Shown here piece after piece: positions 1-64,000 of a stretch of DNA of 64,000 nucleotides. A model generated the notes under the pieces. It did not search any database and was not told where the DNA came from. It worked only from the letters and a program-made list of their open reading frames with translations. The stretch is from positions 62,001 through 126,000 of the forward strand of contig JAXHTV010000004.1 in the NCBI GenBank assembly GCA_034189865.1. The letters run 5' to 3'. Made by a program: the position numbers and the translations under genes. The DNA comes from Pseudomonadota bacterium (GTDB lineage: Bacteria > Pseudomonadota > Gammaproteobacteria > UBA5335). Each line of letters opens with the position of its first letter. Position 1 is the first letter of the stretch.

Positions 1-244
1 CGTCACCCGGCACATTCTGCGACCTCAACTGGCCATCACCCCCACCATACGGCGTGTTCCGGCAACCCAGGGCACCGAGTTAGGTCGGGTGATTTTCGCT
101 AACTCGATCACCCTGACACCGGGCACCGTGTCGTTGGAAGTTGAGCGCCAACATATTCTAATTCATGCCATTTCTCGCGATGCGGCCGCCGGTTTGGCCG
201 AAGGCGACATGGACCGGCGCGTGACCGCCTTGGAGTCGAAATAA
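1..244 (+). CDS. mrpE: Mrp/Mnh cation antiporter subunit E (C-terminal part, cut by window edge)
   Basis: The frame starting at base 2 is open to the TAA at 242-244 and encodes about 80 residues. It contains the MnhE/MrpE family signature FANSITLTPGTVSLEVE, followed by a short cytoplasmic-looking tail. MrpE is a small membrane subunit of the multi-subunit Na+/H+ antiporter and of the related Mbh/Mbs complexes. The stop overlaps the next ATG (TAATG), so translation is probably coupled to mrpF. The N-terminal half lies outside the window. The family assignment is secure from the motif and the neighbours. Confidence 0.9.
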   Translation, partial: VTRHILRPQLAITPTIRRVPATQGTELGRVIFANSITLTPGTVSLEVERQHILIHAISRDAAAGLAEGDMDRRVTALESK

Positions 245-534
245 TGGCGCTCAACGCGGCCGCGGCAGCGATTATCGTGACCATGATCCTGGCGTTAATC
301 AGAGCCCTGCTCGGACCGACGATTTACGATCGCATCCTGGCCGTGAATTTGTTCGGTACCAAAACCGTACTGGTGATCGCCGTCGTCGGTTTCCTGGCCG
401 GTCGGCCGGAGTGGTTAGACATCGCGCTGGTCTACGCGCTGATCAACTTTATCGGCACCATCGCCGTGTTGAAGTTCATGCAACGGCTCGATTTCGGGCT
501 TTCCGGCCAAAAACCACCCGGGGACGAATCATGA
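244..534 (+). CDS. mrpF: Mrp antiporter subunit F
   Basis: This 96-residue protein has three hydrophobic segments and the MrpF/PhaF core RALLGPTIYDRILAVN followed by GTKTVLVI. MrpF is a small integral subunit of the Mrp antiporter (MbhB in hydrogenase-linked complexes). The length matches the family (about 90 aa). The ATG overlaps the mrpE stop, and its own stop overlaps the mrpG ATG (ATGA at 531-534), so it sits in a translationally coupled operon. Confidence 0.93.
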   Translation: MALNAAAAAIIVTMILALIRALLGPTIYDRILAVNLFGTKTVLVIAVVGFLAGRPEWLDIALVYALINFIGTIAVLKFMQRLDFGLSGQKPPGDES

Positions 535-869
535 TCTCCGTGATCACGTACCTTGCCTCGAGCCTGTTGTTGGTCACGGGCGCGTTCTTCCTGGTCGTGG
601 GGGGTATCGGTATTCTGCGTTTCCCGGATTTCTTCACGCGGCTTCATGCTGCCGGCGTGAGTGAGACCTTGGGAACGTTTTGCCTGCTTCTCGGGCTGTT
701 ACTGCTCGGCGGCGGATGGCTCGTTTCGGTCAAGCTACTGTTGATTATGCTGTTTCTGTGGCACACCAACCCGACTTCCAGCCATGCCCTCGCCAAAGCG
801 GCCCTGCACGACGGCTATCAACCCAAAGCCGCGTTCGAGGAGGACGAGTCATCGAAAACCTCATCGTAA
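531..869 (+). CDS. mrpG: Mrp antiporter subunit G
   Basis: The product is a 112-residue membrane protein with the MnhG/PhaG core GGIGILRFPDFFTRLHAAGVS and then a second and third hydrophobic stretch (LGTFCLLLGLLLLGG, VKLLLIMLFLWHTNPTSSHALAKAA). The frame is open upstream to 411, but that part only shadows mrpF. The ATG at 531 overlaps the mrpF stop by 4 nt and gives the family length. The C-terminal tail is acidic and hydrophilic. The family is certain; its exact role in ion translocation is not known from sequence. Confidence 0.93.
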   Translation: MISVITYLASSLLLVTGAFFLVVGGIGILRFPDFFTRLHAAGVSETLGTFCLLLGLLLLGGGWLVSVKLLLIMLFLWHTNPTSSHALAKAALHDGYQPKAAFEEDESSKTSS

Positions 870-1402
870 TTTCCCTGCTGACGCTGTTAGGTGTTACCGG
901 CGTGGCGATCATGCGCCTGAAAAGCGTGGTGGCGGCGGTGATGCTATCCGGCATCTACAGCTTGCTCTCCGCAGGGTTGTTTGTGGTCATGGATGCGGTA
1001 GATGTCGCTTTTACCGAAGCGGCGGTGGGTGCCGGCGTGTCAACGGTGTTGTTACTGGGAACGCTCTCCCTGAGTTCCCGCAGCAGCAAGACCCCGACGC
1101 ATACGCCGTTCATTCCCCTGGCGGTGGTGACGATTACCGGCGCAGCCTTGGTGTATGGCACCTTGGACATGCCCCATTACGGGGATCCTAACGCACCGGT
1201 CCAACAACATGTGGCACCGCGCTATCTGAACGAATCGGCCAAAGAAGTCGGGCCGCCCAACGTGGTGACCTCGGTACTGGCCAGTTATCGAGGCTATGAC
1301 ACGCTGGGTGAAACAACAGTGGTGTTTACCGCCGCAGTGGGTGTGTTGGTGATTCTGCGCGGGCGACGCCGGCGCAAAGCGAATACCGAGGCCTCGTCAT
1401 GA
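851..1402 (+). CDS. MbhD/MbhE-like (DUF4040) antiporter subunit, apparent ATC start
   Basis: The frame encodes an MbhD-like domain (roughly residues 1-70, with AFTEAAVGAGVSTVLLLGTL-type residues around the conserved acidic VDVAFTEA) and an MbhE-like C-terminal region ending in VTSVLASYRGYDTLGETTVVFTA. In classical Mrp these regions lie at the C-terminus of MrpA or the N-terminus of MrpB; here they form a separate gene, as in archaeal Mbh. No ATG, GTG or TTG gives the family N-terminus. A perfect GAGGAGG (837-843) sits 7 nt before an ATC at 851 that would start M-IENLIVISL. The first in-frame ATG (911) would remove most of the first membrane helix. The frame overlaps mrpG by 19 nt. Product is about 183 aa. 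Confidence 0.82.
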   Translation: MENLIVISLLTLLGVTGVAIMRLKSVVAAVMLSGIYSLLSAGLFVVMDAVDVAFTEAAVGAGVSTVLLLGTLSLSSRSSKTPTHTPFIPLAVVTITGAALVYGTLDMPHYGDPNAPVQQHVAPRYLNESAKEVGPPNVVTSVLASYRGYDTLGETTVVFTAAVGVLVILRGRRRRKANTEASS

Positions 1403-1812
1403 CCGAACAATTGATCCTGCGGGTGATTGCTAAGCTCCTGATACCGTCGATTCTGCTGTTCGCCTTATATGTACAGTTTCATGGCGACTACGGTCCCGGG
1501 GGCGGGTTTCAGGCGGGTGTGATTTTCGCCTCGGGATTCATCCTCTATACGCTGGTGTTCGGTCTGGATAAAACTCAGCAGGTTTTGCCACCGCGCCTTT
1601 TGGAGACTCTGGTTGCGCTAGGTGTTCTGCTCTATGCCGGCGTCGGCATCGCCACCATGTTGCTCGGTGAGAACTTTCTGGACTACGACGTGCTGGCCCA
1701 CGATCCCAAGCATGGCCAGCATTTGGGCATCATACTGGTGGAACTGGGCGTGGGTATCACCGTTGCCGCCGTGATGATCGTGATTTTTTCCGCCTTTGCA
1801 GGAAATGAATAG
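1399..1812 (+). CDS. mrpB: Mrp antiporter subunit B
   Basis: This 137-residue protein begins MTEQLILRVIAKLLIPSIL and contains the MnhB family core FHGDYGPGGGFQAGVIFASG, in which the GPGGGFQ glycine motif is diagnostic. Four hydrophobic segments are visible. The ATG overlaps the previous stop (ATGA). It corresponds to MbhF of archaeal membrane hydrogenases. It is one of the conserved small subunits contacting the MrpA-type C-terminal part. Assignment is secure. Confidence 0.94.
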   Translation: MTEQLILRVIAKLLIPSILLFALYVQFHGDYGPGGGFQAGVIFASGFILYTLVFGLDKTQQVLPPRLLETLVALGVLLYAGVGIATMLLGENFLDYDVLAHDPKHGQHLGIILVELGVGITVAAVMIVIFSAFAGNE

Positions 1813-1815
1813 GCC

Positions 1816-2169
1816 ATGTTTCCACTCGGTTTGTACAGCTACTGGATTGTCATTCTGTTGATGATGACCGGTTTTTATATGGTCATCTCGCGGGGAAATC
1901 TGATAAAAAAAATCATCGGGCTCAATATTTTCCAAACATCGGTATTTATTTTCTACATCAGCTTGGGAAAAGTCGCCGGCGGCACGGCGCCCATTCTGGA
2001 TGAGGGGATCGAGATATACTCCAACCCACTTCCCCATGTGTTGATTCTTACCGCGATCGTGGTCGGCGTTTCCACCACGGCCCTGGCAGCGGCGCTGGTT
2101 GTGCGAATTTACGAAGCCTACGGCACCATCGAGGAAGACGAGATTCACGAGCAGGATGCTACTTTGTGA
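1816..2169 (+). CDS. mrpC: Mrp antiporter subunit C (NuoK-like)
   Basis: The 117-residue product has three predicted helices and the NuoK/MrpC pattern GFYMVISRGNLIKKIIGLNIFQTSV, then LTAIVVGVSTTALAAALVVRIYEAYGTIEEDE. MrpC is homologous to complex I NuoK and lies next to the antiporter-like subunits. The gene starts 3 nt after the mrpB stop. Its own TGA (2167-2169) overlaps the GTG start of the next gene. Length is as expected for the family (about 110 aa). Confidence 0.94.
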   Translation: MFPLGLYSYWIVILLMMTGFYMVISRGNLIKKIIGLNIFQTSVFIFYISLGKVAGGTAPILDEGIEIYSNPLPHVLILTAIVVGVSTTALAAALVVRIYEAYGTIEEDEIHEQDATL

Positions 2170-3647
2170 TCGCCACCCATCTATCGATACTTCAAGTCGT
2201 TCTTCCCCTGGTCGCCGCACCTTTGTGTGTGTTGGCGAGACGTCCGGGCCTGAGCTGGCTGATCACGTTGATCGTGGTCTGGCTTTGTCTGGGCGTGGCC
2301 GCTTTGCTGCTCAATCACGCCGTCCATATCGGTCCGATCAGTTATGAGTTAGGTGGCTGGCCGCCCCCCTGGGGCATCGAGTATCGAATCGATGTTCTCA
2401 ACGCCTTCGTGTTGCTGCTGGTCTCAGCCATCGGGGCCATTGTGCTGCCGTTTGCACGCGACAGCGTGCTGGAGGAGATCGGGCCGGATCGTGCCTACCT
2501 ATTTTACGCCAGCTTGTTGCTCTGTATGACCGGTCTGTTGGGCATGGCGGCGACAGGCGATGCCTTTAACGTGTTTGTCTTTTTGGAGATTTCTTCTCTT
2601 TCCTCTTACATTCTGATCAGCATGGGTCGCGACCGGCGAGCACTCACTTCGGCCTTTCAGTACCTGATCATGGGTACCATCGGCGGGACATTCGTATTGA
2701 TCGGGATCGGCTTCATGTATGCCGCCACCGGCACTTTGAATATGGCCGATCTGGCAGAGCGGCTCCCCCTGGCCGGGGATTCGAGGACCGTGCGAGTCGC
2801 CTATGCGTTTTTCATCGTCGGCGTGTCGCTGAAGATGGCGTTGTTCCCCTTGCATCTGTGGTTGCCCAACGCCTATGCGTTTGCACCCTCGGCGGTCACC
2901 GTGTTCCTCGCCGCCACCGCAACCAAAGTCGCCGTATACATCATGCTCCGGTTCACCTTCGATGTATTCGGCCTGAATATCGCGTTTTCCGAGAGTCCGC
3001 TGGAAACCTTGCTGGTCTTACTGTCCGCAGTCGCGGTCATCGCGGCGTCAGTTTCGGCGATCTTCCAGGAAAATGTTAAGCGCAGTTTCGCGTATTCCAG
3101 CGTGGCGCAAATCGGCTATATCATGCTTGGAATCGCGCTTTTGAATATTACCGGCCTCACTGCGGGAATTTTGCATCTGTTCAATCACGCCTTGGCCAAA
3201 GGCGCGATCTTCATGGCGCTGGGCTGCGTTTTTCTGCGGACGCGCTCGATACGGCTCCCGGACATGGCCGGCCTGGGGCAGCAAATGCCCTGGACTATGG
3301 CGGCTTTTGTCGTCGGTGGACTGAGCCTCATCGGCGTGCCGCTCACCGTCGGATTCATCAGCAAGTGGTATTTAATCCAAGCGACCTTGGAACAAGGACT
3401 CTGGCCCATCGCGGTTTTGGTGTTGGTGGGATCACTGCTGGCCGTGATCTATGTGTGGCGAGTGGTTGAAACGGCGTACCTACAAGAACCGGCAGAGGGA
3501 CGTCCGCGTTATCAGGAAGCCCCCCTATCGATGTTGCTCCCCACCTGGGTGATGGTGCTGGCCAACCTTTATTTTGGCATCCATACCAGCCTGACGGCGG
3601 GCACGGCCCAACACGCGGCTCAGCTACTGATGGGCATTGGATCATGA
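2166..3647 (+). CDS. mrpD: Proton-translocating antiporter subunit, MrpD/NuoN-like
   Basis: A 493-residue, multi-helix protein of the proton-conducting membrane transporter family (NuoL/M/N, MrpA/D). Key residues of the family are present: the TM5 glutamate at residue 141 (FVFLEISSLSSYI) and the TM7 lysine at residue 223 (VSLKMALFPLHLWLPNAY). A later conserved lysine lies in the FNHALAKGAIFMALG helix. It starts with GTG at 2166 inside GTGA shared with the mrpC stop, and ends overlapping the next ATG. It lies directly after the MrpC homologue, as MbhH does in archaeal Mbh clusters, so it is best seen as the MrpD/MbhH counterpart. Confidence 0.92.
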   Translation: MIATHLSILQVVLPLVAAPLCVLARRPGLSWLITLIVVWLCLGVAALLLNHAVHIGPISYELGGWPPPWGIEYRIDVLNAFVLLLVSAIGAIVLPFARDSVLEEIGPDRAYLFYASLLLCMTGLLGMAATGDAFNVFVFLEISSLSSYILISMGRDRRALTSAFQYLIMGTIGGTFVLIGIGFMYAATGTLNMADLAERLPLAGDSRTVRVAYAFFIVGVSLKMALFPLHLWLPNAYAFAPSAVTVFLAATATKVAVYIMLRFTFDVFGLNIAFSESPLETLLVLLSAVAVIAASVSAIFQENVKRSFAYSSVAQIGYIMLGIALLNITGLTAGILHLFNHALAKGAIFMALGCVFLRTRSIRLPDMAGLGQQMPWTMAAFVVGGLSLIGVPLTVGFISKWYLIQATLEQGLWPIAVLVLVGSLLAVIYVWRVVETAYLQEPAEGRPRYQEAPLSMLLPTWVMVLANLYFGIHTSLTAGTAQHAAQLLMGIGS

Positions 3648-5119
3648 CGCCGGAAATCGCTATCGCCCTCGCCGTTTTCGCCACGCCCTTGGCCTCAGTT
3701 CTGATCGTTCTGACCGGTCGCTGGCCCAATCTGCGCGAGTTGGTGACCATGACCACGGCAGTGGGTCTTTTCGCCACGGTTTTGACCTTGCTCCCCATTG
3801 TTCAGTCGGGCATCCGCCCGGCGTTGGACGTGTGGGAAATCCTGCCGGGGTTGTCGCTTGCGTTTGAAGTCGAGCCACTGGGCATGCTGTTCAGCCTGGT
3901 GGCATCGGGTCTTTGGATCATGACAGCGATCTACGCCGTGGGTTACATGCGCGGTCACCATGAATCTAACCAAACCCGCTTTTTCGCCTGTTTCCCAATC
4001 GCCATCGCCAGCGCCATGGGCATCGCCTTCGCGGCGAACATGTTCACGTTGTTTATTTTCTATGAAGTGCTGACAATATCGACCTATCCCTTAGTGGCAC
4101 ATCAAGGCAATAGCGACGCCAAACGCGGCGCCCGTGTGTACCTCGGGCTGCTCATCGGGACATCCATCGGACTGCAATTGTTGGCCATCATCTGGACCTG
4201 GATGGCAACCGGCACCTTGGATTTTCGTGAAAACGGCATTCTTGCCGGCCATGTGAGCGAAGCGGCCATACCGATTCTTTTGGCGCTGTATATGTTCGGC
4301 ATCGGCAAAGCGGCGTTGATGCCTTTCCACCGCTGGTTGCCCGCCGCCATGGTGGCCCCAACGCCCGTAAGCGCCCTACTCCATGCGGTGGCCGTGGTAA
4401 AGGCCGGTGTGTTCACCGTGTTGAAGGTGGTGGTCTACATCTTCGGCATCGACCTGCTAGCGGATACTGGCGCCGCCACGTGGCTGAGTTACGTCGCGGT
4501 GTTCACGCTGATCAGCGCATCCTTGGTGGCCATGACCAAAGATAACCTGAAAGCCCGATTGGCATATTCGACCGTGAGTCAGTTGGCTTACATCGTGCTG
4601 GGTGCATCGCTGGCCACCAGTTGGGGAATTATCGGTGGCGGCATGCACATCGCCATGCACGCCTTCGGCAAGATCACTCTGTTCTTCTGCGCCGGCGCGA
4701 TCCTGGTCGCAGAGCACAAAACGCAAATCAGCCAGCTGAACGGTATCGGCAAACGCATGCCCATTACCATGACCGCATTCTTCATCGCTGCGGTGAGTAT
4801 CATCGGGCTACCGCCAACCGGCGGAACCTGGAGCAAGTGGTTTTTGGCGCTGGGCACGGTCGATGGGGAACAGTTCTTTTTGTTAGCCGCCCTGATGATT
4901 AGCTCCTTACTCAACATCGCGTACTTGATGCCGATTCCGGCCCGCGCTTTTTTCATGCCAGACAAACACGGCGAGGTCAGCGCGTTCAAGGAGGCGCCGT
5001 TGGCCTGCGTGGTCCCGCTGTGCCTCACGGCGCTGGGCTGCTTGGCACTATTCTTCTTTTCAGAGCCCATTGTCGAACTGCTGACACCGATTACAGACCA
5101 AGCCGGAGGTGCCCTGTGA
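3644..5119 (+). CDS. Second antiporter-like (NuoL/M-type) subunit
   Basis: The 491-residue multi-helix product is paralogous to the preceding gene. It keeps the TM5 glutamate (E141 in FIFYEVLTISTYPLVAHQ) and the TM7 lysine (K222 in GIGKAALMPFHRWLPAAM), followed by HAVAVVKAGVFTVLKVV and MHAFGKITLFFCAGAI helices. It is shorter than MrpA and lacks the MrpA C-terminal MbhD/E part, which is encoded separately at 851. The ATG overlaps the previous stop by 4 nt. Presumably it provides a second ion channel in the same complex. The family is secure; the orthologous subunit letter is not. Confidence 0.9.
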   Translation: MTPEIAIALAVFATPLASVLIVLTGRWPNLRELVTMTTAVGLFATVLTLLPIVQSGIRPALDVWEILPGLSLAFEVEPLGMLFSLVASGLWIMTAIYAVGYMRGHHESNQTRFFACFPIAIASAMGIAFAANMFTLFIFYEVLTISTYPLVAHQGNSDAKRGARVYLGLLIGTSIGLQLLAIIWTWMATGTLDFRENGILAGHVSEAAIPILLALYMFGIGKAALMPFHRWLPAAMVAPTPVSALLHAVAVVKAGVFTVLKVVVYIFGIDLLADTGAATWLSYVAVFTLISASLVAMTKDNLKARLAYSTVSQLAYIVLGASLATSWGIIGGGMHIAMHAFGKITLFFCAGAILVAEHKTQISQLNGIGKRMPITMTAFFIAAVSIIGLPPTGGTWSKWFLALGTVDGEQFFLLAALMISSLLNIAYLMPIPARAFFMPDKHGEVSAFKEAPLACVVPLCLTALGCLALFFFSEPIVELLTPITDQAGGAL

Positions 5120-5349
5120 GCGCCTTGACTCGCCTTACCAGCCGGATGGGACCGCTCGCGGGCTGGATCGTCGCACTCGGCGTTTTGCTCGTCGGTTCCG
5201 AGTTGCTCTATCACAAACACCCCTACTTCGCCCTGGAGAAAATCCCCGGCTTTTATGGACTGTTTTCGGTGCTCGCCGCACTGGCACTCATAGGCGTGGC
5301 CGCCGCAGTCGGAAGCGCACTGCGCCGCCCGGAGGATACCTATGATTAG
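5116..5349 (+). CDS. Small two-helix membrane protein of the antiporter operon, unknown function
   Basis: A GTG at 5116 overlaps the previous TGA (GTGA) and is preceded by GGAGGT at 5105-5110. It gives a 77-residue protein with two hydrophobic stretches (GPLAGWIVALGVLLVGSELLY and FYGLFSVLAALALIGVAAAVG) separated by a short loop with HKHPYFALEKIPGF. I do not recognise a characterised family. Its position between two antiporter-like subunits, with 4- and 8-nt overlaps on either side, implies that it is an accessory subunit of the same complex. A longer reading of the frame from 5020 would only shadow the preceding gene. Confidence 0.75.
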   Translation: MSALTRLTSRMGPLAGWIVALGVLLVGSELLYHKHPYFALEKIPGFYGLFSVLAALALIGVAAAVGSALRRPEDTYD

Positions 5350-7039
5350 CGGTCTTCCGTGGGGTCTGCCGCCGGGTTGGGTGCTGATCCTTGGCGCATT
5401 TCTGATCCCCTTACTGCCACGACCTATCAAGACCAGCTATCTGGCGATCTTGCCGTTGGTGGGCATCTACCATCTGGGCATGATCGATGCCAGCTCGATT
5501 GGCATACTGCGGCTTACCGGTCACGATCTGACGCTGGCTCGCGTCGACGGGTTATCTCGCATTTTTGCTTACATTTTTTCAGTCGCTGCGTTTTTCGGCA
5601 TGGTCTACGCCCGGGCACTGCGGGATGATCGGCAACATATGGCAGCCCTGGTCTATGCCGGAAGCGGTATCGGGGCCGTTTGCGCGGGTGATTTGATCTC
5701 CCTATTCGTCTATTGGGAGTTAACCGCGTTGGCGTCGGTTTTCCTGATTTGGTGCCGCGGGGGCGAACGGGCGTTCCGGGCGGGCATGCGATACCTGATG
5801 ATCCAGGTCGGTTCGGGCGTGATCCTGCTCTCCGGCCTGGTGGTCCGCTATCTCGGGACAGGCGATTTGAGCTTCGGCAGTATCGACCCTGCAAGCCCCG
5901 GGGCGATGCTAATTTTACTCGCGTTCGGCATCAAGGCCGCCTTCCCCTTGCTCCATACCTGGCTGACCGATGCTTACCCCGAGGCCACACCAACGGGCAC
6001 GGTGTTCTTAAGCGCATTCACGACCAAACTCGCGATCTACGGACTGGCGCGGGGATTTGCTGGAACCGAGCTTTTGATACCCATCGGGGTGGCGATGGTG
6101 TTTTTTACGCTGCTCTACGCCCTACTGGAGGACGATCTGCGGCGGGTGCTCGCCTACAGCTTGGTGAATCAACTGGGGTTCATGGTGATCGCGGTGGGAT
6201 TAGGCACCGAGCTGGCCATCAATGGCGTTGCGGCCCATGCGGTCAGCCACATTTTGTACAAGAGCCTTTTATTCATGACGATCGGTGCCGTCTTGTTCCG
6301 GACCGGCACAGCGAAAGCTTCGGAATTGGGTGGACTTTATCGCTCCATGCCATTGACGCTGCTGTTCTGCGCCATCGGCGCATTGGGCATGTCGGCACCC
6401 CTGTTTGCAGGCTTTGCCAGTAAATCTCTGATTTTGTCCGCCGCTGCCAAAGAGCACGAGTTAGGCATCTGGCTGACCTTGCTGTTCGGCTCGGTGGGCG
6501 TATTCCTGGTCGCCGGAATCAAGGTGATTTGGTTTACATTTTTCGGTTCGGACAAAGGCTTTCGCTGCCGCGAGGCGCCCGTCAGCATGCTGCTGGGAAT
6601 GGCCCTGACGGCGGTCGCATTGATCGTGTTGGGCATCAAACCCAATTTACTCTATGGGGCATTGCCGTATCCGCTGGATTATGAGCTCTACACCCTGGAA
6701 CATGTCATCACTCAGATCCAATTGCTGGTGTTCACCGGCCTGGCGTTCGCCATCGCGTTACGGTTGGGTTTGCTAAAGCAAAAAGCCGGGACGCTGCTCG
6801 ATGCGGATTGGCTCTACCGCCGCGGTTTACCGGTGACGATGATGGCCCTGGTGAAACCCGTCGACCGCATGTGGCATCGATCGACGGACTTGACGCTAAC
6901 CCTCTTTGGTCACGTGCGGCGTCGCTTGGAATATCACTACAGCGAAGAAGGTCGGCTGTCCGAAACGTGGCCTACGGGACGTATGGTGCTTTGGGTCGCC
7001 AGCCTGTTGGCCGCCTATCTCTTGCTCTACCAGTTCTAA
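5342..7039 (+). CDS. Third antiporter-like (NuoL/M-type) subunit
   Basis: The product has 565 residues. It belongs to the proton-conducting transporter family, with the TM5 glutamate (E126 in LFVYWELTALASVF) and TM7 lysine (K198 in FGIKAAFPLLHTWLTDAYPEA). Further conserved helices are TTKLAIYGLARGF and AVSHILYKSLLFMTIGAV. A C-terminal extension of about 100 residues contains an amphipathic positively charged stretch (VKPVDRMWHRSTDLTLTLFG) and a final helix. It overlaps the small membrane protein gene by 8 nt and ends the operon, 1 nt before the converging dnaQ stop. It is the third such subunit, more than the two of a standard Mrp complex. Confidence 0.9.
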   Translation: MISGLPWGLPPGWVLILGAFLIPLLPRPIKTSYLAILPLVGIYHLGMIDASSIGILRLTGHDLTLARVDGLSRIFAYIFSVAAFFGMVYARALRDDRQHMAALVYAGSGIGAVCAGDLISLFVYWELTALASVFLIWCRGGERAFRAGMRYLMIQVGSGVILLSGLVVRYLGTGDLSFGSIDPASPGAMLILLAFGIKAAFPLLHTWLTDAYPEATPTGTVFLSAFTTKLAIYGLARGFAGTELLIPIGVAMVFFTLLYALLEDDLRRVLAYSLVNQLGFMVIAVGLGTELAINGVAAHAVSHILYKSLLFMTIGAVLFRTGTAKASELGGLYRSMPLTLLFCAIGALGMSAPLFAGFASKSLILSAAAKEHELGIWLTLLFGSVGVFLVAGIKVIWFTFFGSDKGFRCREAPVSMLLGMALTAVALIVLGIKPNLLYGALPYPLDYELYTLEHVITQIQLLVFTGLAFAIALRLGLLKQKAGTLLDADWLYRRGLPVTMMALVKPVDRMWHRSTDLTLTLFGHVRRRLEYHYSEEGRLSETWPTGRMVLWVASLLAAYLLLYQF

Positions 7040-7040
7040 G

Positions 7041-7787
7041 CTATTGTATCTGTTCGGCCGGAGTCGGCTCTGTTTCCACTGCCAACCAGACGCAACGGCC
7101 GTCGCTGGCCTTTTCAATGGACTCGAGCACGCGCTGGTGCTCTGACAATTCCGCTTCTGTCGCCCGAATCACACGAAAACTGCGGCCTTTGCGATCAATG
7201 CGCCCGCCCATTTCCGACTGACCGGCATTTCGGGTGGTATGGCCCTTGCCTTCCAACGAAAGGTCCACTTGGCCGCCGGTCATGGCCAGATACACTTCCG
7301 CCAGTATCTGTGCATCCAACAACGCGCCGTGGAGTTGCCGCTGACTGTTGTCGACTTCGTAACGTTTGCACAGGGCGTCCAGGTTGTTCCGCTGCCCCGG
7401 GTGCAAGCGACGCGCCATTTGCAATGTATCTACTACCTGGCAACGCGCCGTGATATCGGCAAGGGAGGATTGGGCGCGTTGAAGCTCGCCGTTTATGAAA
7501 CCGAGATCGAAGGCGGCATTGTGAATGACCAACTCGGCATCGCCGACAAATTCCAGGAATTCATCAACGATGTCGGCAAAACGCGGTTTATGCGCCAAAT
7601 CCGCCAGCGTAATACCGTGCACTTCGATCGCCGCTTCATCGATCTCCCTTTCGGGGTTCACCAAGTGACGCAAGTTTCGACCGGTGATCCGGCGATTGAT
7701 GATCTCAACGCAACCGATTTCGATCACCCGATGGCCTTCGGAAACCTCCAGCCCCGTCGTTTCCGTATCCAGTACAATCTGACGCAC
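7041..7787 (-). CDS. dnaQ: DNA polymerase III epsilon subunit (3'-5' proofreading exonuclease)
   Basis: The 248-residue protein has the full DEDDh exonuclease site: D7 and E9 in VLDTETTG, D94 in HNAAFDLGF, and H153 and D158 in LHGALLDAQILAEVY. A QVDLSL stretch just after the nuclease domain resembles a beta-clamp-binding motif. The C-terminal tail would bind the alpha subunit. The start is GTG at 7787, immediately after the rnhA stop. The order yafS-rnhA-dnaQ matches enteric bacteria, except that here the three genes share one strand and are close enough to be cotranscribed. Confidence 0.95.
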   Translation of the reverse strand: MRQIVLDTETTGLEVSEGHRVIEIGCVEIINRRITGRNLRHLVNPEREIDEAAIEVHGITLADLAHKPRFADIVDEFLEFVGDAELVIHNAAFDLGFINGELQRAQSSLADITARCQVVDTLQMARRLHPGQRNNLDALCKRYEVDNSQRQLHGALLDAQILAEVYLAMTGGQVDLSLEGKGHTTRNAGQSEMGGRIDRKGRSFRVIRATEAELSEHQRVLESIEKASDGRCVWLAVETEPTPAEQIQ

Positions 7788-7788
7788 C

Positions 7789-8256
7789 CTATCTCTCCAT
7801 CGTGGCGCTATTCGCCCTGGGGACGATCATTTCATCGATGGCTCGGTTCGCAAGCCCATCGGCCCGTTCGTTTTCGGGATGACCGGCGTGCCCTTTGACC
7901 CAGTGCCAATGTATGTCGTGCCGCTGACTGGCGGCATCAAGCCGTTGCCATAGATCCATGTTCTTAACCGGCTTTTTCGATGCAGTCCGCCAATTGCGGG
8001 CTTTCCACTGCGGTAGCCACTGAGTAATGCCGTCCCGAACGTAACGCGAATCCGTATGCAGATGAACATGGCAACGCTCTTTGAGCGCGGACAAGGCCTC
8101 AATGGCAGCGGTTAATTCCATGCGGTTGTTGGTGGTGTCCGGTTCTGCACCGTAGATTTCCCGCTCATGTGGGCCAAAACGCAACAGCGCACCCCATCCG
8201 CCAGGCCCCGGGTTACCTCGACAAGCCCCATCCGTGTAGATATGCACCTCTTTCAA
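7789..8256 (-). CDS. rnhA: Ribonuclease HI
   Basis: From the TTG at 8256 the protein is 155 residues, the same length as E. coli RNase HI, and starts (L/M)[19 protein letters not shown]. The catalytic aspartate lies in YTDGACRGN (D9), the glutamate in NNRMEL (E47), the second aspartate in HTDSRYV (D69), and the last in [16 protein letters not shown]. It degrades the RNA strand of RNA/DNA hybrids. The TTG overlaps the upstream gene's TGA (TTGA), and a purine-rich GGAGAGG precedes it, so I prefer it to the ATG at 8331, which would add 25 residues of low-complexity sequence. Confidence 0.94.
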
Positions 8257-9014
8257 TCGCGCCTCTCCCGCGCCGCATTGACCGTAGACGAACCGACCCA
8301 CTGGCCAAAAGGTTGCCGCTGCGGCCGCCACCGGGGTCGCAAAGGGGTGATCGCTTTCACCCGCTTCTGCGCTACCACAAGATAGGCAGCGCCCAAGTGC
8401 GGCCAGAAACGCCGCCCCCAGGTTTCCATAAATCGCAGTCGGTTGAGCATACCGGCTTGCCGAACGGGCGGCCGGTACATAAAGCGTTCGACCGATTGGA
8501 TCTCATAGCCAAGTAATGTCAGCCAGTCGGTCACCCGCCCTTCGGAGATGTATCGATCACACCAGGCACTGCCACCACGCTGCCCGAGCGCGAGGCGGGG
8601 AATACCCCAAAGACTAAACGGATTCAGCCCCAGTACCACCACATGGCCATCCGGGATGAGAATGCGATCGATTTCTCGCAGCACATGATGAGGCCGCTCG
8701 GCCCGCTCCAGCGTATGAGGCAGAATGACCGCGTCGACGCTTCCCGACGCGAAAGGCAAATGCCTGGGCCGGGCGACCAAATCCGGTCGGTGTTCGCCGT
8801 AGTCCGATCCGGGCGCGAACATCAGAAACGAGTTGAGCACCCGGCTTTGGCCCAGTAGTTCGCGTTCTGGTCCCCAGTAACCCAGCTGAACCGCGTAAAA
8901 TCCGTACAAATCAGGTAGATGTTCTGCGAGCACGGACAGCTCGGCCGCCCGCAAACATTCGCCGAGGGGCTGATGCAGCCAAGTGCGCAAAGCCCGGTCC
9001 TTGTTTGAAACCAC
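8253..9014 (-). CDS. yafS: YafS-like class I SAM-dependent methyltransferase
   Basis: The 253-residue protein has a methyltransferase-11-like core: the conserved region [44 protein letters not shown] carries the usual post-II to motif III pattern, while the N-terminal glycine-rich motif I is poorly conserved ([13 protein letters not shown]). The C-terminus is arginine-rich. Its place between gloB and rnhA matches yafS of E. coli. The substrate is unknown. The apparent start is GTG at 9014. The TGA overlaps the rnhA TTG start. Confidence 0.88.
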
Positions 9015-9142
9015 CTCATCGACCCCACAGAGTCAGTTCATGGGACATCAGTATTGATAAAGCTTGTGAGGGATTCAACCGATAACGAGCTTATACCGTC
9101 GGCCAAATTGACCGGCCAGACCCGGCCTGTCAGGATAACGCG

Positions 9143-9919
9143 ATGTTCGAGATAGCAGCCATTCCGGCATTCCGGGATAACTATATCTGGCTCATCCGAC
9201 GTACCGACCGAACGGACGCGTACATTGTGGACCCGGGCGACGCCGATGCCGTGAGACGACACCTGAACGCGCAGGGACTCACCTTGCGCGGCGTGTTGGT
9301 GACGCATCACCACCCGGACCACACGGCCGGTATTCCCGACTTGGTCAGGGAACAGAAAATTCCGGTGCTGGGGCCCGCGCGGGAGCGAGTGCCCTATTGC
9401 ACTCGGCGGCTGGAAGACGGCGAAACCGTGACCCTTCCGGAGCTTGACCTGGCGTTGGACATCTTGTGGACGCCCGGGCATACGAAAGGTCATATCGCGT
9501 TCCATAGTGCCGCCCACGGGTTGTTGTTTTGCGGCGACACCTTGTTTAGCGTCGGTTGTGGCCGCCTGTTCGAAGGAACGGCCGCTCAAATGCAGCAATC
9601 GCTGAGTCGATTGCGAGCGCTACCGGACGAAACCCGAATTTACTGTGCCCACGAGTATACGCTCTCGAATCTGAAATTTGCGTTGGCGGTGGAGCCGGTC
9701 AACGAAGACCTGCAACAACGCTTGCTCGCGGTAAAAAAAATGCGGGATGGAGGTCAACCGTCGCTTCCATCCCAGATAGGTCAGGAACGCCTGACCAACC
9801 CATTCTTACGATGGGACCACCCGGACGTGGTTCGAGCGGCGGAACAACACGCTGGACGCGAGCTCAAAGATGACGTAACCGTGTTTGCCACACTGCGTCA
9901 CTGGAAAGATCACTTTTAA
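9143..9919 (+). CDS. gloB: Hydroxyacylglutathione hydrolase (glyoxalase II)
   Basis: A 258-residue metallo-beta-lactamase-fold enzyme with the binuclear metal motif THHHPDHTAG (residues 54-63). Later metal ligands appear in the WTPGHTKGHIAF and FCGDTLFSVGCGR stretches, and CAHEYTLSNLKFAL near the C-terminus is typical of glyoxalase II. It hydrolyses S-D-lactoylglutathione to lactate and glutathione in the methylglyoxal pathway. It is divergent from yafS, with a 128-bp intergenic region. Confidence 0.96.
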   Translation: MFEIAAIPAFRDNYIWLIRRTDRTDAYIVDPGDADAVRRHLNAQGLTLRGVLVTHHHPDHTAGIPDLVREQKIPVLGPARERVPYCTRRLEDGETVTLPELDLALDILWTPGHTKGHIAFHSAAHGLLFCGDTLFSVGCGRLFEGTAAQMQQSLSRLRALPDETRIYCAHEYTLSNLKFALAVEPVNEDLQQRLLAVKKMRDGGQPSLPSQIGQERLTNPFLRWDHPDVVRAAEQHAGRELKDDVTVFATLRHWKDHF

Positions 9920-9948
9920 CAATCAAAATCCAATCGAAAAAATAACGA

Positions 9949-11571
9949 ATGCGGCATCTCCATTTTTCGACCCGACCCTCTTCGGCTTGGCGTATTATTT
10001 CTCTGGTTGTGGTACTGATGAGTGCTTATGGGTGTGCGCCGGCCCCAACGCGCCCGAGCGAACCGATCGCTGCACCACCGGTGGTGGCTGCAGAAACCAC
10101 CCCATCTCCGCAAACGCGCGCAAATGACCCGACTTCTACGCGACAAACCACCCAAACGCCATTGCCAGCCCCCACCGAGCCTGAGAATCTTTGGGGCCGT
10201 ATCCGTTCCGGCATGGCACTGCCGGAAGGACATGACGCGCGCATTCAAAACGAGCTGGAGACGTATTCCGCCCGTGCGGTCGAGACCATCCTGGCACGCG
10301 CGGAACCCTATCTTTATCTGATCGTTGCGGAAATCCAACAGCGTGGCTTACCGATGGAGATCGCGCTGTTGCCGGCGGTGGAAAGTGGCTTTGATCCGCT
10401 CGCTTACTCCTCCGGACGAGCTGCGGGCTTGTGGCAATTCATTCCGTCGACAGGCGCCCATTTGGGACTCAAACAAAGCTGGTGGTATGACGGACGCCGC
10501 GACGTGGTAATGTCCACGCGGGCGGCCCTGGACTACCTGGAGTACCTGGTTCAACGCTTCGATGGCGACTGGCTGCTGGCATTGGCCGCATACAACGCGG
10601 GAGAAGGCACGGTCAGCCGCATGATGAAACGCCAGCAGGAACGCGGGCGTGCCACGGACTATTGGAGCCTGCCGCTGTATGAAGAGACTCGCCGCTACGT
10701 TCCGCGATTGCTGGCTTTTCGCGAAATGGTCTCCCGCCCGGACGAATTCGGCATCGAACTTCCTGACATCGCCAACAAAGCCAAGGTTGATACCGTCAAC
10801 ACGGACGGTCAGATTGATTTGGCACTGGCCGCTGAGATCTCAGGTGTGCCTCTCGAGGAAATCTACACCTTCAATCCGGGGCTGAATCGCTGGGCCACCG
10901 ACCCCGCTGGACCCCACCACCTGTTACTTCCGATCGATTCCAGCGAAAAACTGGCCGACGGTTTGAAAGAACTGCGACCGGATCAACGAATCAGCTGGAA
11001 GCGACATCACGTTCGCGCCGGCGATACCTTAAGCCAACTGGCGAAACGTCATCACACCACCGTAGCCGTCATCCAAGAGATCAACGACCTTTCAGGGTCG
11101 CGCATCCGGGTGGGCGACTACTTATTGCTACCAACACCGGCCAAGCGCGGCCATCCTCACACCGAGCGTGACCAGGCACTGGCGGCCCGGCAAGGCAATA
11201 CGCCCAGCCAGAAAACTGTGAATTACACTGTGCGATCCGGCGACTCGCTCTGGCAAATCGCCCGCCGACACGGCGTGACCACTGAAGCACTGACCCGCTG
11301 GAACAACCTAGACCCTCAAACCATCATCCAACCCGGTCAAAGCCTAAAAATTCTGAGCTACGCACCACTGGCACAGTCGCCCACAAACCGCAAACACCTG
11401 CAAACGATTCGCTATCGAGTCCGCAAGGGCGATTCACTCTACCGTATCGCCAATCGGTTCAACGTAACCGTTAAAGACCTACGGGCTTGGAACAATTTAC
11501 AGCAGCGGTATCTTTATCCGGGCCAAAAACTCGTCATTCATATCGACGTGGTGGCACAATCCGGCTCTTGA
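9949..11571 (+). CDS. mltD: Membrane-bound lytic murein transglycosylase D with LysM repeats
   Basis: The 540-residue protein starts with a basic-hydrophobic signal ending in MSAYGC, a probable lipoprotein cleavage site. The SLT domain (about residues 110-240) contains the catalytic glutamate in LLPAVESGFDPLAYS and the typical GRAAGLWQFIPSTG and LLALAAYNAGEGTV motifs. Three LysM domains follow, starting near HHVRAGDTLSQLAKRHH, NYTVRSGDSLWQIARRHG and RYRVRKGDSLYRIANRFN. It cleaves the MurNAc-GlcNAc bond of peptidoglycan to form 1,6-anhydro products. It follows gloB, as in E. coli. Confidence 0.94.
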   Translation: MRHLHFSTRPSSAWRIISLVVVLMSAYGCAPAPTRPSEPIAAPPVVAAETTPSPQTRANDPTSTRQTTQTPLPAPTEPENLWGRIRSGMALPEGHDARIQNELETYSARAVETILARAEPYLYLIVAEIQQRGLPMEIALLPAVESGFDPLAYSSGRAAGLWQFIPSTGAHLGLKQSWWYDGRRDVVMSTRAALDYLEYLVQRFDGDWLLALAAYNAGEGTVSRMMKRQQERGRATDYWSLPLYEETRRYVPRLLAFREMVSRPDEFGIELPDIANKAKVDTVNTDGQIDLALAAEISGVPLEEIYTFNPGLNRWATDPAGPHHLLLPIDSSEKLADGLKELRPDQRISWKRHHVRAGDTLSQLAKRHHTTVAVIQEINDLSGSRIRVGDYLLLPTPAKRGHPHTERDQALAARQGNTPSQKTVNYTVRSGDSLWQIARRHGVTTEALTRWNNLDPQTIIQPGQSLKILSYAPLAQSPTNRKHLQTIRYRVRKGDSLYRIANRFNVTVKDLRAWNNLQQRYLYPGQKLVIHIDVVAQSGS

Positions 11572-11739
11572 GTGACCAAGCTCGCCACCCGCTTCGGCAG
11601 TGCCGCCAGTCATTGATGCTCGCCTCGCTTGAAAAGCGCCGGAATTGTAATTAAGGTTCTGCGATCTCGGTTTCGCCGGACCAACACAGGTGAACCGCCC
11701 ATTGGATGATCACGCAAACAGTGAGAGAGGAACCGCCGC

Positions 11740-12519
11740 ATGGGTTTTCTAGCCGGCAAAAGGGCTTTGATCGTGGGTGTAGCCAGCAATCGATCGATTG
11801 CTTGGGGTATCGCCAAAGCCATGCACCGCGAAGGTGCTGAACTCGCTTTCACTTACCAAGGCGACAAGCTGAAGGACCGCGTGATCGCCATGGCGGCGGA
11901 ATGTGGTTCTGAGTTGTGTTTTCCGTGTGATGTCTCAAGCGACGACGACATCCAGAACGTATTCGACGCGCTGGGCAAACACTGGGACGGGCTGGATACG
12001 ATCGTTCATTCCGTCGGATTTGCGCCGCGGGATCAACTCGAAGGGCGATTCATCGACTCGGCAACGCGAGAAGGTTTCCGCATCGCCCACGACATCAGTG
12101 CCTATAGCTTCGTCGCCTTGGCCCAAGCGGGCTATCCCATGATGAAAGGGCGTGGCGGCTCGCTATTGACTCTCACCTATGCCGGCGCGGTTCGCGCGAT
12201 TCCCAACTACAACGTCATGGGGCCAGCGAAAGCCAGCCTGGAAGCCAGTGTCCGATTCCTCGCCCAAGACCTCGGTCCCGAAGGGATACGCGTCAACGCG
12301 ATTTCCGCCGGGCCGATCAAAACCCTGGCCGCTGCCGGCATCAGCGGGTTCCGAGGCATGCTCTCGCGCGCGGAAGAATCGGCGCCTCTGCGCAAAAACG
12401 TCACCATCGATGAGGTGGGTAACGTCGCGGCATTTTTATGCTCGGATCTGGCATCGGGTGTAACCGGTGAGGTCACTTACGTCGATGCCGGCTACAACAT
12501 CCTCGGTATCGTCGGATAA
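11740..12519 (+). CDS. fabI: Enoyl-[acyl-carrier-protein] reductase (NADH)
   Basis: A 259-residue short-chain dehydrogenase with the FabI-type nucleotide site [16 protein letters not shown] (the divergent GxxxxxSxxxG motif) and the catalytic arrangement Y147, Y157 and K164 ([23 protein letters not shown]). The substrate-lid region [16 protein letters not shown] is also typical. It carries out the last reduction of each fatty acid elongation cycle. Upstream is AAGGTTCTGCG..., and GAGAGAGGAACCGCCGC gives a good ribosome-binding site before the ATG. It converges on the symporter gene downstream. Confidence 0.96.
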
Positions 12520-12531
12520 GGGGAACCCGAC

Positions 12532-13824
12532 TCAAGCACTCGACGCTGGTTGCGGCTGAAGCACGTTCGTTTCGCCGCGCCAGCGGGCCACGATCACCGC
12601 GCCGCAGGTGTCGCCAAATACGTTGACCGCAGTGCGGCTCATGTCCAAAATCCGATCGACCGCCAGGATCAGCCCCAGGCCTTCCAATGGGAGGCCTACC
12701 ATGGTCAGTATGACTGCGATAGCGACTAAACTGGCCGAGGGAATGCCGGCTACGCCAATAGACGTCAACAACGCCGTCAGCAGGATGGCAAACTGCTCAC
12801 CTAGACCCAGTGACAAGCCATACGCCTGGGCGATAAATAGCGCGGCAACGCATTCAAACAAAGCTGTTCCGTCCATATTGACGGTTGCCCCCAGCGGAAG
12901 CACAAAACTGCTGGTTTTGTTCGAGACCCCGGCCCGCTCTTCGACGCACTCCAAGGTGAGCGGCAGCGTGGCCGAAGAAGAACTTGTCGAAAAGGCCGTC
13001 AACAACGCCGGCGCGACAGCCTTGAAATGGCGAATCGGCGACACGCCGGCGAGCACCACCAAACAGGCCGGAAGAACAACCAACATGTGGACCGCCAGAG
13101 CCGAAAGCACGGTGACCATAAACCAGGCCAATGGGCGAATGGCGCTTATGCCCGTCTTGGCCGCAACCGCCGCCACCAGACCAAACACGCCGATGGGCGC
13201 AAAACGGATCACCAAATCGGTGATCCTCATCATGATCTCGTACAGGCCCTGCCAGAAATTCCGTTGAGCGGTTCGAAGATCATCGCGACCCAATCGGCTG
13301 ATGAAAAACCCGAACAACAAGCTAAAAAAAATCAAACCGAGCATTTGCCCCTCGGCGGCGGCCGCGACGATATTCGGCGGAACCATCCTCAAAAAAATCG
13401 CGACGACATCACCGGCGTCTCGCCCCTGGACCCGCTCGGTGACGGTGGCGGTGTCTTCCGACAGCCCGATCACCTCGCGTGCCGGCTGACCGTCTACGAT
13501 TCCGGGTTCGATGACATTGACCAGCGCAACTCCAATCGCCACGGCGATCAGTCCGGTGCCGAGGTAGTACGTCACGGTCCACAGCCCCAGCTTTCTCAAA
13601 TTGTCCCCACCACTAAGATTCATCACGCCACAGATGATGGAAGAAACAATCAGTGGGACCACGAGCATTTTGAGGGCATTGAGGAACAAAGTACCCAGAA
13701 ACTCATACAAGGATAGCCACCGAATCCCGAGTATTTCGGCTTCGGTTCCGCTCAATGTGCCAGCAGCCACGGCAAGTATGAGGGCAATAAAAATCTGCGA
13801 GTGCAGAGCGAGCTTCACCTTCAT
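12532..13824 (-). CDS. Dicarboxylate/amino acid:cation symporter (DAACS family)
   Basis: The 430-residue membrane protein has the two re-entrant-loop motifs of the glutamate/dicarboxylate symporter family: the serine-rich TAFSTSSSSATLPLTLECVE and GATVNMDGTALFECVAALF, followed by the SIGVAGIPSASLVAI stretch. It would import dicarboxylates or acidic amino acids with Na+ or H+. The substrate cannot be set from sequence, so I give no gltP/dctA/sstT name. It lies downstream of ppiD with a short gap and converges on fabI. Confidence 0.92.
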   Translation of the reverse strand: MKVKLALHSQIFIALILAVAAGTLSGTEAEILGIRWLSLYEFLGTLFLNALKMLVVPLIVSSIICGVMNLSGGDNLRKLGLWTVTYYLGTGLIAVAIGVALVNVIEPGIVDGQPAREVIGLSEDTATVTERVQGRDAGDVVAIFLRMVPPNIVAAAAEGQMLGLIFFSLLFGFFISRLGRDDLRTAQRNFWQGLYEIMMRITDLVIRFAPIGVFGLVAAVAAKTGISAIRPLAWFMVTVLSALAVHMLVVLPACLVVLAGVSPIRHFKAVAPALLTAFSTSSSSATLPLTLECVEERAGVSNKTSSFVLPLGATVNMDGTALFECVAALFIAQAYGLSLGLGEQFAILLTALLTSIGVAGIPSASLVAIAVILTMVGLPLEGLGLILAVDRILDMSRTAVNVFGDTCGAVIVARWRGETNVLQPQPASSA

Positions 13825-13856
13825 GACTTTGTCGCCCTCACTGCCAAGCGCTGCTG

Positions 13857-15755
13857 CTAGAGGCGATCAGGGTAAACCTGAACGTCTTGTCGTGCACGAA
13901 GATCTCGGACGTAGCCATCCAACTCAGCCACTGCAGCACTCCGCGCGAGTTGGGCACGGAGCGCCTCCCGGGCTTCGGCTCCGACTGAATCGGGATCACC
14001 CGCTTCAACCCCCCGGACGATCACGATTCCGATTCCTTGATCGTCCGGCAATTGAACACGCAAGCGGGCTGTCTGCCCCTGTTTTGGCGCGACAATCTCA
14101 AACGCCGCGCGTGCAATCGAAGGAGAAACCGCGTCGCTCGCGGCTCTCCCGATCCAACCCAAGGCCTCGACCTCGACACCGTCCTGACTCAGACTGTCCG
14201 GATCAGCTCCTTCTCTAAGAGCCTCCCGGAGACGATCGTAGGTCGCGTCCATCAATTCCTGGGCGCGCTGCTGTCGGACCGCCTGTTCTACTTGGTCAGC
14301 CACCCGCTCAAACGGAAGCGGCTTGGGAGATTCATGGACAGCCAAGCGAAATACCACCAAGCGGCCGTCATCCAGCGTCACCATAGGGCTATTGACCCCC
14401 AGCTCCAGGAGCTCCTGCGAAAACACCACCTCCCGCACAGCAGAATCGGCACCGATACCCGTACCGAAATCCCGCTTGATCCAGTCAGAACGCTGAATCG
14501 GTAACGCCAGTTCATCGGATACGGGTTGCAGAGAACCGGGGTTCTCAAAGCTGATCGCGTCCAAACGCTCAGCGTAGTCCTGTATCCGCTCCTGGGCTAA
14601 CTCCTGGCGATACGCCCGCGCCAACTCATCGCGAACGTCCTCAAAGCTGGCGGTCTTCGGTGCATCGATCTGTTCAACAAACACAATATGGAAACCATAT
14701 TCCGTCATCACAGGACCGCCGAGTTCACCTACATTCAGTTCGAATGCCACGGGATCCAGGGCGGCCGGCAAGACACCGGGGACAACCCATCCAAGATCGC
14801 CACCCTCGATATTCGAGTCGCTGTCCTCCAAGTAGCCCTCGACAATTTCGCTGAAAGAGCGCCCCTGGGCTAAGGCGTCGTCCACCTGAGAGAAAACCGC
14901 TTGGGCTTTTTCCTCACCGAGCGATTCCTGCAACAGGAGGTAGCGGATTCGTCGGCGCTCCGGCGCACCAAAGCGTTGCTGTTCGGTTTGATAACGCGAC
15001 CGCAGCATCGCTTCATCGAGTTCGATTTCAGCAGCAATCTCCGCGGGATCAAGCTGAACATAGTCGATCTGGGCGCGCTCCTCGGTCACAAACTGATCAC
15101 CATTCTCGTCGAAGTATGTTTGGACATCCTCACCGGAAATGGACGCCTGCGCCTCAAAATAGGAACCGATGATGCGAACAAGGACGACATCCCGGCGTTC
15201 TTGTTGCAATTCAAGGAAAGTCGTCAGCTCCGCGCCAGTCGCCATTGAGGTGGCCTCGATACCTCCATTGAATTGCTCCCGTCGAATGGCCTGACGCAGC
15301 TCCTGCTCAAAACCTATGGTCGTATAGCCTTGAGATGCCACCCATTGTTGGTAACGCTCGGAGGAAAATCGGCCATCCACTTGGAATATGGGAATCTCAT
15401 AGATTTGCTGCGCCAACTGACTTGATGAAACCGCAAATCCCTCACGCGCGATGTGGCCGTTCAACAGCGCATCGGTCACCAGGGCCTCGAGCACCTGCTG
15501 TTTCAGTAGATCCTCGTTGATCAACTCCGGCCGAAAGGCATCACCGTACATATTTTGCAATTGCCGCAGTTGCCGCTGATAGGCCCGCGCGAACTCGCTT
15601 CGGGATATTTCCCAATCGTGGGATTCGGCCAAAACCGCTTCACCCGGCCCGGTGAAATAGCTGTTGATTCCCCACAGCGCGAAGCTCAGTGAGATAAGGA
15701 CGACAATGGTTCCGGTAATGAGTCCGCTGGCTCGATCTCGAATGGCTTGAAGCAT
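13857..15755 (-). CDS. ppiD: Periplasmic folding chaperone PpiD (SurA-N and parvulin domains)
   Basis: The 632-residue protein has a single N-terminal membrane anchor (SGLITGTIVVLISLSFALWGI), a SurA_N-type chaperone region (about residues 35-160, ALVTDALLNGHIAREGFAVS), and a parvulin-like PPIase domain around residues 265-365 (IEGGDLGWVVPGVLPAALDP and EYGFHIVFVEQ). A second, degenerate rotamase-like region follows. PpiD is an inner-membrane chaperone that helps newly exported proteins at the Sec exit. It follows hupB as in E. coli, here with two tRNA genes between them. Confidence 0.94.
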   Translation of the reverse strand: MLQAIRDRASGLITGTIVVLISLSFALWGINSYFTGPGEAVLAESHDWEISRSEFARAYQRQLRQLQNMYGDAFRPELINEDLLKQQVLEALVTDALLNGHIAREGFAVSSSQLAQQIYEIPIFQVDGRFSSERYQQWVASQGYTTIGFEQELRQAIRREQFNGGIEATSMATGAELTTFLELQQERRDVVLVRIIGSYFEAQASISGEDVQTYFDENGDQFVTEERAQIDYVQLDPAEIAAEIELDEAMLRSRYQTEQQRFGAPERRRIRYLLLQESLGEEKAQAVFSQVDDALAQGRSFSEIVEGYLEDSDSNIEGGDLGWVVPGVLPAALDPVAFELNVGELGGPVMTEYGFHIVFVEQIDAPKTASFEDVRDELARAYRQELAQERIQDYAERLDAISFENPGSLQPVSDELALPIQRSDWIKRDFGTGIGADSAVREVVFSQELLELGVNSPMVTLDDGRLVVFRLAVHESPKPLPFERVADQVEQAVRQQRAQELMDATYDRLREALREGADPDSLSQDGVEVEALGWIGRAASDAVSPSIARAAFEIVAPKQGQTARLRVQLPDDQGIGIVIVRGVEAGDPDSVGAEAREALRAQLARSAAVAELDGYVRDLRARQDVQVYPDRL

Positions 15756-15920
15756 GACGCAATCTCAGGCTGATATCTCGATGAGTCGGGATGTGCTTCC
15801 GAGTTACCGAGAACCCTAACCCCCGTCCGGCGGGAGTCATCAGTCGACTGCGCGACAGCAAAGGATCTGGGTAACCAAGAACGTCAGATAGCAATCAGGA
15901 GAAGAAAAATCCCGCACAAC

Positions 15921-15949
15921 AAAAAGGGCGCCTCATTTCGAAGGCGCCC
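15921..15949 (-). terminator. Rho-independent terminator after tRNA-Asp
   Basis: On the minus strand the stem GGGCGCCT / AGGCGCCC (8 bp, 8-nt loop CGAAATG-type) is followed by TTTTT. It lies just past the tRNA-Asp 3' end and before ppiD, so it should end the hupB-tRNA transcript and separate it from ppiD. Confidence 0.85.
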
Positions 15950-15958
15950 CATGAATTC

Positions 15959-16035
15959 TGGCGGAGTGGACGGGACTCGAACCCGCGACCCCCGGCGTGA
16001 CAGGCCGGTATTCTAACCAACTGAACTACCACTCC
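15959..16035 (-). tRNA. tRNA-Asp (GTC anticodon)
   Basis: The minus strand folds as a cloverleaf: acceptor GGAGTGG/CCACTCC, D arm with AGTTCAGTTGGTTAGA, anticodon stem-loop CCGGC-CTGTCAC-GCCGG with anticodon GTC, T arm GCGGG-TTCGAGT-CCCGT, discriminator G and encoded CCA (15959-15961). It follows tRNA-Val by 8 nt, so the two are probably one transcript. Confidence 0.97.
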
Positions 16036-16043
16036 ATTCTCAC

Positions 16044-16119
16044 TGGTGGGTGCTGAGGGACTTGAACCCCCGACATTCGCCTTGTAAGGGCGACGCTCTC
16101 CCAACTGAGCTAAGCACCC
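16044..16119 (-). tRNA. tRNA-Val (TAC anticodon)
   Basis: The minus strand shows acceptor GGGTGCT/AGCACCC, D arm GCTCAGTTGGGAGAGC, anticodon stem-loop TCGCC-CTTACAA-GGCGA with anticodon TAC, T arm GGGGG-TTCAAGT-CCCTC, discriminator A and encoded CCA. It begins 12 nt after the hupB stop, so it may be cotranscribed with hupB and tRNA-Asp. Confidence 0.97.
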
Positions 16120-16131
16120 GCAGAAAGCGCG

Positions 16132-16404
16132 TTAGTTTAAGGAATCTTTGAGCGCTTTACCAGCCTTAAATGCAGCGCTTTTGCTTGCCTTGATTTTGAT
16201 CTGTGCGCCGGTTTGAGGATTACGGCCCGTGCGCTCGCCTCGCTCGCGCACCGAGAACGTGCCGAAGCCAACCAAAGAAACCTGATCTCCCTTCTTCAAC
16301 GCCGCCGTAATGCCATCCACCACAGCATCCAGAGCACGGCTCGCTTCTGCTTTCGTTAAATTCGCTTGTTCAGCAATCTGCTCAATCAATTGTGACTTAT
16401 TCAT
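16132..16404 (-). CDS. hupB: DNA-binding protein HU-beta
   Basis: The ATG at 16404 gives a 90-residue HU/IHF-family protein: [29 protein letters not shown], then the HU signature [21 protein letters not shown] and a lysine-rich C-terminus. The frame stays open upstream to 16461, but 90 aa is the family length and GGAG precedes the ATG (TTAGGAGTATCTCGGACA). HU binds and bends DNA without much sequence specificity. Located between lon and ppiD, as in E. coli. Confidence 0.97.
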
Positions 16405-16679
16405 TGTCCGAGATACTCCTAACTTGTCCTTAAGCAGTTTACGACCCGCACGTTGCGACACGGGGATTAAAATCAGCAGCTGCCTATCGCTTCACCACGA
16501 TATCAAGAGATAGTAGAAACAGTAACGAAGGCTATTGTCTTTCACCCCGCCAGAAGTCGTTTCCTACTTCACCCGCAGCCCTAAGACGGTCTGAACCATT
16601 GCAACAAACGCTAAGCCCACGGACCGGCTCGACGTGTTATACCAAGGGCCGAAAAATACTGTCAACAAAGCACATATCC

Positions 16680-19142
16680 TCAGTGGGCATGGACGCCGCC
16701 GCGGGGCTTGTTCTTTTTCGTCGCTTGCTTGGCCGGTGCGGCCTTACTCGAAGGCGGCTCGGATTTCGCAGTGGGCAATGGAATTTGCTGCAATGCCGTT
16801 TCCAAAACTCGGTCGATCCACTTAACCGGTATGATTTCCAAAGCGTCCGTGACGTTGCTTGGGATTTCGGTCAAATCTTTCCGGTTCCCCTCAGGAATCA
16901 GGACTTTCGTGATGCCACCCCGATGCGCCGCGACCAGTTTTTCCTTGAGACCACCAATCGGCAGGACCTCTCCCCGAAGCGTAATTTCACCGGTCATCGC
17001 CACCGTCGAACGAACAGGAACGCCCGTGAGCGCCGACACCAAAGCCGTACACATACCGATTCCAGCGCTCGGCCCATCCTTCGGAATAGCACCCTCCGGC
17101 ATGTGAAGATGGATGTCGTATTTCTGGTTGAATTCTTCTTCAATTCCCAACGAAGCCGCACGCGAACGAACAACGGTCAGCGCAGCTTGAATCGACTCAC
17201 GCATCACGTCACCCAACGAACCGGTGTGAATCAGTTTGCCCTTGCCAGGCACCACAGCCGCCTCGATGGTGAGGAGTTCCCCGCCGACCTCGGTCCACGC
17301 CAAGCCTGTACAATGCCCGACCTGGTCCTTTTCCTCGGCAAGGCCGTAACGATACTTTTCCACGCCCAAGTAATCGGAAAGGTTTTCAGATTCTATCAGA
17401 ATCGGGAGTTTGACCTTCTGCCCCTTGGCTGTGGAAGCCAATTCCTTAATCACCTTTCGGCACACCGAGGCAATTTCCCGCTCCAAGTTCCGCACCCCGG
17501 CTTCCCGAGTGTAGAGCCGAATCATCGCTCGAACCGCCTCATCGGTAATGTTCAATTCATTCTCGCCGACACCGTTCTGCTTCATTTGCTTAGGAATCAA
17601 GTACCGGCGGGCGATGCTCAATTTTTCCTCTTCTATGTAGCCCGGAAGCCGGATAATTTCCATTCGATCCAACAAGGCAGGCGGGATATTAAGGGTATTG
17701 GCAGTTGCCACGAACATCACATCGGATAAGTCGAAGTCCACTTCGAGATAGTGATCGTTAAACGTGTGGTTCTGTTCGGGATCAAGAACTTCCAGTAAGG
17801 CGGAGGCCGGATCCCCGCGAAAATCCATGGCCATCTTGTCCACTTCGTCAAGCAGGAACAGAGGATTTTTGACGCCTACCCGACTGACATTCTGAATGAT
17901 CTTGCCCGGCATGGACCCGATGTACGTCCGCCGATGCCCGCGAATTTCCGCTTCATCCCGAACCCCACCGAGCGCCATGCGGACGAATTTACGGTTGGTC
18001 GCCTTGGCAATACTCCGCCCCAAAGACGTCTTCCCGACACCTGGCGGCCCGACGAGACACAAAATAGGACCACGAAGTTTGCGGACGCGCTTCTGCACCG
18101 CGAGATATTCCAGAATGCGATCTTTCACTTTGTCCAAACCGTAGTGGTCCTGGTTCAAGACCGCCTCGGCGCGGGCAAGGTCGGATCGAACCCGTGTTTT
18201 TTTCTTCCACGGGGCATTGGCCAATGCTTCCACATAGTTGCGTACCACGCTCGCTTCCGCCGACATGGGCGACATCATGCGCAGTTTGTTGAGTTCCGCC
18301 TCCGCCTTCTGCTGAACTTCCGGCGGCATACCTGCTTGTTCCACTTTGCGCTGAAGTTCATCCAACTCGTTACTGGGAACATCCTCCAGCTCACCAATTT
18401 CTTTCTGGATCGCTTTCATCTGTTCATTGAGATAGTACTCACGCTGGCTCTTCTCCATTTGAGCCTTCACCCGACCCCGAATACGCTTTTCAATCTGTAA
18501 CAGATCGATCTCAGTTTCGATCAGCGCCATGATGCGCTCCAATCGATCGCTGACGTTCTGCAGTTCCAGAACCTCTTGCTTTTGCTCGATCTTGAGAGAC
18601 ATGTGGGCAGCGATGGTATCGGCCAGACGACCAGGGTCGTCAATGCTCGAGAGCGTACTGAGAACCTCTGGTGGCACTTTCTTGTTGAGCTTCACGTATT
18701 GGTCGCAGAGGGAGAGAACCGAACGGACAAGAACCTCAATCTCACGGTCCTCGCCATAGCCGTAGCTCGATAAATGCCGGAAACGTCCCGACATATAGTT
18801 GCCGTCTTCCGACAGATCGACGACTTCAGCGCGGCGAAGCCCTTCTACCAGAACCTTGACGGTACCATCGGGCAATTTCAGCATCTGCAGTATCGTCGCT
18901 TCGGTTCCCACATCGTATAGATCGGTCAATACCGGCTCGTCGACTTCAGCACTCTTCTGAGCCACGAGAAGGACTTTCTTATCGGCATTCATCGCGGCAT
19001 CCAAGGCCTGGATCGACCGCTCGCGCCCTACAAAGAGTGGAATGACCATGTGGGGATAGACGACGACATCCCGCAACGGCAACACGGGCGCAGTCATCTC
19101 GTCACCCGCTTCTAAATTCATCGACTTTTCACCGCTCGTCAT
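16680..19142 (-). CDS. lon: ATP-dependent protease Lon
   Basis: The 820-residue protein has the Lon substrate-binding N-domain ([22 protein letters not shown]), the AAA+ module with Walker [14 protein letters not shown] (about residue 357 onward) and Walker [11 protein letters not shown], and the C-terminal protease domain with the catalytic serine in [20 protein letters not shown] and the catalytic lysine in [15 protein letters not shown]. The C-terminal tail is lysine- and alanine-rich. It is the soluble quality-control protease. It is 284 nt downstream of clpX, enough for its own promoter. Confidence 0.98.
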
Positions 19143-19426
19143 CTCGTCTTCCTCTCAAAATGCGTTTGGCCGACGATTCCTCACACCGCGCCCACGTCAA
19201 ATAACCGCAGGTCTGCGCACGAACTGACGATGGCCGTTCGTTGGTTGTGAGAAAGTCGGGGGAATCTCGCCATACCAGGCGATCGTCGGCTGAGGACCGG
19301 AGCGTCACTCATCAAAGGCAGGCAGTGATCTGGCCACCTCAAAAAACGGACTGGCAATTGCTGTCCCCGCGTCACCCAATAAAAACGATAGATCCAGGGA
19401 GAATGTGCGGGCACGTATGGGCAATT

Positions 19427-20713
19427 TCAATCCGATGCGGCCGCCTGAGACTCTTTTCCCTGATTCTGATACATCACGTAAGGTTCAGTCTCGCCCAATA
19501 CGGCGCCCTCGTCTACCACAACTTTCGCGACGTTATCCAAGGACGGCAGGTCATACATGGTGTCGAGCAAGAGATTCTCCAAAATCGTCCGCAGACCCCG
19601 CGCGCCGGTTTTACGTTCCATTGCCTTGCGGGCACAGGCTCTCAAAGCCTCGTCCGTAAACTCCAGCTCGCAACCCTCCATATCGAACAGTTTACGATAC
19701 TGTTTGGTGAGCGCATTTTTCGGTTCAGTCAGAATCTGTACGAGTGCGGCTTCATCCAGCTCTTCGAGCGTCGCGACAACCGGCAAACGGCCCACAAACT
19801 CCGGAATCAGCCCGTAGCGAATCAGGTCTTCGGGCTCGACCTGATGCAGTATCTCTCCCAGGTTCCTGTTAGCCTCCGGACCTTTGATATCTGCCGCGAA
19901 ACCAATCCCGCCGGTACGGGTTCGGCCGCTGATGACTTTGTCGAGCCCAGCGAAGGCCCCACCACAAATGAACAGAATATTGCGCGTGTCGACCTGTAAG
20001 AACTCTTGTTGCGGATGTTTACGGCCACCTTGGGGCGGAACCGATGCGACCGTGCCTTCAATCAGCTTGAGCAGCGCTTGCTGCACACCCTCTCCTGAAA
20101 CGTCACGGGTGATCGAAGGGTTGTCGGATTTTCGGGAAATCTTATCGATCTCATCGATGTAGACAATACCGGTCTGCGCTTTTTCGACCTCGTAATCACA
20201 CTTTTGCAGCAGTTTTTGAATGATATTCTCGACGTCTTCGCCGACATAACCAGCTTCTGTCAACGTGGTCGCATCGGCAATGGTAAACGGAACATTGAGA
20301 ATTCGCGCCAGCGTTTCGGCAAGCAAGGTCTTACCCGATCCGGTTGGCCCGATCAGCAGGATGTTACTCTTGGAAAGTTCGACGCTATCTTTGCCTGACG
20401 GTGCCTGGATACGCTTGTAATGATTGTAAACAGCGACCGAGAGGATTTTTTTTGCCGACTCCTGCCCAATCACATACTCGTCTAGAATGGACTTGATTTC
20501 TCTGGGCTTGGGCAAGCGGCTGCGTTCATCTTTCGCCTTGTCTTGGAGTTCTTCACGAATGATGTCGTTGCAAAGTTCTACGCACTCATCACAGACAAAT
20601 ACCGAAGGTCCGGCTATCAACTTCCGCACTTCGTGCTGACTCTTGCCACAGAAGGAGCAATACAGCAGTTTACCGTTATCGCCGCCCCGACTACGTGTCT
20701 CGTCAGTCATCAT
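19427..20713 (-). CDS. clpX: ATP-dependent Clp protease ATP-binding subunit ClpX
   Basis: The 428-residue unfoldase has the N-terminal C4 zinc-binding domain (C19, C22, C41, C44: LYCSFCGKS and [11 protein letters not shown]), Walker [16 protein letters not shown], Walker [11 protein letters not shown], the pore loop region GYVGEDVE and the ClpP-docking IGF-type loop region around [12 protein letters not shown]. It feeds substrates to ClpP, encoded immediately upstream. The order tig-clpP-clpX-lon is conserved. Either of the two initial ATGs may be used. Confidence 0.98.
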
Positions 20714-20824
20714 TTAACCCCGCGTAGCGTCTTTAATTCAGAAGGTATACCAGCGTCGCGCGCCTTTTCAACTCGGGTTCTGGCCGTCACGCTCCGGAAA
20801 CCTTGGGATCCGAACACGCACCGT

Positions 20825-21472
20825 TTAATCGACACTATCCGCAGCAGCACGAGTCCGCTCTGTTAGAACGGCGTCCACCAGACCATAGTCCATGGCCTGC
20901 TCTGCGCTGAGAAAGCGATCACGGTCGGTATCCTGCTCGATGGTTTTGATATCCTGGCCAGTATGTTTGGCAAGAATTCCATTCAGTCGATCCCGAATCA
21001 ACAAAATTTCCCGGGCGTGAATGTCGATATCGGTTGCTTGCCCTTGGAATCCGCCGAGCGGTTGATGAATCATCATGCGGGAGTGGGGCAGGCAAAACCG
21101 TTTACCTTTCGCACCGGCGGCAAGGAGCACGGCCCCCATACTGGCGGCTTGCCCAACACAAATGGTGCTTACATCCGGCTTGACAAACTGCATCGTGTCG
21201 TAGATCGCCAGCCCGGCGGTCACTGAACCACCCGGCGAGTTGATATAAATGTGGATATCTTTTTCCGGGTTCTCCGACTCCAAAAATAGTAGCTGAGCTA
21301 CAGCCAAGTTGGCCATGTGATCTTCAACTTGCCCAACCAAGAAAACGACGCGTTCCTTCAGCAAACGGGAATAGATATCGAAGGCCCGTTCACCCCGCGC
21401 CGTCTGCTCAACAACCATGGGAACAAGATTGGCCTGGGTCACACCCGAGTTACCGTTTGAATACCCGCTCAT
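20825..21472 (-). CDS. clpP: ATP-dependent Clp protease proteolytic subunit
   Basis: The 215-residue serine protease has the triad S111 ([14 protein letters not shown]), H136 ([11 protein letters not shown]) and D185 ([14 protein letters not shown]), which matches the E. coli precursor numbering. The N-terminal segment before about residue 15 would be removed by self-processing. Its ATG overlaps the tig stop by 4 nt (ATGA), so the two are translationally coupled. It forms the tetradecamer with ClpX. Confidence 0.98.
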
Positions 21473-22800
21473 GACTCCGCTTCCTCCTCGCCCTCGCCAG
21501 CCGACGAACCGCCACCAATAAGTTGTTCAAAGGTCATATCCACATCCATAACCTCGGCGCGGTCGAGCAGCCAGTCGACCACTTGTTCCTCCATGACCAT
21601 ACTCTGGACACTTCGCATGGCTTCAGGGCTGTTGCGGTAGGCTTGAGCCAGCATTTCCGCGTGTTCATGTCCGCCGACGATCGTGTCAATGGTTTCGTTG
21701 ACGCGTTTTGGATCCACAGTGAACTCATTTTCCTTAACGAGTTCGGCCACCAACAAGCCCAAAGCGACCCGTTTGCGGGCCCGCTCTTCAAAAAGCTCCC
21801 GTGGCAAATCAGGCGGTGTATCGCCACTCATGCCGAGTTGGCCAGCCATCTCTTTCTGCAACTGGCCAATTTCAGAATCGACCAGGACATTGGGGAGTTC
21901 AATGGGGTTCTTCTCACAAAGCCGGTCCAATACCGCTTCTTTGACTCGATTTTTGATGTTCTGTTCCGCTTCGCGCTCGATGCTTTCTTTTAACTGCTCG
22001 CGCAATTTATCCACACCACCGTCTGAAACACCGAGTGTCTGCGCAAACGCGTCGTCCACCTCGGGAAGGCGGGAAGCCGAAACGGTTTTGACCTGAACTT
22101 CGAACACCGCTGCTTTTCCGGCCAAATCTTCTGCTTGATAGTTTTCCGGAAAAGTTAATTCGATCGAGGTCGCCTCGCCCGGCTGAACACCGACCAATCC
22201 GCTCTCGAAGGATTCGAGCAACTGGCCACGACCAATTTCTACGGAGAAATCTTCCGCCCGGCCACCTTCGAATTCTTCACCATCGATCGTGCCTACAAAA
22301 TTGATCACCACGCGATCACCGCTCTGCGCGGCTCGCTCGACTTCTTCCCAGTCGGCGTGCTGATGCCGGAGCCGTTCCAGCATACTGTCAACATCGGCGT
22401 CGGTGATGGCGACTTTAGGCCGCTCGATCTGCTCGCCGTCGAAGTCATTCAAGGTGATTTCCGGCAGCACCTCCACCAACGCGGTGTAGGCCAAATCCTG
22501 GCCCGGTTCGAAGCTGTGGGTTTCGATACGGGGCGCACCGGCGGGCTGAATTTTCTGTTCGCTGATAGCGTCAGCGAAACTGCTTTGAACCAGCTCACCG
22601 ACGACCTCGTCACGCACCTGTTGGCCGAAACGCTGCCGCACCACCTTCGCCGGCACCTTGCCGGGCCGAAATCCCTTGATCCGAACTTGAGGACCCATCG
22701 AGCGAAGGCGGTCTTCGATTCGTTTCTCGACCTCATCGGAAGGCACTTGGACGGATATCCGCCGTTCCAAGCCGGTGGTGGCTTCAACGGTGCTTTGCAT
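21469..22800 (-). CDS. tig: Trigger factor (ribosome-associated chaperone/PPIase)
   Basis: The 443-residue protein has the N-terminal ribosome-binding domain with the conserved GFRPGKVP signature ([20 protein letters not shown]), a central FKBP-type PPIase domain (about residues 150-240, [31 protein letters not shown]), and a helical chaperone domain. The tail is acidic and serine/glycine-rich ([15 protein letters not shown]). It binds nascent chains at the ribosome exit. It overlaps clpP, which makes tig-clpP one operon. Confidence 0.97.
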
Positions 22801-22880
22801 ATCGATTCCTCGAAAATCAGTACTTAGAATTCAAATATAGGGGTGGACGACCCCACCACTGCCAGTTGAATCATTCAAAA

Positions 22881-22967
<87 letters not shown>

Positions 22968-23188
22968 ACACAGACTCTCACACAAAAACAGCCGGGATGG
23001 CCGCAGTTAGGCTGACCGCGGACCACTCACTCCCTGTTCGCTGGCCAGCAGCGGTTTGCTTACCGTTTCTCGTGCCTGCGCAACAGGCTATTCATGATGC
23101 CGGCTGCTGCTTGTCGTCGTTTGGCAATTATATACGAACGGTGGGGTGAGGTTGGACCGGAAAAAGCCGCGAAATCGCATCCGACAAA

Positions 23189-23263
23189 TGGTGGGCCGTC
23201 AGGGACTCGAACCCCGAACCTACTGATTAAGAGTCAGCTGCTCTACCATTGAGCTAACGGCCC
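23189..23263 (-). tRNA. tRNA-Lys (CTT anticodon)
   Basis: The minus strand has acceptor GGGCCGT/ACGGCCC, D arm GCTCAATGGTAGAGC, anticodon stem-loop GCTGA-CTCTTAA-TCAGT (anticodon CTT, with a G-T closing pair), T arm CGGGG-TTCGAGT-CCCTG, discriminator A and CCA. It is the promoter-distal member of a four-tRNA group (Pro, Arg, His, Lys). Confidence 0.96.
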
Positions 23264-23325
23264 AAATCGCGTCGTTTTTGTCGCGGGCCCCGACTCACTT
23301 GGAAAGCCGAAGCCCTTGCATAAAA

Positions 23326-23402
23326 TGGGGTGGACGATGGGACTTGAACCCACGACCGCCGGAGTCACAATCCGGAGCTCTACCAGCTGAGCTACGCCCA
23401 CC
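23326..23402 (-). tRNA. tRNA-His (GTG anticodon)
   Basis: The minus strand reads GGTGGGCG at the 5' end and CGTCCACC-CCA at the 3' end. The extra G-1 pairs with C73, the hallmark of tRNA-His. The anticodon stem-loop is CCGGA-TTGTGAC-TCCGG, anticodon GTG. D and T arms are regular and CCA is encoded. Confidence 0.97.
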
Positions 23403-23458
23403 ATTGGAAAATCTCAGTTGCCACCGTCACGTACTTTGAGGCGACCAAAGCTCGTATT

Positions 23459-23535
23459 TGGCGCGCCCGGCAGGAATCGAACCTGCAACCCTCGGCTTAG
23501 AAGGCCGATGCTCTATCCGATTGAGCTACGGGCGC
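23459..23535 (-). tRNA. tRNA-Arg (TCT anticodon)
   Basis: The minus strand has acceptor GCGCCCG/CGGGCGC, D arm GCTCAATCGGATAGAGC, anticodon stem-loop TCGGC-CTTCTAA-GCCGA (anticodon TCT), T arm GCAGG-TTCGATT-CCTGC, discriminator G and encoded CCA. It would read AGA and AGG codons. Confidence 0.97.
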
Positions 23536-23570
23536 CTGTTTCGATTATGACCCTAAGACTCGCCGGAAAT

Positions 23571-23647
23571 TGGTCGGGGTAGAGGGATTTGAACCCCCGA
23601 CTCCCTGCTCCCAAAGCAGGTGCGCTACCAGGCTGCGCTATACCCCG
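23571..23647 (-). tRNA. tRNA-Pro (TGG anticodon)
   Basis: The minus strand has acceptor CGGGGTA/TACCCCG, D arm GCGCAGCCTGGTAGCGC, anticodon stem-loop CCTGC-TTTGGGA-GCAGG (anticodon TGG), T arm CGGGGG-TTCAAAT-CCCTC and encoded CCA. It is the promoter-proximal gene of the Pro-Arg-His-Lys group. Confidence 0.97.
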
Positions 23648-24051
23648 ATACGTGCATTGGCCGCCTTGCCCCGCTCGTCGCGAATTAGGGTTACCTTGAT
23701 GCCCTCACTGAGCTGGGCAATGATACCGGCCCACTCTTTTAGGGTCAACGAGGGCCAATCGGGCGGGCTCCAACCCGGCCGCCTTGTGACGCCCCCCGCC
23801 TCCGTGCGAAAATCCGCCGCGCGAGACAATCCGTTCCGAGGCGGGAGCGTCGATTGGTTTGGCGGCAACGCGTGACCGAAATGGCCAACCGGCCCCTGAT
23901 CGCCGAGGTGATGTTTCGGAGACCACCACCGTCGGCAAGATTCCGCCCGCCAAATGAGCAACCTCGTCATACCACCAATGTCGTATTCGCCCGCAACCGT
24001 GCACTTAAAATCATGTCACTCGGCACTTGAGCCTTTAAAAGCAGGATCCAG
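23648..24051. other. 404-bp region between tRNA-Pro and folD, no confident gene
   Basis: It must hold the promoters of the tRNA group (-) and folD (+). On the minus strand one frame (24004 to 23705) contains GGFSHGGGGRHKAAGLEPARL, which resembles the DHHA1 motif GGGGHxxAAG. The neighbouring frame carries the protein-like stretch LTLKEWAGIIAQLSEGIKVT near 23700. No single frame joins them, and no upstream DHH domain fits in the space. This is either a decayed fragment of a DHH/DHHA1 protein or chance. Confidence 0.4.
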
Positions 24052-24909
24052 ATGACCGCAAAACTGATAGACGGAAAGGCCGTGGCTACCGATCTGCGCA
24101 CCCAGATCGCCAGCTCGATCAAAGCATTGACCGAAGCAGGCGCCCGCCCGCCCGGCTTGGCCGTCATCTTAGTGGGCAACGATCCGGCGTCTGAGGTCTA
24201 CGTACGAAACAAACGGCTGGCCTGTGAGCAAGCCGGATTTCTGTCCAAACCCTATCAGCTCGCCCAGAACACCTCTGCGGAATCGCTGCTGCAACTGATT
24301 GACGAGTTAAACGCCGATGAGACGATCGACGGCATTTTGGTCCAGTTCCCTCTCCCCGATCACATCCCGCAGAACTTGGTCACGGAACGAATATCCCCAA
24401 ACAAAGACGTCGACGGGTTTCATCCGTATAACGTCGGACGGCTCGCCCAGCGTCAGCCCCTACTTCGACCGTGCACGCCACGAGGTGTCATGGCACTCCT
24501 GGACCAGACCGGGGAATCGGTGAGGGGTCGTCACGCCGTGGTGGTGGGCGCATCCAATATCGTCGGTCGCCCCATGGCGCTTGAGCTACTGCTGGCCGGC
24601 GCCACCACAACGGTCTGCCACCGCTTCACGAATGACTTGGCTCACCACGTCGGCCAAGGCGATATCGTCGTGGCAGCGGTGGGCAAACCCGGCTTGGTGA
24701 ACGGCGAGTGGATTAAACCGGGTGCGATCGTGATCGATGTGGGCATCTCCCGGTCGGAAACCGGAAAGCTGGTGGGCGACGTTGGATTCGCAAGTGCTTA
24801 TGAGCGCGCTGCATGGATTACACCGGTCCCAGGCGGCGTGGGGCCCATGACGGTCGCGATGCTTCTTCAAAACACGCTGGATGCCTATCGCCTAAGGCAA
24901 AACGCATAG
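24052..24909 (+). CDS. folD: Bifunctional methylenetetrahydrofolate dehydrogenase/cyclohydrolase
   Basis: The 285-residue protein has both FolD signatures: the N-terminal [25 protein letters not shown] with the catalytic lysine region (YVRNKRLA), [12 protein letters not shown], and the C-terminal [18 protein letters not shown]. The NADP-binding motif is [18 protein letters not shown]. It interconverts 5,10-methylene-THF, 5,10-methenyl-THF and 10-formyl-THF. It stands alone on the plus strand and converges on cysS. Confidence 0.97.
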
Positions 24910-24958
24910 CCAACCGGCTTTTCCCATCGCACAGTGCTTCAGAGAAACCAGCAAACGG

Positions 24959-26344
24959 TTACTGGCGACGCCACACGGTGCCCTCAGCGCCATCTTCCAA
25001 AACCACGCCGTTAGCAACCAATTCATCCCGAATTCGATCCGCTTCAGCCCAGTTTTTGTCCATGCGTGCCTGACTCCGGGCCAGAATGAGTTGGTCGATT
25101 TCGTCGCTGGTCAAACCGTCCGTGCCGTGGCCACTTTGGAGATACGCGTCCGGCTCGCTCCGGAGCAGCCCAAGCGGCTCCGCCAGCTGACGCAGACCCG
25201 CCGCCAAGGCGGCGGCGGCTTTCAGATCGAGCTCGCGCAAGCGATTGACTTCGTGAACCATATCAAACAAAACAGAAATGGCGCGGGGCGTATTGAAATC
25301 GTCATCCATGGCTTCTTTGAACAGCTCGGCGAAGCGACCGGTTTCGGGCTCCGACTCGGGCAGACCACGAAGCGCCACGTAGAAACGCTTCAGGCTTTGC
25401 TGTGCGGACTCCAAGTGCGACGCCGCGTAGTTGAGCGGACTGCGGTAGTGGCTACTCAGAATGAGAAACCTCAGCGCTTCGGCCGGATAGCGAGCCAAGA
25501 CATCGCGGATGGTCACGAAGTTGCCCAGGGATTTCGCCATTTTTTCTTCGTTGACCTGGACGAAGCCCACATGAATCCAGGTGTTGACGAAGGTTTCACC
25601 GGTGGCCGCTTCGGATTGGGCGATTTCGTTCTCGTGATGGGGAAACTTCAGGTCCATGCCGCCGCCATGGATATCGAAATGGTTGCCCAGGCAATGGGTG
25701 GACATGGCAGAGCACTCGATATGCCAACCCGGCCGCCCATCGCCCCAAGGCGAAGACCAAGACGGCTCGCCCGGCTTAGCCAGTTTCCACAGCACGAAAT
25801 CCAAAGGATCCGTTTTGGCCTGGTCCACATCCACTCGGGCGCCGGCCAGCATGTCTTCCAACCGGCGGCCGGACAACTCGCCGTATGATTCAAAACGACT
25901 CACATCATAGAAAACGTCGCCGTTGGACCCGACATAGGCGTAACCCTTGTTCACTAAGGTTTCGATCATGGCGATGATCTCGCCCATGTGCCGAGTAGCC
26001 CTCGGTTCCTCGTCCGGTGGCAGCACACCCAAAGCCGCCGCGTCTTCGTTCATCGCGGCGATGAACCGTCCCGTCAGGGCATCGCAACTTTCTTCCGCCT
26101 GCCGGGCCCGCTGGATGATTTTGTCATCCACATCGGTGACGTTGCGAACGTAGGTTAAAGGATAGCCGGACGCACGAAGCCAACGCGCGACCACATCGAA
26201 GGCCACCAAAACCCTCGCATGCCCCAAATGGCAATAGTCGTAGACTGTCATGCCGCACACATACATGCGAACCGATGCGGGGTCGATGGGCACAAACGGC
26301 GTTTTTTCACCGATCAAACTGTTGTAAATCTTCAGCATTTTCAT
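24959..26344 (-). CDS. cysS: Cysteinyl-tRNA synthetase
   Basis: The 461-residue class I synthetase has the HIGH-type motif as HLGHAR ([18 protein letters not shown]), the KMSKS motif as KMAKS ([18 protein letters not shown]), and the zinc ligands of CysRS: C30 region [19 protein letters not shown] and the [15 protein letters not shown] loop. The start may be the ATG at 26344 or the one at 26338 (MLKIYNSL); both lack a strong ribosome site. It is adjacent to gltX on the same strand. Confidence 0.97.
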
Positions 26345-26419
26345 CCTTCAGCGCCGCCCGTGAACGGTGGCGCGGAGCGTTACCCGCATGCGGCGTCAAT
26401 GGGCCCTCACCGAGCGAAA

Positions 26420-27847
26420 TCATGAACCCGAAGCGGCGATTTGCGCGCAGGCTTCCAATCGTCGGCGCACTTCTTCAGCCGGAATCAACGCCAGCAACGT
26501 CCGGAACTCCGGGCCGTCCTCCCGCATGGTCAAGGCCAACCGTAGCGGCATGAAAAGCGAGCGTCCCCGTTTGCCGGTGACGGCTTTGACATGGGTCGTC
26601 AAGGCACTCGCGTCGGACCCGTGAGTGTCCAGAGCCTCGACCGCTGCTCGGAAAAAGTCCGGGCCGGCTTCCTTTAATATCTCACCGGCCGCCGTCCAGT
26701 CAGAGAGTTGACCGTATATCAGGTCAGCCCATTGCCCGATATCGTCGGGAAAGGTGGCATTGGGGCGAACCACTTCAAAAAACGCCTGTCGGGCCGGGGG
26801 GGGCACCCGAGCCAGCGCGTCACCGGCCCACGCCACGAGGGTTGCATCGTCCACCGCCGCTACGGCCAACTTCTGCCAATGACGAAGATGGTTCTCGTCG
26901 AATCGCGACGGAGACCGACCGATTGCGCCCAAATCAAAGGCTTTTGCCAATAAATCCGGCTCGAGCAGCGCCTCGTCGTCGAGACGATGGCCCAGCCGCG
27001 AAAGGTAATTGTTGATCCCCACCGCCAAAAAGCCTTCCTCGCGTAACTCCACGACGCTGCGGCTTCCGTTTCGCTTGGACAATGGGGCTCCATCGGCGCC
27101 CACGATCAACGGCAAGTGGCCGTACCCCGGAATCGGCAACGCCAGGGCGTTTAAAATCAGTTGTTGGCGGGGGGTATTGGTCAAATGATCCTCCCCCCGC
27201 AGCACATGGGTAATCCCCATTAAGGCATCATCGAGCGCGTTGCAAAAGAAAAATGCAAAGGTCCCATCGGCGCGGCGAATAATGAAATCGCCAATATGAT
27301 CGGTTTCGAAAACCTGCGTACCGCGGACGAGATCTTCGAACTGAATTTGCTCCCCCGCGGGCACCCGAAAACGAATGGTCGGCTGGCGGCCCGAACTCAA
27401 ACGTGCCTGGCGCTCAGCCTCGGACAAGTGGGCACAGGTCCCTTCATACCGCGGCGGCCGACCGGTCGCCAACTGCCGCTTTCGGGATAAGGCCAACTCC
27501 TGGGGTGAGCAGTAACAGGGGTAGGTGTGCCCTGCTTGGTCGAGCCGCCGGTAATAGTCCTGGTACAGCGCCGTACGCTGGGACTGTCGGTAAGGGCCGT
27601 GCCCACCGTCAATGTCGGGGCCTTCATCCCACGCCAAGCCCATCCAACGCAGATCCTCTTCCAGGGCCTGGACGAAAACCTCTTGGCTACGCTCGGGATC
27701 AGTATCTTCCATCCTGAGCACAAAGCGTCCCCCCAAATGACGGGCGAACAGATAGTTAAACAAGGCCGTCCTGGCGTTGCCGACATGCATGCGGCCGGTG
27801 GGGCTGGGCGCAAAACGCGTTTTTACGGCTGCCTCTGACCCCGTCAT
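26420..27847 (-). CDS. gltX: Glutamyl-tRNA synthetase with variant KMSKS motif
   Basis: The 475-residue class I synthetase starts MTGSEAAVKTRFAPSPTGRMHVGNARTALFNY: PSPTGxxHVGNAR is the HIGH region. The KMSKS equivalent reads APLSKRNGSRSV, so the second half of the motif deviates from the usual KLSKR-H(D)G. The zinc-binding CxC...C region of canonical GluRS is only partly present (YPCYCSPQELALSRKRQLATGRPPRYEGTC). A possible reading is a GluRS-2-type enzyme, but the sequence alone does not show whether it charges tRNA-Glu, tRNA-Gln or both. It is upstream of cysS. Confidence 0.94.
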   Translation of the reverse strand: MTGSEAAVKTRFAPSPTGRMHVGNARTALFNYLFARHLGGRFVLRMEDTDPERSQEVFVQALEEDLRWMGLAWDEGPDIDGGHGPYRQSQRTALYQDYYRRLDQAGHTYPCYCSPQELALSRKRQLATGRPPRYEGTCAHLSEAERQARLSSGRQPTIRFRVPAGEQIQFEDLVRGTQVFETDHIGDFIIRRADGTFAFFFCNALDDALMGITHVLRGEDHLTNTPRQQLILNALALPIPGYGHLPLIVGADGAPLSKRNGSRSVVELREEGFLAVGINNYLSRLGHRLDDEALLEPDLLAKAFDLGAIGRSPSRFDENHLRHWQKLAVAAVDDATLVAWAGDALARVPPPARQAFFEVVRPNATFPDDIGQWADLIYGQLSDWTAAGEILKEAGPDFFRAAVEALDTHGSDASALTTHVKAVTGKRGRSLFMPLRLALTMREDGPEFRTLLALIPAEEVRRRLEACAQIAASGS

Positions 27848-28044
27848 GACTTACCCCTAAACTGAATACGCACAACAGTCATCGTTCTTCCAAGCCGTCG
27901 TTGGCCCACGAGTACACGAGGGTGATCCCTCCCGGACCGGCGGAGTTTACCCGATCGGCTCAAAGCGCACCAAGCTGCCGACTTGGCCAGGAGAAACCAA
28001 CTCCGTATCATACGGCGCACTTGTCCGAACGGGGTATACAGGCC

Positions 28045-28635
28045 ATGTTAATGAATTTTCCACTACTTCTGTTGATGATGACGGCACCGGCAGCGAACGC
28101 AGCCAACGGGGACGACGCTGCAACGGAGAACCATCAACGACACGTGCGTATCGTGACCAATCAAGGCAACGTCGAATTAAGCCTCGATGCCGGGAAAGCG
28201 CCCATCACAGTCGAGAACTTCATCGCCTACGCCGAAAGCGGTCACTACGACGGCACAGTGTTCCATCGCGTGATCGACGGGTTCATGATCCAGGGCGGTG
28301 GCTTCACGCCTGATATGAAAATGCGCGATACCCGCCCCCCGATCCGCAATGAAGCCGACAACGGCCTATCGAACGTGACCGGAACGATCGCAATGGCGCG
28401 CACATCCGTGCCCCATTCCGCCACATCCCAGTTCTTCATCAACGTGAAAGACAACCTGTTTCTGGATCACCGCTTCCCCCAAGGCCAAGGTTGGGGGTAT
28501 TGCGTTTTCGGTGAGGTGACCTCGGGCATGGATGTGGTGATGAAAATCGCCAAACAACCGACCGGAACGCGCGGCGGCGCCGACGATGTTCCCCTGCAGG
28601 ATGTCATTATCGAGCGCGTCGAAGTCCTCCGGTAG
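28045..28635 (+). CDS. Periplasmic cyclophilin-type peptidyl-prolyl isomerase
   Basis: From the ATG at 28045 the protein has 196 residues. A signal peptide MLMNFPLLLLMMTAPAANA precedes a cyclophilin domain with FHRVIDGFMIQGGGF (catalytic arginine), AMARTSVPHSATSQFFIN and FGEVTSGMDVVMKIA. The frame is open upstream to 27901, but the earlier part lacks protein character. It resembles PpiA more than cytoplasmic PpiB because of the signal, though the position beside cysS and lpxH is that of E. coli ppiB. I therefore give no symbol. It is 15 nt upstream of lpxH. Confidence 0.92.
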   Translation: MLMNFPLLLLMMTAPAANAANGDDAATENHQRHVRIVTNQGNVELSLDAGKAPITVENFIAYAESGHYDGTVFHRVIDGFMIQGGGFTPDMKMRDTRPPIRNEADNGLSNVTGTIAMARTSVPHSATSQFFINVKDNLFLDHRFPQGQGWGYCVFGEVTSGMDVVMKIAKQPTGTRGGADDVPLQDVIIERVEVLR

Positions 28636-28650
28636 CGCAGCGGAAACTCG

Positions 28651-29367
28651 ATGCCGACCCTGTTCGTTTCGGACCTCCATCTGAGCCCCGAGCGGCCCGA
28701 TATCACCGCGCGTTTCAGAACATTACTGGAAGGCGAAGCACACAAGGCAGAGGCGCTCTACATTCTTGGCGATCTTTTCGAGTTCTGGGCGGGTGACGAT
28801 GCCGCCTCGGCCGATGATCTGGAAACGCTGGACGCCCTCGGAGCCTTGCGTGCGTCCGGTATACCTGTCTACTTCATGGCCGGCAATCGAGACTTTTTGA
28901 TCACACCAGCCGTCCTGCAGCGCTATGGCATAAAAACCCTACTGGATCCCACGGTCGTCGACTTGTACGGCACGCGCGTTGTGCTGTTACATGGAGACAG
29001 TTTGTGCACCGACGATGTCGCCTACCAACGATTTCGACGCGTCGTTCACCAGCGGTGGCTGCAGCGACTTTTCCTGAGGCTGCCCGCAAAAATGCGAAAG
29101 GATACGGTGGCCAAGATCCGCCGGCGTACTGCGCAGTCGGTGGCCCAAAAGCCCATGGCGATTATGGACGTGAACGACGACGCGGTCCGCGCATGTTTCC
29201 GCCGCTTTGGTGTCAACACCATGATTCACGGCCATACCCACCGGCCGGCGATCCACACCTTGGACATGGATCGCCAAGCGTGTCGGCGCATTGTGCTCGG
29301 TGATTGGTTTCAGCAGGCAAGCGTGCTGCGATACGATGAAACGGGCGGTCATTTGGAGACGCGATAA
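28651..29367 (+). CDS. lpxH: UDP-2,3-diacylglucosamine diphosphatase
   Basis: The 238-residue calcineurin-like phosphoesterase has DLH (FVSDLHLSPERPD), GDLFEFWAGDD, GNRDF (FMAGNRDFLI), HGDSLCTDD and HGHTHRPAIHTLD, the full LpxH metal-ligand set. It removes UMP from UDP-2,3-diacylglucosamine to yield lipid X in lipid A synthesis, so the organism makes lipopolysaccharide. It is cotranscribed with the cyclophilin gene. Confidence 0.96.
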   Translation: MPTLFVSDLHLSPERPDITARFRTLLEGEAHKAEALYILGDLFEFWAGDDAASADDLETLDALGALRASGIPVYFMAGNRDFLITPAVLQRYGIKTLLDPTVVDLYGTRVVLLHGDSLCTDDVAYQRFRRVVHQRWLQRLFLRLPAKMRKDTVAKIRRRTAQSVAQKPMAIMDVNDDAVRACFRRFGVNTMIHGHTHRPAIHTLDMDRQACRRIVLGDWFQQASVLRYDETGGHLETR

Positions 29368-29387
29368 GCCATCGCAATCAACGTGGC

Positions 29388-30584
29388 CTAACCTGCCAAG
29401 CCCCGCGCCAGATCAGATCTCAAGTCGTCAACAGACTCCAAACCCACCGACAAACGCAGCAGCCCATCGGATATCCCCGCGCGCGCGCGCTCTTCTTCGC
29501 TCAAACGGCCATGGGTGGTGGTCGCCGGATGGGTAATGGTCGATTTGACATCACCGAGATTGGCGGTAATGGAAATCAGCCGGGTCTGATCGACCACCCG
29601 CCAAGCCGCATCACGCCCCCCTTTGACATCGAAGGACAAGATGCCGCCGAAGGCACTTTGTTGCTTCGCCGCCAAGGCGTGCTGGGCATGATCGGGCAAG
29701 CCGGGATAATAAACCCGCTCCACCGACGGCTGTTCTTTGAGCCATTGAGCCAGCGCGAAAGCGTTCTTGCTGTGTTCGCGCATGCGCAAAGACAACGTCT
29801 CCAGGCCTTTCAGGAAAACCCAGGCGTTGAAAGGACTCATGGTCGGGCCTGCCGTGCGCAAGAAGCCAAAGATCTCCTTGCCAACAGTGTCGGCGTCGCC
29901 CACCACAGCGCCACCCACACACCGCCCCTGCCCGTCCAGATACTTGGTGGCAGAGTGAATCACCAAATCCGCACCCAGCGCCAAGGGACGTTGCAGCGCC
30001 GGGGTACAGAAGCAGTTGTCCACCACCAGGCGACATCCATGGCCGTGGGCCAATTCGGCAAGCGCCTTGATGTCAGCCACCTCGGTCAGCGGATTGGTGG
30101 GCGTTTCAACAAATAACAATCGGGTCTCGGAACGGATCGCTTGCTCCCACTGCGCCGGATCGGTGACCGGGACGAACGTGACCTCCACCCCAAAGCGCGT
30201 CATATAGTTCGCGAACAAGCTGGTCGTGGTCCCGAACAGGCCGCGGGCGGCGACGATGTGATCGCCGGACTTCAGCAACGCCATGCACGTGGCCAACACA
30301 GCCGACATCCCCGAAGCGGTGGCGATACAGGATTCGCCCCCTTCCAACGCCGCCAAGCGATCCTGAAACATGCTGACGGTGGGGTTGGTGAACCGCGAAT
30401 ATACATTTCCCGGTATCTCTCCCGAGAAACGAGCGGCCGCTTCGCGCGCACTGGGGAACACGAAACTGGAGGTCGTAAAAATGGGTTCGGCGTGTTCGCA
30501 TTGATCCGTGCGCTGTTGCCCCGCGCGCACCGCAATGGTTTCGAACCCCCAATTGTCTTCAGTCGATTCCGTCATCGACAACAC
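29388..30584 (-). CDS. metZ: O-succinylhomoserine sulfhydrylase
   Basis: The 398-residue Cys/Met-metabolism PLP enzyme has the lysine in HSATKYLDGQGRCVGG, the phosphate-binding SGMSAVLATCMALLKSGDHIV region, and the N-terminal NWGFETIAVRAGQ typical of MetZ. It would form homocysteine directly from O-succinylhomoserine and sulfide. It follows purF at 70 nt, the arrangement known in Pseudomonas (purF-metZ), which supports MetZ over MetB or MetY. Confidence 0.92.
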   Translation of the reverse strand: MLSMTESTEDNWGFETIAVRAGQQRTDQCEHAEPIFTTSSFVFPSAREAAARFSGEIPGNVYSRFTNPTVSMFQDRLAALEGGESCIATASGMSAVLATCMALLKSGDHIVAARGLFGTTTSLFANYMTRFGVEVTFVPVTDPAQWEQAIRSETRLLFVETPTNPLTEVADIKALAELAHGHGCRLVVDNCFCTPALQRPLALGADLVIHSATKYLDGQGRCVGGAVVGDADTVGKEIFGFLRTAGPTMSPFNAWVFLKGLETLSLRMREHSKNAFALAQWLKEQPSVERVYYPGLPDHAQHALAAKQQSAFGGILSFDVKGGRDAAWRVVDQTRLISITANLGDVKSTITHPATTTHGRLSEEERARAGISDGLLRLSVGLESVDDLRSDLARGLAG

Positions 30585-30654
30585 CTTTTATATTGGCAGC
30601 AAGCCACTGTTTTCGAGCCCATCCACCCAAACGGCGGCATGAGAGTCTGCTGTC

Positions 30655-32172
30655 TCAAACCCCGTTATACATCTCGATCACCGGATCGGAATCCACGTTC
30701 GACATTTGCTTTGCGCTGTCGCTGCGGCGGTGGGCCAACTGATCCAGATACGCCGGCGTTACATCACCCGTAACATACTCCCCGGAGAAACACGAGCTGT
30801 CGAAGCGTTGAATGTGGGCCTCGCTCTTCTCCCAATTCACGGCTCTCTCCAGGTCTTCCAGGCTTTGGTAGATCAAACGGTCCGCGCCGATCTCCGCGCG
30901 GATCTCCTCCACCGTCCGGCCATGGCCGACCAGTTCTTCTGAAACGGGCATGTCGATCCCATAGACGTTTGGGTAACGCACCGGCGGCGCGGCCGAAGCA
31001 AAATAGACCTTACGCGCACCGGCCTCGCGCGCCATTTCGATGATCTGACGCGAGGTGGTGCCACGTACGATGGAGTCGTCGACCAGCAGCACATTCTTGC
31101 CGCGAAATTCCAGATCGATCGCGTTGAGCTTCTGTCGAACCGATTTTCGGCGCATGGTCTGTCCGGGCATGATGAACGTGCGTCCGATATAGCGATTCTT
31201 GATGAATCCTTCGCGGTATTTCACGTCCAGGTGATGGGCCAGCTGAACCGCCACCGTTCGGCTGGTGTCGGGAATCGGGATGACCACATCGATATCGTGC
31301 TCAGGCCATTCGCGGTTGATCTTCTTGGCCAAATAATCGCCCATGCGCAATCGTGCTTTGTAAACGGACACATCGTCGATAATCGAGTCAGGCCGGGCGA
31401 AGTAGACGAACTCGAAAATACACGGCGAGAGAACCGGGGTTTCCGCGCATTGACGCGTGTGAACCTGTCCGTTCAAATCGATCACCACCGCTTCACCCGG
31501 AGCAACGTCAGCAATCAATTTAAATCCCAGCGCGTCCAAGGCGACGCTTTCAGAGGCCACCATGTACTCGGAACCCTTGGGGGTCTTGCGCTCTCCGTAC
31601 ACCAACGGCCGAATGCCATAAGGGTCCCGAAAGCCAACAATACCGTAGCCGGTAATCATGGCCACAGCGGCATAGGCGCCCCGACAACGTTTGTGCACAC
31701 CGGCGATGGCGGAGAATATGTCATCTTCGGTAATACGGATCTTTCCGCGTGCCTGAAGTTCATGCGCAAACACATTCAGCAGAACCTCCGAATCGGAATT
31801 GGTATTGATGTGCCGCATGTCTTGCATGAACAGTTCTTGTTTGAGCACCTCGGCATTGGTCAGATTGCCGTTGTGGGAGAGCGAGATACCGAACGGTGAG
31901 TTCACATACAACGGCTGGGCCTCGGCCGGCGTACTACAACCGGCGGTGGGATAGCGCGTATGACCGATCCCCATGTTACCCGGCAGGTGAAACATATGAC
32001 GGGCCTGAAAAACGTCTCTCACCAGCCCGTTGTCTTTGCGAAGATAGAGCCGATCCCCATCACAGGTCATGATTCCGGCCGCGTCCTGGCCCCGATGCTG
32101 CAAAACCGTCAGCGCATCGTATAGATCTTGGTTCACCGGTCCATGGGCAAACGTCCCGACCACTCCGCACAT
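30655..32172 (-). CDS. purF: Amidophosphoribosyltransferase
   Basis: The ATG at 32172 gives a 505-residue protein beginning MCGVVGTF, so removal of Met exposes the catalytic N-terminal cysteine. The glutaminase domain shows [18 protein letters not shown] and SHNGNLTN. The PRPP motif is [14 protein letters not shown]. It catalyses the first committed step of purine synthesis. An in-frame ATG at 32193 would bury the cysteine, so I reject it. It follows cvpA as in most proteobacteria. Confidence 0.97.
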
Positions 32173-32256
32173 TTCAAAAACCTCTATACGCAAGAAAAGG
32201 GATGGACCGACGACCCACCCATCTAAATAACCGACCCGAACAGACGCTCAACGGTA

Positions 32257-32766
32257 TCAGTCACCGGGCTCGGATTCGTAATCGAACTTGGGCAAGGCAT
32301 TGGGGGGAAAAGCAGTCGCGACCTCTTCCGCCAACATCTGAAAATAAGGAACCAACAAAGACTCCTGCCATACCGATTGCTTGGGCAGAGTCGTCAAACC
32401 GGCCAGAAACACCGCCAAGGCCACGACCACCACACCGCGTACCGCGCCGAAAAACACCCCGACCACCCGGTCTGCGCCGTTCAAACCAACCTGACTGACC
32501 AAATGCGTCGCCAAAGCGGAGAGCACAGCCCCAAATATCAAAACACTCAAAAACAGAATCAGCACCGCCAGAATCAAACGCAACATCGGTTCGTCTATCA
32601 GGCCTGACAGGTTCTGCGCCAAAGCTTCTCCGAACAAGACCACCGCGACGACTGCGCCCACCCAGGTCAATAACGAAAAGGATTCCCGGACAAAACCGCG
32701 CCAAACCCCAATCAACAGCGAAACACCCAACAGGGCCAAAATGACCCAATCGATCCATACCAGCAC
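32257..32766 (-). CDS. cvpA: CvpA family membrane protein
   Basis: The 169-residue protein has four hydrophobic segments and the family start VWIDWVILALLGVSLLIGVWRGFVRESFSLLTW, with RxxGxxxGxxRG later (NGADRVVGVFFGAVRGVVVVALAVF). CvpA is needed for colicin V production in E. coli and for envelope robustness; its molecular role is uncertain. It lies between the SPOR-domain gene and purF, as in E. coli. Confidence 0.94.
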   Translation of the reverse strand: MLVWIDWVILALLGVSLLIGVWRGFVRESFSLLTWVGAVVAVVLFGEALAQNLSGLIDEPMLRLILAVLILFLSVLIFGAVLSALATHLVSQVGLNGADRVVGVFFGAVRGVVVVALAVFLAGLTTLPKQSVWQESLLVPYFQMLAEEVATAFPPNALPKFDYESEPGD

Positions 32767-32818
32767 GTCGAAGGAAACCTCCTCATGATCACGCCGCCGC
32801 CCCCAGCAGCCACGTTAA

Positions 32819-33538
32819 TTAAGAATCGGGAACAACTCGCCCGTTGAGTCCCAGCTTGCTCTGGATCTCGACCTGCTGACGAGTGGCGGCTTCCCGGCTT
32901 GGGAAGGAGCCTGACCGGACCCGATACAAAGTCCGACCGTTGATCACCACCTGACTGATGTCCGCCGATATCGATTGCTGGCGCAAACGCGCCGCCAAGG
33001 CGAGCGCATTTTGCTCGTTGCCGAAACTGCCTAACTGAACCGTCCATTGCCCCTGAGTCGCGGCGGTGACCGACGTGGGCTTGGATTCGGCTTTCGGCGT
33101 TGATTCGCTGGGCGGCTCAGTCGTTGGCGACTCCAGCTTTTCCAGCGGTTTCGATGGCTCCACCGAAACAGGAACCGCTTTCGATGGTTCGGTCGCTGTC
33201 GACGAATCCGCCGTAGACTGGGGCTTAGGTTCGTCCGCGACCCCTGCGGGTTCACTGACCGGCATTTTGGCCGGGGCAGCGCCGGCAATACCCGACGATG
33301 GCTCATCTCGCGTTTCGCCGACCTCCGCTTTTGCAGGATCACGGAATGCCGAGCGAGCCGCTTCTTCAAGATAAATGTTTTCGACACGGCGCGGAGGTTC
33401 GCCTTCCGCAGGCAATTCTAAGGGAACGATTTTTTCGTCGACGTCCGCGTCCCGCTCTAACAACATGGGCAGGAACAAAAACGCCAATACCCAGAGAACA
33501 GCGGCCCCCACCAGCCGACGTTTCAGTACTGAATCCAT
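32819..33538 (-). CDS. dedD: SPOR-domain cell-division protein (DedD-like)
   Basis: The 239-residue protein has one N-terminal membrane helix (RRLVGAAVLWVLAFLFLPML), a Pro/Ser/Glu/Lys-rich periplasmic linker of about 110 residues, and a C-terminal SPOR domain (WTVQLGSFGNEQNALALAARL to ASREAATRQQVEIQ). SPOR domains bind denuded peptidoglycan at the septum. It sits between folC and cvpA as dedD does in E. coli. The linker composition is unusual only for its repeats of SKP/SEP-like segments. Confidence 0.9.
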   Translation of the reverse strand: MDSVLKRRLVGAAVLWVLAFLFLPMLLERDADVDEKIVPLELPAEGEPPRRVENIYLEEAARSAFRDPAKAEVGETRDEPSSGIAGAAPAKMPVSEPAGVADEPKPQSTADSSTATEPSKAVPVSVEPSKPLEKLESPTTEPPSESTPKAESKPTSVTAATQGQWTVQLGSFGNEQNALALAARLRQQSISADISQVVINGRTLYRVRSGSFPSREAATRQQVEIQSKLGLNGRVVPDS

Positions 33539-33575
33539 CCGCAGCTATCCCTCCCCCGACCCTTGAAAAACAGCA

Positions 33576-34835
33576 TTATAGCGATTCGCAACGCGCCTCG
33601 CCCGCGGTATGGAACGAACCGGTCGCCAGCACCACATCCCCAGGACACGAATCCGCCAACGCCGTGCGAAACGCTTGGCCAACGCTAGAGAACAAGTGGA
33701 TTTTCTCGGAAGGCACGACGCCCGCCATCCGCTCCGCCAACTCACCTGCGGACAGCGCGCGATCACCGCCCAATGACGCGAGATACCAGAGACCCACCTC
33801 GCCGGCCAAGGCCTCTCCAAAACCCGCAACGTCTTTGTCCCGTAACATCCCCAAGACCGCCCGTCGCGTGCCTGACGACTTCAAGGCTCGCAAATTGTCC
33901 GCCAGTGTCAGTGCCGCGTCTGGATTGTGGGCCACATCGAATACCTGAGTGACCTCACCGGCCACCACCTCGAATCGGCCAGGCAAACGCACCGCTTTCA
34001 GACCGGCACGGATGTGGTCTTCCGCCGTAGGACAGCGATCCTCGATACAGGCAAGAACTTGCAATACCGCCGCGGCATTGTGCAGTTGAAACCGGCCCGG
34101 CAACGCGGGGTAGGGCAAATGTTCGAGATGGCGCTTATCGCTCCGCCACTGCCATTGGGTATCCTGGGACGACACCAGAAAATCCTGTCCCTGACGGTAT
34201 AGCGGACTGGCCGTCGCATGCTGCAGGAATCCAGCGGGTGGATCGGGATCGCCGCAGACCGCCGGACGACAGGCGCGGGTGATGCCGGCTTTCTCACGCC
34301 CAATGGCATCTCGGGTTGCCCCCAACCACGCTTGGTGGTCAATCGCAATTCGGGTAATCAAAGCCACGTCCGGATCGACGATATTCACCGCATCCAAACG
34401 CCCGCCCATCCCCACCTCCAAGACCGCCACATCAAGGCGCTCGCGGGCGAACAGATCCAATGCCGCCAGCGTACCGAATTCGAAATACGTCAACGACTCG
34501 TCCCGCCGGACACGGTCCACGCGGTCAAATGCCTCGCAAAGTGCGTCATCGCCAACGTCCCGGCCGTCGATCCGGACCCGCTCGTTGTAGCGAACCATGT
34601 GCGGTGAGCTGTAAACCCCCACGCGATAACCGGCTTGACGGAGGATGGCCTCGAGCATCGCGGCCGAAGAACCCTTGCCGTTGGTTCCCCCCACCGTGAT
34701 CACACAATGGGCGATACGCCCTAAACCCAAACGGTTGTAGACCGCCGATACGCGATCCAAACCCAAGTCCATAGCACGCGGATGAAGCCGCTGGATCCAG
34801 TCCAGCCACTCGGAGAGCTGATCGAAGCGCATCAA
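33576..34835 (-). CDS. folC: Bifunctional dihydrofolate synthase/folylpolyglutamate synthase
   Basis: The 419-residue Mur-ligase-family protein has the P-loop [15 protein letters not shown], the FolC signature [17 protein letters not shown] and the C-terminal [18 protein letters not shown]. It makes dihydrofolate and adds glutamates to folates. Its start overlaps the accD stop by 4 nt (ATGA at 34832-34835), indicating a coupled accD-folC unit, as in E. coli. Confidence 0.95.
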
Positions 34836-35701
34836 CCCTCGGCGGGCGCCGTTTTTCTCACCAACAAATGCAGCACGCTTGCCAAGCGATCGCGCATTTC
34901 CCGCCGATCCACAATCATGTCGATGGCGCCGTGGTCTAACAGAAATTCGCTGCGCTGAAACCCTTCGGGCAAGGTCTGCCCCACCGTCTGCTGGATCACC
35001 CGCGGCCCAGCGAATCCGATCAGCGCGTTGGGCTCAGCCACGTTGATGTCACCCAACATACCCAAGGACGCGGACACGCCGCCGGTTGTGGGGTGAGTGA
35101 GCACCGAAACGAAGGGAATACCCGCGGCCGATAACTGGGCCAGCGCGGCCGAAGTCTTGGCCATTTGCATGAGAGAAAACAGATTTTCCTGCATGCGGGC
35201 GCCACCGCTGGCGCTGAAGCAGATCAGGGGGGCCTTGTCCTCCAGGCTCAAACGGGCCGCTCGCACGAACTTTTCGCCCACGACCGAACCCATGGAACCA
35301 CCCATGAAACGAAAATCGAAACAGGCGGTGACCACCGGAAGCTTCTTGAGCAGGCCCTTCATGACGATCAGCACATCCTTCTCGCCGGTGGCTTTTTGCG
35401 CCTGAACCAAGCGGTCTTTGTACTTTTTACTGTCGCGGAACTTGAGAATATCCACCGGCTCGACGTTACCGAACACCTCCACGCCCGATGCTTCGTCCAA
35501 AAAATCCGCGAGACGTTGGCGGGGTTCGATGGGCATATGGGCCGAACACTTGGGGCAAACGAACACGTTGCGCTCGGCTTCCGGCCGATACAACACCGCG
35601 TCACAGCTGGAACACTTGCTCCAGAGCCCTTCGGGAACATTCCGCTTCTGCTCGGCCTGGGTACGAATTCGAGTCGGAACCAATTTGCTGAACCAGTTCA
35701 T
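34832..35701 (-). CDS. accD: Acetyl-CoA carboxylase carboxyltransferase subunit beta
   Basis: The 289-residue protein has the N-terminal four-cysteine zinc ribbon ([23 protein letters not shown]) and the carboxyltransferase core with [38 protein letters not shown] and [14 protein letters not shown]. It carries out the second half-reaction of malonyl-CoA synthesis with AccA. It lies between trpA and folC. Confidence 0.97.
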
Positions 35702-35706
35702 AGATC

Positions 35707-36537
35707 CTATTCCACCGCCAATTTTCCGGAGCGATCCGTGTCCACACGGTCGATCGCCGCGCGCATCTGCCGGAGCAGATCGCCCACCACGGCCGCCGCC
35801 TTTTCGCCGTGCGCCTCCACTTGCTTGACCAAGGCACTGCCAACGACCACCGCATCAGCCAGCCAAGCGACCTGGGCGGCCGATTCCGCGCTGCTGATAC
35901 CAAAACCGACCCCGACAGGCAGGTCCGTCTTGGCGCGAATCCGTGAAACGTTGGTAGCGACCGCGTCGGTATCTAAGGTGGCGGCACCCGTGACGCCTTT
36001 CAACGACACATAGTAAACAAACCCTTCCGCGGTCTGACAAATCCGCTCGATTCGTTGATCTGTGGTGGTGGGGGCGATGAGAAAAATGGGATGCAACTGC
36101 ACTGCACGCAACGCGCGCAGTAGCTCTTCACATTCTTCCGGCGGCACATCCACCGTTAACACGCCATCCACCCCCGCGGTGGCAGCCGCATCAGCGAACG
36201 CCTGATAGCCTTTTCGCTCGATGGGATTCAAATATCCCATCAGAATCACCGGCGTGGTTTGATCCTGCTGACGGAATTCGCGGACCAAATCCAACACGGT
36301 TTGCAGATCCGTACCCGCTGCCAAAGACCGTTCGGCCGATGCCTGGATTACCGGTCCGTCAGCGATGGGGTCGGAAAATGGCACGCCCAGCTCGATCAGA
36401 TCAGCACCCGCCTTCACCATCTCGTGCATGAAACCCGCGGTGGTCTGTGGATGCGGGTCGCCCGCCATCAAGTAGGGAATCAATGCCGTGCGGCCCTGTT
36501 TTCGTAGTTCTTCAAAACGCGCGACGATGCGGTTCAT
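35707..36537 (-). CDS. trpA: Tryptophan synthase alpha chain
   Basis: A 276-residue TIM-barrel protein with the catalytic glutamate and aspartate in [20 protein letters not shown], and conserved [22 protein letters not shown] and [14 protein letters not shown] motifs. It cleaves indole-3-glycerol phosphate to indole. The ATG overlaps the trpB stop by 4 nt (36534-36537), so the two are coupled. Confidence 0.97.
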
Positions 36538-37748
36538 AGGCTGATCCCTTCCAGCGCCGCGACGGTATTGAGATCCTTGTCGCCCCGACCGGACAGGTTC
36601 ACCACGATGACCTTGTCCGGCCCCAGATCGGCGGCCAGGCGTTCAGCGTAGGCAATGGCATGGGAACTCTCCAGGGCCGGAATGATGCCTTCCACACGGG
36701 TCAGGCGGTGAAAACCCTTGAGCGCCTGTTGATCATCGATGGCGGCATAAGTGGCCCGGCCAGTATCTTTCAGCCAGGCGTGTTCCGGGCCCACGCCGGG
36801 ATAGTCCAATCCGGCGGACACCGAATGGGCCGGCAATATTTGCCCATCGTCGTCTTCTAGCAAGTAGGTGCGATTACCGTGCAAGACGCCGGGCCGGCCA
36901 GCACACAGGGGCGCGGCGTGTTGGCCGCTGCTCATGCCGTGCCCGGCCGCCTCCACGCCATGGAATTGCACCTCGAGATCACCCAAAAACGGGTAGAACA
37001 AACCAATGGCATTGGAGCCCCCGCCCACACAGGCTACCAAGGCATCCGGGAGCCGCCCCTCGCGGTCTAAGATCTGACGGCGCACTTCACGCCCGATCAC
37101 ACATTGGAAATCCCGTACCATTTGGGGATAGGGATGAGGTCCGGCGACGGTCCCGATGACATAGAACGTGTTGTCAACGTGGGTGACCCAGTCCCGCATG
37201 GCTTCATTCATCGCGTCTTTGAGAGTCCGCGTACCCGACCGGACAGGCCGAACTTCGGCCCCTAATAGCTTCATCCGGAACACATTGGGCGCTTGGCGCT
37301 GAATGTCTTCTTCACCCATGTAGACCACGCACTCCAGGCCTAAACGGGCGGCCACGGTGGCTGTGGCCACGCCATGCTGTCCGGCACCAGTCTCCGCGAT
37401 GATCCGGCTTTTGCCCATGCGTTTGGCGAGCAAAATCTGTCCGATGGTGTTGTTGACCTTGTGCGCACCGGTGTGATTCAGATCTTCCCGCTTGAGATAG
37501 AGCTTTGCGCCGCCGGTCTCGCGGGTCCAACGCTCGGCGAAATAAAGCGGTGACGGCCGTCCGACATAGTCGGCCAGATCTTGTTCGAACTCCCGCTTGA
37601 AATCCGGGTCTTCGCGATAGCGCCGATAGGCTTGTTCAAGCTCTTCCAAGGGCTGAATCAACGTTTCCGGAACAAACCGCCCGCCGTAGGGGCCGAAATG
37701 TCCCCGCGCATCGGGCAGCACGTCTCGGGTGTCAATCGAAGCTGACAC
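36534..37748 (-). CDS. trpB: Tryptophan synthase beta chain
   Basis: The 404-residue protein has the PLP lysine at K97 ([17 protein letters not shown]), the N-terminal [12 protein letters not shown], the phosphate-binding [10 protein letters not shown] and the C-terminal [10 protein letters not shown]. It condenses indole with serine. It overlaps trpF by 17 nt and trpA by 4 nt, so trpF-trpB-trpA form one translationally linked group. Confidence 0.97.
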
Positions 37749-38367
37749 TGTTCACACCTCGCACAAAGTCACGTAATTTGTCCTTATCCTTCACGCCCCG
37801 CGCTTGTTCCACGCCGCTGCTGACGTCAACAGCCCATGGCCGAACGGCGCGAACCGCATCGCCGACATTGTCGGCCGTGAGACCGCCAGCAAGTATCAGT
37901 GGCCGGCCCAGGTCGTCAGGGATTTCATCCCAGGCGAAGCGCTCGCCCGTCCCCCCCGCCGCACCCGGCGCATGGCTGTCCAGCAATATGCCGCGAGCGT
38001 GACGATGTGTCTCACCCCATTCGGATATCTGCCGCGCCTCGTCCACGGAAAAGGCCCGAATGTAAGGGCGCCCGAAGCTCTCACAGAAAGTGGCTTCTTC
38101 CATGCCGTGAAACTGGATCATATCCAGCGGCACCTGCGAGAGGACATCATCCACCCAATCACGCGGTGGATCGAGGAAAAGCCCCACCAGCGTCACGAAT
38201 GCCGGCACGTGACGCGCGATCTCCCACGCTTCAGCAGGCGTCACGTAACGCGGGCTGGGCGGATAAAAAACGAAACCGATGGCATCGACGCCGAGTCCGG
38301 CTGCTTCAATGGCATCTTCGGTGCGGGTAATACCGCACACCTTGATCCGCGTACGACCGCTGTGCAT
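37732..38367 (-). CDS. trpF: Phosphoribosylanthranilate isomerase
   Basis: The 211-residue protein starts [19 protein letters not shown], with the catalytic cysteine in [27 protein letters not shown] and [10 protein letters not shown] motifs, and the catalytic aspartate in [16 protein letters not shown]. It isomerises PRA to CdRP. As in Pseudomonas it follows truA, here separated by 39 nt. Confidence 0.96.
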
Positions 38368-38406
38368 CGGCTTCGCCCCCGGTAAAAAAGGCCAAGCCTA
38401 GCAGAT

Positions 38407-39243
38407 TTACCGAGTGCCTTCATGGTGCAATTCGTCCGCCGTTCGAAAGAGCGTTGAATCGCCATCCGGGGACGTCGAAGACGCGGGAAAATCGTATTGT
38501 GGAGGGTAGCCCACGGCCGTCAAATACAAGCCATGCGGATCGGCGGTGACACCACCCAGGGTACGGTCCCGGTGCACCAACACTTCGCCCACCCAGTCGG
38601 GGGATCGATCGCCTTTTCCCACCGCCATCAAGACGCCGGCAATGTTTCGCACCATGTGATGAACGAAAGCGTTGGCGCGGACATCGATCGCCACCAGCGG
38701 ACCCACTCGACGAACGGCAACGAAATCCACCCGACGCCAGGGCGTGCTCGACTGGCACGCCGCCGCGCGGAACGAGGAAAAATCATGTTCTCCCACAAGC
38801 ACCTGGGCCGCGGAATGCATCCGCCCGGCATCGAGCGGATAGTGGAACCAGGTCACCCGACCGTGGTAAGGGCCGCTGCGTGCGCGCCGGTCTAAGATTA
38901 GATAACGATATTGCCGCCACAACGCCTCATAGCGGGCGTTGAACGACTCGGGCACTGCTCGAGCCCACGCCACGCTGATATCCGGCGGCAGGTAACGGTT
39001 GACGCCCAGAACCCAGGCGACCTCGCTGCGCACGTGTTGCGCATCGAAATGCACCACCTGCCCCAGGGCGTGCACACCAGTATCGGTTCGGCCAGCCGCC
39101 ATCACCGAGACCGGATGATTCGCCACGCGAGAGAGAGCCTGCTCCAAGTGTTGCTGAATCGTCTGGGCATCATCGCGCTGGCGCTGCCAGCCGTGGTAAG
39201 CCAAACCGGAATATTCGACGCCGAGCGCCATTCGATAGGTCAT
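38407..39243 (-). CDS. truA: tRNA pseudouridine synthase A
   Basis: The ATG at 39243 gives a 278-residue TruA with the N-terminal MALGVEYSGLAYHGWQRQ, the catalytic aspartate in VMAAGRTDTGVHALGQVVHFD, and the C-terminal ANAFVHHMVRNIAGVLMAVGKG and PHGLYLTAVGYP. It modifies U38-U40 in tRNA anticodon stems. The frame is open to 39348, but residues before the ATG at 39243 do not resemble the family. No strong ribosome-binding site is visible; the ATG at 39231 is an alternative. Confidence 0.94.
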   Translation of the reverse strand: MTYRMALGVEYSGLAYHGWQRQRDDAQTIQQHLEQALSRVANHPVSVMAAGRTDTGVHALGQVVHFDAQHVRSEVAWVLGVNRYLPPDISVAWARAVPESFNARYEALWRQYRYLILDRRARSGPYHGRVTWFHYPLDAGRMHSAAQVLVGEHDFSSFRAAACQSSTPWRRVDFVAVRRVGPLVAIDVRANAFVHHMVRNIAGVLMAVGKGDRSPDWVGEVLVHRDRTLGGVTADPHGLYLTAVGYPPQYDFPASSTSPDGDSTLFRTADELHHEGTR

Positions 39244-39354
39244 TGTGACAATGGTAATGGGCGAAGTTCGCGCTGCAAAGCACACCAGGGGGCTAAACGC
39301 CCCTTCACCCGGAGCCCAAGTGGAGCAGCACGGTTTTGATCCGCACAAAGGGTA

Positions 39355-39387
39355 AAGGCCGAGGATGCCTTACACACCCTCGGCCTT
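39355..39387 (-). terminator. Probable terminator downstream of fimV
   Basis: On the minus strand a 10-bp stem AAGGCCGAGG/CCTCGGCCTT with a 13-nt loop lies 36 nt after the fimV stop and runs into TTTACCC. The U tract is short, so termination may be partial. Readthrough would extend to truA. Confidence 0.65.
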
Positions 39388-39422
39388 GCTGAGGTCATGA
39401 ACTACAACGTCGATAGCCCGTC

Positions 39423-42215
39423 TTAAGGCAATTCCGCTAACAGCGCTTCGGCCTCTTTACGCTGCTCCGGCGTACCTTCCTCAATCACTTCGGTGATTAA
39501 GGCCCGCGCGCCCTCGGCATCGTCCATATCCAGATACGCACGTGCCAGATCAAGCTTGGTGCCAACGTCGTCTTTGGTTCCGAGATCTTCGTCGTCTTCC
39601 AGGACATCGCCGACCGGCTCATCGACTGCGTCCATGGTCAGCGGCTCGTCAGAAGACGTGTCGTCTGCGTCGGCACCTTCGACGACAGGGATATCCATTT
39701 GGTCCAGGAGCGTTTGCGCTTCTTTCCGCTGACTTTCGTTACCTTCGGTCAGCACTTCGCTCAGAACGCGGCGGGCATCGTCGATCTCGCCCATTCCAAT
39801 ATAGGCTTTTCCGAGATCAAGCTTGGTCTCGACCTCGTCTTCCCCTTCCGCAGCCAAGGGGGCGTCCTCGTCGCTAAACGCTTCTTCATCTTGATCGAGG
39901 TCGAACCCGTAGTCTTCGCCGCTTTCATCGGCCCCGGTGGAACGGCTGAGGATCTCGGTTGCATCCGATTCAGCAACCTCACCAGCAACGGAAGTCTTGG
40001 CCTCGTCACCTTCCGTCCACGAGCTACCCGTTTCGACGTTGAAATCCAAGCCTTCGTCTTCCGATGCGTCTGCCGCACCGGAAAACGCACTGAATGCACC
40101 GCTACCTTTACTCTCGGTCTCGTTTTCATCGCCCAATTCGGATTCGGTACCCAAATCCAAATCGAGGAAATCCGAATCGGCAGCGTCGGACGGCGCACCA
40201 TCTTCCACGAAAAGGGATTCATCCGGGAACATTTGCTGCCCCATAATCGCAGCACGCTCCCAAGCCGAATCAGCCTTGCCCGGCGGCGTCTCTGCCAGCT
40301 CGTTGGCGAACTTCAGGAAATTGTCGCGATCACTGGCCGCAAAATAGATTTCCAATCGTTTAAGTTTGAGATCACGACGGTCCGGGTAACGAACCAACGC
40401 TTTCTCCACCACTTCCAAAGCCTCGTCGTACAAGCCATAGGAGATGTTGAATTCCGCTTCGGCCAAGGGGTCTTCGGCGTCAACGCCCAATGAGGCAGCT
40501 TCGGCGTCGTCTTCGATCACTGCGCCAGGCGCACCCTCCAACGCTTCGGTGGGCTCATCGACGACCGGCGAATCGGCTTCGGATTGATATTCTGAATCAC
40601 CGTAAACCACCGTATCTTCGTCATCGTCGATCAGTGTCTCGTCGGTGGATTGGGGTATCTCCGAGTCCTCAGGTAGTTCCTCCTCTCCACGGCCCCGACG
40701 CCGGAGCAAGAGGTAGAGAACCAACAAAACCAGTAACACTCCACCCAAAACGAATGGCTGTTGGATGAACGAGAGGATCCGATCAACCAAAGGCTGCTGG
40801 GTAGCGGGCGCTGGCTCCCGCACCGGCTTGGTCTCCGGTTGTGCCGCTGGCGCTACCGGCTCGGGTTGAACCGACTCAGGCCCCTCCATCATGGAATCAG
40901 CCGCTTCAGATTCTTTGGATACAGCCTCACCGGTTTCGGACAACCCGGCGTCAGCCGTCTCTTCGGTTTCGACCATCTCCCCAAGTTCGGATTGCATGCC
41001 AGCCAGTTCGCTGTCACCTAGCTTGAGAAGACCCGCTGTTTCTTCGGCGGGTGCGGCGGCACCATCACCGGCGGCAGAGACACCATCGGCCGGTTCGTCT
41101 TCCACCATGGCCAGTTCGGTTGATTCCGCGGCAGACGCCTCTTCCTCTAACCCGACCGGCTCATCCGGGGGTACGAGTTGCAAACGCGGGGTTGTTGGCG
41201 TTGCTTCAGCTTCGGCAATGACTGGCTCGTCACCGGCCGGCTCTTGCTCGGGCTCTTCCCTCACCGGCTCGGTTTCCGAAATCGCTGCGGGAGCCGGCGC
41301 CGGAGGCGTCGGAGCAGATGCGAGGCGGGATTGCTTCCACTCAGCCCACTGCTCATTTTGCCGCTTGGCTTCTTGGAATGCCTCACGCCGACTGATCCGT
41401 CGGATCTCTTCTCGGGATGGAATACGCAACACGGCTCCCGCTTTGAGGCGATTGATATTGCCCTGGAAAGCATCTGGGTTCCGTTCAAAGATCGCGATCA
41501 TCATTTGATTAATGCTGATCGCCTCACCGCCCCGCATATCCTTCGCGATGGTCCACAAATTCTCGCCGCGAACCACGGGGCCGTAATCAGACTCGTCGTC
41601 GAGATCGCCGACCATCCCCTCTTCGATAGGGACCGGTTCGGGAATCGGTGTTTCCGTCGCGACCGATTCAGCTGCCGCGGGCGGTTCGGATACCTCTTGG
41701 ACCGGTTCCGGTACGACTAATTCTGGTGAGGAAACCGGGGTTTGAGGTTCCTGAACTTGCGGCGCTGGGACTGGTGCGACCGTGGGTTGCTGCGGCGTAG
41801 TGGGCGCCCGATCGATAAGCACCGGTGGATCAAGGAGAATTGTGTACTCCCTGACCAAGCGACCTTGCGCCCAATTGACTTCGACCAGAAAGCTGAGGAA
41901 GGGGTCACGAACGACTTGGTTGGAGGTAATCCGGATGTAAGAGGATGCGCCCTGGCGGATGACTTCGAACTCGAGTTCTCGCAAGATCGGAGTCCGTTGC
42001 AACCCAGCGGCTTCGAAGGTATCGGCGGGCGCTAATCCGACATTGATCGTATTAAGCTCCGCGGATGTTACCGACACCAAGGGCACCTTGGCTTCCAAAG
42101 GCTCGTTAAGGTACGAACTCACCTCGATATTGCCCAGTCCCAGTGCGAATACGATACCGGGCGCGAACGAAAGACACAGTGCCAACGCACCGGCCAGAGT
42201 CTTGCGCATCATCAC
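39423..42215 (-). CDS. fimV: FimV-like polar protein with LysM domain and duplicated C-terminal domain
   Basis: The 930-residue protein has a signal peptide (MMMRKTLAGALALCLSFAPGIVFA), the FimV N-terminal region LGLGNIEVSSYLNEPLEAKVPL, a LysM-type domain (VRGENLWTIAKDMRGGEAISINQMMIAIF, about residues 210-265), a Pro/Glu-rich acidic linker, one membrane helix (FVLGGVLLVLLVLYLLLRRRGR, about residue 490), and a very acidic TPR-containing cytoplasmic part. The FimV C-terminal domain occurs twice: residues 795-841 and 884-930. In Pseudomonas, FimV is a polar hub for twitching motility and type IV pilus assembly. It lies between asd and truA, as in Pseudomonas. Confidence 0.93.
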   Translation of the reverse strand: MMMRKTLAGALALCLSFAPGIVFALGLGNIEVSSYLNEPLEAKVPLVSVTSAELNTINVGLAPADTFEAAGLQRTPILRELEFEVIRQGASSYIRITSNQVVRDPFLSFLVEVNWAQGRLVREYTILLDPPVLIDRAPTTPQQPTVAPVPAPQVQEPQTPVSSPELVVPEPVQEVSEPPAAAESVATETPIPEPVPIEEGMVGDLDDESDYGPVVRGENLWTIAKDMRGGEAISINQMMIAIFERNPDAFQGNINRLKAGAVLRIPSREEIRRISRREAFQEAKRQNEQWAEWKQSRLASAPTPPAPAPAAISETEPVREEPEQEPAGDEPVIAEAEATPTTPRLQLVPPDEPVGLEEEASAAESTELAMVEDEPADGVSAAGDGAAAPAEETAGLLKLGDSELAGMQSELGEMVETEETADAGLSETGEAVSKESEAADSMMEGPESVQPEPVAPAAQPETKPVREPAPATQQPLVDRILSFIQQPFVLGGVLLVLLVLYLLLRRRGRGEEELPEDSEIPQSTDETLIDDDEDTVVYGDSEYQSEADSPVVDEPTEALEGAPGAVIEDDAEAASLGVDAEDPLAEAEFNISYGLYDEALEVVEKALVRYPDRRDLKLKRLEIYFAASDRDNFLKFANELAETPPGKADSAWERAAIMGQQMFPDESLFVEDGAPSDAADSDFLDLDLGTESELGDENETESKGSGAFSAFSGAADASEDEGLDFNVETGSSWTEGDEAKTSVAGEVAESDATEILSRSTGADESGEDYGFDLDQDEEAFSDEDAPLAAEGEDEVETKLDLGKAYIGMGEIDDARRVLSEVLTEGNESQRKEAQTLLDQMDIPVVEGADADDTSSDEPLTMDAVDEPVGDVLEDDEDLGTKDDVGTKLDLARAYLDMDDAEGARALITEVIEEGTPEQRKEAEALLAELP

Positions 42216-42547
42216 TCCAAAACACCCCTAGCCATGCCAAACCACATGAAAGACGCGACACTTAAACAGAAAAGATGGAAAATCATCTTTACAAAAAGCT
42301 TTATGAATGGAGCATAACTATAGTCCAGTAGTGATCTTTTACCAAGACTCAATCTCTGGAAACTCCACCCCACGCCATTCTCTCTGGCTCTTATCGGCCG
42401 AGATTCGGAAATTTAAACCGCTTTAGCATTCTAGATCACGAACTAGAACCATTCGGCGACGTCAGAAAGCCCAAAATCGACGGGCCAGACAAAGAGCGAA
42501 ACCGAAGGACCCGTTGGGCCCGAAAACATCGCGCACCGAATGTCGGA
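42216..42547. other. 332-bp intergenic region between asd and fimV
   Basis: It is A+T-richer than its neighbours and contains no reading frame with protein character. It holds a fimV promoter candidate (42317-42345) and, just downstream of asd, an imperfect 6-bp stem GGGCCC-AAC-GGGTCC without a U tract, so I do not call a terminator there. Confidence 0.6.
42317..42345 (-). promoter_or_regulatory. Candidate sigma-70 promoter for fimV
   Basis: On the minus strand TTGGTA, a 17-nt spacer and TATAGT match the -35/-10 consensus at 4/6 and 5/6 positions. The expected start near 42310 gives a leader of about 95 nt before the fimV ATG. It is inferred from sequence only. Confidence 0.5.
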
Positions 42548-43657
42548 TCATCGCTCAAGAATGATGCGGAGCGCCCTGCGCAGTGGTTCAGCGGCCCCCC
42601 AAAGAAGTTGATCGCCCACAGTAAACGCATTGAGGTACTCCGGCCCCATGTTCATTTTCCGCAAACGACCGACGGGCACCGTCAACGAGCCGGTCACGGC
42701 CGCCGGGCTTAACGCTTCCAGGGTCTGGTCACGGTCATTGGGGATCACGCGTACCCAATCGTTGGCTTCACGCAGAATACTTTCGATTTCGTCCAGCGGA
42801 ACGTCGCGGGTGAGCTTGACGGTCAGTCCCTGGCTGTGACAGCGCATGGCACCGACCCGAACGCAGGTGCCGTCGATGGGAATCGGCCGATCGGAACGGC
42901 CCAGAATCTTGTTGGTCTCGGCCTGGGCTTTCCACTCTTCCCGGCTTTGTCCGTTTTCCATGGCGACATCGATCCACGGAATCAGACTACCCGCCAGCGG
43001 TACGCCGAAGTGGTCGACGGGAAAATCCCCGCTGCGCAGCGTGTTCGCGACCTGACGGTCGATTTCCAAAATCGCCGACGCGGGATCGTCCAGTAACTGC
43101 GAAACATTGCCGTGTATCGTGCCCATTTGGCGGATCAACTCGCGCATATTCTGCGCGCCGGCGCCCGATGCCGCCTGGTAAGTCATGGCGCTGACCCATT
43201 CCACCAAACCGGCGTTGAACAAACCGCCCACCGCCATCAACATCAGGCTGACGGTGCAGTTACCGCCGATGAAATTGCGGATACCATCGTTTAGGGCTTG
43301 ATCGATCACCGGCCGGTTGACGGGGTCGAGCATAATCACGGCGTCATCGGCAGTGCGCAGGGCGGAGGCCGCATCGATCCAGTAGCCATTCCAGCCCGAT
43401 TGGCGCAGGCGCGGGAAAATCGCCTTGGTGTAGTCGCCACCTTGACAGGACACCACGGCGTCCAGTTCTTGGAGTGCGGCCACATCGGTCGCATCGGCCA
43501 GGGCCGGCACGTCGCGGCCGATATCCGGTCCCGGCAAGCCGACTTGGGACGTCGAAAAGAAAAACGGCTCAATGCCGGAAAAGTCATTTTCCTCACGCAT
43601 GCGCTGCATGAGGACGGACCCCACCATGCCGCGCCAGCCAACGAAACCTACTCGCAC
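42548..43657 (-). CDS. asd: Aspartate-semialdehyde dehydrogenase
   Basis: The GTG at 43657, preceded by GAGGAGG, gives 369 residues, close to E. coli Asd (367). The N-terminus is [20 protein letters not shown] (the nucleotide site GxxGxVG as GWRGMVGS). The catalytic cysteine lies in [17 protein letters not shown] and the downstream histidine in [12 protein letters not shown]. It reduces aspartyl phosphate for lysine, methionine and threonine synthesis. It is 25 nt downstream of leuB. Confidence 0.95.
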
Positions 43658-43682
43658 AATACCTCCTCGAACCGCAATCTGA

Positions 43683-44759
43683 TCAGAGCGCCGCAACCAC
43701 TGCTTCGCCCATCGCCTGGGTCCCGATCACGGTGTCGTCCCCTTGAGCGATATCGGCGGTACGCAAACCCTTCGCCAACACGTCGCGGACAGCTGTCTCG
43801 ACCCGGTCGGCCATGGCGGGCTCGTTCAGCGAATAGCGTAACATCATCGCCAACGACAAGATCGTTGCCAAAGGATTCGCCTTGTCCTGACCGGCAATAT
43901 CCGGCGCGGACCCGTGCACGGGCTCGTACAACCCCTGGCTGGATTCATTCAGCGACGCCGATGGCAACATGCCGATGGAACCGGTGAGCATGGCGGCGAT
44001 ATCGGAAAGCACATCACCAAACAAATTGCTGGTGACCATGACGTCGAATTGCTTGGGCGCACGGACCAATTGCATCGCCGCATTGTCGACGTACATGTGT
44101 GACAACTCGACCTCCGGGTATTCGGTCTGTATCACTTCCGTGGCGACATCCCGCCACAATCCGGACACATCCAGCACGTTGGCCTTGTCCACTGAACACA
44201 GCCGCTTGCCCCGGCGCATGGCGATTTCTGCCGCCGAGCGGACGATACGGGCGATTTCCGACTCGGAATACCGCATCGTATTGAAGCCCTCCCGCTGGCC
44301 ATCCTCTCGCGTTCGGATGCCGCGCGGCTGGCCGAAATAGACCCCGCCGGTGAGCTCTCGGACGATGAGAATATCCAGGTCCGAGACGACATCGGCCCGC
44401 AAGGTCGAGGCCTGGGCCAACTCCGGGTACAGGATAGCCGGACGCAGGTTGGAGAAAAGCCCCAACTCGGCACGTATCCGCAAAAGACCGGTCTCGGGCC
44501 GGCTGTCACGCGGCAAGGTATCCCATTTCTCCCCGCCGACGGCCCCCAACAGCACCGCATCGGCAGACCGGGCCAGTTCCAAGGTGCGTTCCGGTAACGG
44601 CGAACCGAGCTCATCGTAGGCGATGCCGCCGATCAAGCCGTGTTCCAAATCCACATCCAGGGCATATTTTTCGGCCAGAGCCTCAAGCACTTTGACCGCC
44701 TGACCGACGATTTCGGGCCCGATGCCATCTCCGGGCAGAACGAGAATTCTTTTTGTCAT
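43683..44759 (-). CDS. leuB: 3-isopropylmalate dehydrogenase
   Basis: The ATG at 44759 gives 358 residues beginning [21 protein letters not shown]. The substrate-binding arginines are in [22 protein letters not shown], the metal site is in [20 protein letters not shown], and the NAD region in [19 protein letters not shown]. It oxidises 3-isopropylmalate in leucine synthesis. A further in-frame ATG at 44777 lacks a ribosome site, while AAGGA precedes the chosen ATG. Confidence 0.96.
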
Positions 44760-44857
44760 TTCAGTTTTGTCCTTCATTCAAGGGTTTCCGGCCGGCAGGA
44801 TTAAACTGCGTTTCCCGGACCCGTGATAAACCGCTGTGCGCCAAAGTCGCGGCATAT

Positions 44858-45496
44858 CTACGAAAACAACCAGGGTGCCTCGGCTTTGCGTCGTTCCTCG
44901 TAGGCCCGAATCGTGTCTGCCTGCTGCAGGGTCAACCCGATATCATCCAGCCCGTTCAGCAGGCAATGCTTACGGAACGAGTCCACCTCGAAGGTAAACT
45001 GTTCACCGTCCGGCGTGGTGATGATTTGGGCCGCCAGATCGATGGTCAGCTGATACCCGGGGTTCGCCTCGACCGCCTCGAACAGGCGATCCAGCGTCTC
45101 GGCGCTTTGAACGATGGGCAACAAGCCGTTCTTGAAACAATTATTGAAAAAGATATCCGCGAAGCTGGGCGCGATCACGACCTTGAACCCATAATCGGCC
45201 AAAGCCCAGACGGCATGCTCGCGGGACGAACCACAACCGAAGTTTTCCCGCGCCAGGAGCACTTGCGCGCCCTGGTATCGCGGCTGATTGAGAACGAAAT
45301 CGGGGTTGATCTCGCGCTTGCTGTTGTCCACATCCAGGCCGCCGGTATCCCGGTACCGCCAATCGTCAAACAAGTTGGGCCCAAAGCCGGTCCGCTTGAT
45401 GGACTTGAGAAACTGCTTGGGGATGATGGCATCGGTATCCACATTGGCCCGATCGAGAGGCACCACCAAGCCGGTCAAAGTTTTAAACGCTTCCAT
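44858..45496 (-). CDS. leuD: 3-isopropylmalate dehydratase small subunit
   Basis: The ATG at 45496, preceded by GAGGAGGT at good spacing, gives 212 residues: [30 protein letters not shown], then [20 protein letters not shown] (the YxRGSSREH-type small-subunit motif) and [17 protein letters not shown]. It pairs with LeuC to isomerise isopropylmalate. The frame is open to 45616 but the extra part overlaps leuC and has no homology. Located 13 nt after leuC. Confidence 0.96.
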
Positions 45497-45509
45497 GGTA
45501 TCTACCTCC

Positions 45510-46916
45510 TCAGTCGAACTTACGGATATCGACAAAGTGTCCGGCGATCGCCGCGGCGGCGGCCATCGCCGGGCTGACCAAGTGAGTACGCCCCCCCTGG
45601 CCCTGTCGCCCTTCAAAGTTGCGATTCGAAGTGGACGCGCAACGTTCGCCGGGCTCCAGGCGATCAGCGTTCATGGCCAGACACATGGAACAACCCGGCT
45701 CACGCCACTCAAAGCCTGCCTGAGTGAATATCTTGTCCAGCCCTTCCGCTTCGGCCTGCTCTTTAATAAGGCCCGAGCCCGGCACCACCATGGCCAATTT
45801 CACCGACGGCGCCACTTTTTTGCCTTCTGCGACCGCCGCTGCAGCGCGCAGGTCTTCAATGCGAGAGTTGGTACAGGAGCCGATAAATACTTTGTCGATA
45901 GCAATGTCTTCGATGGAGGTATTGGCCTCCAAGCCCATATAGCCGAGCGCCCGGCGCATCCCCTCGGCCTTGACAGGGCTGGACTCAGCGGCCGGATCGG
46001 GCACGGACGCGCTCACCGGCACCACCATTTCGGGCGAAGTGCCCCACGTCACCTGCGGCTCAATAGCCGCCGCATCGATACGTACGACCTGGTCGAACTG
46101 CGCATCCGGATCGGAATGAAGGTCCGCCCAGGCCGCCACCGCCTGCTCCCATAACGCACCCTGAGGTGCCATAGGCCGACCCTTGACGTAATCCATGGTT
46201 TTCTGGTCCGCTGCGATGAGCCCCGCCCGGGCACCCGCTTCGATGGCCATATTGCATACAGTCATGCGGCCTTCCATGGACAGCGCCCGAATCGCATCAC
46301 CGGCGAATTCGATGGTGTAGCCCGTGCCACCGGCAGTCCCAATCCGACCAATGATGGCCAGTACGATGTCTTTGGCCGTGATGCCTGGCGCCGCTTGCCC
46401 ATCGACCGAAATTAACAGCGTCTTGGACTTGTTTTGCATGAGGGTTTGCGTCGCCAGCACGTGCTCGACTTCCGAGGTTCCCACGCCGAAGGCCAAGGCG
46501 CCGAAAGCGCCATGGGTTGCGGTGTGGGAGTCCCCGCAGACGATGGTCATACCCGGCAAGGTAAAGCCCTGTTCGGGTCCGACGACGTGCACAATGCCCT
46601 GACGCTTGTCGGTCATGGTCAGTTCGGTAATCCCGAACTCCTGGCAGTTTCGATCCAGCGCGTCCACTTGCGCACGGGAAATCGGATCCGCGATACCTTG
46701 GGCACGCCCCAGCGTCGGGACATTGTGATCCGGCACAGCCAGATTGGCATTCACGCGCCACGGCTGACGGCCTGCCAGACGCAAGCCGTCGAATGCCTGG
46801 GGCGAAGTGACTTCGTGGACCAACTGGCGATCGATGTACAGCAACGTCGTGCCGTTCTCCTCGACTTTCACCACGTGGGCATCCCAAATCTTGTCGTAAA
46901 GTGTCTTACCGCTCAT
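45510..46916 (-). CDS. leuC: 3-isopropylmalate dehydratase large subunit
   Basis: The ATG at 46916 ([16 protein letters not shown]) gives 468 residues. The aconitase-family [4Fe-4S] cysteines are visible in [14 protein letters not shown] and [16 protein letters not shown], and substrate motifs in [33 protein letters not shown]. It is the first gene of leuC-leuD-leuB-asd. A purine-rich GAGAGGGCGCAT precedes the ATG. Divergent from the LysR gene at 47024, the likely regulator. Confidence 0.97.
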
Positions 46917-47023
46917 GTATGCGCCCTCTCTTTTACGAATGGTGGTCATTCTAGTGAGGACAAACTATAATTACAATTCATGTTTTTTATGATTTCGATT
47001 CCTAATGGTTATGTTTTAGCGCA
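46917..47023. promoter_or_regulatory. Divergent leuC / lysR promoter region
   Basis: This 107-bp gap is strongly A+T-rich in a G+C-rich surrounding (46960-47015), as expected for overlapping divergent promoters. A TATAGT hexamer faces leuC on the minus strand near 46965-46970. T-N11-A pairs, the minimal LysR-regulator motif, occur, but none has a clearly better dyad, so I do not single one out. Confidence 0.55.
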
Positions 47024-47899
47024 ATGGACTTGAATGCACTTCGCGCCTTTCTGGAAGTGGCCGAACAGGCTTCGTTTTCGCGTGCCGCCGAGCAGCTACA
47101 CCTCACCCAACCCGCGGTCAGCAAACGAATTGCCGCCCTGGAGGAGGCGCTCGGCACGCCGCTGTTCGACCGGATCGCCCGCCATATCGTGCCGACCCAG
47201 GCAGGTCGCGCCCTGATGCCCCGCGCCCGGGAGATTCTCCGCCAAGTGGACGACTGCCGACGGGCCGTAGCCGACTTGTCCGGCGAGGTCGCCGGGCCAC
47301 TGGTGGTGGGAACCAGTCACCACATCGGCCTGCGTCGGCTGCCGCCGGTACTCAAAGCATTCACCCAGCGCTACCCCAAAGCCGATCTGGACATCCGGTT
47401 TATGGCCTCGGAGAGCATTTGCGAAGCGGTGGAGGAAGGCCGGCTGGAAGTAGGGATCGTCACACTACCGCTGGAGCCGCCGGCTACGCTGACCGTCACG
47501 CCGCTATGGGACGACCCGTTATATCTCGTGTTTGCCCCCGATCATCCCCTGGCCCGAAAGGACGCACTGACGCCCGCCACCATCGCCCGCTATCCGGCGA
47601 TTTTGCCCGACCCGGGAACCTTCACCCGGCAGCTGATCGATCAGGCCTTTGAGCGGCACGGTCAAAAACTCATCGCCAAAGTGGAGACTAATTACATGGA
47701 AACGATCCGCATGATGGTCTCCATCGGCTTGGGATGGAGCCTGCTTCCGGCCACACTACAAGGTGAGGATTTGATCACACACGACCTCGCCAGTATCCAG
47801 ACTCGGCGTACGCTGGGCTTGGTCACCCACCGCAACCGCACACTCTCGAACGTTGCCAAGCGGTTGAGCGAACTGCTGTACGATCACAGCGCGCTCTGA
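47024..47899 (+). CDS. LysR-family transcriptional regulator (candidate regulator of leuCDB)
   Basis: A 291-residue LTTR: an N-terminal winged HTH (MDLNALRAFLEVAEQASFSRAAEQLHLTQPAVSKRIAALE), then the effector-binding domain with GTSHHIGLRRLPPVLKAFTQRYP. It is divergent from leuC over 107 bp, the classical arrangement in which an LTTR controls its neighbour and itself. Its effector could be a leucine-pathway intermediate, which is inference from position. No gene name is safe. Confidence 0.9.
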   Translation: MDLNALRAFLEVAEQASFSRAAEQLHLTQPAVSKRIAALEEALGTPLFDRIARHIVPTQAGRALMPRAREILRQVDDCRRAVADLSGEVAGPLVVGTSHHIGLRRLPPVLKAFTQRYPKADLDIRFMASESICEAVEEGRLEVGIVTLPLEPPATLTVTPLWDDPLYLVFAPDHPLARKDALTPATIARYPAILPDPGTFTRQLIDQAFERHGQKLIAKVETNYMETIRMMVSIGLGWSLLPATLQGEDLITHDLASIQTRRTLGLVTHRNRTLSNVAKRLSELLYDHSAL

Positions 47900-47946
47900 A
47901 AAAAACCGGAACCACACGACCACGGAAGTCGGACGGAAATTCGAAT

Positions 47947-48324
47947 ATGCAACCGATCATCAAGCGATTCGATCCCGGCGCCGAGTTCTACACGGACGAG
48001 GCGTGTTACATCAACGAGCTGTCCAACTCGGCGGGTGATCCCGAGATCTCCATCGCCCGGGCTCGGGTCGAGCCGGGGGTCACCACGCGTTGGCACCGGC
48101 TGCGAGGGACCACCGAACGGTATTGCATTCTGAGCGGCGTCGGGGTGGTGGAGGTGGGGGATCTGCCGCCACAAACGGTGAGTCCCGGCGATGTCGTGGT
48201 CATACCGCCCCTGTGTCGACAGCGGATCACCAACAGCGGGACCGAAGATCTGATCTTTCTGGCGATCTGCAATCCGCGTTTCACGCCGGAGCTTTACGAG
48301 GAAATCAGCGAAAAATCGGCGTGA
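47947..48324 (+). CDS. Small cupin-domain protein
   Basis: The 125-residue protein has one cupin-2 barrel: motif 1 region RVEPGVTTRWHRLRGTTERYCILSGVGVVEVGD and motif 2 region VSPGDVVVIPPLCRQRITNSGTEDLIFLAI. One histidine and one glutamate of the usual metal ligands are present, and others are replaced, so metal binding is doubtful. It follows the LysR gene after 47 nt and may share its transcript. The function is unknown. Confidence 0.85.
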   Translation: MQPIIKRFDPGAEFYTDEACYINELSNSAGDPEISIARARVEPGVTTRWHRLRGTTERYCILSGVGVVEVGDLPPQTVSPGDVVVIPPLCRQRITNSGTEDLIFLAICNPRFTPELYEEISEKSA

Positions 48325-48354
48325 TGTGCGCCGGTCGCCATCTCCATCGGCCTG

Positions 48355-49266
48355 TCAGGCGCCCAGGTGGTCAACCAGATAACGAATGAACGTTTTGACC
48401 CGGAGCGGGATGTGGGTCTTGTGAGGATACAAAACGGAGAACGGCCGGGAACAGCCACCGTAGGGCTCCAAGACAGTCTCCAACTGACCGGCTTCCAATG
48501 CGTTCTCCACAATGAAGTGGTAGGTCTGATATAAGCCCCCACCGGCTTTCGCCAGCGCGACGCCGCCCATGAGCTCTTCCGCGCAAGTCCAAGTGCCCCG
48601 CGTGGGCAACTCGAACTCCACGCCGTCGACCCGGAACAACCACGGAACCGCGCGTCCGCTACTGGGCAACTTGAACTGGATACAGTCGTGAGCGACCAGA
48701 TCCTCCGGATGCTGCGGAACACCGCTGCGCCGGAGATAATCGGGCGCAGCGACCACCACCAACCGGGCGTCTTCCAGTTTGCGGGCGATCAGTCCCGAGT
48801 CCTCGCGCTTTCTGGCCCGGATGGCCAAGTCGTAGCCGTCTGCCACGAAATCGATGTTGCGATTGCTCAAGTGCACGTCGAACTCGACGCGTGGATATTG
48901 CATCCGAAAGCCCGGCAACAGCGGCAGAACCCGCAATGTCCCGTACGGCGTCGGCAAACTCATACGAATCAAGCCGGCGGGCACGGTTTGTTTTCCGAGC
49001 ACCGCCCGCTCCGCGTCGATGAGTTGACTCAAGGCTTGATGGCATTGGGCGTAGTAGTCCTGACCCACCTCTGTCAGACGAATCTTCCGGGTGGTGCGAA
49101 CAAACAGCCGAACACCCAGTCGCGCCTCCAATCGCGAGATCGCCCGGCTGACGGCTGCCGGCGTCAGTCCGGCTTCGTGCGCCGCCGCCGTGAAACTGCC
49201 CCGCTCCACGGCCAAACAAAACAGCTCCACGCTGCCCAACTGAATGTCATCGAAATGGCGCGCCAT
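48355..49266 (-). CDS. LysR-family transcriptional regulator, divergent from the GST gene
   Basis: The 303-residue LTTR has the N-terminal HTH (VELFCLAVERGSFTAAAHEAGLTPAAVSRAISRLEARLG) and an effector domain of the CrgA/AphB-like subgroup (GLIRMSLPTPYGTLRVLPLLPGF, VDVHLSNRN-type region, AIRARKREDSGLIARKL). It is divergent from the GST/nitronate monooxygenase pair over about 116 bp and probably controls that pair. The effector is unknown. Confidence 0.9.
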   Translation of the reverse strand: MARHFDDIQLGSVELFCLAVERGSFTAAAHEAGLTPAAVSRAISRLEARLGVRLFVRTTRKIRLTEVGQDYYAQCHQALSQLIDAERAVLGKQTVPAGLIRMSLPTPYGTLRVLPLLPGFRMQYPRVEFDVHLSNRNIDFVADGYDLAIRARKREDSGLIARKLEDARLVVVAAPDYLRRSGVPQHPEDLVAHDCIQFKLPSSGRAVPWLFRVDGVEFELPTRGTWTCAEELMGGVALAKAGGGLYQTYHFIVENALEAGQLETVLEPYGGCSRPFSVLYPHKTHIPLRVKTFIRYLVDHLGA

Positions 49267-49382
49267 CTTTTTATTACATCATGTATTAAATAATTTTCGT
49301 CGGATCGCATTTTTTAACACAAAGCGACGCAATAAGCTGACTCCCGGTTGAACACCAACCTCAACTGATTGGAGATCGCACA

Positions 49383-49993
49383 ATGAAACTGTATTACTCG
49401 CCGGGGTCTTGTTCGTTGCCCCCCCCCACATCCTGATCAAGGAAACCGGGTTGAACGTGGCGCTGATCCGCGTCGACACCGCGACCCACAAACTGCTCGA
49501 CGGCACCGATTATTTCGGAATCAACGAAAAAGGACAGGTTCCGGTGCTGGAACTGGACGACGGCACGCGCCTGAGCGAAGGCCCGGTCATCGCCCAGCTG
49601 CTCATCGACCGCTCGGAGCGAAGGGACCTGATGCCCGCACCCGGAAGCCTCGAACGTTATCGGGTGATGGAATGGCAGAACTACATCACCTCCGAGCTGC
49701 ACAAGTCCTATTCGCCACTGTTCTACCTCGACATGCCAGAGGCGATGCGGCAAACACTCACCGGTTTGCTCCGCAAAAAATACCAGTGGGTGGATCGACA
49801 GCTGGAAGGGAAAAACTACCTGACCGGCGACGATTTCACGGCCGCGGATGCCTATCTGTTTAACGTCACCACTTGGGCCAAACGAGCGGGACTCGACTTG
49901 AGCGACCTGTCAAACCTGCAGGCCTTCCAGCAACGGGCCGCCAAGCGACCGGCGGTGCAGGAAGCCATGAAAACCGAAGGGCTGAAGGCCTAA
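49383..49993 (+). CDS. Glutathione S-transferase, frame interrupted at a C9 tract
   Basis: The ATG at 49383 starts MKLYYSPGSCSL, the GST N-terminus, but the frame stops 17 codons later. The rest of the protein (PHILIKETGLNVALIRVDTA onward to 49993, about 190 residues) continues in the -1 frame. The switch falls at nine consecutive C (49119+300, that is 49419-49427): seven or ten C would restore SLPPHILIKETG or SLPPPHIL. The C-terminal domain has the usual DDFTAADAYLFNVTTWA. The family is a beta-like GST (GstA). It could be a sequencing error, a recent pseudogene, or slippage-controlled. A TTG at 49409 could also serve as a late start. It is followed by a nitronate monooxygenase gene after 39 nt. 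Confidence 0.82.
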
Positions 49994-50032
49994 GCAATCG
50001 CGACTTGGCCCCCAACTCAAAGGAGTACGACG

Positions 50033-51109
50033 ATGTGGCGACAGACAGTATTGACCGAACGGCTCGATCTGAGCGTGCCGATTATTCAAGGCCCCTTCGG
50101 TGGGGGCCTTTCTTCGGTGGAGTTGGCGGGCCTCGTGAGCGAAGCCGGCGGACTGGGATCCTTCGGCGCGCATCATTTGCCGCCTGAGCAGATCCGCGCG
50201 GTCGCCCGAGCGATTCGCGAACGAACTGGCCGGCCATTCGCGCTCAATATATGGATTCCATTATCCGATCGCGAACCCCGGGTATCCAATGACGACCCGT
50301 TCCGACGCAATGTGGATCGCCTGAAACCTTACTACGACGAACTGGGACTCCCGCCGCCGGAACGCCCGGACCAGTTTTGGCCTCGCTACGAGGAGCAAAT
50401 CGAAGCCATCCTTGAAGTCAGACCACCGGTCTTCAGCTTTGTATACGGGGTCCCGGCAACCGAGGTGCTGGACCGCTGCCGCAAGACCGGTATTCGAACC
50501 ATCGGGACCGCGACCACGGTCGAGGAGGCGCGTCAGTTGGATCGAGCGGGCGTCGACGCGGTGGTGGCCACCGGTTTCGAAGCGGGCGGTCACCGGGTTT
50601 CGTTTCTTCGCCCGCCCGAGCAGTGTCTAACGGGCACGCTGGCCCTGGTGCCGCAAGTGGTGGACGCCGTCCGATGCCCGGTCATCGCCGCCGGCGGCAT
50701 CGCCGATGGCCGGGGCATCGCGGCAGCGATCAGCCTGGGTGCCGCAGGGGTACAAATCGGAACGGCCTTTCTCGCCTGCCGGGAATCAGCCGCCAGCGCG
50801 ACCCACCGGGAAGCCCTGTTCGGCCCGAACGCCGGCGAAACCGCACTCACCCGGGCATTCACCGGCCGCCTGGCGCGGGGCATTCGCAATCGGTTCATGG
50901 AGGAAATGACGCGCTGGGAGGACGACCTTCCGCCTTATCCGATCCAAAATTGGTTCACGGCACCGATCAAAGCCGCCGCGGTCAAACAGGGTCGGCCTGA
51001 ACTCATGTCGTTGTGGGCCGGCCAAAGCGCGCCGCTGCTCAGCCATCGTGACGCCCGGTCGTTGATCGAATCGCTGACCGAGCAAACCGACCGTATCCTG
51101 ACCCGCTGA
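50033..51109 (+). CDS. Nitronate monooxygenase family flavoprotein
   Basis: The 358-residue TIM-barrel protein has the FMN-binding pattern of the 2-nitropropane dioxygenase family: VPIIQGPFGGGLSSVELAGLVSEAGGLGSFGA, VVATGFEAGGHR, and CPVIAAGGIADGRGIAAAISLGAAGVQIGTAFL. The GFEAGGH element is a class I NMO motif. It would oxidise nitronates such as propionate-3-nitronate. SD AAAGGAG precedes the ATG. It lies with the GST in what is probably a small detoxification operon under the divergent LysR protein. Confidence 0.9.
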   Translation: MWRQTVLTERLDLSVPIIQGPFGGGLSSVELAGLVSEAGGLGSFGAHHLPPEQIRAVARAIRERTGRPFALNIWIPLSDREPRVSNDDPFRRNVDRLKPYYDELGLPPPERPDQFWPRYEEQIEAILEVRPPVFSFVYGVPATEVLDRCRKTGIRTIGTATTVEEARQLDRAGVDAVVATGFEAGGHRVSFLRPPEQCLTGTLALVPQVVDAVRCPVIAAGGIADGRGIAAAISLGAAGVQIGTAFLACRESAASATHREALFGPNAGETALTRAFTGRLARGIRNRFMEEMTRWEDDLPPYPIQNWFTAPIKAAAVKQGRPELMSLWAGQSAPLLSHRDARSLIESLTEQTDRILTR

Positions 51110-51138
51110 AGGAAATAAGCTGCGGTGATCGCCCCGCA

Positions 51139-51172
51139 CGGCACGGTGGACTTCTGCCCTTCCACCGTGCCG
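51139..51172. terminator. 12-bp hairpin between convergent genes (probable bidirectional terminator)
   Basis: CGGCACGGTGGA and TCCACCGTGCCG form a perfect 12-bp stem with a 10-nt loop, between the nitronate monooxygenase (+) and alpha/beta hydrolase (-) stops. There is no U tract on either side, so the terminator role comes from position and stem strength alone. Confidence 0.6.
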
Positions 51173-51186
51173 CGGCAGCCATCGAC

Positions 51187-52140
51187 TCAGGCCGCCGCCA
51201 CCGTCAATTTGGGAACGGTCGCCGGCTGATCCAGCGAAATAAAATGACTGGTACCGTGCGTTTCCACCACCTTCAGGTGCGGTTCGGCATGCTTCGCACT
51301 GCGCAGCATGGCGCCGCGATCCAGCACCAAATCGCGGGCACCGATCAGAATCACGCCATGGCTGAGGTTTCCGTACAAAGATGCATCGCGCGTCTCGATC
51401 CACGCCCGCATGGACCGGATATTGCTCAACACCACATCGAAAGATCTGGCGGAAAAATACAAACCGCGCACCAGCTCAGCCTTACGGGGATTCAGCGGCG
51501 CGAACATCCAACCGCCGAAACGTACGGTGTCGATGTGGCGCAACAGGGAAAAGTTGATAGGAAGGAGATAACGGCCCAAACCGTTGAATGCCAGCTCGAG
51601 CAAGGGGTGTCCCTTGCCACCGGGCAGCACGGGTGCTTCCAAAATCACGTCGATATCACGGAAACGCTCCGGCGCTTGGGCCGCCGCCTCCAGGATCACG
51701 GCGCCACCCCTTGAGTGGCCATGGGCGCGAACGCTCTCACCGCTGACCAAATGCGTTAGCGCCAGATTAAACACGAAGGCGTCGTGTTCAATGCTACCCA
51801 CCGGATACGGATTTTCACTTTGCGCCCAGGGCGCCTGGTGGGGTGCCTGACTCCGATCCGGGCAGTGGTAACCACTGTTATTGATCAAAACCAGCTCCAC
51901 GGTCGGATCCATATAGAGCGCTGTAAAGTACCGAAAATCTTCGAGAAAACCATGGACCGCAATCACTGACCGACGGGGCTTGCCTTGCGCCGCCCGATAG
52001 CCGATCACCGAATCACCCACTTGATAAATCGCGCCATCGAACGGCTCGTGATTCACCGCCTTAAGTGGTCGCTTCAGCAACCACGTCCGCAGCCCGTGAG
52101 TCCCGACCAAGGCCGCAATAAGCAGTAGCACCCAATACAT
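51187..52140 (-). CDS. Membrane-anchored alpha/beta hydrolase
   Basis: The ATG at 52140, preceded by GGGAGGGATAG, gives 317 residues: an N-terminal hydrophobic anchor (MYWVLLLIAALVGTHGLRTWLL), the oxyanion region VIAVHGFLEDFRYF and the nucleophile elbow GHSRGG (S143), with the likely acid in LIGARDLVLDRG and the histidine in THGTSHFISL. The substrate is unknown. It is downstream of the PQQ-type gene by 28 nt and is probably cotranscribed. A start at 52239 would add 33 residues without protein character. Confidence 0.85.
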   Translation of the reverse strand: MYWVLLLIAALVGTHGLRTWLLKRPLKAVNHEPFDGAIYQVGDSVIGYRAAQGKPRRSVIAVHGFLEDFRYFTALYMDPTVELVLINNSGYHCPDRSQAPHQAPWAQSENPYPVGSIEHDAFVFNLALTHLVSGESVRAHGHSRGGAVILEAAAQAPERFRDIDVILEAPVLPGGKGHPLLELAFNGLGRYLLPINFSLLRHIDTVRFGGWMFAPLNPRKAELVRGLYFSARSFDVVLSNIRSMRAWIETRDASLYGNLSHGVILIGARDLVLDRGAMLRSAKHAEPHLKVVETHGTSHFISLDQPATVPKLTVAAA

Positions 52141-52168
52141 ATCTATCCCTCCCGACCACAGGCCCGTG

Positions 52169-53830
52169 TTAAGGCATGCCCCGCGCCGGTGGGCTCCCTG
52201 CCGGCCCGTAGACCAGCAGCGCATTCCCCGGCGCCTCACTGAACAATCCGTACCCGGAATTCACAATCAGTTGCCGACCCGCGACAATGGCGCCCCCGGC
52301 GTCGATGGCACCGCCCATCGCGGTGCGACCATCGATCGCTGCAAACGAGCGAGCCGTGTCCGTCTCCCACAGCAAACGCCCGCTGGATACGTCATACGCC
52401 TGCACCCGACCATCCAATGTTGCCGCGATGACCATATCCCGCAGCACCGTAACGGCCGCCGAAAGACCGGGATAACACGCATCCGGATCGCTGCACGCCG
52501 CCACGGCAGGGGTACTCCACAACACGTGCCCAGTGGCGACGTCGACCGCGTGCAGACCCGGCATCTTCGGCATCGTGGGGTCTTCCGGCTCGGGCGCATC
52601 CAGACCGGGAATGGGCGTCAAATAGTCCGAAATGGGGACATAGACCACGCCATCACGCGCGGCCATGCTCCAATGCACCCCGCCAAGGGCCCCACCTCGC
52701 CCCAATCTTTGGGTCCAGAGAATTTTTCCTTCATCGTCCGGATCGAGCCCGTAGACAACGCCGGATTTCTGCCCGGCCACCAACATATCGCGACCGTCTC
52801 GGCCGGCGACCAGTATGGGCGGTGCGCCGAAATCCAAATCCTTGCCGGGATTCTCGGGACAATTGATTTTTCCCGGCATGGCACAGGCGAAATTCCAGGC
52901 ATCACGCGGTGTCAGTTGGCGGGACCAGACGATTTCGCCACGGGTCAAATCGAGCGCCAAAATGGCGTCGCTGAGGTGATTGGTGGGCTGGCTGTAGTTC
53001 TCGCCGGTGCCGACGTATAGCCGGTTCCGCGCGGTGTCGATGGTCGGCGGACTCCAAATAGGCGCACCAGACGGCCCCCAGCGACGCACCCACAATGCGT
53101 TGCGGCCCTGTACCTGCGGCGCTTCCGTGGTATAGGTTTTCCAGATCCGCTCCCCGGTGGCGGCGTCCAGCGCGACCACCGAACCTCGAAACGTGCAACA
53201 TCCGTAGAACGGGAACGCCGGCAACGCCACTTCAAACGACGAGACCGGGACATACAAGCGTCCCTCGTGAAGCACCGGCGAACCGGTGATGGTGGCCGCC
53301 CGGTGACTGTCCACCTCGGTTCTCCACACGCGCTCACCGGTGGCGGCATCCAAGGCATAAGCCCGACCGAAGAAATCCCCGAAGAACAGCAGCCGCTCTC
53401 CTTGCGGGCGCGCCTCCCCCAGCGTCAGAGCAGTTCGCACCTCCGCTCCAATACGCGATTTCCATCGTACGCAGCCGGCGTGGCGATTTAAGGCATACAC
53501 CCACCCACGCTGACTCCCGACGTAGATGGTGTCGGCCGTTACCGCCGGTTGGGAACGGGCCTTGTTGGTCCAGAGGGGAAAACGAAATGCCCACTGCAAG
53601 ACCAATTCCGGGAGATCGGCAACGGTGAGCGCCGCGCTATCGGCCCTCAAGGCGCGGGCATTGGTCAGATCCAACCCCCAGCCATTGCTCACCACCGGCG
53701 ATCCGGGATCGAACCGCGCTTGCGGCCCCTCGCATGCCGGTGCAGCTTGCAGATCCCAGTAGGCCACGACGGCCACCAACAAGGGCGCGACCGTCACCGC
53801 GGCCAGCAAAATTTTGTAACGGGTTTTCAT
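52169..53830 (-). CDS. PQQ-type beta-propeller protein (polyvinyl-alcohol-dehydrogenase-like)
   Basis: The 553-residue protein has an N-terminal signal/anchor (YKILLAAVTVAPLLVAVVAYW) and repeated W-motif blades of the quinoprotein propeller: GWVYALNRHAGCVRWKS, GRAYALDAATGERVWRT, GSVVALDAATGERIWKT, GVVYGLDPDDEGKILWTQ, GRVQAYDVSSGRLLWET. An adjacent cysteine pair sits in FYGCCTFRG, like the vicinal disulfide of PQQ dehydrogenases, and a possible substrate-site region NYSQPTNHLSDAI. There is no CxxCH heme motif. It could be a dehydrogenase that donates to a separate cytochrome, or a structural propeller. The substrate is unknown. Confidence 0.82.
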   Translation of the reverse strand: MKTRYKILLAAVTVAPLLVAVVAYWDLQAAPACEGPQARFDPGSPVVSNGWGLDLTNARALRADSAALTVADLPELVLQWAFRFPLWTNKARSQPAVTADTIYVGSQRGWVYALNRHAGCVRWKSRIGAEVRTALTLGEARPQGERLLFFGDFFGRAYALDAATGERVWRTEVDSHRAATITGSPVLHEGRLYVPVSSFEVALPAFPFYGCCTFRGSVVALDAATGERIWKTYTTEAPQVQGRNALWVRRWGPSGAPIWSPPTIDTARNRLYVGTGENYSQPTNHLSDAILALDLTRGEIVWSRQLTPRDAWNFACAMPGKINCPENPGKDLDFGAPPILVAGRDGRDMLVAGQKSGVVYGLDPDDEGKILWTQRLGRGGALGGVHWSMAARDGVVYVPISDYLTPIPGLDAPEPEDPTMPKMPGLHAVDVATGHVLWSTPAVAACSDPDACYPGLSAAVTVLRDMVIAATLDGRVQAYDVSSGRLLWETDTARSFAAIDGRTAMGGAIDAGGAIVAGRQLIVNSGYGLFSEAPGNALLVYGPAGSPPARGMP

Positions 53831-53935
53831 CCTCGAATATCCGTGCGGTCGCCTTGGGCGCGCCTCTCTCAGTGCCGAACCCGAAGCCCTGCCGGGACGG
53901 CAACTTTCGGCGGGAAACTTCCATTGCGTGATTTT

Positions 53936-54820
53936 TTAACGGATCGCCTGTACGTCATTCGCCTCTTGCCATTGGCCGCTCTCATAGGCGTTCCGGAATT
54001 GGCGAACCAGGTCGAAATCCTGCACATCCCAGGGATGAAAATCGCGTCGATAAAACTGGAGATAGTGCCGCCAGGGCATGATGAATTTGCCGTGTCGGCC
54101 ATACAGAAAGGGAAGCCCGTTGCGCCAAGTGCGCCACTTGAACAGAACGCCGTCCCGAAACAGCAAGGGGCTCATACGCACGGGCACCAGAATCAGAAAC
54201 ATGAAAATCGACGACAACACGATCGCCAGGATCCGCCGCCAATAGCTACCGTCCACGGCTTGGTAAACGTCAAAGGCCACGGCCTTGTGCTCGATTTCTT
54301 CGGCGGCGTGCCAATCGAAAAGCGGAATGAAATCCGGGTGTGCGGGATCGCGGAACAGCTCGTGCTCGATCAGCGCTTGATGGGCCAACATGGCTGTGAA
54401 GTGCTCCAAGGCCACGGTCATGGCCAAGGCAAACTTGGGCGTGTAGCGGTTGGTGAACTTCAGAAAGGCATCAATAATCTTGTTCTCACGCTCCAAGCTT
54501 TTGTAACCCTGCCGGGTCAGGATATCAAGGTGATCCTGGTGAGCATTGGCGTGAGTACCCTCCTGCCCGGCGAAGGCGGTAATCTGCTCTAACAATGCCG
54601 GGTCTTTCACCTGATCGCGAAAATGCATCACGCTGCGGACGAAAAACTGCTCGCCCGGTGGGAATGTCGTGAAGAACGCATTGAAAAAATGCGTACGAAA
54701 CGGATCGTCAGCGAACCAATGCCGCGGCGTCTCATCGGTGATGTTAAAACGCACCGGGCGAGGCTCGATACTGTGCTCCGGCGGTGGCACCGCATGTGTG
54801 GTAATCGTCGTCGAGTTCAT
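53936..54820 (-). CDS. Ferritin-like predicted metal-dependent hydrolase (PF10118 type)
   Basis: The 294-residue protein has helices carrying carboxylate and histidine ligands of a di-iron-like site: AFAGQEGTHANAHQDHL, ALEHFTAMLAHQALIEHELF and FDWHAAEEIEHKAVAFDVYQ. A hydrophobic segment (RRILAIVLSSIFMFLILVPVRMS) follows, then YRRDFHPWDVQDFDLV. The family is annotated as predicted metal-dependent hydrolase without a known substrate. It is 105 nt upstream of the PQQ-type gene on the same strand. Confidence 0.82.
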   Translation of the reverse strand: MNSTTITTHAVPPPEHSIEPRPVRFNITDETPRHWFADDPFRTHFFNAFFTTFPPGEQFFVRSVMHFRDQVKDPALLEQITAFAGQEGTHANAHQDHLDILTRQGYKSLERENKIIDAFLKFTNRYTPKFALAMTVALEHFTAMLAHQALIEHELFRDPAHPDFIPLFDWHAAEEIEHKAVAFDVYQAVDGSYWRRILAIVLSSIFMFLILVPVRMSPLLFRDGVLFKWRTWRNGLPFLYGRHGKFIMPWRHYLQFYRRDFHPWDVQDFDLVRQFRNAYESGQWQEANDVQAIR

Positions 54821-55198
54821 GATGCTCCTCCTCCTGAACGCCCGATATCACGATCGGAATCATGTGTTAATTTCTATGGCGACCGCCCTCCCGTTCGTCG
54901 AGCGGAACCTTCTACTTCCATGATTCACGTAAAGATAGTGACTGTTTAGGCCAACTTCCAATGAAAATGACAGCCGTGTGACGGTCGATCAAACCCGGTC
55001 TGACCAACTCGGCAGGAGGGGGCGATGCGGGAAAGCAACAAAGAGAGGTAAGTCGACAGGACAGCAAAGGGGAGCGAAGTGTTTGCCGCAAGGACACGGC
55101 CGGATGAGGTCTTGGATGTCGGATTCTGTTGTTACCCACCGCGATGGAGCCCGCGAGTCGCGGGCTCCATCACTTATTGGCGGGCGCGGCGGAGATGG
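54821..55198. other. 378-bp intergenic region, no gene seen
   Basis: Two minus-strand units meet here: the metal-dependent hydrolase starts to the left and fmdB ends to the right. The region should contain the hydrolase promoter near 54830-54930 (A+T-richer, e.g. ATCATGTGTTAATTTC) and the end of the fmd transcript. The only clear structure is the 13-bp hairpin at 55143-55171. Confidence 0.6.
55143..55171 (-). terminator. 13-bp hairpin downstream of fmdB
   Basis: GATGGAGCCCGCG-AGT-CGCGGGCTCCATC is a perfect 13-bp stem with a 3-nt loop, 28 nt past the fmdB stop on the minus strand. It lacks a U tract, so it may be an RNA-stabilising 3' end or a factor-dependent terminator rather than a standard intrinsic one. 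Confidence 0.55.
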
Positions 55199-55525
55199 TC
55201 AGTGCCCCAGCATCCACGGTCGATTACCGGCACCGGTGGAGGCGCGCAGCTGATGACCGCCATGGTTGCATCCTGGGCCGTGGTGGTGTTTCCCATCGCC
55301 GGCCGAGGCGTTTTTTTGCACTTGTTTGGGCTCATGACGCGCCCGTTCGTTGCGCTCGTGGGCGTTCCGAATCGATGGCGATAAAGCGGCCAAACGAGGG
55401 GCGGAAAACACTCTCGGCGAGTCGGTCCCGCAATGCGGGCACGCCGATCCCTCGGACGACTGGGAGAGCCGGCGCAATGTTTCAAAACGACCACAGTGCT
55501 CGCACTCAAACTCGTAGATCGGCAT
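55199..55525 (-). CDS. fmdB: FmdB-family zinc-ribbon protein with His-rich tail
   Basis: The ATG at 55525 gives 108 residues: MPIYEFECEHCGRFETLRRLSQ and ACPHCGTDSPRVFSAPRLAA form the FmdB CxxC...CxxC zinc ribbon. The tail contains GDGKHHHGPGCNHGGHQ, a dense His/Cys run that could bind a metal. FmdB accompanies formamidase genes and has been proposed as a regulator in Methylophilus. It lies 92 nt after fmdA. The frame extends upstream to 55846 only as an antisense-frame shadow of fmdA. Confidence 0.88.
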   Translation of the reverse strand: MPIYEFECEHCGRFETLRRLSQSSEGSACPHCGTDSPRVFSAPRLAALSPSIRNAHERNERARHEPKQVQKNASAGDGKHHHGPGCNHGGHQLRASTGAGNRPWMLGH

Positions 55526-55617
55526 ATTCGCTCCGTTTGGCCATTGCGGCCCTTTTTTGCAACCCACAAAGAAAACACGGACACCGGGAAAATCGGCGCC
55601 GAGGCAACCATGAAACT

Positions 55618-56841
55618 TTAAGACGTGGCCGCGAGATTCACCCCGCTGACGATCGGGGTCGGTCCCGCTGCGGTGGGGTTGACATCGAATTCGAAGATCT
55701 CCGTCGGCACCCACAAGGTTGCGCAGCAATTGGGAATATCCACAATCCCGCTGATGTGGCCCTCTACCGGCGCGGTCCCCAAGATCGCATAGACCTGCTC
55801 CCCGGTGTAGCCGAACTTCTTCAAATATTCGATAGCATTCAAGCAAGCCTGGCGGTAAGAAACATGGGCATCCAGATAATGTTGTTTGCCCGACTCGTCC
55901 ACCGAAATTCCTTCGAATATCAAATAGTCCGAGTACTGCGGGGAGAGGGCGCTGGGTTTAAAAATCGGGTTCTTGACGCCGTATTTGGCCATACCGCCTT
56001 TGATGAGTTGGACCCGCAGATCAATCCATCCCGCCATTTCGATGGCACCACAGAAAGTGATCTCGCCGTCACCTTGGGAAAAGTGAATGTCACCCATCGA
56101 CAAGCCGGCCTCTTTGACGTAGACGGGGAAATACACTTTGGAGCCGCGGGTGAGGTTCTTGATATCGCAGTTGCCGCCGTGCTCCCGCGGCGGCACGGTA
56201 CGGGCCGCTTCGCCAGCAGCCTTCCTGGCCGCATCCGGTGCCATCCGACCCATCAATGCCGTATCGGCGTAGGGCAGTGTCGCCAGCTCCGGAACCCGAT
56301 CGGGGTCTGTCGCAACCAACGCGGCCTCCCGTTTGTTCCACTCGGCCAGCAACTCCGCCGATGGCAAACAACCAATGAGCCCCGGATGCATGATACCGGC
56401 GAAACTCACATCCGGTATGTGTCGCGAACGGGCGTAAATGCCGGGAAACTCCCAGCACGCCTTGCGTGCCTCGGGAAAATGCTCGGTGAGGAAACCGCCG
56501 CCGTTCTCCTTGGCGAATATGCCCGTGAAGCCCCACTCGGAACCGGGCAGTGTGCCGATATCCAGAATATCCACCACCAGCAAATCGCCCGGCTCCGCAC
56601 CCTCCACGCCGATGGGGCCGCTCAGATAATGCACTTTGGTCAAGTCCACATCGCGCACATCGTTGGCCGAGTCATCATCGGCGATCTGCCCACCCGTCCA
56701 ATCGACGCACTCGACGCGAAATTCATCCCCGGGCTTGACCCTCGCAATCATGGGAATATCGGGGTGCCACCGATTGTGGATTACCCCCCCCTGCTCCGCC
56801 GGCGGGAGGTTCACATCGATCTCGATGAGTTTTTTAACCAT
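55618..56841 (-). CDS. fmdA: Formamidase / acetamidase family amidohydrolase
   Basis: The 407-residue protein belongs to the FmdA/AmdA family: KPGDEFRVECVDWTGGQI, VHYLSGPIGVEGAEPGDLLVVDIL, HPGLIGCLPSAELL, EHGGNCDIKNLTRGSKVYFPVYVKEAGLSMGDIHFSQGDGEI, and GIVDIPNCCATLWVP. It hydrolyses formamide or similar short amides to the acid and ammonia. It is downstream of the five transporter genes after a 71-nt gap and upstream of fmdB. Substrate specificity between formamide and acetamide cannot be read here. Confidence 0.93.
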   Translation of the reverse strand: MVKKLIEIDVNLPPAEQGGVIHNRWHPDIPMIARVKPGDEFRVECVDWTGGQIADDDSANDVRDVDLTKVHYLSGPIGVEGAEPGDLLVVDILDIGTLPGSEWGFTGIFAKENGGGFLTEHFPEARKACWEFPGIYARSRHIPDVSFAGIMHPGLIGCLPSAELLAEWNKREAALVATDPDRVPELATLPYADTALMGRMAPDAARKAAGEAARTVPPREHGGNCDIKNLTRGSKVYFPVYVKEAGLSMGDIHFSQGDGEITFCGAIEMAGWIDLRVQLIKGGMAKYGVKNPIFKPSALSPQYSDYLIFEGISVDESGKQHYLDAHVSYRQACLNAIEYLKKFGYTGEQVYAILGTAPVEGHISGIVDIPNCCATLWVPTEIFEFDVNPTAAGPTPIVSGVNLAATS

Positions 56842-56912
56842 GGAATTTTCTCCTTCCGTTGATGGGCATGCGTGGTTTTAATACGCTCGGATCCCCGCCT
56901 CCCCAGCGCGGA

Positions 56913-57605
56913 TTAAACCGATAAGTGACGACTGAGCTGTTCCGCATCGATATCGGCCCGGTTTGCTTCGTGAATCAAGTTGCCTTTCTCGATGACCGCC
57001 ACCCGATCGGCGACCGCCAATGTGAAACTCAGCACTTGTTCGGAGACGACAATGGCGATATCGCGCTGGCGCTTGATTTCGTTCAGCTGCTGGGCGAGAT
57101 CTTTGATAATGGAGGGTTGGATTCCCTCGGTGGGTTCATCCAGCAACAACACCGACGGGTTGCTGGCCAAGGCCCGGGCGATCGCCAACTGCTGCTGCTG
57201 ACCGCCTGAGAGATTTCCGCCCCGCCTTTTGCGCATCTCGAACAGCACGGGAAAAAGCGCATACAACTCGTCGAACGTGGCGGCGGCTGAATCGCCTTTC
57301 GGTATACCGGTTCGGATGTTCTCCTCGACGCTCAGCCGCGGGAAAATCATCCGCCCCTGCGGCACATAAGCCAGACCCCGACGAACCCGTTTGTGGCTGG
57401 GCTCACTGCTCAGCTCCTGGTCGTCGAGCGTGATGGCGCCAGACCGGCTCGGCAGAATCCCAATCAAGGCCTTGAACAACGTGGTCTTGCCCATGCCGTT
57501 GCGTCCGACGATGGCCAATGTCTCTTTGACACGGGCGGCGAAACTCACGCCGCAAATCACTTCGCTCTGGCCGTAACTCACGTGAAGCTGGCTGACCTGC
57601 AGCAT
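56913..57605 (-). CDS. urtE: Urea/short-chain amide ABC transporter ATP-binding protein UrtE-like
   Basis: The 230-residue LivF-type ATPase has Walker A GRNGMGKTTLFKALIG, the signature LSGGQQQQLAIARAL and Walker B VLLLDEPTEGIQPSI, the last typical of UrtE. It starts with VSQLHVSYGQSEVICGVSF. It pairs with UrtD as the second ATPase. The gap to urtD is 11 nt. Confidence 0.94.
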   Translation of the reverse strand: MLQVSQLHVSYGQSEVICGVSFAARVKETLAIVGRNGMGKTTLFKALIGILPSRSGAITLDDQELSSEPSHKRVRRGLAYVPQGRMIFPRLSVEENIRTGIPKGDSAAATFDELYALFPVLFEMRKRRGGNLSGGQQQQLAIARALASNPSVLLLDEPTEGIQPSIIKDLAQQLNEIKRQRDIAIVVSEQVLSFTLAVADRVAVIEKGNLIHEANRADIDAEQLSRHLSV

Positions 57606-57616
57606 GATTGCGCTCC

Positions 57617-58360
57617 TTAATGTCCCAAGTAGGCTTCCACAACCTGGGGATCTGACTTAACCGCCGCCATGCTGCCCTCCTTCAGAATCTTGCCCTGGTG
57701 CAGCACGGTGACTTTGTGGGCGATGGCCTCGACAAAATCCATGTCGTGTTCGATGACGATCACCGAGCGGTTTTGACTGACGCGTTTCAGCAGTTCGGCG
57801 GTCTGTTGCCGTTCGCTCACACTCATACCGGCCACCGGCTCGTCCAACATCAAAAGTTCGGGGTCTTGGATCAGCAACATGCCGATCTCGAGCCACTGTT
57901 TTTGTCCGTGGCTCAGCTGACCGGCCGGCGTGTCCATCAGGTGAGCGAGCCCCAAGTCCTCCGCCGTCTCATGAATTCGCTGTTTAACGAGCGGCGTTCG
58001 CTTGAAGAACAGACTGCCGAACACCGACCGTCCTTCGGGATAGGAGACTTCCAGGTTCTGGTAAACCGTTAGATCGTCGTAGATCGACGGGGTTTGGAAC
58101 TTGCGCGCCACGCCGATACGAACGATTTCATGCTCTTTCATTCGCAACAGTTCACGCCCCGCAAAGTCCACGCGCCCTTCGGATGCCTTGGTCCTGCCGC
58201 AGATGAGATCCAACAGTGTGGTTTTGCCCGCCCCGTTGGGGCCGATAATGACGCGGACCTCGCCCCGGTCGACATACAGATTCACATGATCCACGGCCCG
58301 AAAACCATCGAACGAAACCGTCAGATCCTCAATGGAAAGCAAGAAATCTTGTTGACTCAT
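57617..58360 (-). CDS. urtD: Urea/short-chain amide ABC transporter ATP-binding protein UrtD-like
   Basis: The 247-residue LivG-type ATPase has Walker A IGPNGAGKTTLLDLICG, a variant signature QLSHGQKQWLEIGMLL and Walker B LLMLDEPVAGMSVSERQQTAEL, both typical of UrtD. Its ATG overlaps the urtC stop by 4 nt, so it is coupled to the permease gene. Confidence 0.94.
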   Translation of the reverse strand: MSQQDFLLSIEDLTVSFDGFRAVDHVNLYVDRGEVRVIIGPNGAGKTTLLDLICGRTKASEGRVDFAGRELLRMKEHEIVRIGVARKFQTPSIYDDLTVYQNLEVSYPEGRSVFGSLFFKRTPLVKQRIHETAEDLGLAHLMDTPAGQLSHGQKQWLEIGMLLIQDPELLMLDEPVAGMSVSERQQTAELLKRVSQNRSVIVIEHDMDFVEAIAHKVTVLHQGKILKEGSMAAVKSDPQVVEAYLGH

Positions 58361-59520
58361 ACTTCCCCCTTATGGGCCGAATCGGCTACTCCGAGATCAC
58401 CCGCAAAGGACGGCCGCGCCCAGGCGCGCCAACGCGCTACCCAGTGGGTGGGCCGGGACGAGGTCACCAAGCCCGCCAAGCCTCTGGGGAAAATCAAAAC
58501 CACGGCGACAAACAAAATGCCCATGAGGTAAAGCCACAAATCGGGATAGGACTCGGAGAGATAGGTCTTGCCGAAGTTCACCGCCAAAGTGCCGTAGACC
58601 GCGCCGATGAGCGAAGTTCGACCACCCACCGCAGTAAAGATGACCATCTCGATAGAGGGAACGATGCCGACGAAAGACGGTGACATGAACCCCACTTGCA
58701 GCGTGAACATGGCACCACCGATGGCGGAGAACAGTGCCGCCAGGCAGAACACGAAAATTTTGAGGTTCGCCACATCGTAGCCAGAGAACCGAACCCGATC
58801 CTCCTGGTCTCGCATGGCGACCAACAGCAGGCCCAGCTTGCTGCGCAGCACGGCGTGTCCCAGCAACAGACACGCGAGCAGCAACCCGCCATTGACGAAA
58901 TACAGCACGTAGCGAGCCGCATCCGTGCGGATGTCCCATCCGTGGAGGGTTCTCAGATCCGTGATCCCGTTAATGCCGCCGGTCAATCCCTGCTGGCCGA
59001 TGATCAACACGCTGAGAATCATGGCGATGGCCTGCGTGATGATGGCGAAATAAACGCCGCCGACCCGGCGCTTAAACATGGCGAACCCCAGAAAAAAGGC
59101 GAATAGGGTCGGCACCACCGCCATGGCCACCAGGGTGAAACTGAAACTGTAGAAAGGCTCCCAGAGCAACGGCAGTTCGGTGAGCTGGTTCCAGTCCATG
59201 AAATCGGGAATACCGGGTGTGGACTGAATGGCGGTGTTTTCCGGGGCCGAGGCTTCCAGTTTGAGGAACATCGCCATGCAGTAGCCGCCGAGGCCGAAAA
59301 ATACCCCTTGCCCCAAGCTGAGGATCCCGCCGTACCCCCAGCACAACACCAGCCCGACGGCAACAAAGGCGAATGTCAGGTATTTGCCGATCAGGTTCAA
59401 TCGAAAGATGTCGAACGTCAGTGGGAAAACCACCAGGATCAAGATCCCGACGATCACCAGACCCACCGTAAAGCGGTTTTTTTCGTCCAAAGTCGCCTTC
59501 CAGTTGAGCATGTAGAGCAC
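58357..59520 (-). CDS. urtC: Urea/short-chain amide ABC transporter permease UrtC-like
   Basis: The 387-residue LivM-type permease has about ten hydrophobic segments, with GYGGILSLGQGVFFGLGGYCMAM early and ISLGQ-type loops, a UrtC-characteristic insertion (SAPENTAIQSTPGIPDFMDWNQLTELPLLWEPFYSF) and the EAA-like region later (GTLAVNFGKTYLSESYP). It is separated from urtB by 3 nt. Confidence 0.93.
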   Translation of the reverse strand: MLYMLNWKATLDEKNRFTVGLVIVGILILVVFPLTFDIFRLNLIGKYLTFAFVAVGLVLCWGYGGILSLGQGVFFGLGGYCMAMFLKLEASAPENTAIQSTPGIPDFMDWNQLTELPLLWEPFYSFSFTLVAMAVVPTLFAFFLGFAMFKRRVGGVYFAIITQAIAMILSVLIIGQQGLTGGINGITDLRTLHGWDIRTDAARYVLYFVNGGLLLACLLLGHAVLRSKLGLLLVAMRDQEDRVRFSGYDVANLKIFVFCLAALFSAIGGAMFTLQVGFMSPSFVGIVPSIEMVIFTAVGGRTSLIGAVYGTLAVNFGKTYLSESYPDLWLYLMGILFVAVVLIFPRGLAGLVTSSRPTHWVARWRAWARPSFAGDLGVADSAHKGEV

Positions 59521-59523
59521 CTC

Positions 59524-60441
59524 CTAGCGGCGAACCTTGCTGACGAAAAGCCCTTCGGGACGAATCATCAGCACACCGACCACAAATACCAGCGTAAGAA
59601 CCTTGGCCATGGAGCCGGTCATAAAGAACTCCAGAATCGACTGGGCCTGCCCGATGCTAAAAGCAGACACCACCGTGCCGACGATGCTGGCCGCCCCGCC
59701 GAACACCACCACCAGGAAAGTGTCGACGATATAGAGCGAACCACTGGTGGGACCGGTCGAGGCGATCGTGGTGAACGCTGCCCCGGCAATACCGGCGAAC
59801 CCACAGCCGAACGCGAAAGTCATCCGGTCCACGCCGGCGGTATCGATGCCGACGGCACCGGCAATGGCCCGATTCTGGGTCGTGGCTCGGACCTGGAGGC
59901 CCCAACGCGAACGGAACAGCAATAAACCCACGCCGGCCGTGACCGCCAACGCCAGACCCAACACGAACAGGCCGCTAATGGGTATGTCGATCATCTCCGC
60001 CGGCTGAACCGAACCCATCAGCCAGTCCGGCAAGGCCGGACTGACTTCCCGGGCGCCGAATGACTGACGGAAAATTTGCTGCAAAATCAGGCTCACACCC
60101 CACGTCGCCAGCAAAGTATCAAGTGGACGCGCGTAGAGGTGTCTGATGATGAAATACTCCAGCACCCACCCCACGGCGGCTGCCACCAAGAACGCCGCAA
60201 CCAAGGCGAACAAAAAGTACTCATCCAGAAAGTCATAACGTTCAGCGATGGTCGAAAGCAGGTAGGTGGTGTAAGCACCGATAGCCATGAACTCGCCATG
60301 CGCCATGTTGATGACGCCCATCTGACCGAAGATAATCGCCAGACCCAGCGCCATGAGCAGCAACACGCTAAACAGGCTCAATCCGGCGAAACCTTGCATG
60401 ATCAGGATCGCGAACATCTCCGAAGTATTGAGATCGCTCAT
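59524..60441 (-). CDS. urtB: Urea/short-chain amide ABC transporter permease UrtB-like
   Basis: The 305-residue LivH-type permease begins in SLFSVLLLMALGLAIIFGQMGVINMAHGEFMAIGAY, the classical LivH signature, followed by further helices and the loop GVQVRATTQNRAIAGAVGIDTAGVDRMTFAFG. No urea-specific N-terminal extension is present, so this is a standard 305-aa permease. It is downstream of urtA after an 89-nt gap. Confidence 0.93.
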   Translation of the reverse strand: MSDLNTSEMFAILIMQGFAGLSLFSVLLLMALGLAIIFGQMGVINMAHGEFMAIGAYTTYLLSTIAERYDFLDEYFLFALVAAFLVAAAVGWVLEYFIIRHLYARPLDTLLATWGVSLILQQIFRQSFGAREVSPALPDWLMGSVQPAEMIDIPISGLFVLGLALAVTAGVGLLLFRSRWGLQVRATTQNRAIAGAVGIDTAGVDRMTFAFGCGFAGIAGAAFTTIASTGPTSGSLYIVDTFLVVVFGGAASIVGTVVSAFSIGQAQSILEFFMTGSMAKVLTLVFVVGVLMIRPEGLFVSKVRR

Positions 60442-60530
60442 CTTCTGACTCCCAATCGGTTGGCTGGCATCTTTGGGGGGCGGGACCGATCCGCCGGCGG
60501 AAAACCGGACCGACGGATCGGTGGCGGTGA

Positions 60531-61778
60531 CTACTGATAACCCTCGGGGAACGGATCCGGCTCGATCAGCCCGGACTCATAGACGACATCCACTTGGCCG
60601 TCTTTACGCCAACGTCCGACCCGCAACTTGCTCCACAAGTGGTGGTTGGGATGAACCTTGACGTAACCTTCCGGTGCGGTATCCAACTCGATGTCAGGAG
60701 AAGCCGCGACAACCTTGTCCACATCAAAACTCCCGGCGCGTTCGACCGCCGCCTTCCATAACCAGGGCCCCAGATAAGCCGCCTGGGTGACATCACCAAT
60801 GACGCTGTCCTCGCCATACTTATCCTTGAACGCCGCGACGAAAGCTTCGTTATTGGGGTTATCCAAAGTTTGGAAGTACTTCATTGCCGAGTAGAAGCCC
60901 TCGACGTTTTCACCGCCGATTCCCTTGACCTCGTCTTCAGTGGTGGAGATGGTGAGCAACGTCCACTTGTCGCCGGTGATGCCGGCGGCCTTGAGTTGTT
61001 TAAACCAGGACACATTGCTGCCGCCGACGACGATGCTGTAAATCACGTCTGGCTTGCGCAGCTTGATTTTGTTGATGAGCGAGCGAAAGTTGGTGTGACC
61101 CAGCGGGTAGTACTCCTCGCCAACCACCTTGCCCTTCAGGACGTTCTCGATATGTTTACGGGCGATTTTGTTGGAGGTGCGCGGCCAGATGTAATCCGAC
61201 CCGATGAGAAAGAAGGTCTTGGCGTCTTTTTCTTCGGCCACCCAATCCAGACCGGCGATGATTTGCTGCGTGGCCTCCTGACCGGTGTAAATCACATTCT
61301 TGGATTGCTCCAGGCCCTCATAGAAGGTCGGGTAATAGAGCAGGCCGTTTTCTTTCTCGAACACCGGCAGGACTGCTTTGCGCGACGCCGATGTCCAACA
61401 CCCGAAGACCGTCGCGACCCGATCGTTGACCAGCAGCTTGCGGGATTTTTCAGCGAAGGTCGGCCAGTCGCTGGCGCCGTCTTCTTTGATCACCTTAATC
61501 TGCCGCCCCAGTACGCCACCCATGGCGTTGATCTGTTCGATGGCCAAAAGCTCGGCCTGAATCGAGCCGATCTCGCTGATGGCCATGGTGCCGGTGGCGG
61601 AATGCAGATCACCGACCGTGACCGTGGTATCGGTGACCGCCAATCCGGTGGTGTTGACTTCACTGGTGGGATACTCGGTTGCGTGTCCGGGCGCCGCCAG
61701 CCACGTCGCCGCGAGAATCGCCAGCGCTGAACTGCGCCAGCGCCGGAAGCAAGTCAGTCGGGTCTTGGTCGTCGTCAT
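60531..61778 (-). CDS. urtA: Urea/short-chain amide ABC transporter substrate-binding protein
   Basis: The 415-residue periplasmic binding protein has a signal peptide (FRRWRSSALAILAATWLAAPGHA) and the UrtA/AmiC/FmdD features: VTVGDLHSATGTMAISE, GCWTSASRKAVLPVFEKENGLLYYPTFYEG, FLIGSDYIWPRTSN, EEYYPLGHTNF and EGFYSAMKYFQTLDNP. UrtA and FmdD (amide-binding) are close relatives; the downstream formamidase favours an amide ligand, or both. It is the first gene of urtABCDE-fmdAB and has GAGGAGC at good spacing before the ATG. Confidence 0.93.
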   Translation of the reverse strand: MTTTKTRLTCFRRWRSSALAILAATWLAAPGHATEYPTSEVNTTGLAVTDTTVTVGDLHSATGTMAISEIGSIQAELLAIEQINAMGGVLGRQIKVIKEDGASDWPTFAEKSRKLLVNDRVATVFGCWTSASRKAVLPVFEKENGLLYYPTFYEGLEQSKNVIYTGQEATQQIIAGLDWVAEEKDAKTFFLIGSDYIWPRTSNKIARKHIENVLKGKVVGEEYYPLGHTNFRSLINKIKLRKPDVIYSIVVGGSNVSWFKQLKAAGITGDKWTLLTISTTEDEVKGIGGENVEGFYSAMKYFQTLDNPNNEAFVAAFKDKYGEDSVIGDVTQAAYLGPWLWKAAVERAGSFDVDKVVAASPDIELDTAPEGYVKVHPNHHLWSKLRVGRWRKDGQVDVVYESGLIEPDPFPEGYQ

Positions 61779-61842
61779 ATTCTGCTCCTCAAGATGTGGA
61801 TGCGCGTCTGTGTCATCCGCCGAGGTGGATCAGCGGGACCCA

Positions 61843-61856
61843 ATGACCACGGTCAT
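61843..61856. promoter_or_regulatory. Inverted repeat ATGACC-AC-GGTCAT near the urtA start
   Basis: Two 6-bp half sites separated by 2 nt, 65 bp upstream of the urtA ATG. A possible operator for the amide operon; no regulator is identified. Confidence 0.45.
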
Positions 61857-61892
61857 ACCGGGGCGAGAGGTCCGAGCCGGATGGGTCTGACC

Positions 61893-61912
61893 GATGGAAA
61901 ACCATTTCCATC
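61893..61912. promoter_or_regulatory. Inverted repeat GATGGAAA-N4-TTTCCATC
   Basis: Perfect 8-bp half sites with a 4-nt centre, 115 bp upstream of urtA. The size and spacing are those of a dimer-binding operator. Confidence 0.5.
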
Positions 61913-61954
61913 GCGATGCCGCATCAGGAAATCACCGCTTGAGGGAGGGAGACA

Positions 61955-61972
61955 ATACGTCAATTGACGTAT
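61955..61972. promoter_or_regulatory. Perfect 18-bp palindrome ATACGTCAATTGACGTAT
   Basis: The 18 bases are fully self-complementary with no central spacer, and lie roughly mid-way in the 475-bp divergent region. The A+T-rich flanks and full symmetry fit a dimeric regulator site, for example a response regulator of the adjacent sensor. Confidence 0.6.
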
Positions 61973-62035
61973 ACCCAGCCGGCTGGACAGATCGCACTGG
62001 GACAATCAGCGAAGGGATTCGCTTGGCGCATCGCG

Positions 62036-62051
62036 GGTGCGATATCGCACC
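62036..62051. promoter_or_regulatory. Perfect 16-bp palindrome GGTGCGATATCGCACC
   Basis: Fully self-complementary, 63 bp downstream of the end of the 18-bp palindrome and about 200 bp before the NCS1-like ATG. Its half-site sequence differs from the other dyads, so a different regulator would be expected. Confidence 0.5.
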
Positions 62052-62253
62052 ATCGGGGCGCATTCAGGCTGAGCCGGCAAACCAACATGGCCAGAAGAGC
62101 CATGAATTTCCCGCTATCAGCCGAAATGGAACATAAATTGCTAAAAACCTGACGATCACTGCGCCATGCAACCCCCATCGCACAAAGCGCGCACCCTACG
62201 GACCCGTGCCCGAACGAGGGTCGTCTCACGCAGGCCCACGCAAGGACCGCCGC

Positions 62254-64000
62254 ATGCCGCTCCAAATCGTCAAAACCCGGCGGGACTACAACGCCTGGGT
62301 CGCCAACGAGATGCTGGAAGACTACGCACTGCGTTACGCGCCGCGGTCTTTTCGCAAATGGTCGGAGTTTCGTGTCGCCAACACCGCCCTGGGCTCGATC
62401 TCGTTTCTCGCGTTGGAAGCCATCGGCGGCACGCTCACGCTCGCTTACGGTTTTACCAACGCGTTTTGGGCCATTCTCGCCGTCAGTATCATCATCTTCC
62501 TCACCGGCCTGCCCATCAGCTACTACGCTGCCCGCTACAACATCGACGTCGATTTACTCACGCGCGGCGCCGGCTTCGGCTATATCGGCTCGACCATCAC
62601 CTCGCTGATTTACGCCTCGTTCACCTTCATCTTCTTTGCGCTGGAAGCCGCCATCATGTCGCTGGCGCTGAGTTTGTACTTTGACATCCCCATCGCACTG
62701 TCTTATGTCATCAGCGCGCTCGTGGTCATCCCGCTGGTTCTGTTCGGAATCACCTGGATCAGCCGCTTTCAACTGATCACCCAGCCTATCTGGCTCATTC
62801 TTTTGTTTCTGCCGTACTTCGCGGTGATGCACCAAAATCCCGGCTTGCTCAGCGATTTGCTGACCTTCCGCGGTCAATCGGAAAATGGCACTGAGTTTGA
62901 TCCGCTACTATTCGGCGCAGCCAGCGCCGTTGCCTTTGCCCTCATCGCCCAGATTGGTGAGCAGGCGGACTTTCTGCGATTCCTCCCGGATCTGACAGCG
63001 AAAAACCGCTACCGGTGGTGGAGTGCGATGCTGCTGGCCGGGCCGGGTTGGATCGTGTTGGGTTTCGCCAAACTGCTCGGCGGCGCATTTTTGGCGTTTG
63101 TGGCCATTCAGCACCAAGTGATGCCGGAAAAAGCCGTCGAGCCGACGCAAATGTATCTGGTGGTCTTTCAGTATGTGTTTCCTGACCCCGCCGACGCGTT
63201 ATTGATCGCCACAATCTTCGTGCTGATCTCGCAACTGAAAATCAATGTCACCAATGCCTACGCCGGGTCGCTGGCCTGGTCCAATTTCTTCTCCCGGCTG
63301 ACCCACAACCACCCCGGCCGGGTGGTGTGGCTGGTGTTGAACGTGCTCATCGCCCTGCTGCTGATGATGTTGGGCGTATTCGAAACCCTGGAGAATGTCC
63401 TCGGCCTCTACGCCAATGTCGCCATCGCCTGGGTCGGGGCGCTGGTCGCGGATTTGGTCATCAACAAACCGTTAGGACTGAGCCCCGCGCGGATCGAGTT
63501 TCGGCGGGCCTATCTGCATGACATCAACCCGGTCGGTGTCGGGGCCATGGGCATCGCCTCAATCCTATCTCTGTGCGCCTATTTGGGGTTCTTTGGAACG
63601 GTGGCGGCGGCCTTCGCCCCCTATATTGCCTTGACGGCGGCTTTTGTCTCGGCACCGGCGATCGCCTGGATCACCGGCGGGCGCTACTACATCGCGGAGC
63701 GGACCGAGCCCGATCGACCCTATGATCAAGCGGCGCAGGCTTGCACCGTATGCGGCAAGCATTACGAACACGAAGATACCGCCTTCTGTCCGGCCTATCG
63801 CGGACCGATCTGCTCCCTTTGCTGCACACTCGACGCCCGCTGCGAAGATGCGTGCAAGCAAACGCCCCGGTTCAGCGAATTGCTCGGACGGCTTTTACCC
63901 AGAGCAACTCGCGGCTATTTGTCACCCAAGACCAGCCGAAATTTCGTCGAGTATATGCTCGTTCTCGGCAGCATCAGTGCGCTGATGGCCATCACCTTTT
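62254..64000 (+). CDS. NCS1 permease-like protein with cysteine cluster, probable transporter-type sensor (runs past window end)
   Basis: The ATG at 62254 opens a frame without a stop for 582 codons to the window edge. Residues 1 to about 470 form a 12-helix-like domain resembling the NCS1 purine/cytosine permease family: an N-terminal EDYALRYAPRSFRKWSEFR, GSISFLALEAIGGTLTLAYGF, LTRGAGFGYIGSTITSLIYAS, IAQIGEQADFLRFLPD and NVTNAYAGSLAWSNFFSRL. Residues 497-534 contain nine cysteines in C-x2-C-x11-C-x7-C-x2-CC-x5-C-x3-C. A new hydrophobic segment begins at about residue 565 (FVEYMLVLGSISALMAIT). True NCS1 transporters end near 450-500 aa, so the frame continues as something else; a histidine kinase is my inference. 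It is divergent from the amide operon. Confidence 0.85.
   Translation, partial: MPLQIVKTRRDYNAWVANEMLEDYALRYAPRSFRKWSEFRVANTALGSISFLALEAIGGTLTLAYGFTNAFWAILAVSIIIFLTGLPISYYAARYNIDVDLLTRGAGFGYIGSTITSLIYASFTFIFFALEAAIMSLALSLYFDIPIALSYVISALVVIPLVLFGITWISRFQLITQPIWLILLFLPYFAVMHQNPGLLSDLLTFRGQSENGTEFDPLLFGAASAVAFALIAQIGEQADFLRFLPDLTAKNRYRWWSAMLLAGPGWIVLGFAKLLGGAFLAFVAIQHQVMPEKAVEPTQMYLVVFQYVFPDPADALLIATIFVLISQLKINVTNAYAGSLAWSNFFSRLTHNHPGRVVWLVLNVLIALLLMMLGVFETLENVLGLYANVAIAWVGALVADLVINKPLGLSPARIEFRRAYLHDINPVGVGAMGIASILSLCAYLGFFGTVAAAFAPYIALTAAFVSAPAIAWITGGRYYIAERTEPDRPYDQAAQACTVCGKHYEHEDTAFCPAYRGPICSLCCTLDARCEDACKQTPRFSELLGRLLPRATRGYLSPKTSRNFVEYMLVLGSISALMAITF

Follow-up and report, generated by a model that had tools for sequence, protein, structure and literature searches.

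The window, a stretch of 64,000 nucleotides, contains the 5′ part of a gene for a hybrid histidine kinase whose N-terminal sensor is a transporter fold of the NCS1 family, followed by a module of eight invariant cysteines. The gene is divergent from the urea/short-chain amide operon urtABCDE-fmdAB, with an inverted repeat between the two. The protein is probably a transporter-derived urea/amide sensor kinase of the 'transceptor' type, which would induce urtABCDE-fmdAB through its partner response regulator bound at this repeat.

Gene and domain organization of the kinase

The features of the kinase gene that fall within the window are as follows.

62254..64000, + strand: NCS1-Cys-hybrid histidine kinase gene, 5′ part (runs on to window-numbered 65451)
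62254..63693, + strand: NCS1 transporter-fold domain, residues 1-480 (AlphaFold2 model closest to CodB and Mhp1; hhalign E 2e-38)
62950..62982, + strand: QIGEQADFLRF, subfamily signature at residues 233-243 (5 residues inserted compared with ordinary NCS1 proteins)
63742..63855, + strand: eight-cysteine module C497-C534 (invariance 65/65; treble-clef-like model; site-wise loss in transporters)
63940..64000, + strand: beginning of the first helix of a transmembrane pair linking the Cys module to the kinase (hydropathy, AlphaFold2 helices)

The reading frame opens at ATG 62254 and runs uninterrupted through 582 codons to the end of the window, as the earlier note had described. Read on in the host contig, which belongs to a 2.9-Mb genome, it closes only at window-numbered 65451. 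The whole gene (contig C4:124254-127451; L002:2755-5952) encodes 1,065 amino acids from this ATG; a GTG located 16 codons upstream is an alternative start. The open frame had been taken to announce a signalling protein. There is indeed no early stop past 64000, and HisKA, HATPase_c and receiver domains were all detected there above the Pfam cut-offs, whereas Pfam detected no PAS domain, which had also been considered. Catalytic residues are in place and conserved, namely the phospho-accepting histidine, the N-box, the G-box and the receiver Asp and Lys. Judged by its domains and catalytic residues, the protein is a hybrid histidine kinase.

The new hydrophobic segment noticed after the cysteines spans residues ~563-595 and is followed by a second one at residues ~608-629. 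Both hydropathy and the AlphaFold2 model place two transmembrane helices here, linking the cysteines to the kinase. The earlier argument that a plain permease would have ended before this point holds in part: stand-alone permeases of the same subfamily bear the same cysteine tail, but they stop just past it.

An 11-base overlap joins the kinase gene to the next one, whose product of 349 amino acids is a LuxR-type response regulator of the NarL/FixJ kind, with receiver and GerE domains that both score above the Pfam cut-off. A different arrangement occurs at L102:6134-10656 and L104:6151-10847, where shorter kinases (885-894 amino acids) without a receiver adjoin fmdA and are accompanied by different, non-LuxR response regulators. 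This arrangement would be an alternative output for the same sensor.

The NCS1 domain

The designation of the N-terminal part as NCS1-like was correct, although the relationship is remote. A plain Pfam HMMER search gave no match to PF02133/NCS1 in the window protein, and an HMMER search of the PDB with the NCS1 domain returned nothing for it. The assignment was therefore re-tested by profile-profile comparison and by structure. An AlphaFold2 model built from 35 sequences has a mean pLDDT of 81, and its best PDB matches in Foldseek are CodB (TM 0.78 by target length) and Mhp1. Comparison of the domain profile with ordinary NCS1 proteins by hhalign gave an E value of 2e-38. A joint profile, which itself includes ordinary NCS1 sequences, finds CodB at 5e-19 and Mhp1 at 3e-12. 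Structures of the SSS family rank below NCS1 structures in Foldseek, and the sequence matches of the joint profile are to NCS1 only. PF02133 scores above its cut-off in one stand-alone relative (37.7 vs 23.5 bits). The window protein represents a divergent NCS1 subfamily that lies below the reach of the PF02133 model.

The subfamily shares its fold and the TM8 pattern (Q-INV-N-YS-S) with CodB and Mhp1. Unlike these, the window protein has a kinase fusion, a cysteine tail, a urea/amide gene context and a 5-residue insertion in TM6. This insertion, QIGEQxD(F/Y)LRF, occurs with minor differences in kinases and stand-alone transporters alike and is missing in the ordinary NCS1 proteins compared. 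Across the N-terminal part, 65 full-length relatives are ~49-63% identical to the window protein.

The eight-cysteine module

The earlier note described a nine-cysteine domain. The residues that it listed, C497, C500, C512, C520, C523, C524, C530 and C534, are all present; the cluster nevertheless comprises eight cysteines, not nine, and the ninth cysteine of the first 582 residues, C441, is located inside a transmembrane helix. All eight are identical in the 65/65 full-length kinase relatives, a sequence conservation that is beyond chance. In the AlphaFold2 model the module consists of two short strands, a hairpin and a helix, with the knuckle-hairpin-helix arrangement of treble-clef zinc fingers. 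Foldseek gave weak, non-significant matches (E ~1), mostly to cross-brace zinc domains.

Comparison with kinase-free transporters suggests how the cysteines are grouped. The stand-alone transporters of L061 and Methylovirgula carry the complete module and end soon after it. Those of Acinetobacter, Klebsiella and Moraxella keep only C497, C500, C520 and C523, with C512, C524, C530 and C534 lost together, and the Tsukamurella transporter has lost nearly all module cysteines. Since sets of four are retained or lost as groups, we propose two four-cysteine sites, site 1 formed by C497, C500, C520 and C523, and site 2 by C512, C524, C530 and C534. On the predicted structure, the module is probably a two-site treble-clef that binds zinc. 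A ferredoxin-like reading is not favoured, because of the predicted knuckle-hairpin-helix and because some transporters retain one set of four cysteines without the other.

The occurrence of the module in kinase-free transporters also means that it belongs to the transporter subfamily, independently of the kinase. This bears on the earlier proposal that the cysteines report metal or redox state. Given that kinase-free transporters share the module and lose its sites stepwise, a zinc site with a structural or coupling role seems the likelier reading. A rival explanation would make the Cys module the true sensor of a metal (zinc, nickel) or of redox state, and reduce the NCS1 domain to a membrane anchor or a secondary input. 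The strict invariance of the cysteines in the kinases and its relaxation in the transporters agree with such a role, as does the association of some kinases with nickel-dependent urease loci, which they would control. However, a module that also ends kinase-free transporters is not an input specific to kinases, and among the 65 kinases the membrane residues of the NCS1 domain, those of the IGEQ and TM8 motifs included, are as invariant as the eight cysteines. Moreover, most loci would control uptake and FmdA, which is no urease. We consider a cysteine-based sensor unlikely.

The urt-fmd operon and the neighbourhoods of kinase relatives

The divergent operon and the intergenic repeat comprise the following features.

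61956..61971, unstranded: inverted repeat TACGTCA-AT-TGACGTA, located 178 bases upstream of urtA and proposed as operator of the response regulator
60531..61778, - strand: urtA, urea/amide ABC transporter binding protein (TIGR03407 above cut-off)
59524..60441, - strand: urtB (TIGR03409 above cut-off)
58357..59520, - strand: urtC (TIGR03408 above cut-off)
57617..58360, - strand: urtD (TIGR03411 above cut-off)
56913..57605, - strand: urtE (TIGR03410 above cut-off)
55618..56841, - strand: fmdA, formamidase (NF045496, 768.5 bits vs cut-off 500)
55199..55531 (as searched; start approximate), - strand: fmdB-like zinc ribbon protein (TIGR02605 and PF09723 above cut-off)

Curated models place all five Urt proteins and FmdA in their respective families. 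The fmd genes of M. methylotrophus are induced by formamide and urea (PMC10781810), veronii carrying amiE-fmdA-fmdB-urt grows on acetamide and formamide (PMC13209695), and an earlier analysis argued that urt adjoining fmdA and amiE carries amides (PMC3098086). The host genome encodes urease and urea carboxylase at other loci; the host enzymes therefore do not narrow the ligand, which may be urea. Beyond the window, two adjacent small genes (L002:10883-12128) resemble, by eye, a toxin-antitoxin pair of the RES-Xre type.

None of eight other genomes yielded a relative when searched for the same gene order, and conservation was therefore judged on class, phylum and plasmid samples. Relatives are present in 18/369 class genomes and 58/398 phylum genomes sampled, both numbers including a few stand-alone or ordinary NCS1 matches; kinase-bearing genomes make up ~4% of the class sample and ~12% of the phylum sample. 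Relatives were also found on 539 plasmid records, 342 of them from Klebsiella. Genes from 66 neighbourhoods were grouped by our own clustering, and neighbours within 12 kb were counted for 65 kinases. A response regulator adjoins 59/65 kinases. Within this distance urt is found near 49 kinases, fmdA near 35, urease near 16 and amiE near 15, at least one of the four accompanying 56/65, although these counts overstate independent events, as related loci share the dyad and the gene order by descent. The remaining 9/65 are apart from all four. In annotated Paraburkholderia and Klebsiella IncFIB plasmid records, urtABCDE-fmdA is divergent from the kinase and regulator genes.

Other genes accompany some of these loci. 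Many Klebsiella plasmids (L120 and the 342 records) bear the kinase-regulator pair together with urtABCDE-fmdA, for example an IncFIB plasmid where it adjoins clpK-hsp20 heat-resistance genes. A gene of ~410 codons upstream of urtA (L069:8912-10156, with relatives in L004, L005, L063, L067 and L106) has no Pfam match; its product has a signal-peptide-like start and a strand-rich sequence, and is perhaps an outer-membrane porin like FmdC. In several clusters, a gene for a ClpB-like AAA protein (AAA_2 plus ClpB_D2-small) adjoins amiE and fmdA; it was seen at L100:17439-18482 as well as at six further loci.

An inverted repeat between urtA and the kinase gene

Counting of dyads upstream of the kinases revealed a 7-2-7 dyad, ATACGTCA-N2-TGACGTAT, between urtA and the kinase gene. 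The copy at 61956-61971 is the only exact one in the host genome. With at most one mismatch, 26 matches were found in 1.29 Mb of neighbourhood sequence, compared to 0-2 for twelve shuffled palindromes. These matches lie mostly just upstream of urtA or the kinase gene, several lie upstream of fmdA, and in L061 the dyad separates the kinase from the stand-alone transporter. When up to two mismatches are allowed, the dyad is present in 26/65 kinase upstream regions and in none of 20 shuffled sets. Inclusion of the ATACG-N8-CGTAT form raises this to 43/65 (1.6 expected), about a third of the regions having no clear dyad. The inner bases co-vary symmetrically, above any of 2,000 permutations. Finally, near-exact sites occur in 7/16 class genomes with the kinase but in 12/353 without it (p = 2.5e-6).

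NarL-type regulators use inverted heptamers with 7-2-7 spacing, and we propose that the dyad is the operator of the partner regulator. The recognition helix (TVNKH) has N in regulators found at consensus dyads, and D or T in most of those at the ATACGC variant; this match between helix residue and dyad variant could also come from shared ancestry. A sigma-70 promoter scan of the urtA-kinase intergenic region returned no site.

Alternatively, the operon could be controlled otherwise, by FmdB or by general nitrogen control, while the kinase-regulator pair governs other genes or only itself. A putative role in positive regulation has been ascribed to FmdB in M. methylotrophus (PMC10781810; PMC13209695), and the nine kinases apart from urt, fmd, ami and ure genes would fit such a scheme. 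However, the dyad recurs upstream of urtA and fmdA in several genomes, its sole exact copy in the host sits in the gap between urtA and the kinase gene, and the site is commoner in kinase-bearing genomes. Control by other means is thus improbable. Kinase control of the divergent operon, as originally suggested, is supported by a gene order kept in dozens of genomes and by the shared operator-like dyad. It is very likely, on this genomic evidence, that the kinase switches on the neighbouring genes for uptake and breakdown of urea and formamide.

Stand-alone transporters of the same subfamily

Urease adjoins the stand-alone subfamily transporters of A. johnsonii and K. pneumoniae, and fmdA adjoins or is near those of Moraxella and Tsukamurella. 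The Methylovirgula transporter adjoins the kinase, fmdA and amiE, and in L061 a stand-alone transporter takes the place of urt; one Streptomyces relative has no urease- or fmdA-type neighbours. In a quick-method tree with a distant outgroup and no safe root, a single clade of transporters stands apart from the kinases (support 98), so that one fusion or one loss is enough.

Two loci merit a separate description. The K. pneumoniae 'cytosine permease' encoded downstream of ureDABCEFG, as the last gene of the urease operon (L168:6983-8590), belongs to the NCS1 subfamily of the sensor, is ~47% identical to it and has a four-cysteine tail. This permease may import urea. In Acinetobacter baumannii (L172:8344-13614), the kinase and a stand-alone transporter are divergent neighbours, urt, fmdA and urease not being nearby, and the target of this kinase may be the transporter itself.

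One further alternative is very improbable, namely that the sensor reads cytosine, allantoin, hydantoin or some other product of nucleobase breakdown, as expected of a classical NCS1 protein, and that the urea/amide genes are induced as a downstream part of that pathway. It would agree with the CodB/Mhp1 fold and with the annotation of stand-alone relatives as cytosine or allantoin permeases. Against it, the genes that recur nearby are of the urt, fmd, ami and ure types; no gene for nucleobases, hydantoin or allantoin was recognised in this set, and the subfamily has its own TM6 insertion.

Proposed mechanism

In the mechanism that we favour, the NCS1 domain of the urea/amide sensor kinase would bind urea or a short-chain amide (formamide, acetamide), which it perhaps still transports. 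The change induced by binding would be transmitted through the cytoplasmic eight-cysteine module, probably holding two zinc ions, and the transmembrane hairpin to the dimeric kinase. As the catalytic residues are intact and the genes overlap, we infer that phosphate passes from the kinase to the co-encoded NarL/LuxR-type regulator, either directly or through the kinase's own receiver. The regulator would then bind the 7-2-7 dyad between urtA and the kinase gene and activate urtABCDE-fmdAB. As a result, uptake and hydrolysis functions would be made only when the substrate is present.

A more far-reaching version can be put forward tentatively. The protein could be a complete NCS1 symporter with a two-zinc tail, a true transceptor that both transports and signals urea or amides, the zinc module acting as a mechanical coupler or a second input. 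It would then define a third class of transporter-derived sensor kinases, and its subfamily a new urea/short-amide branch of NCS1 that serves for urea import at the urease loci of Klebsiella and Acinetobacter.

Relation to known sensor kinases

Fusions of transporters to kinases are already known from the SLC5/STAC sensor kinases CbrA, CrbS/MxtR, RpuS and PrlS (PMC7918813; PMC13022988). As in these, a whole LeuT-type transporter fold is joined via a cytoplasmic linker domain to a histidine kinase; nutrient genes are controlled in both cases, presumptively so here, and some SLC5/STAC kinases are hybrid with a LuxR-type partner (PMC7918813; PMC13022988). In contrast, the transporter of the window protein is NCS1 instead of SLC5, its linker is the eight-cysteine module followed by two transmembrane helices, and the PAS domain is lacking by Pfam. 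The Cys module occupies the STAC position, and Pfam reported no STAC domain, a result that depends on the library having a STAC model. Because its transporter fold is NCS1, the window protein falls outside the SLC5/STAC family. By analogy, we propose that it works like these kinases. A further parallel is Ks-Amt5, likewise a nitrogen-nutrient transporter turned histidine-kinase sensor, in this case for ammonium, which was shown experimentally to bind but not to move its ligand (PMC5764959); its fold is Amt, unlike that of the window protein.

Dechloromonas (PMC2907700) and Ectopseudomonas (PMC13296017) also have kinase-regulator pairs next to urt, in the same neighbourhood, and the Dechloromonas pair has the same protein sizes (1,131 and 308 amino acids; PMC2907700). 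In the passages concerned, the pairs appear only by name, in gene lists or legends, with no description of an NCS1 domain, a Cys module or an operator. A literature search in which subscription journals were thinly covered found no account of an NCS1-kinase, its cysteine module or its operator.

NCS1 would thus join the few folds known as kinase sensors (SLC5, Amt), together with a conserved cysteine coupling module. The regulator and dyad are a candidate regulator and operator for the use of urea and formamide; the literature found on such clusters names none beyond FmdB. The 'cytosine permease' and 'allantoin permease' genes beside urease, as in K. pneumoniae, are suggested to import urea or amides. 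More generally, these results point to an unstudied NCS1-type sensor that is widespread across Pseudomonadota.
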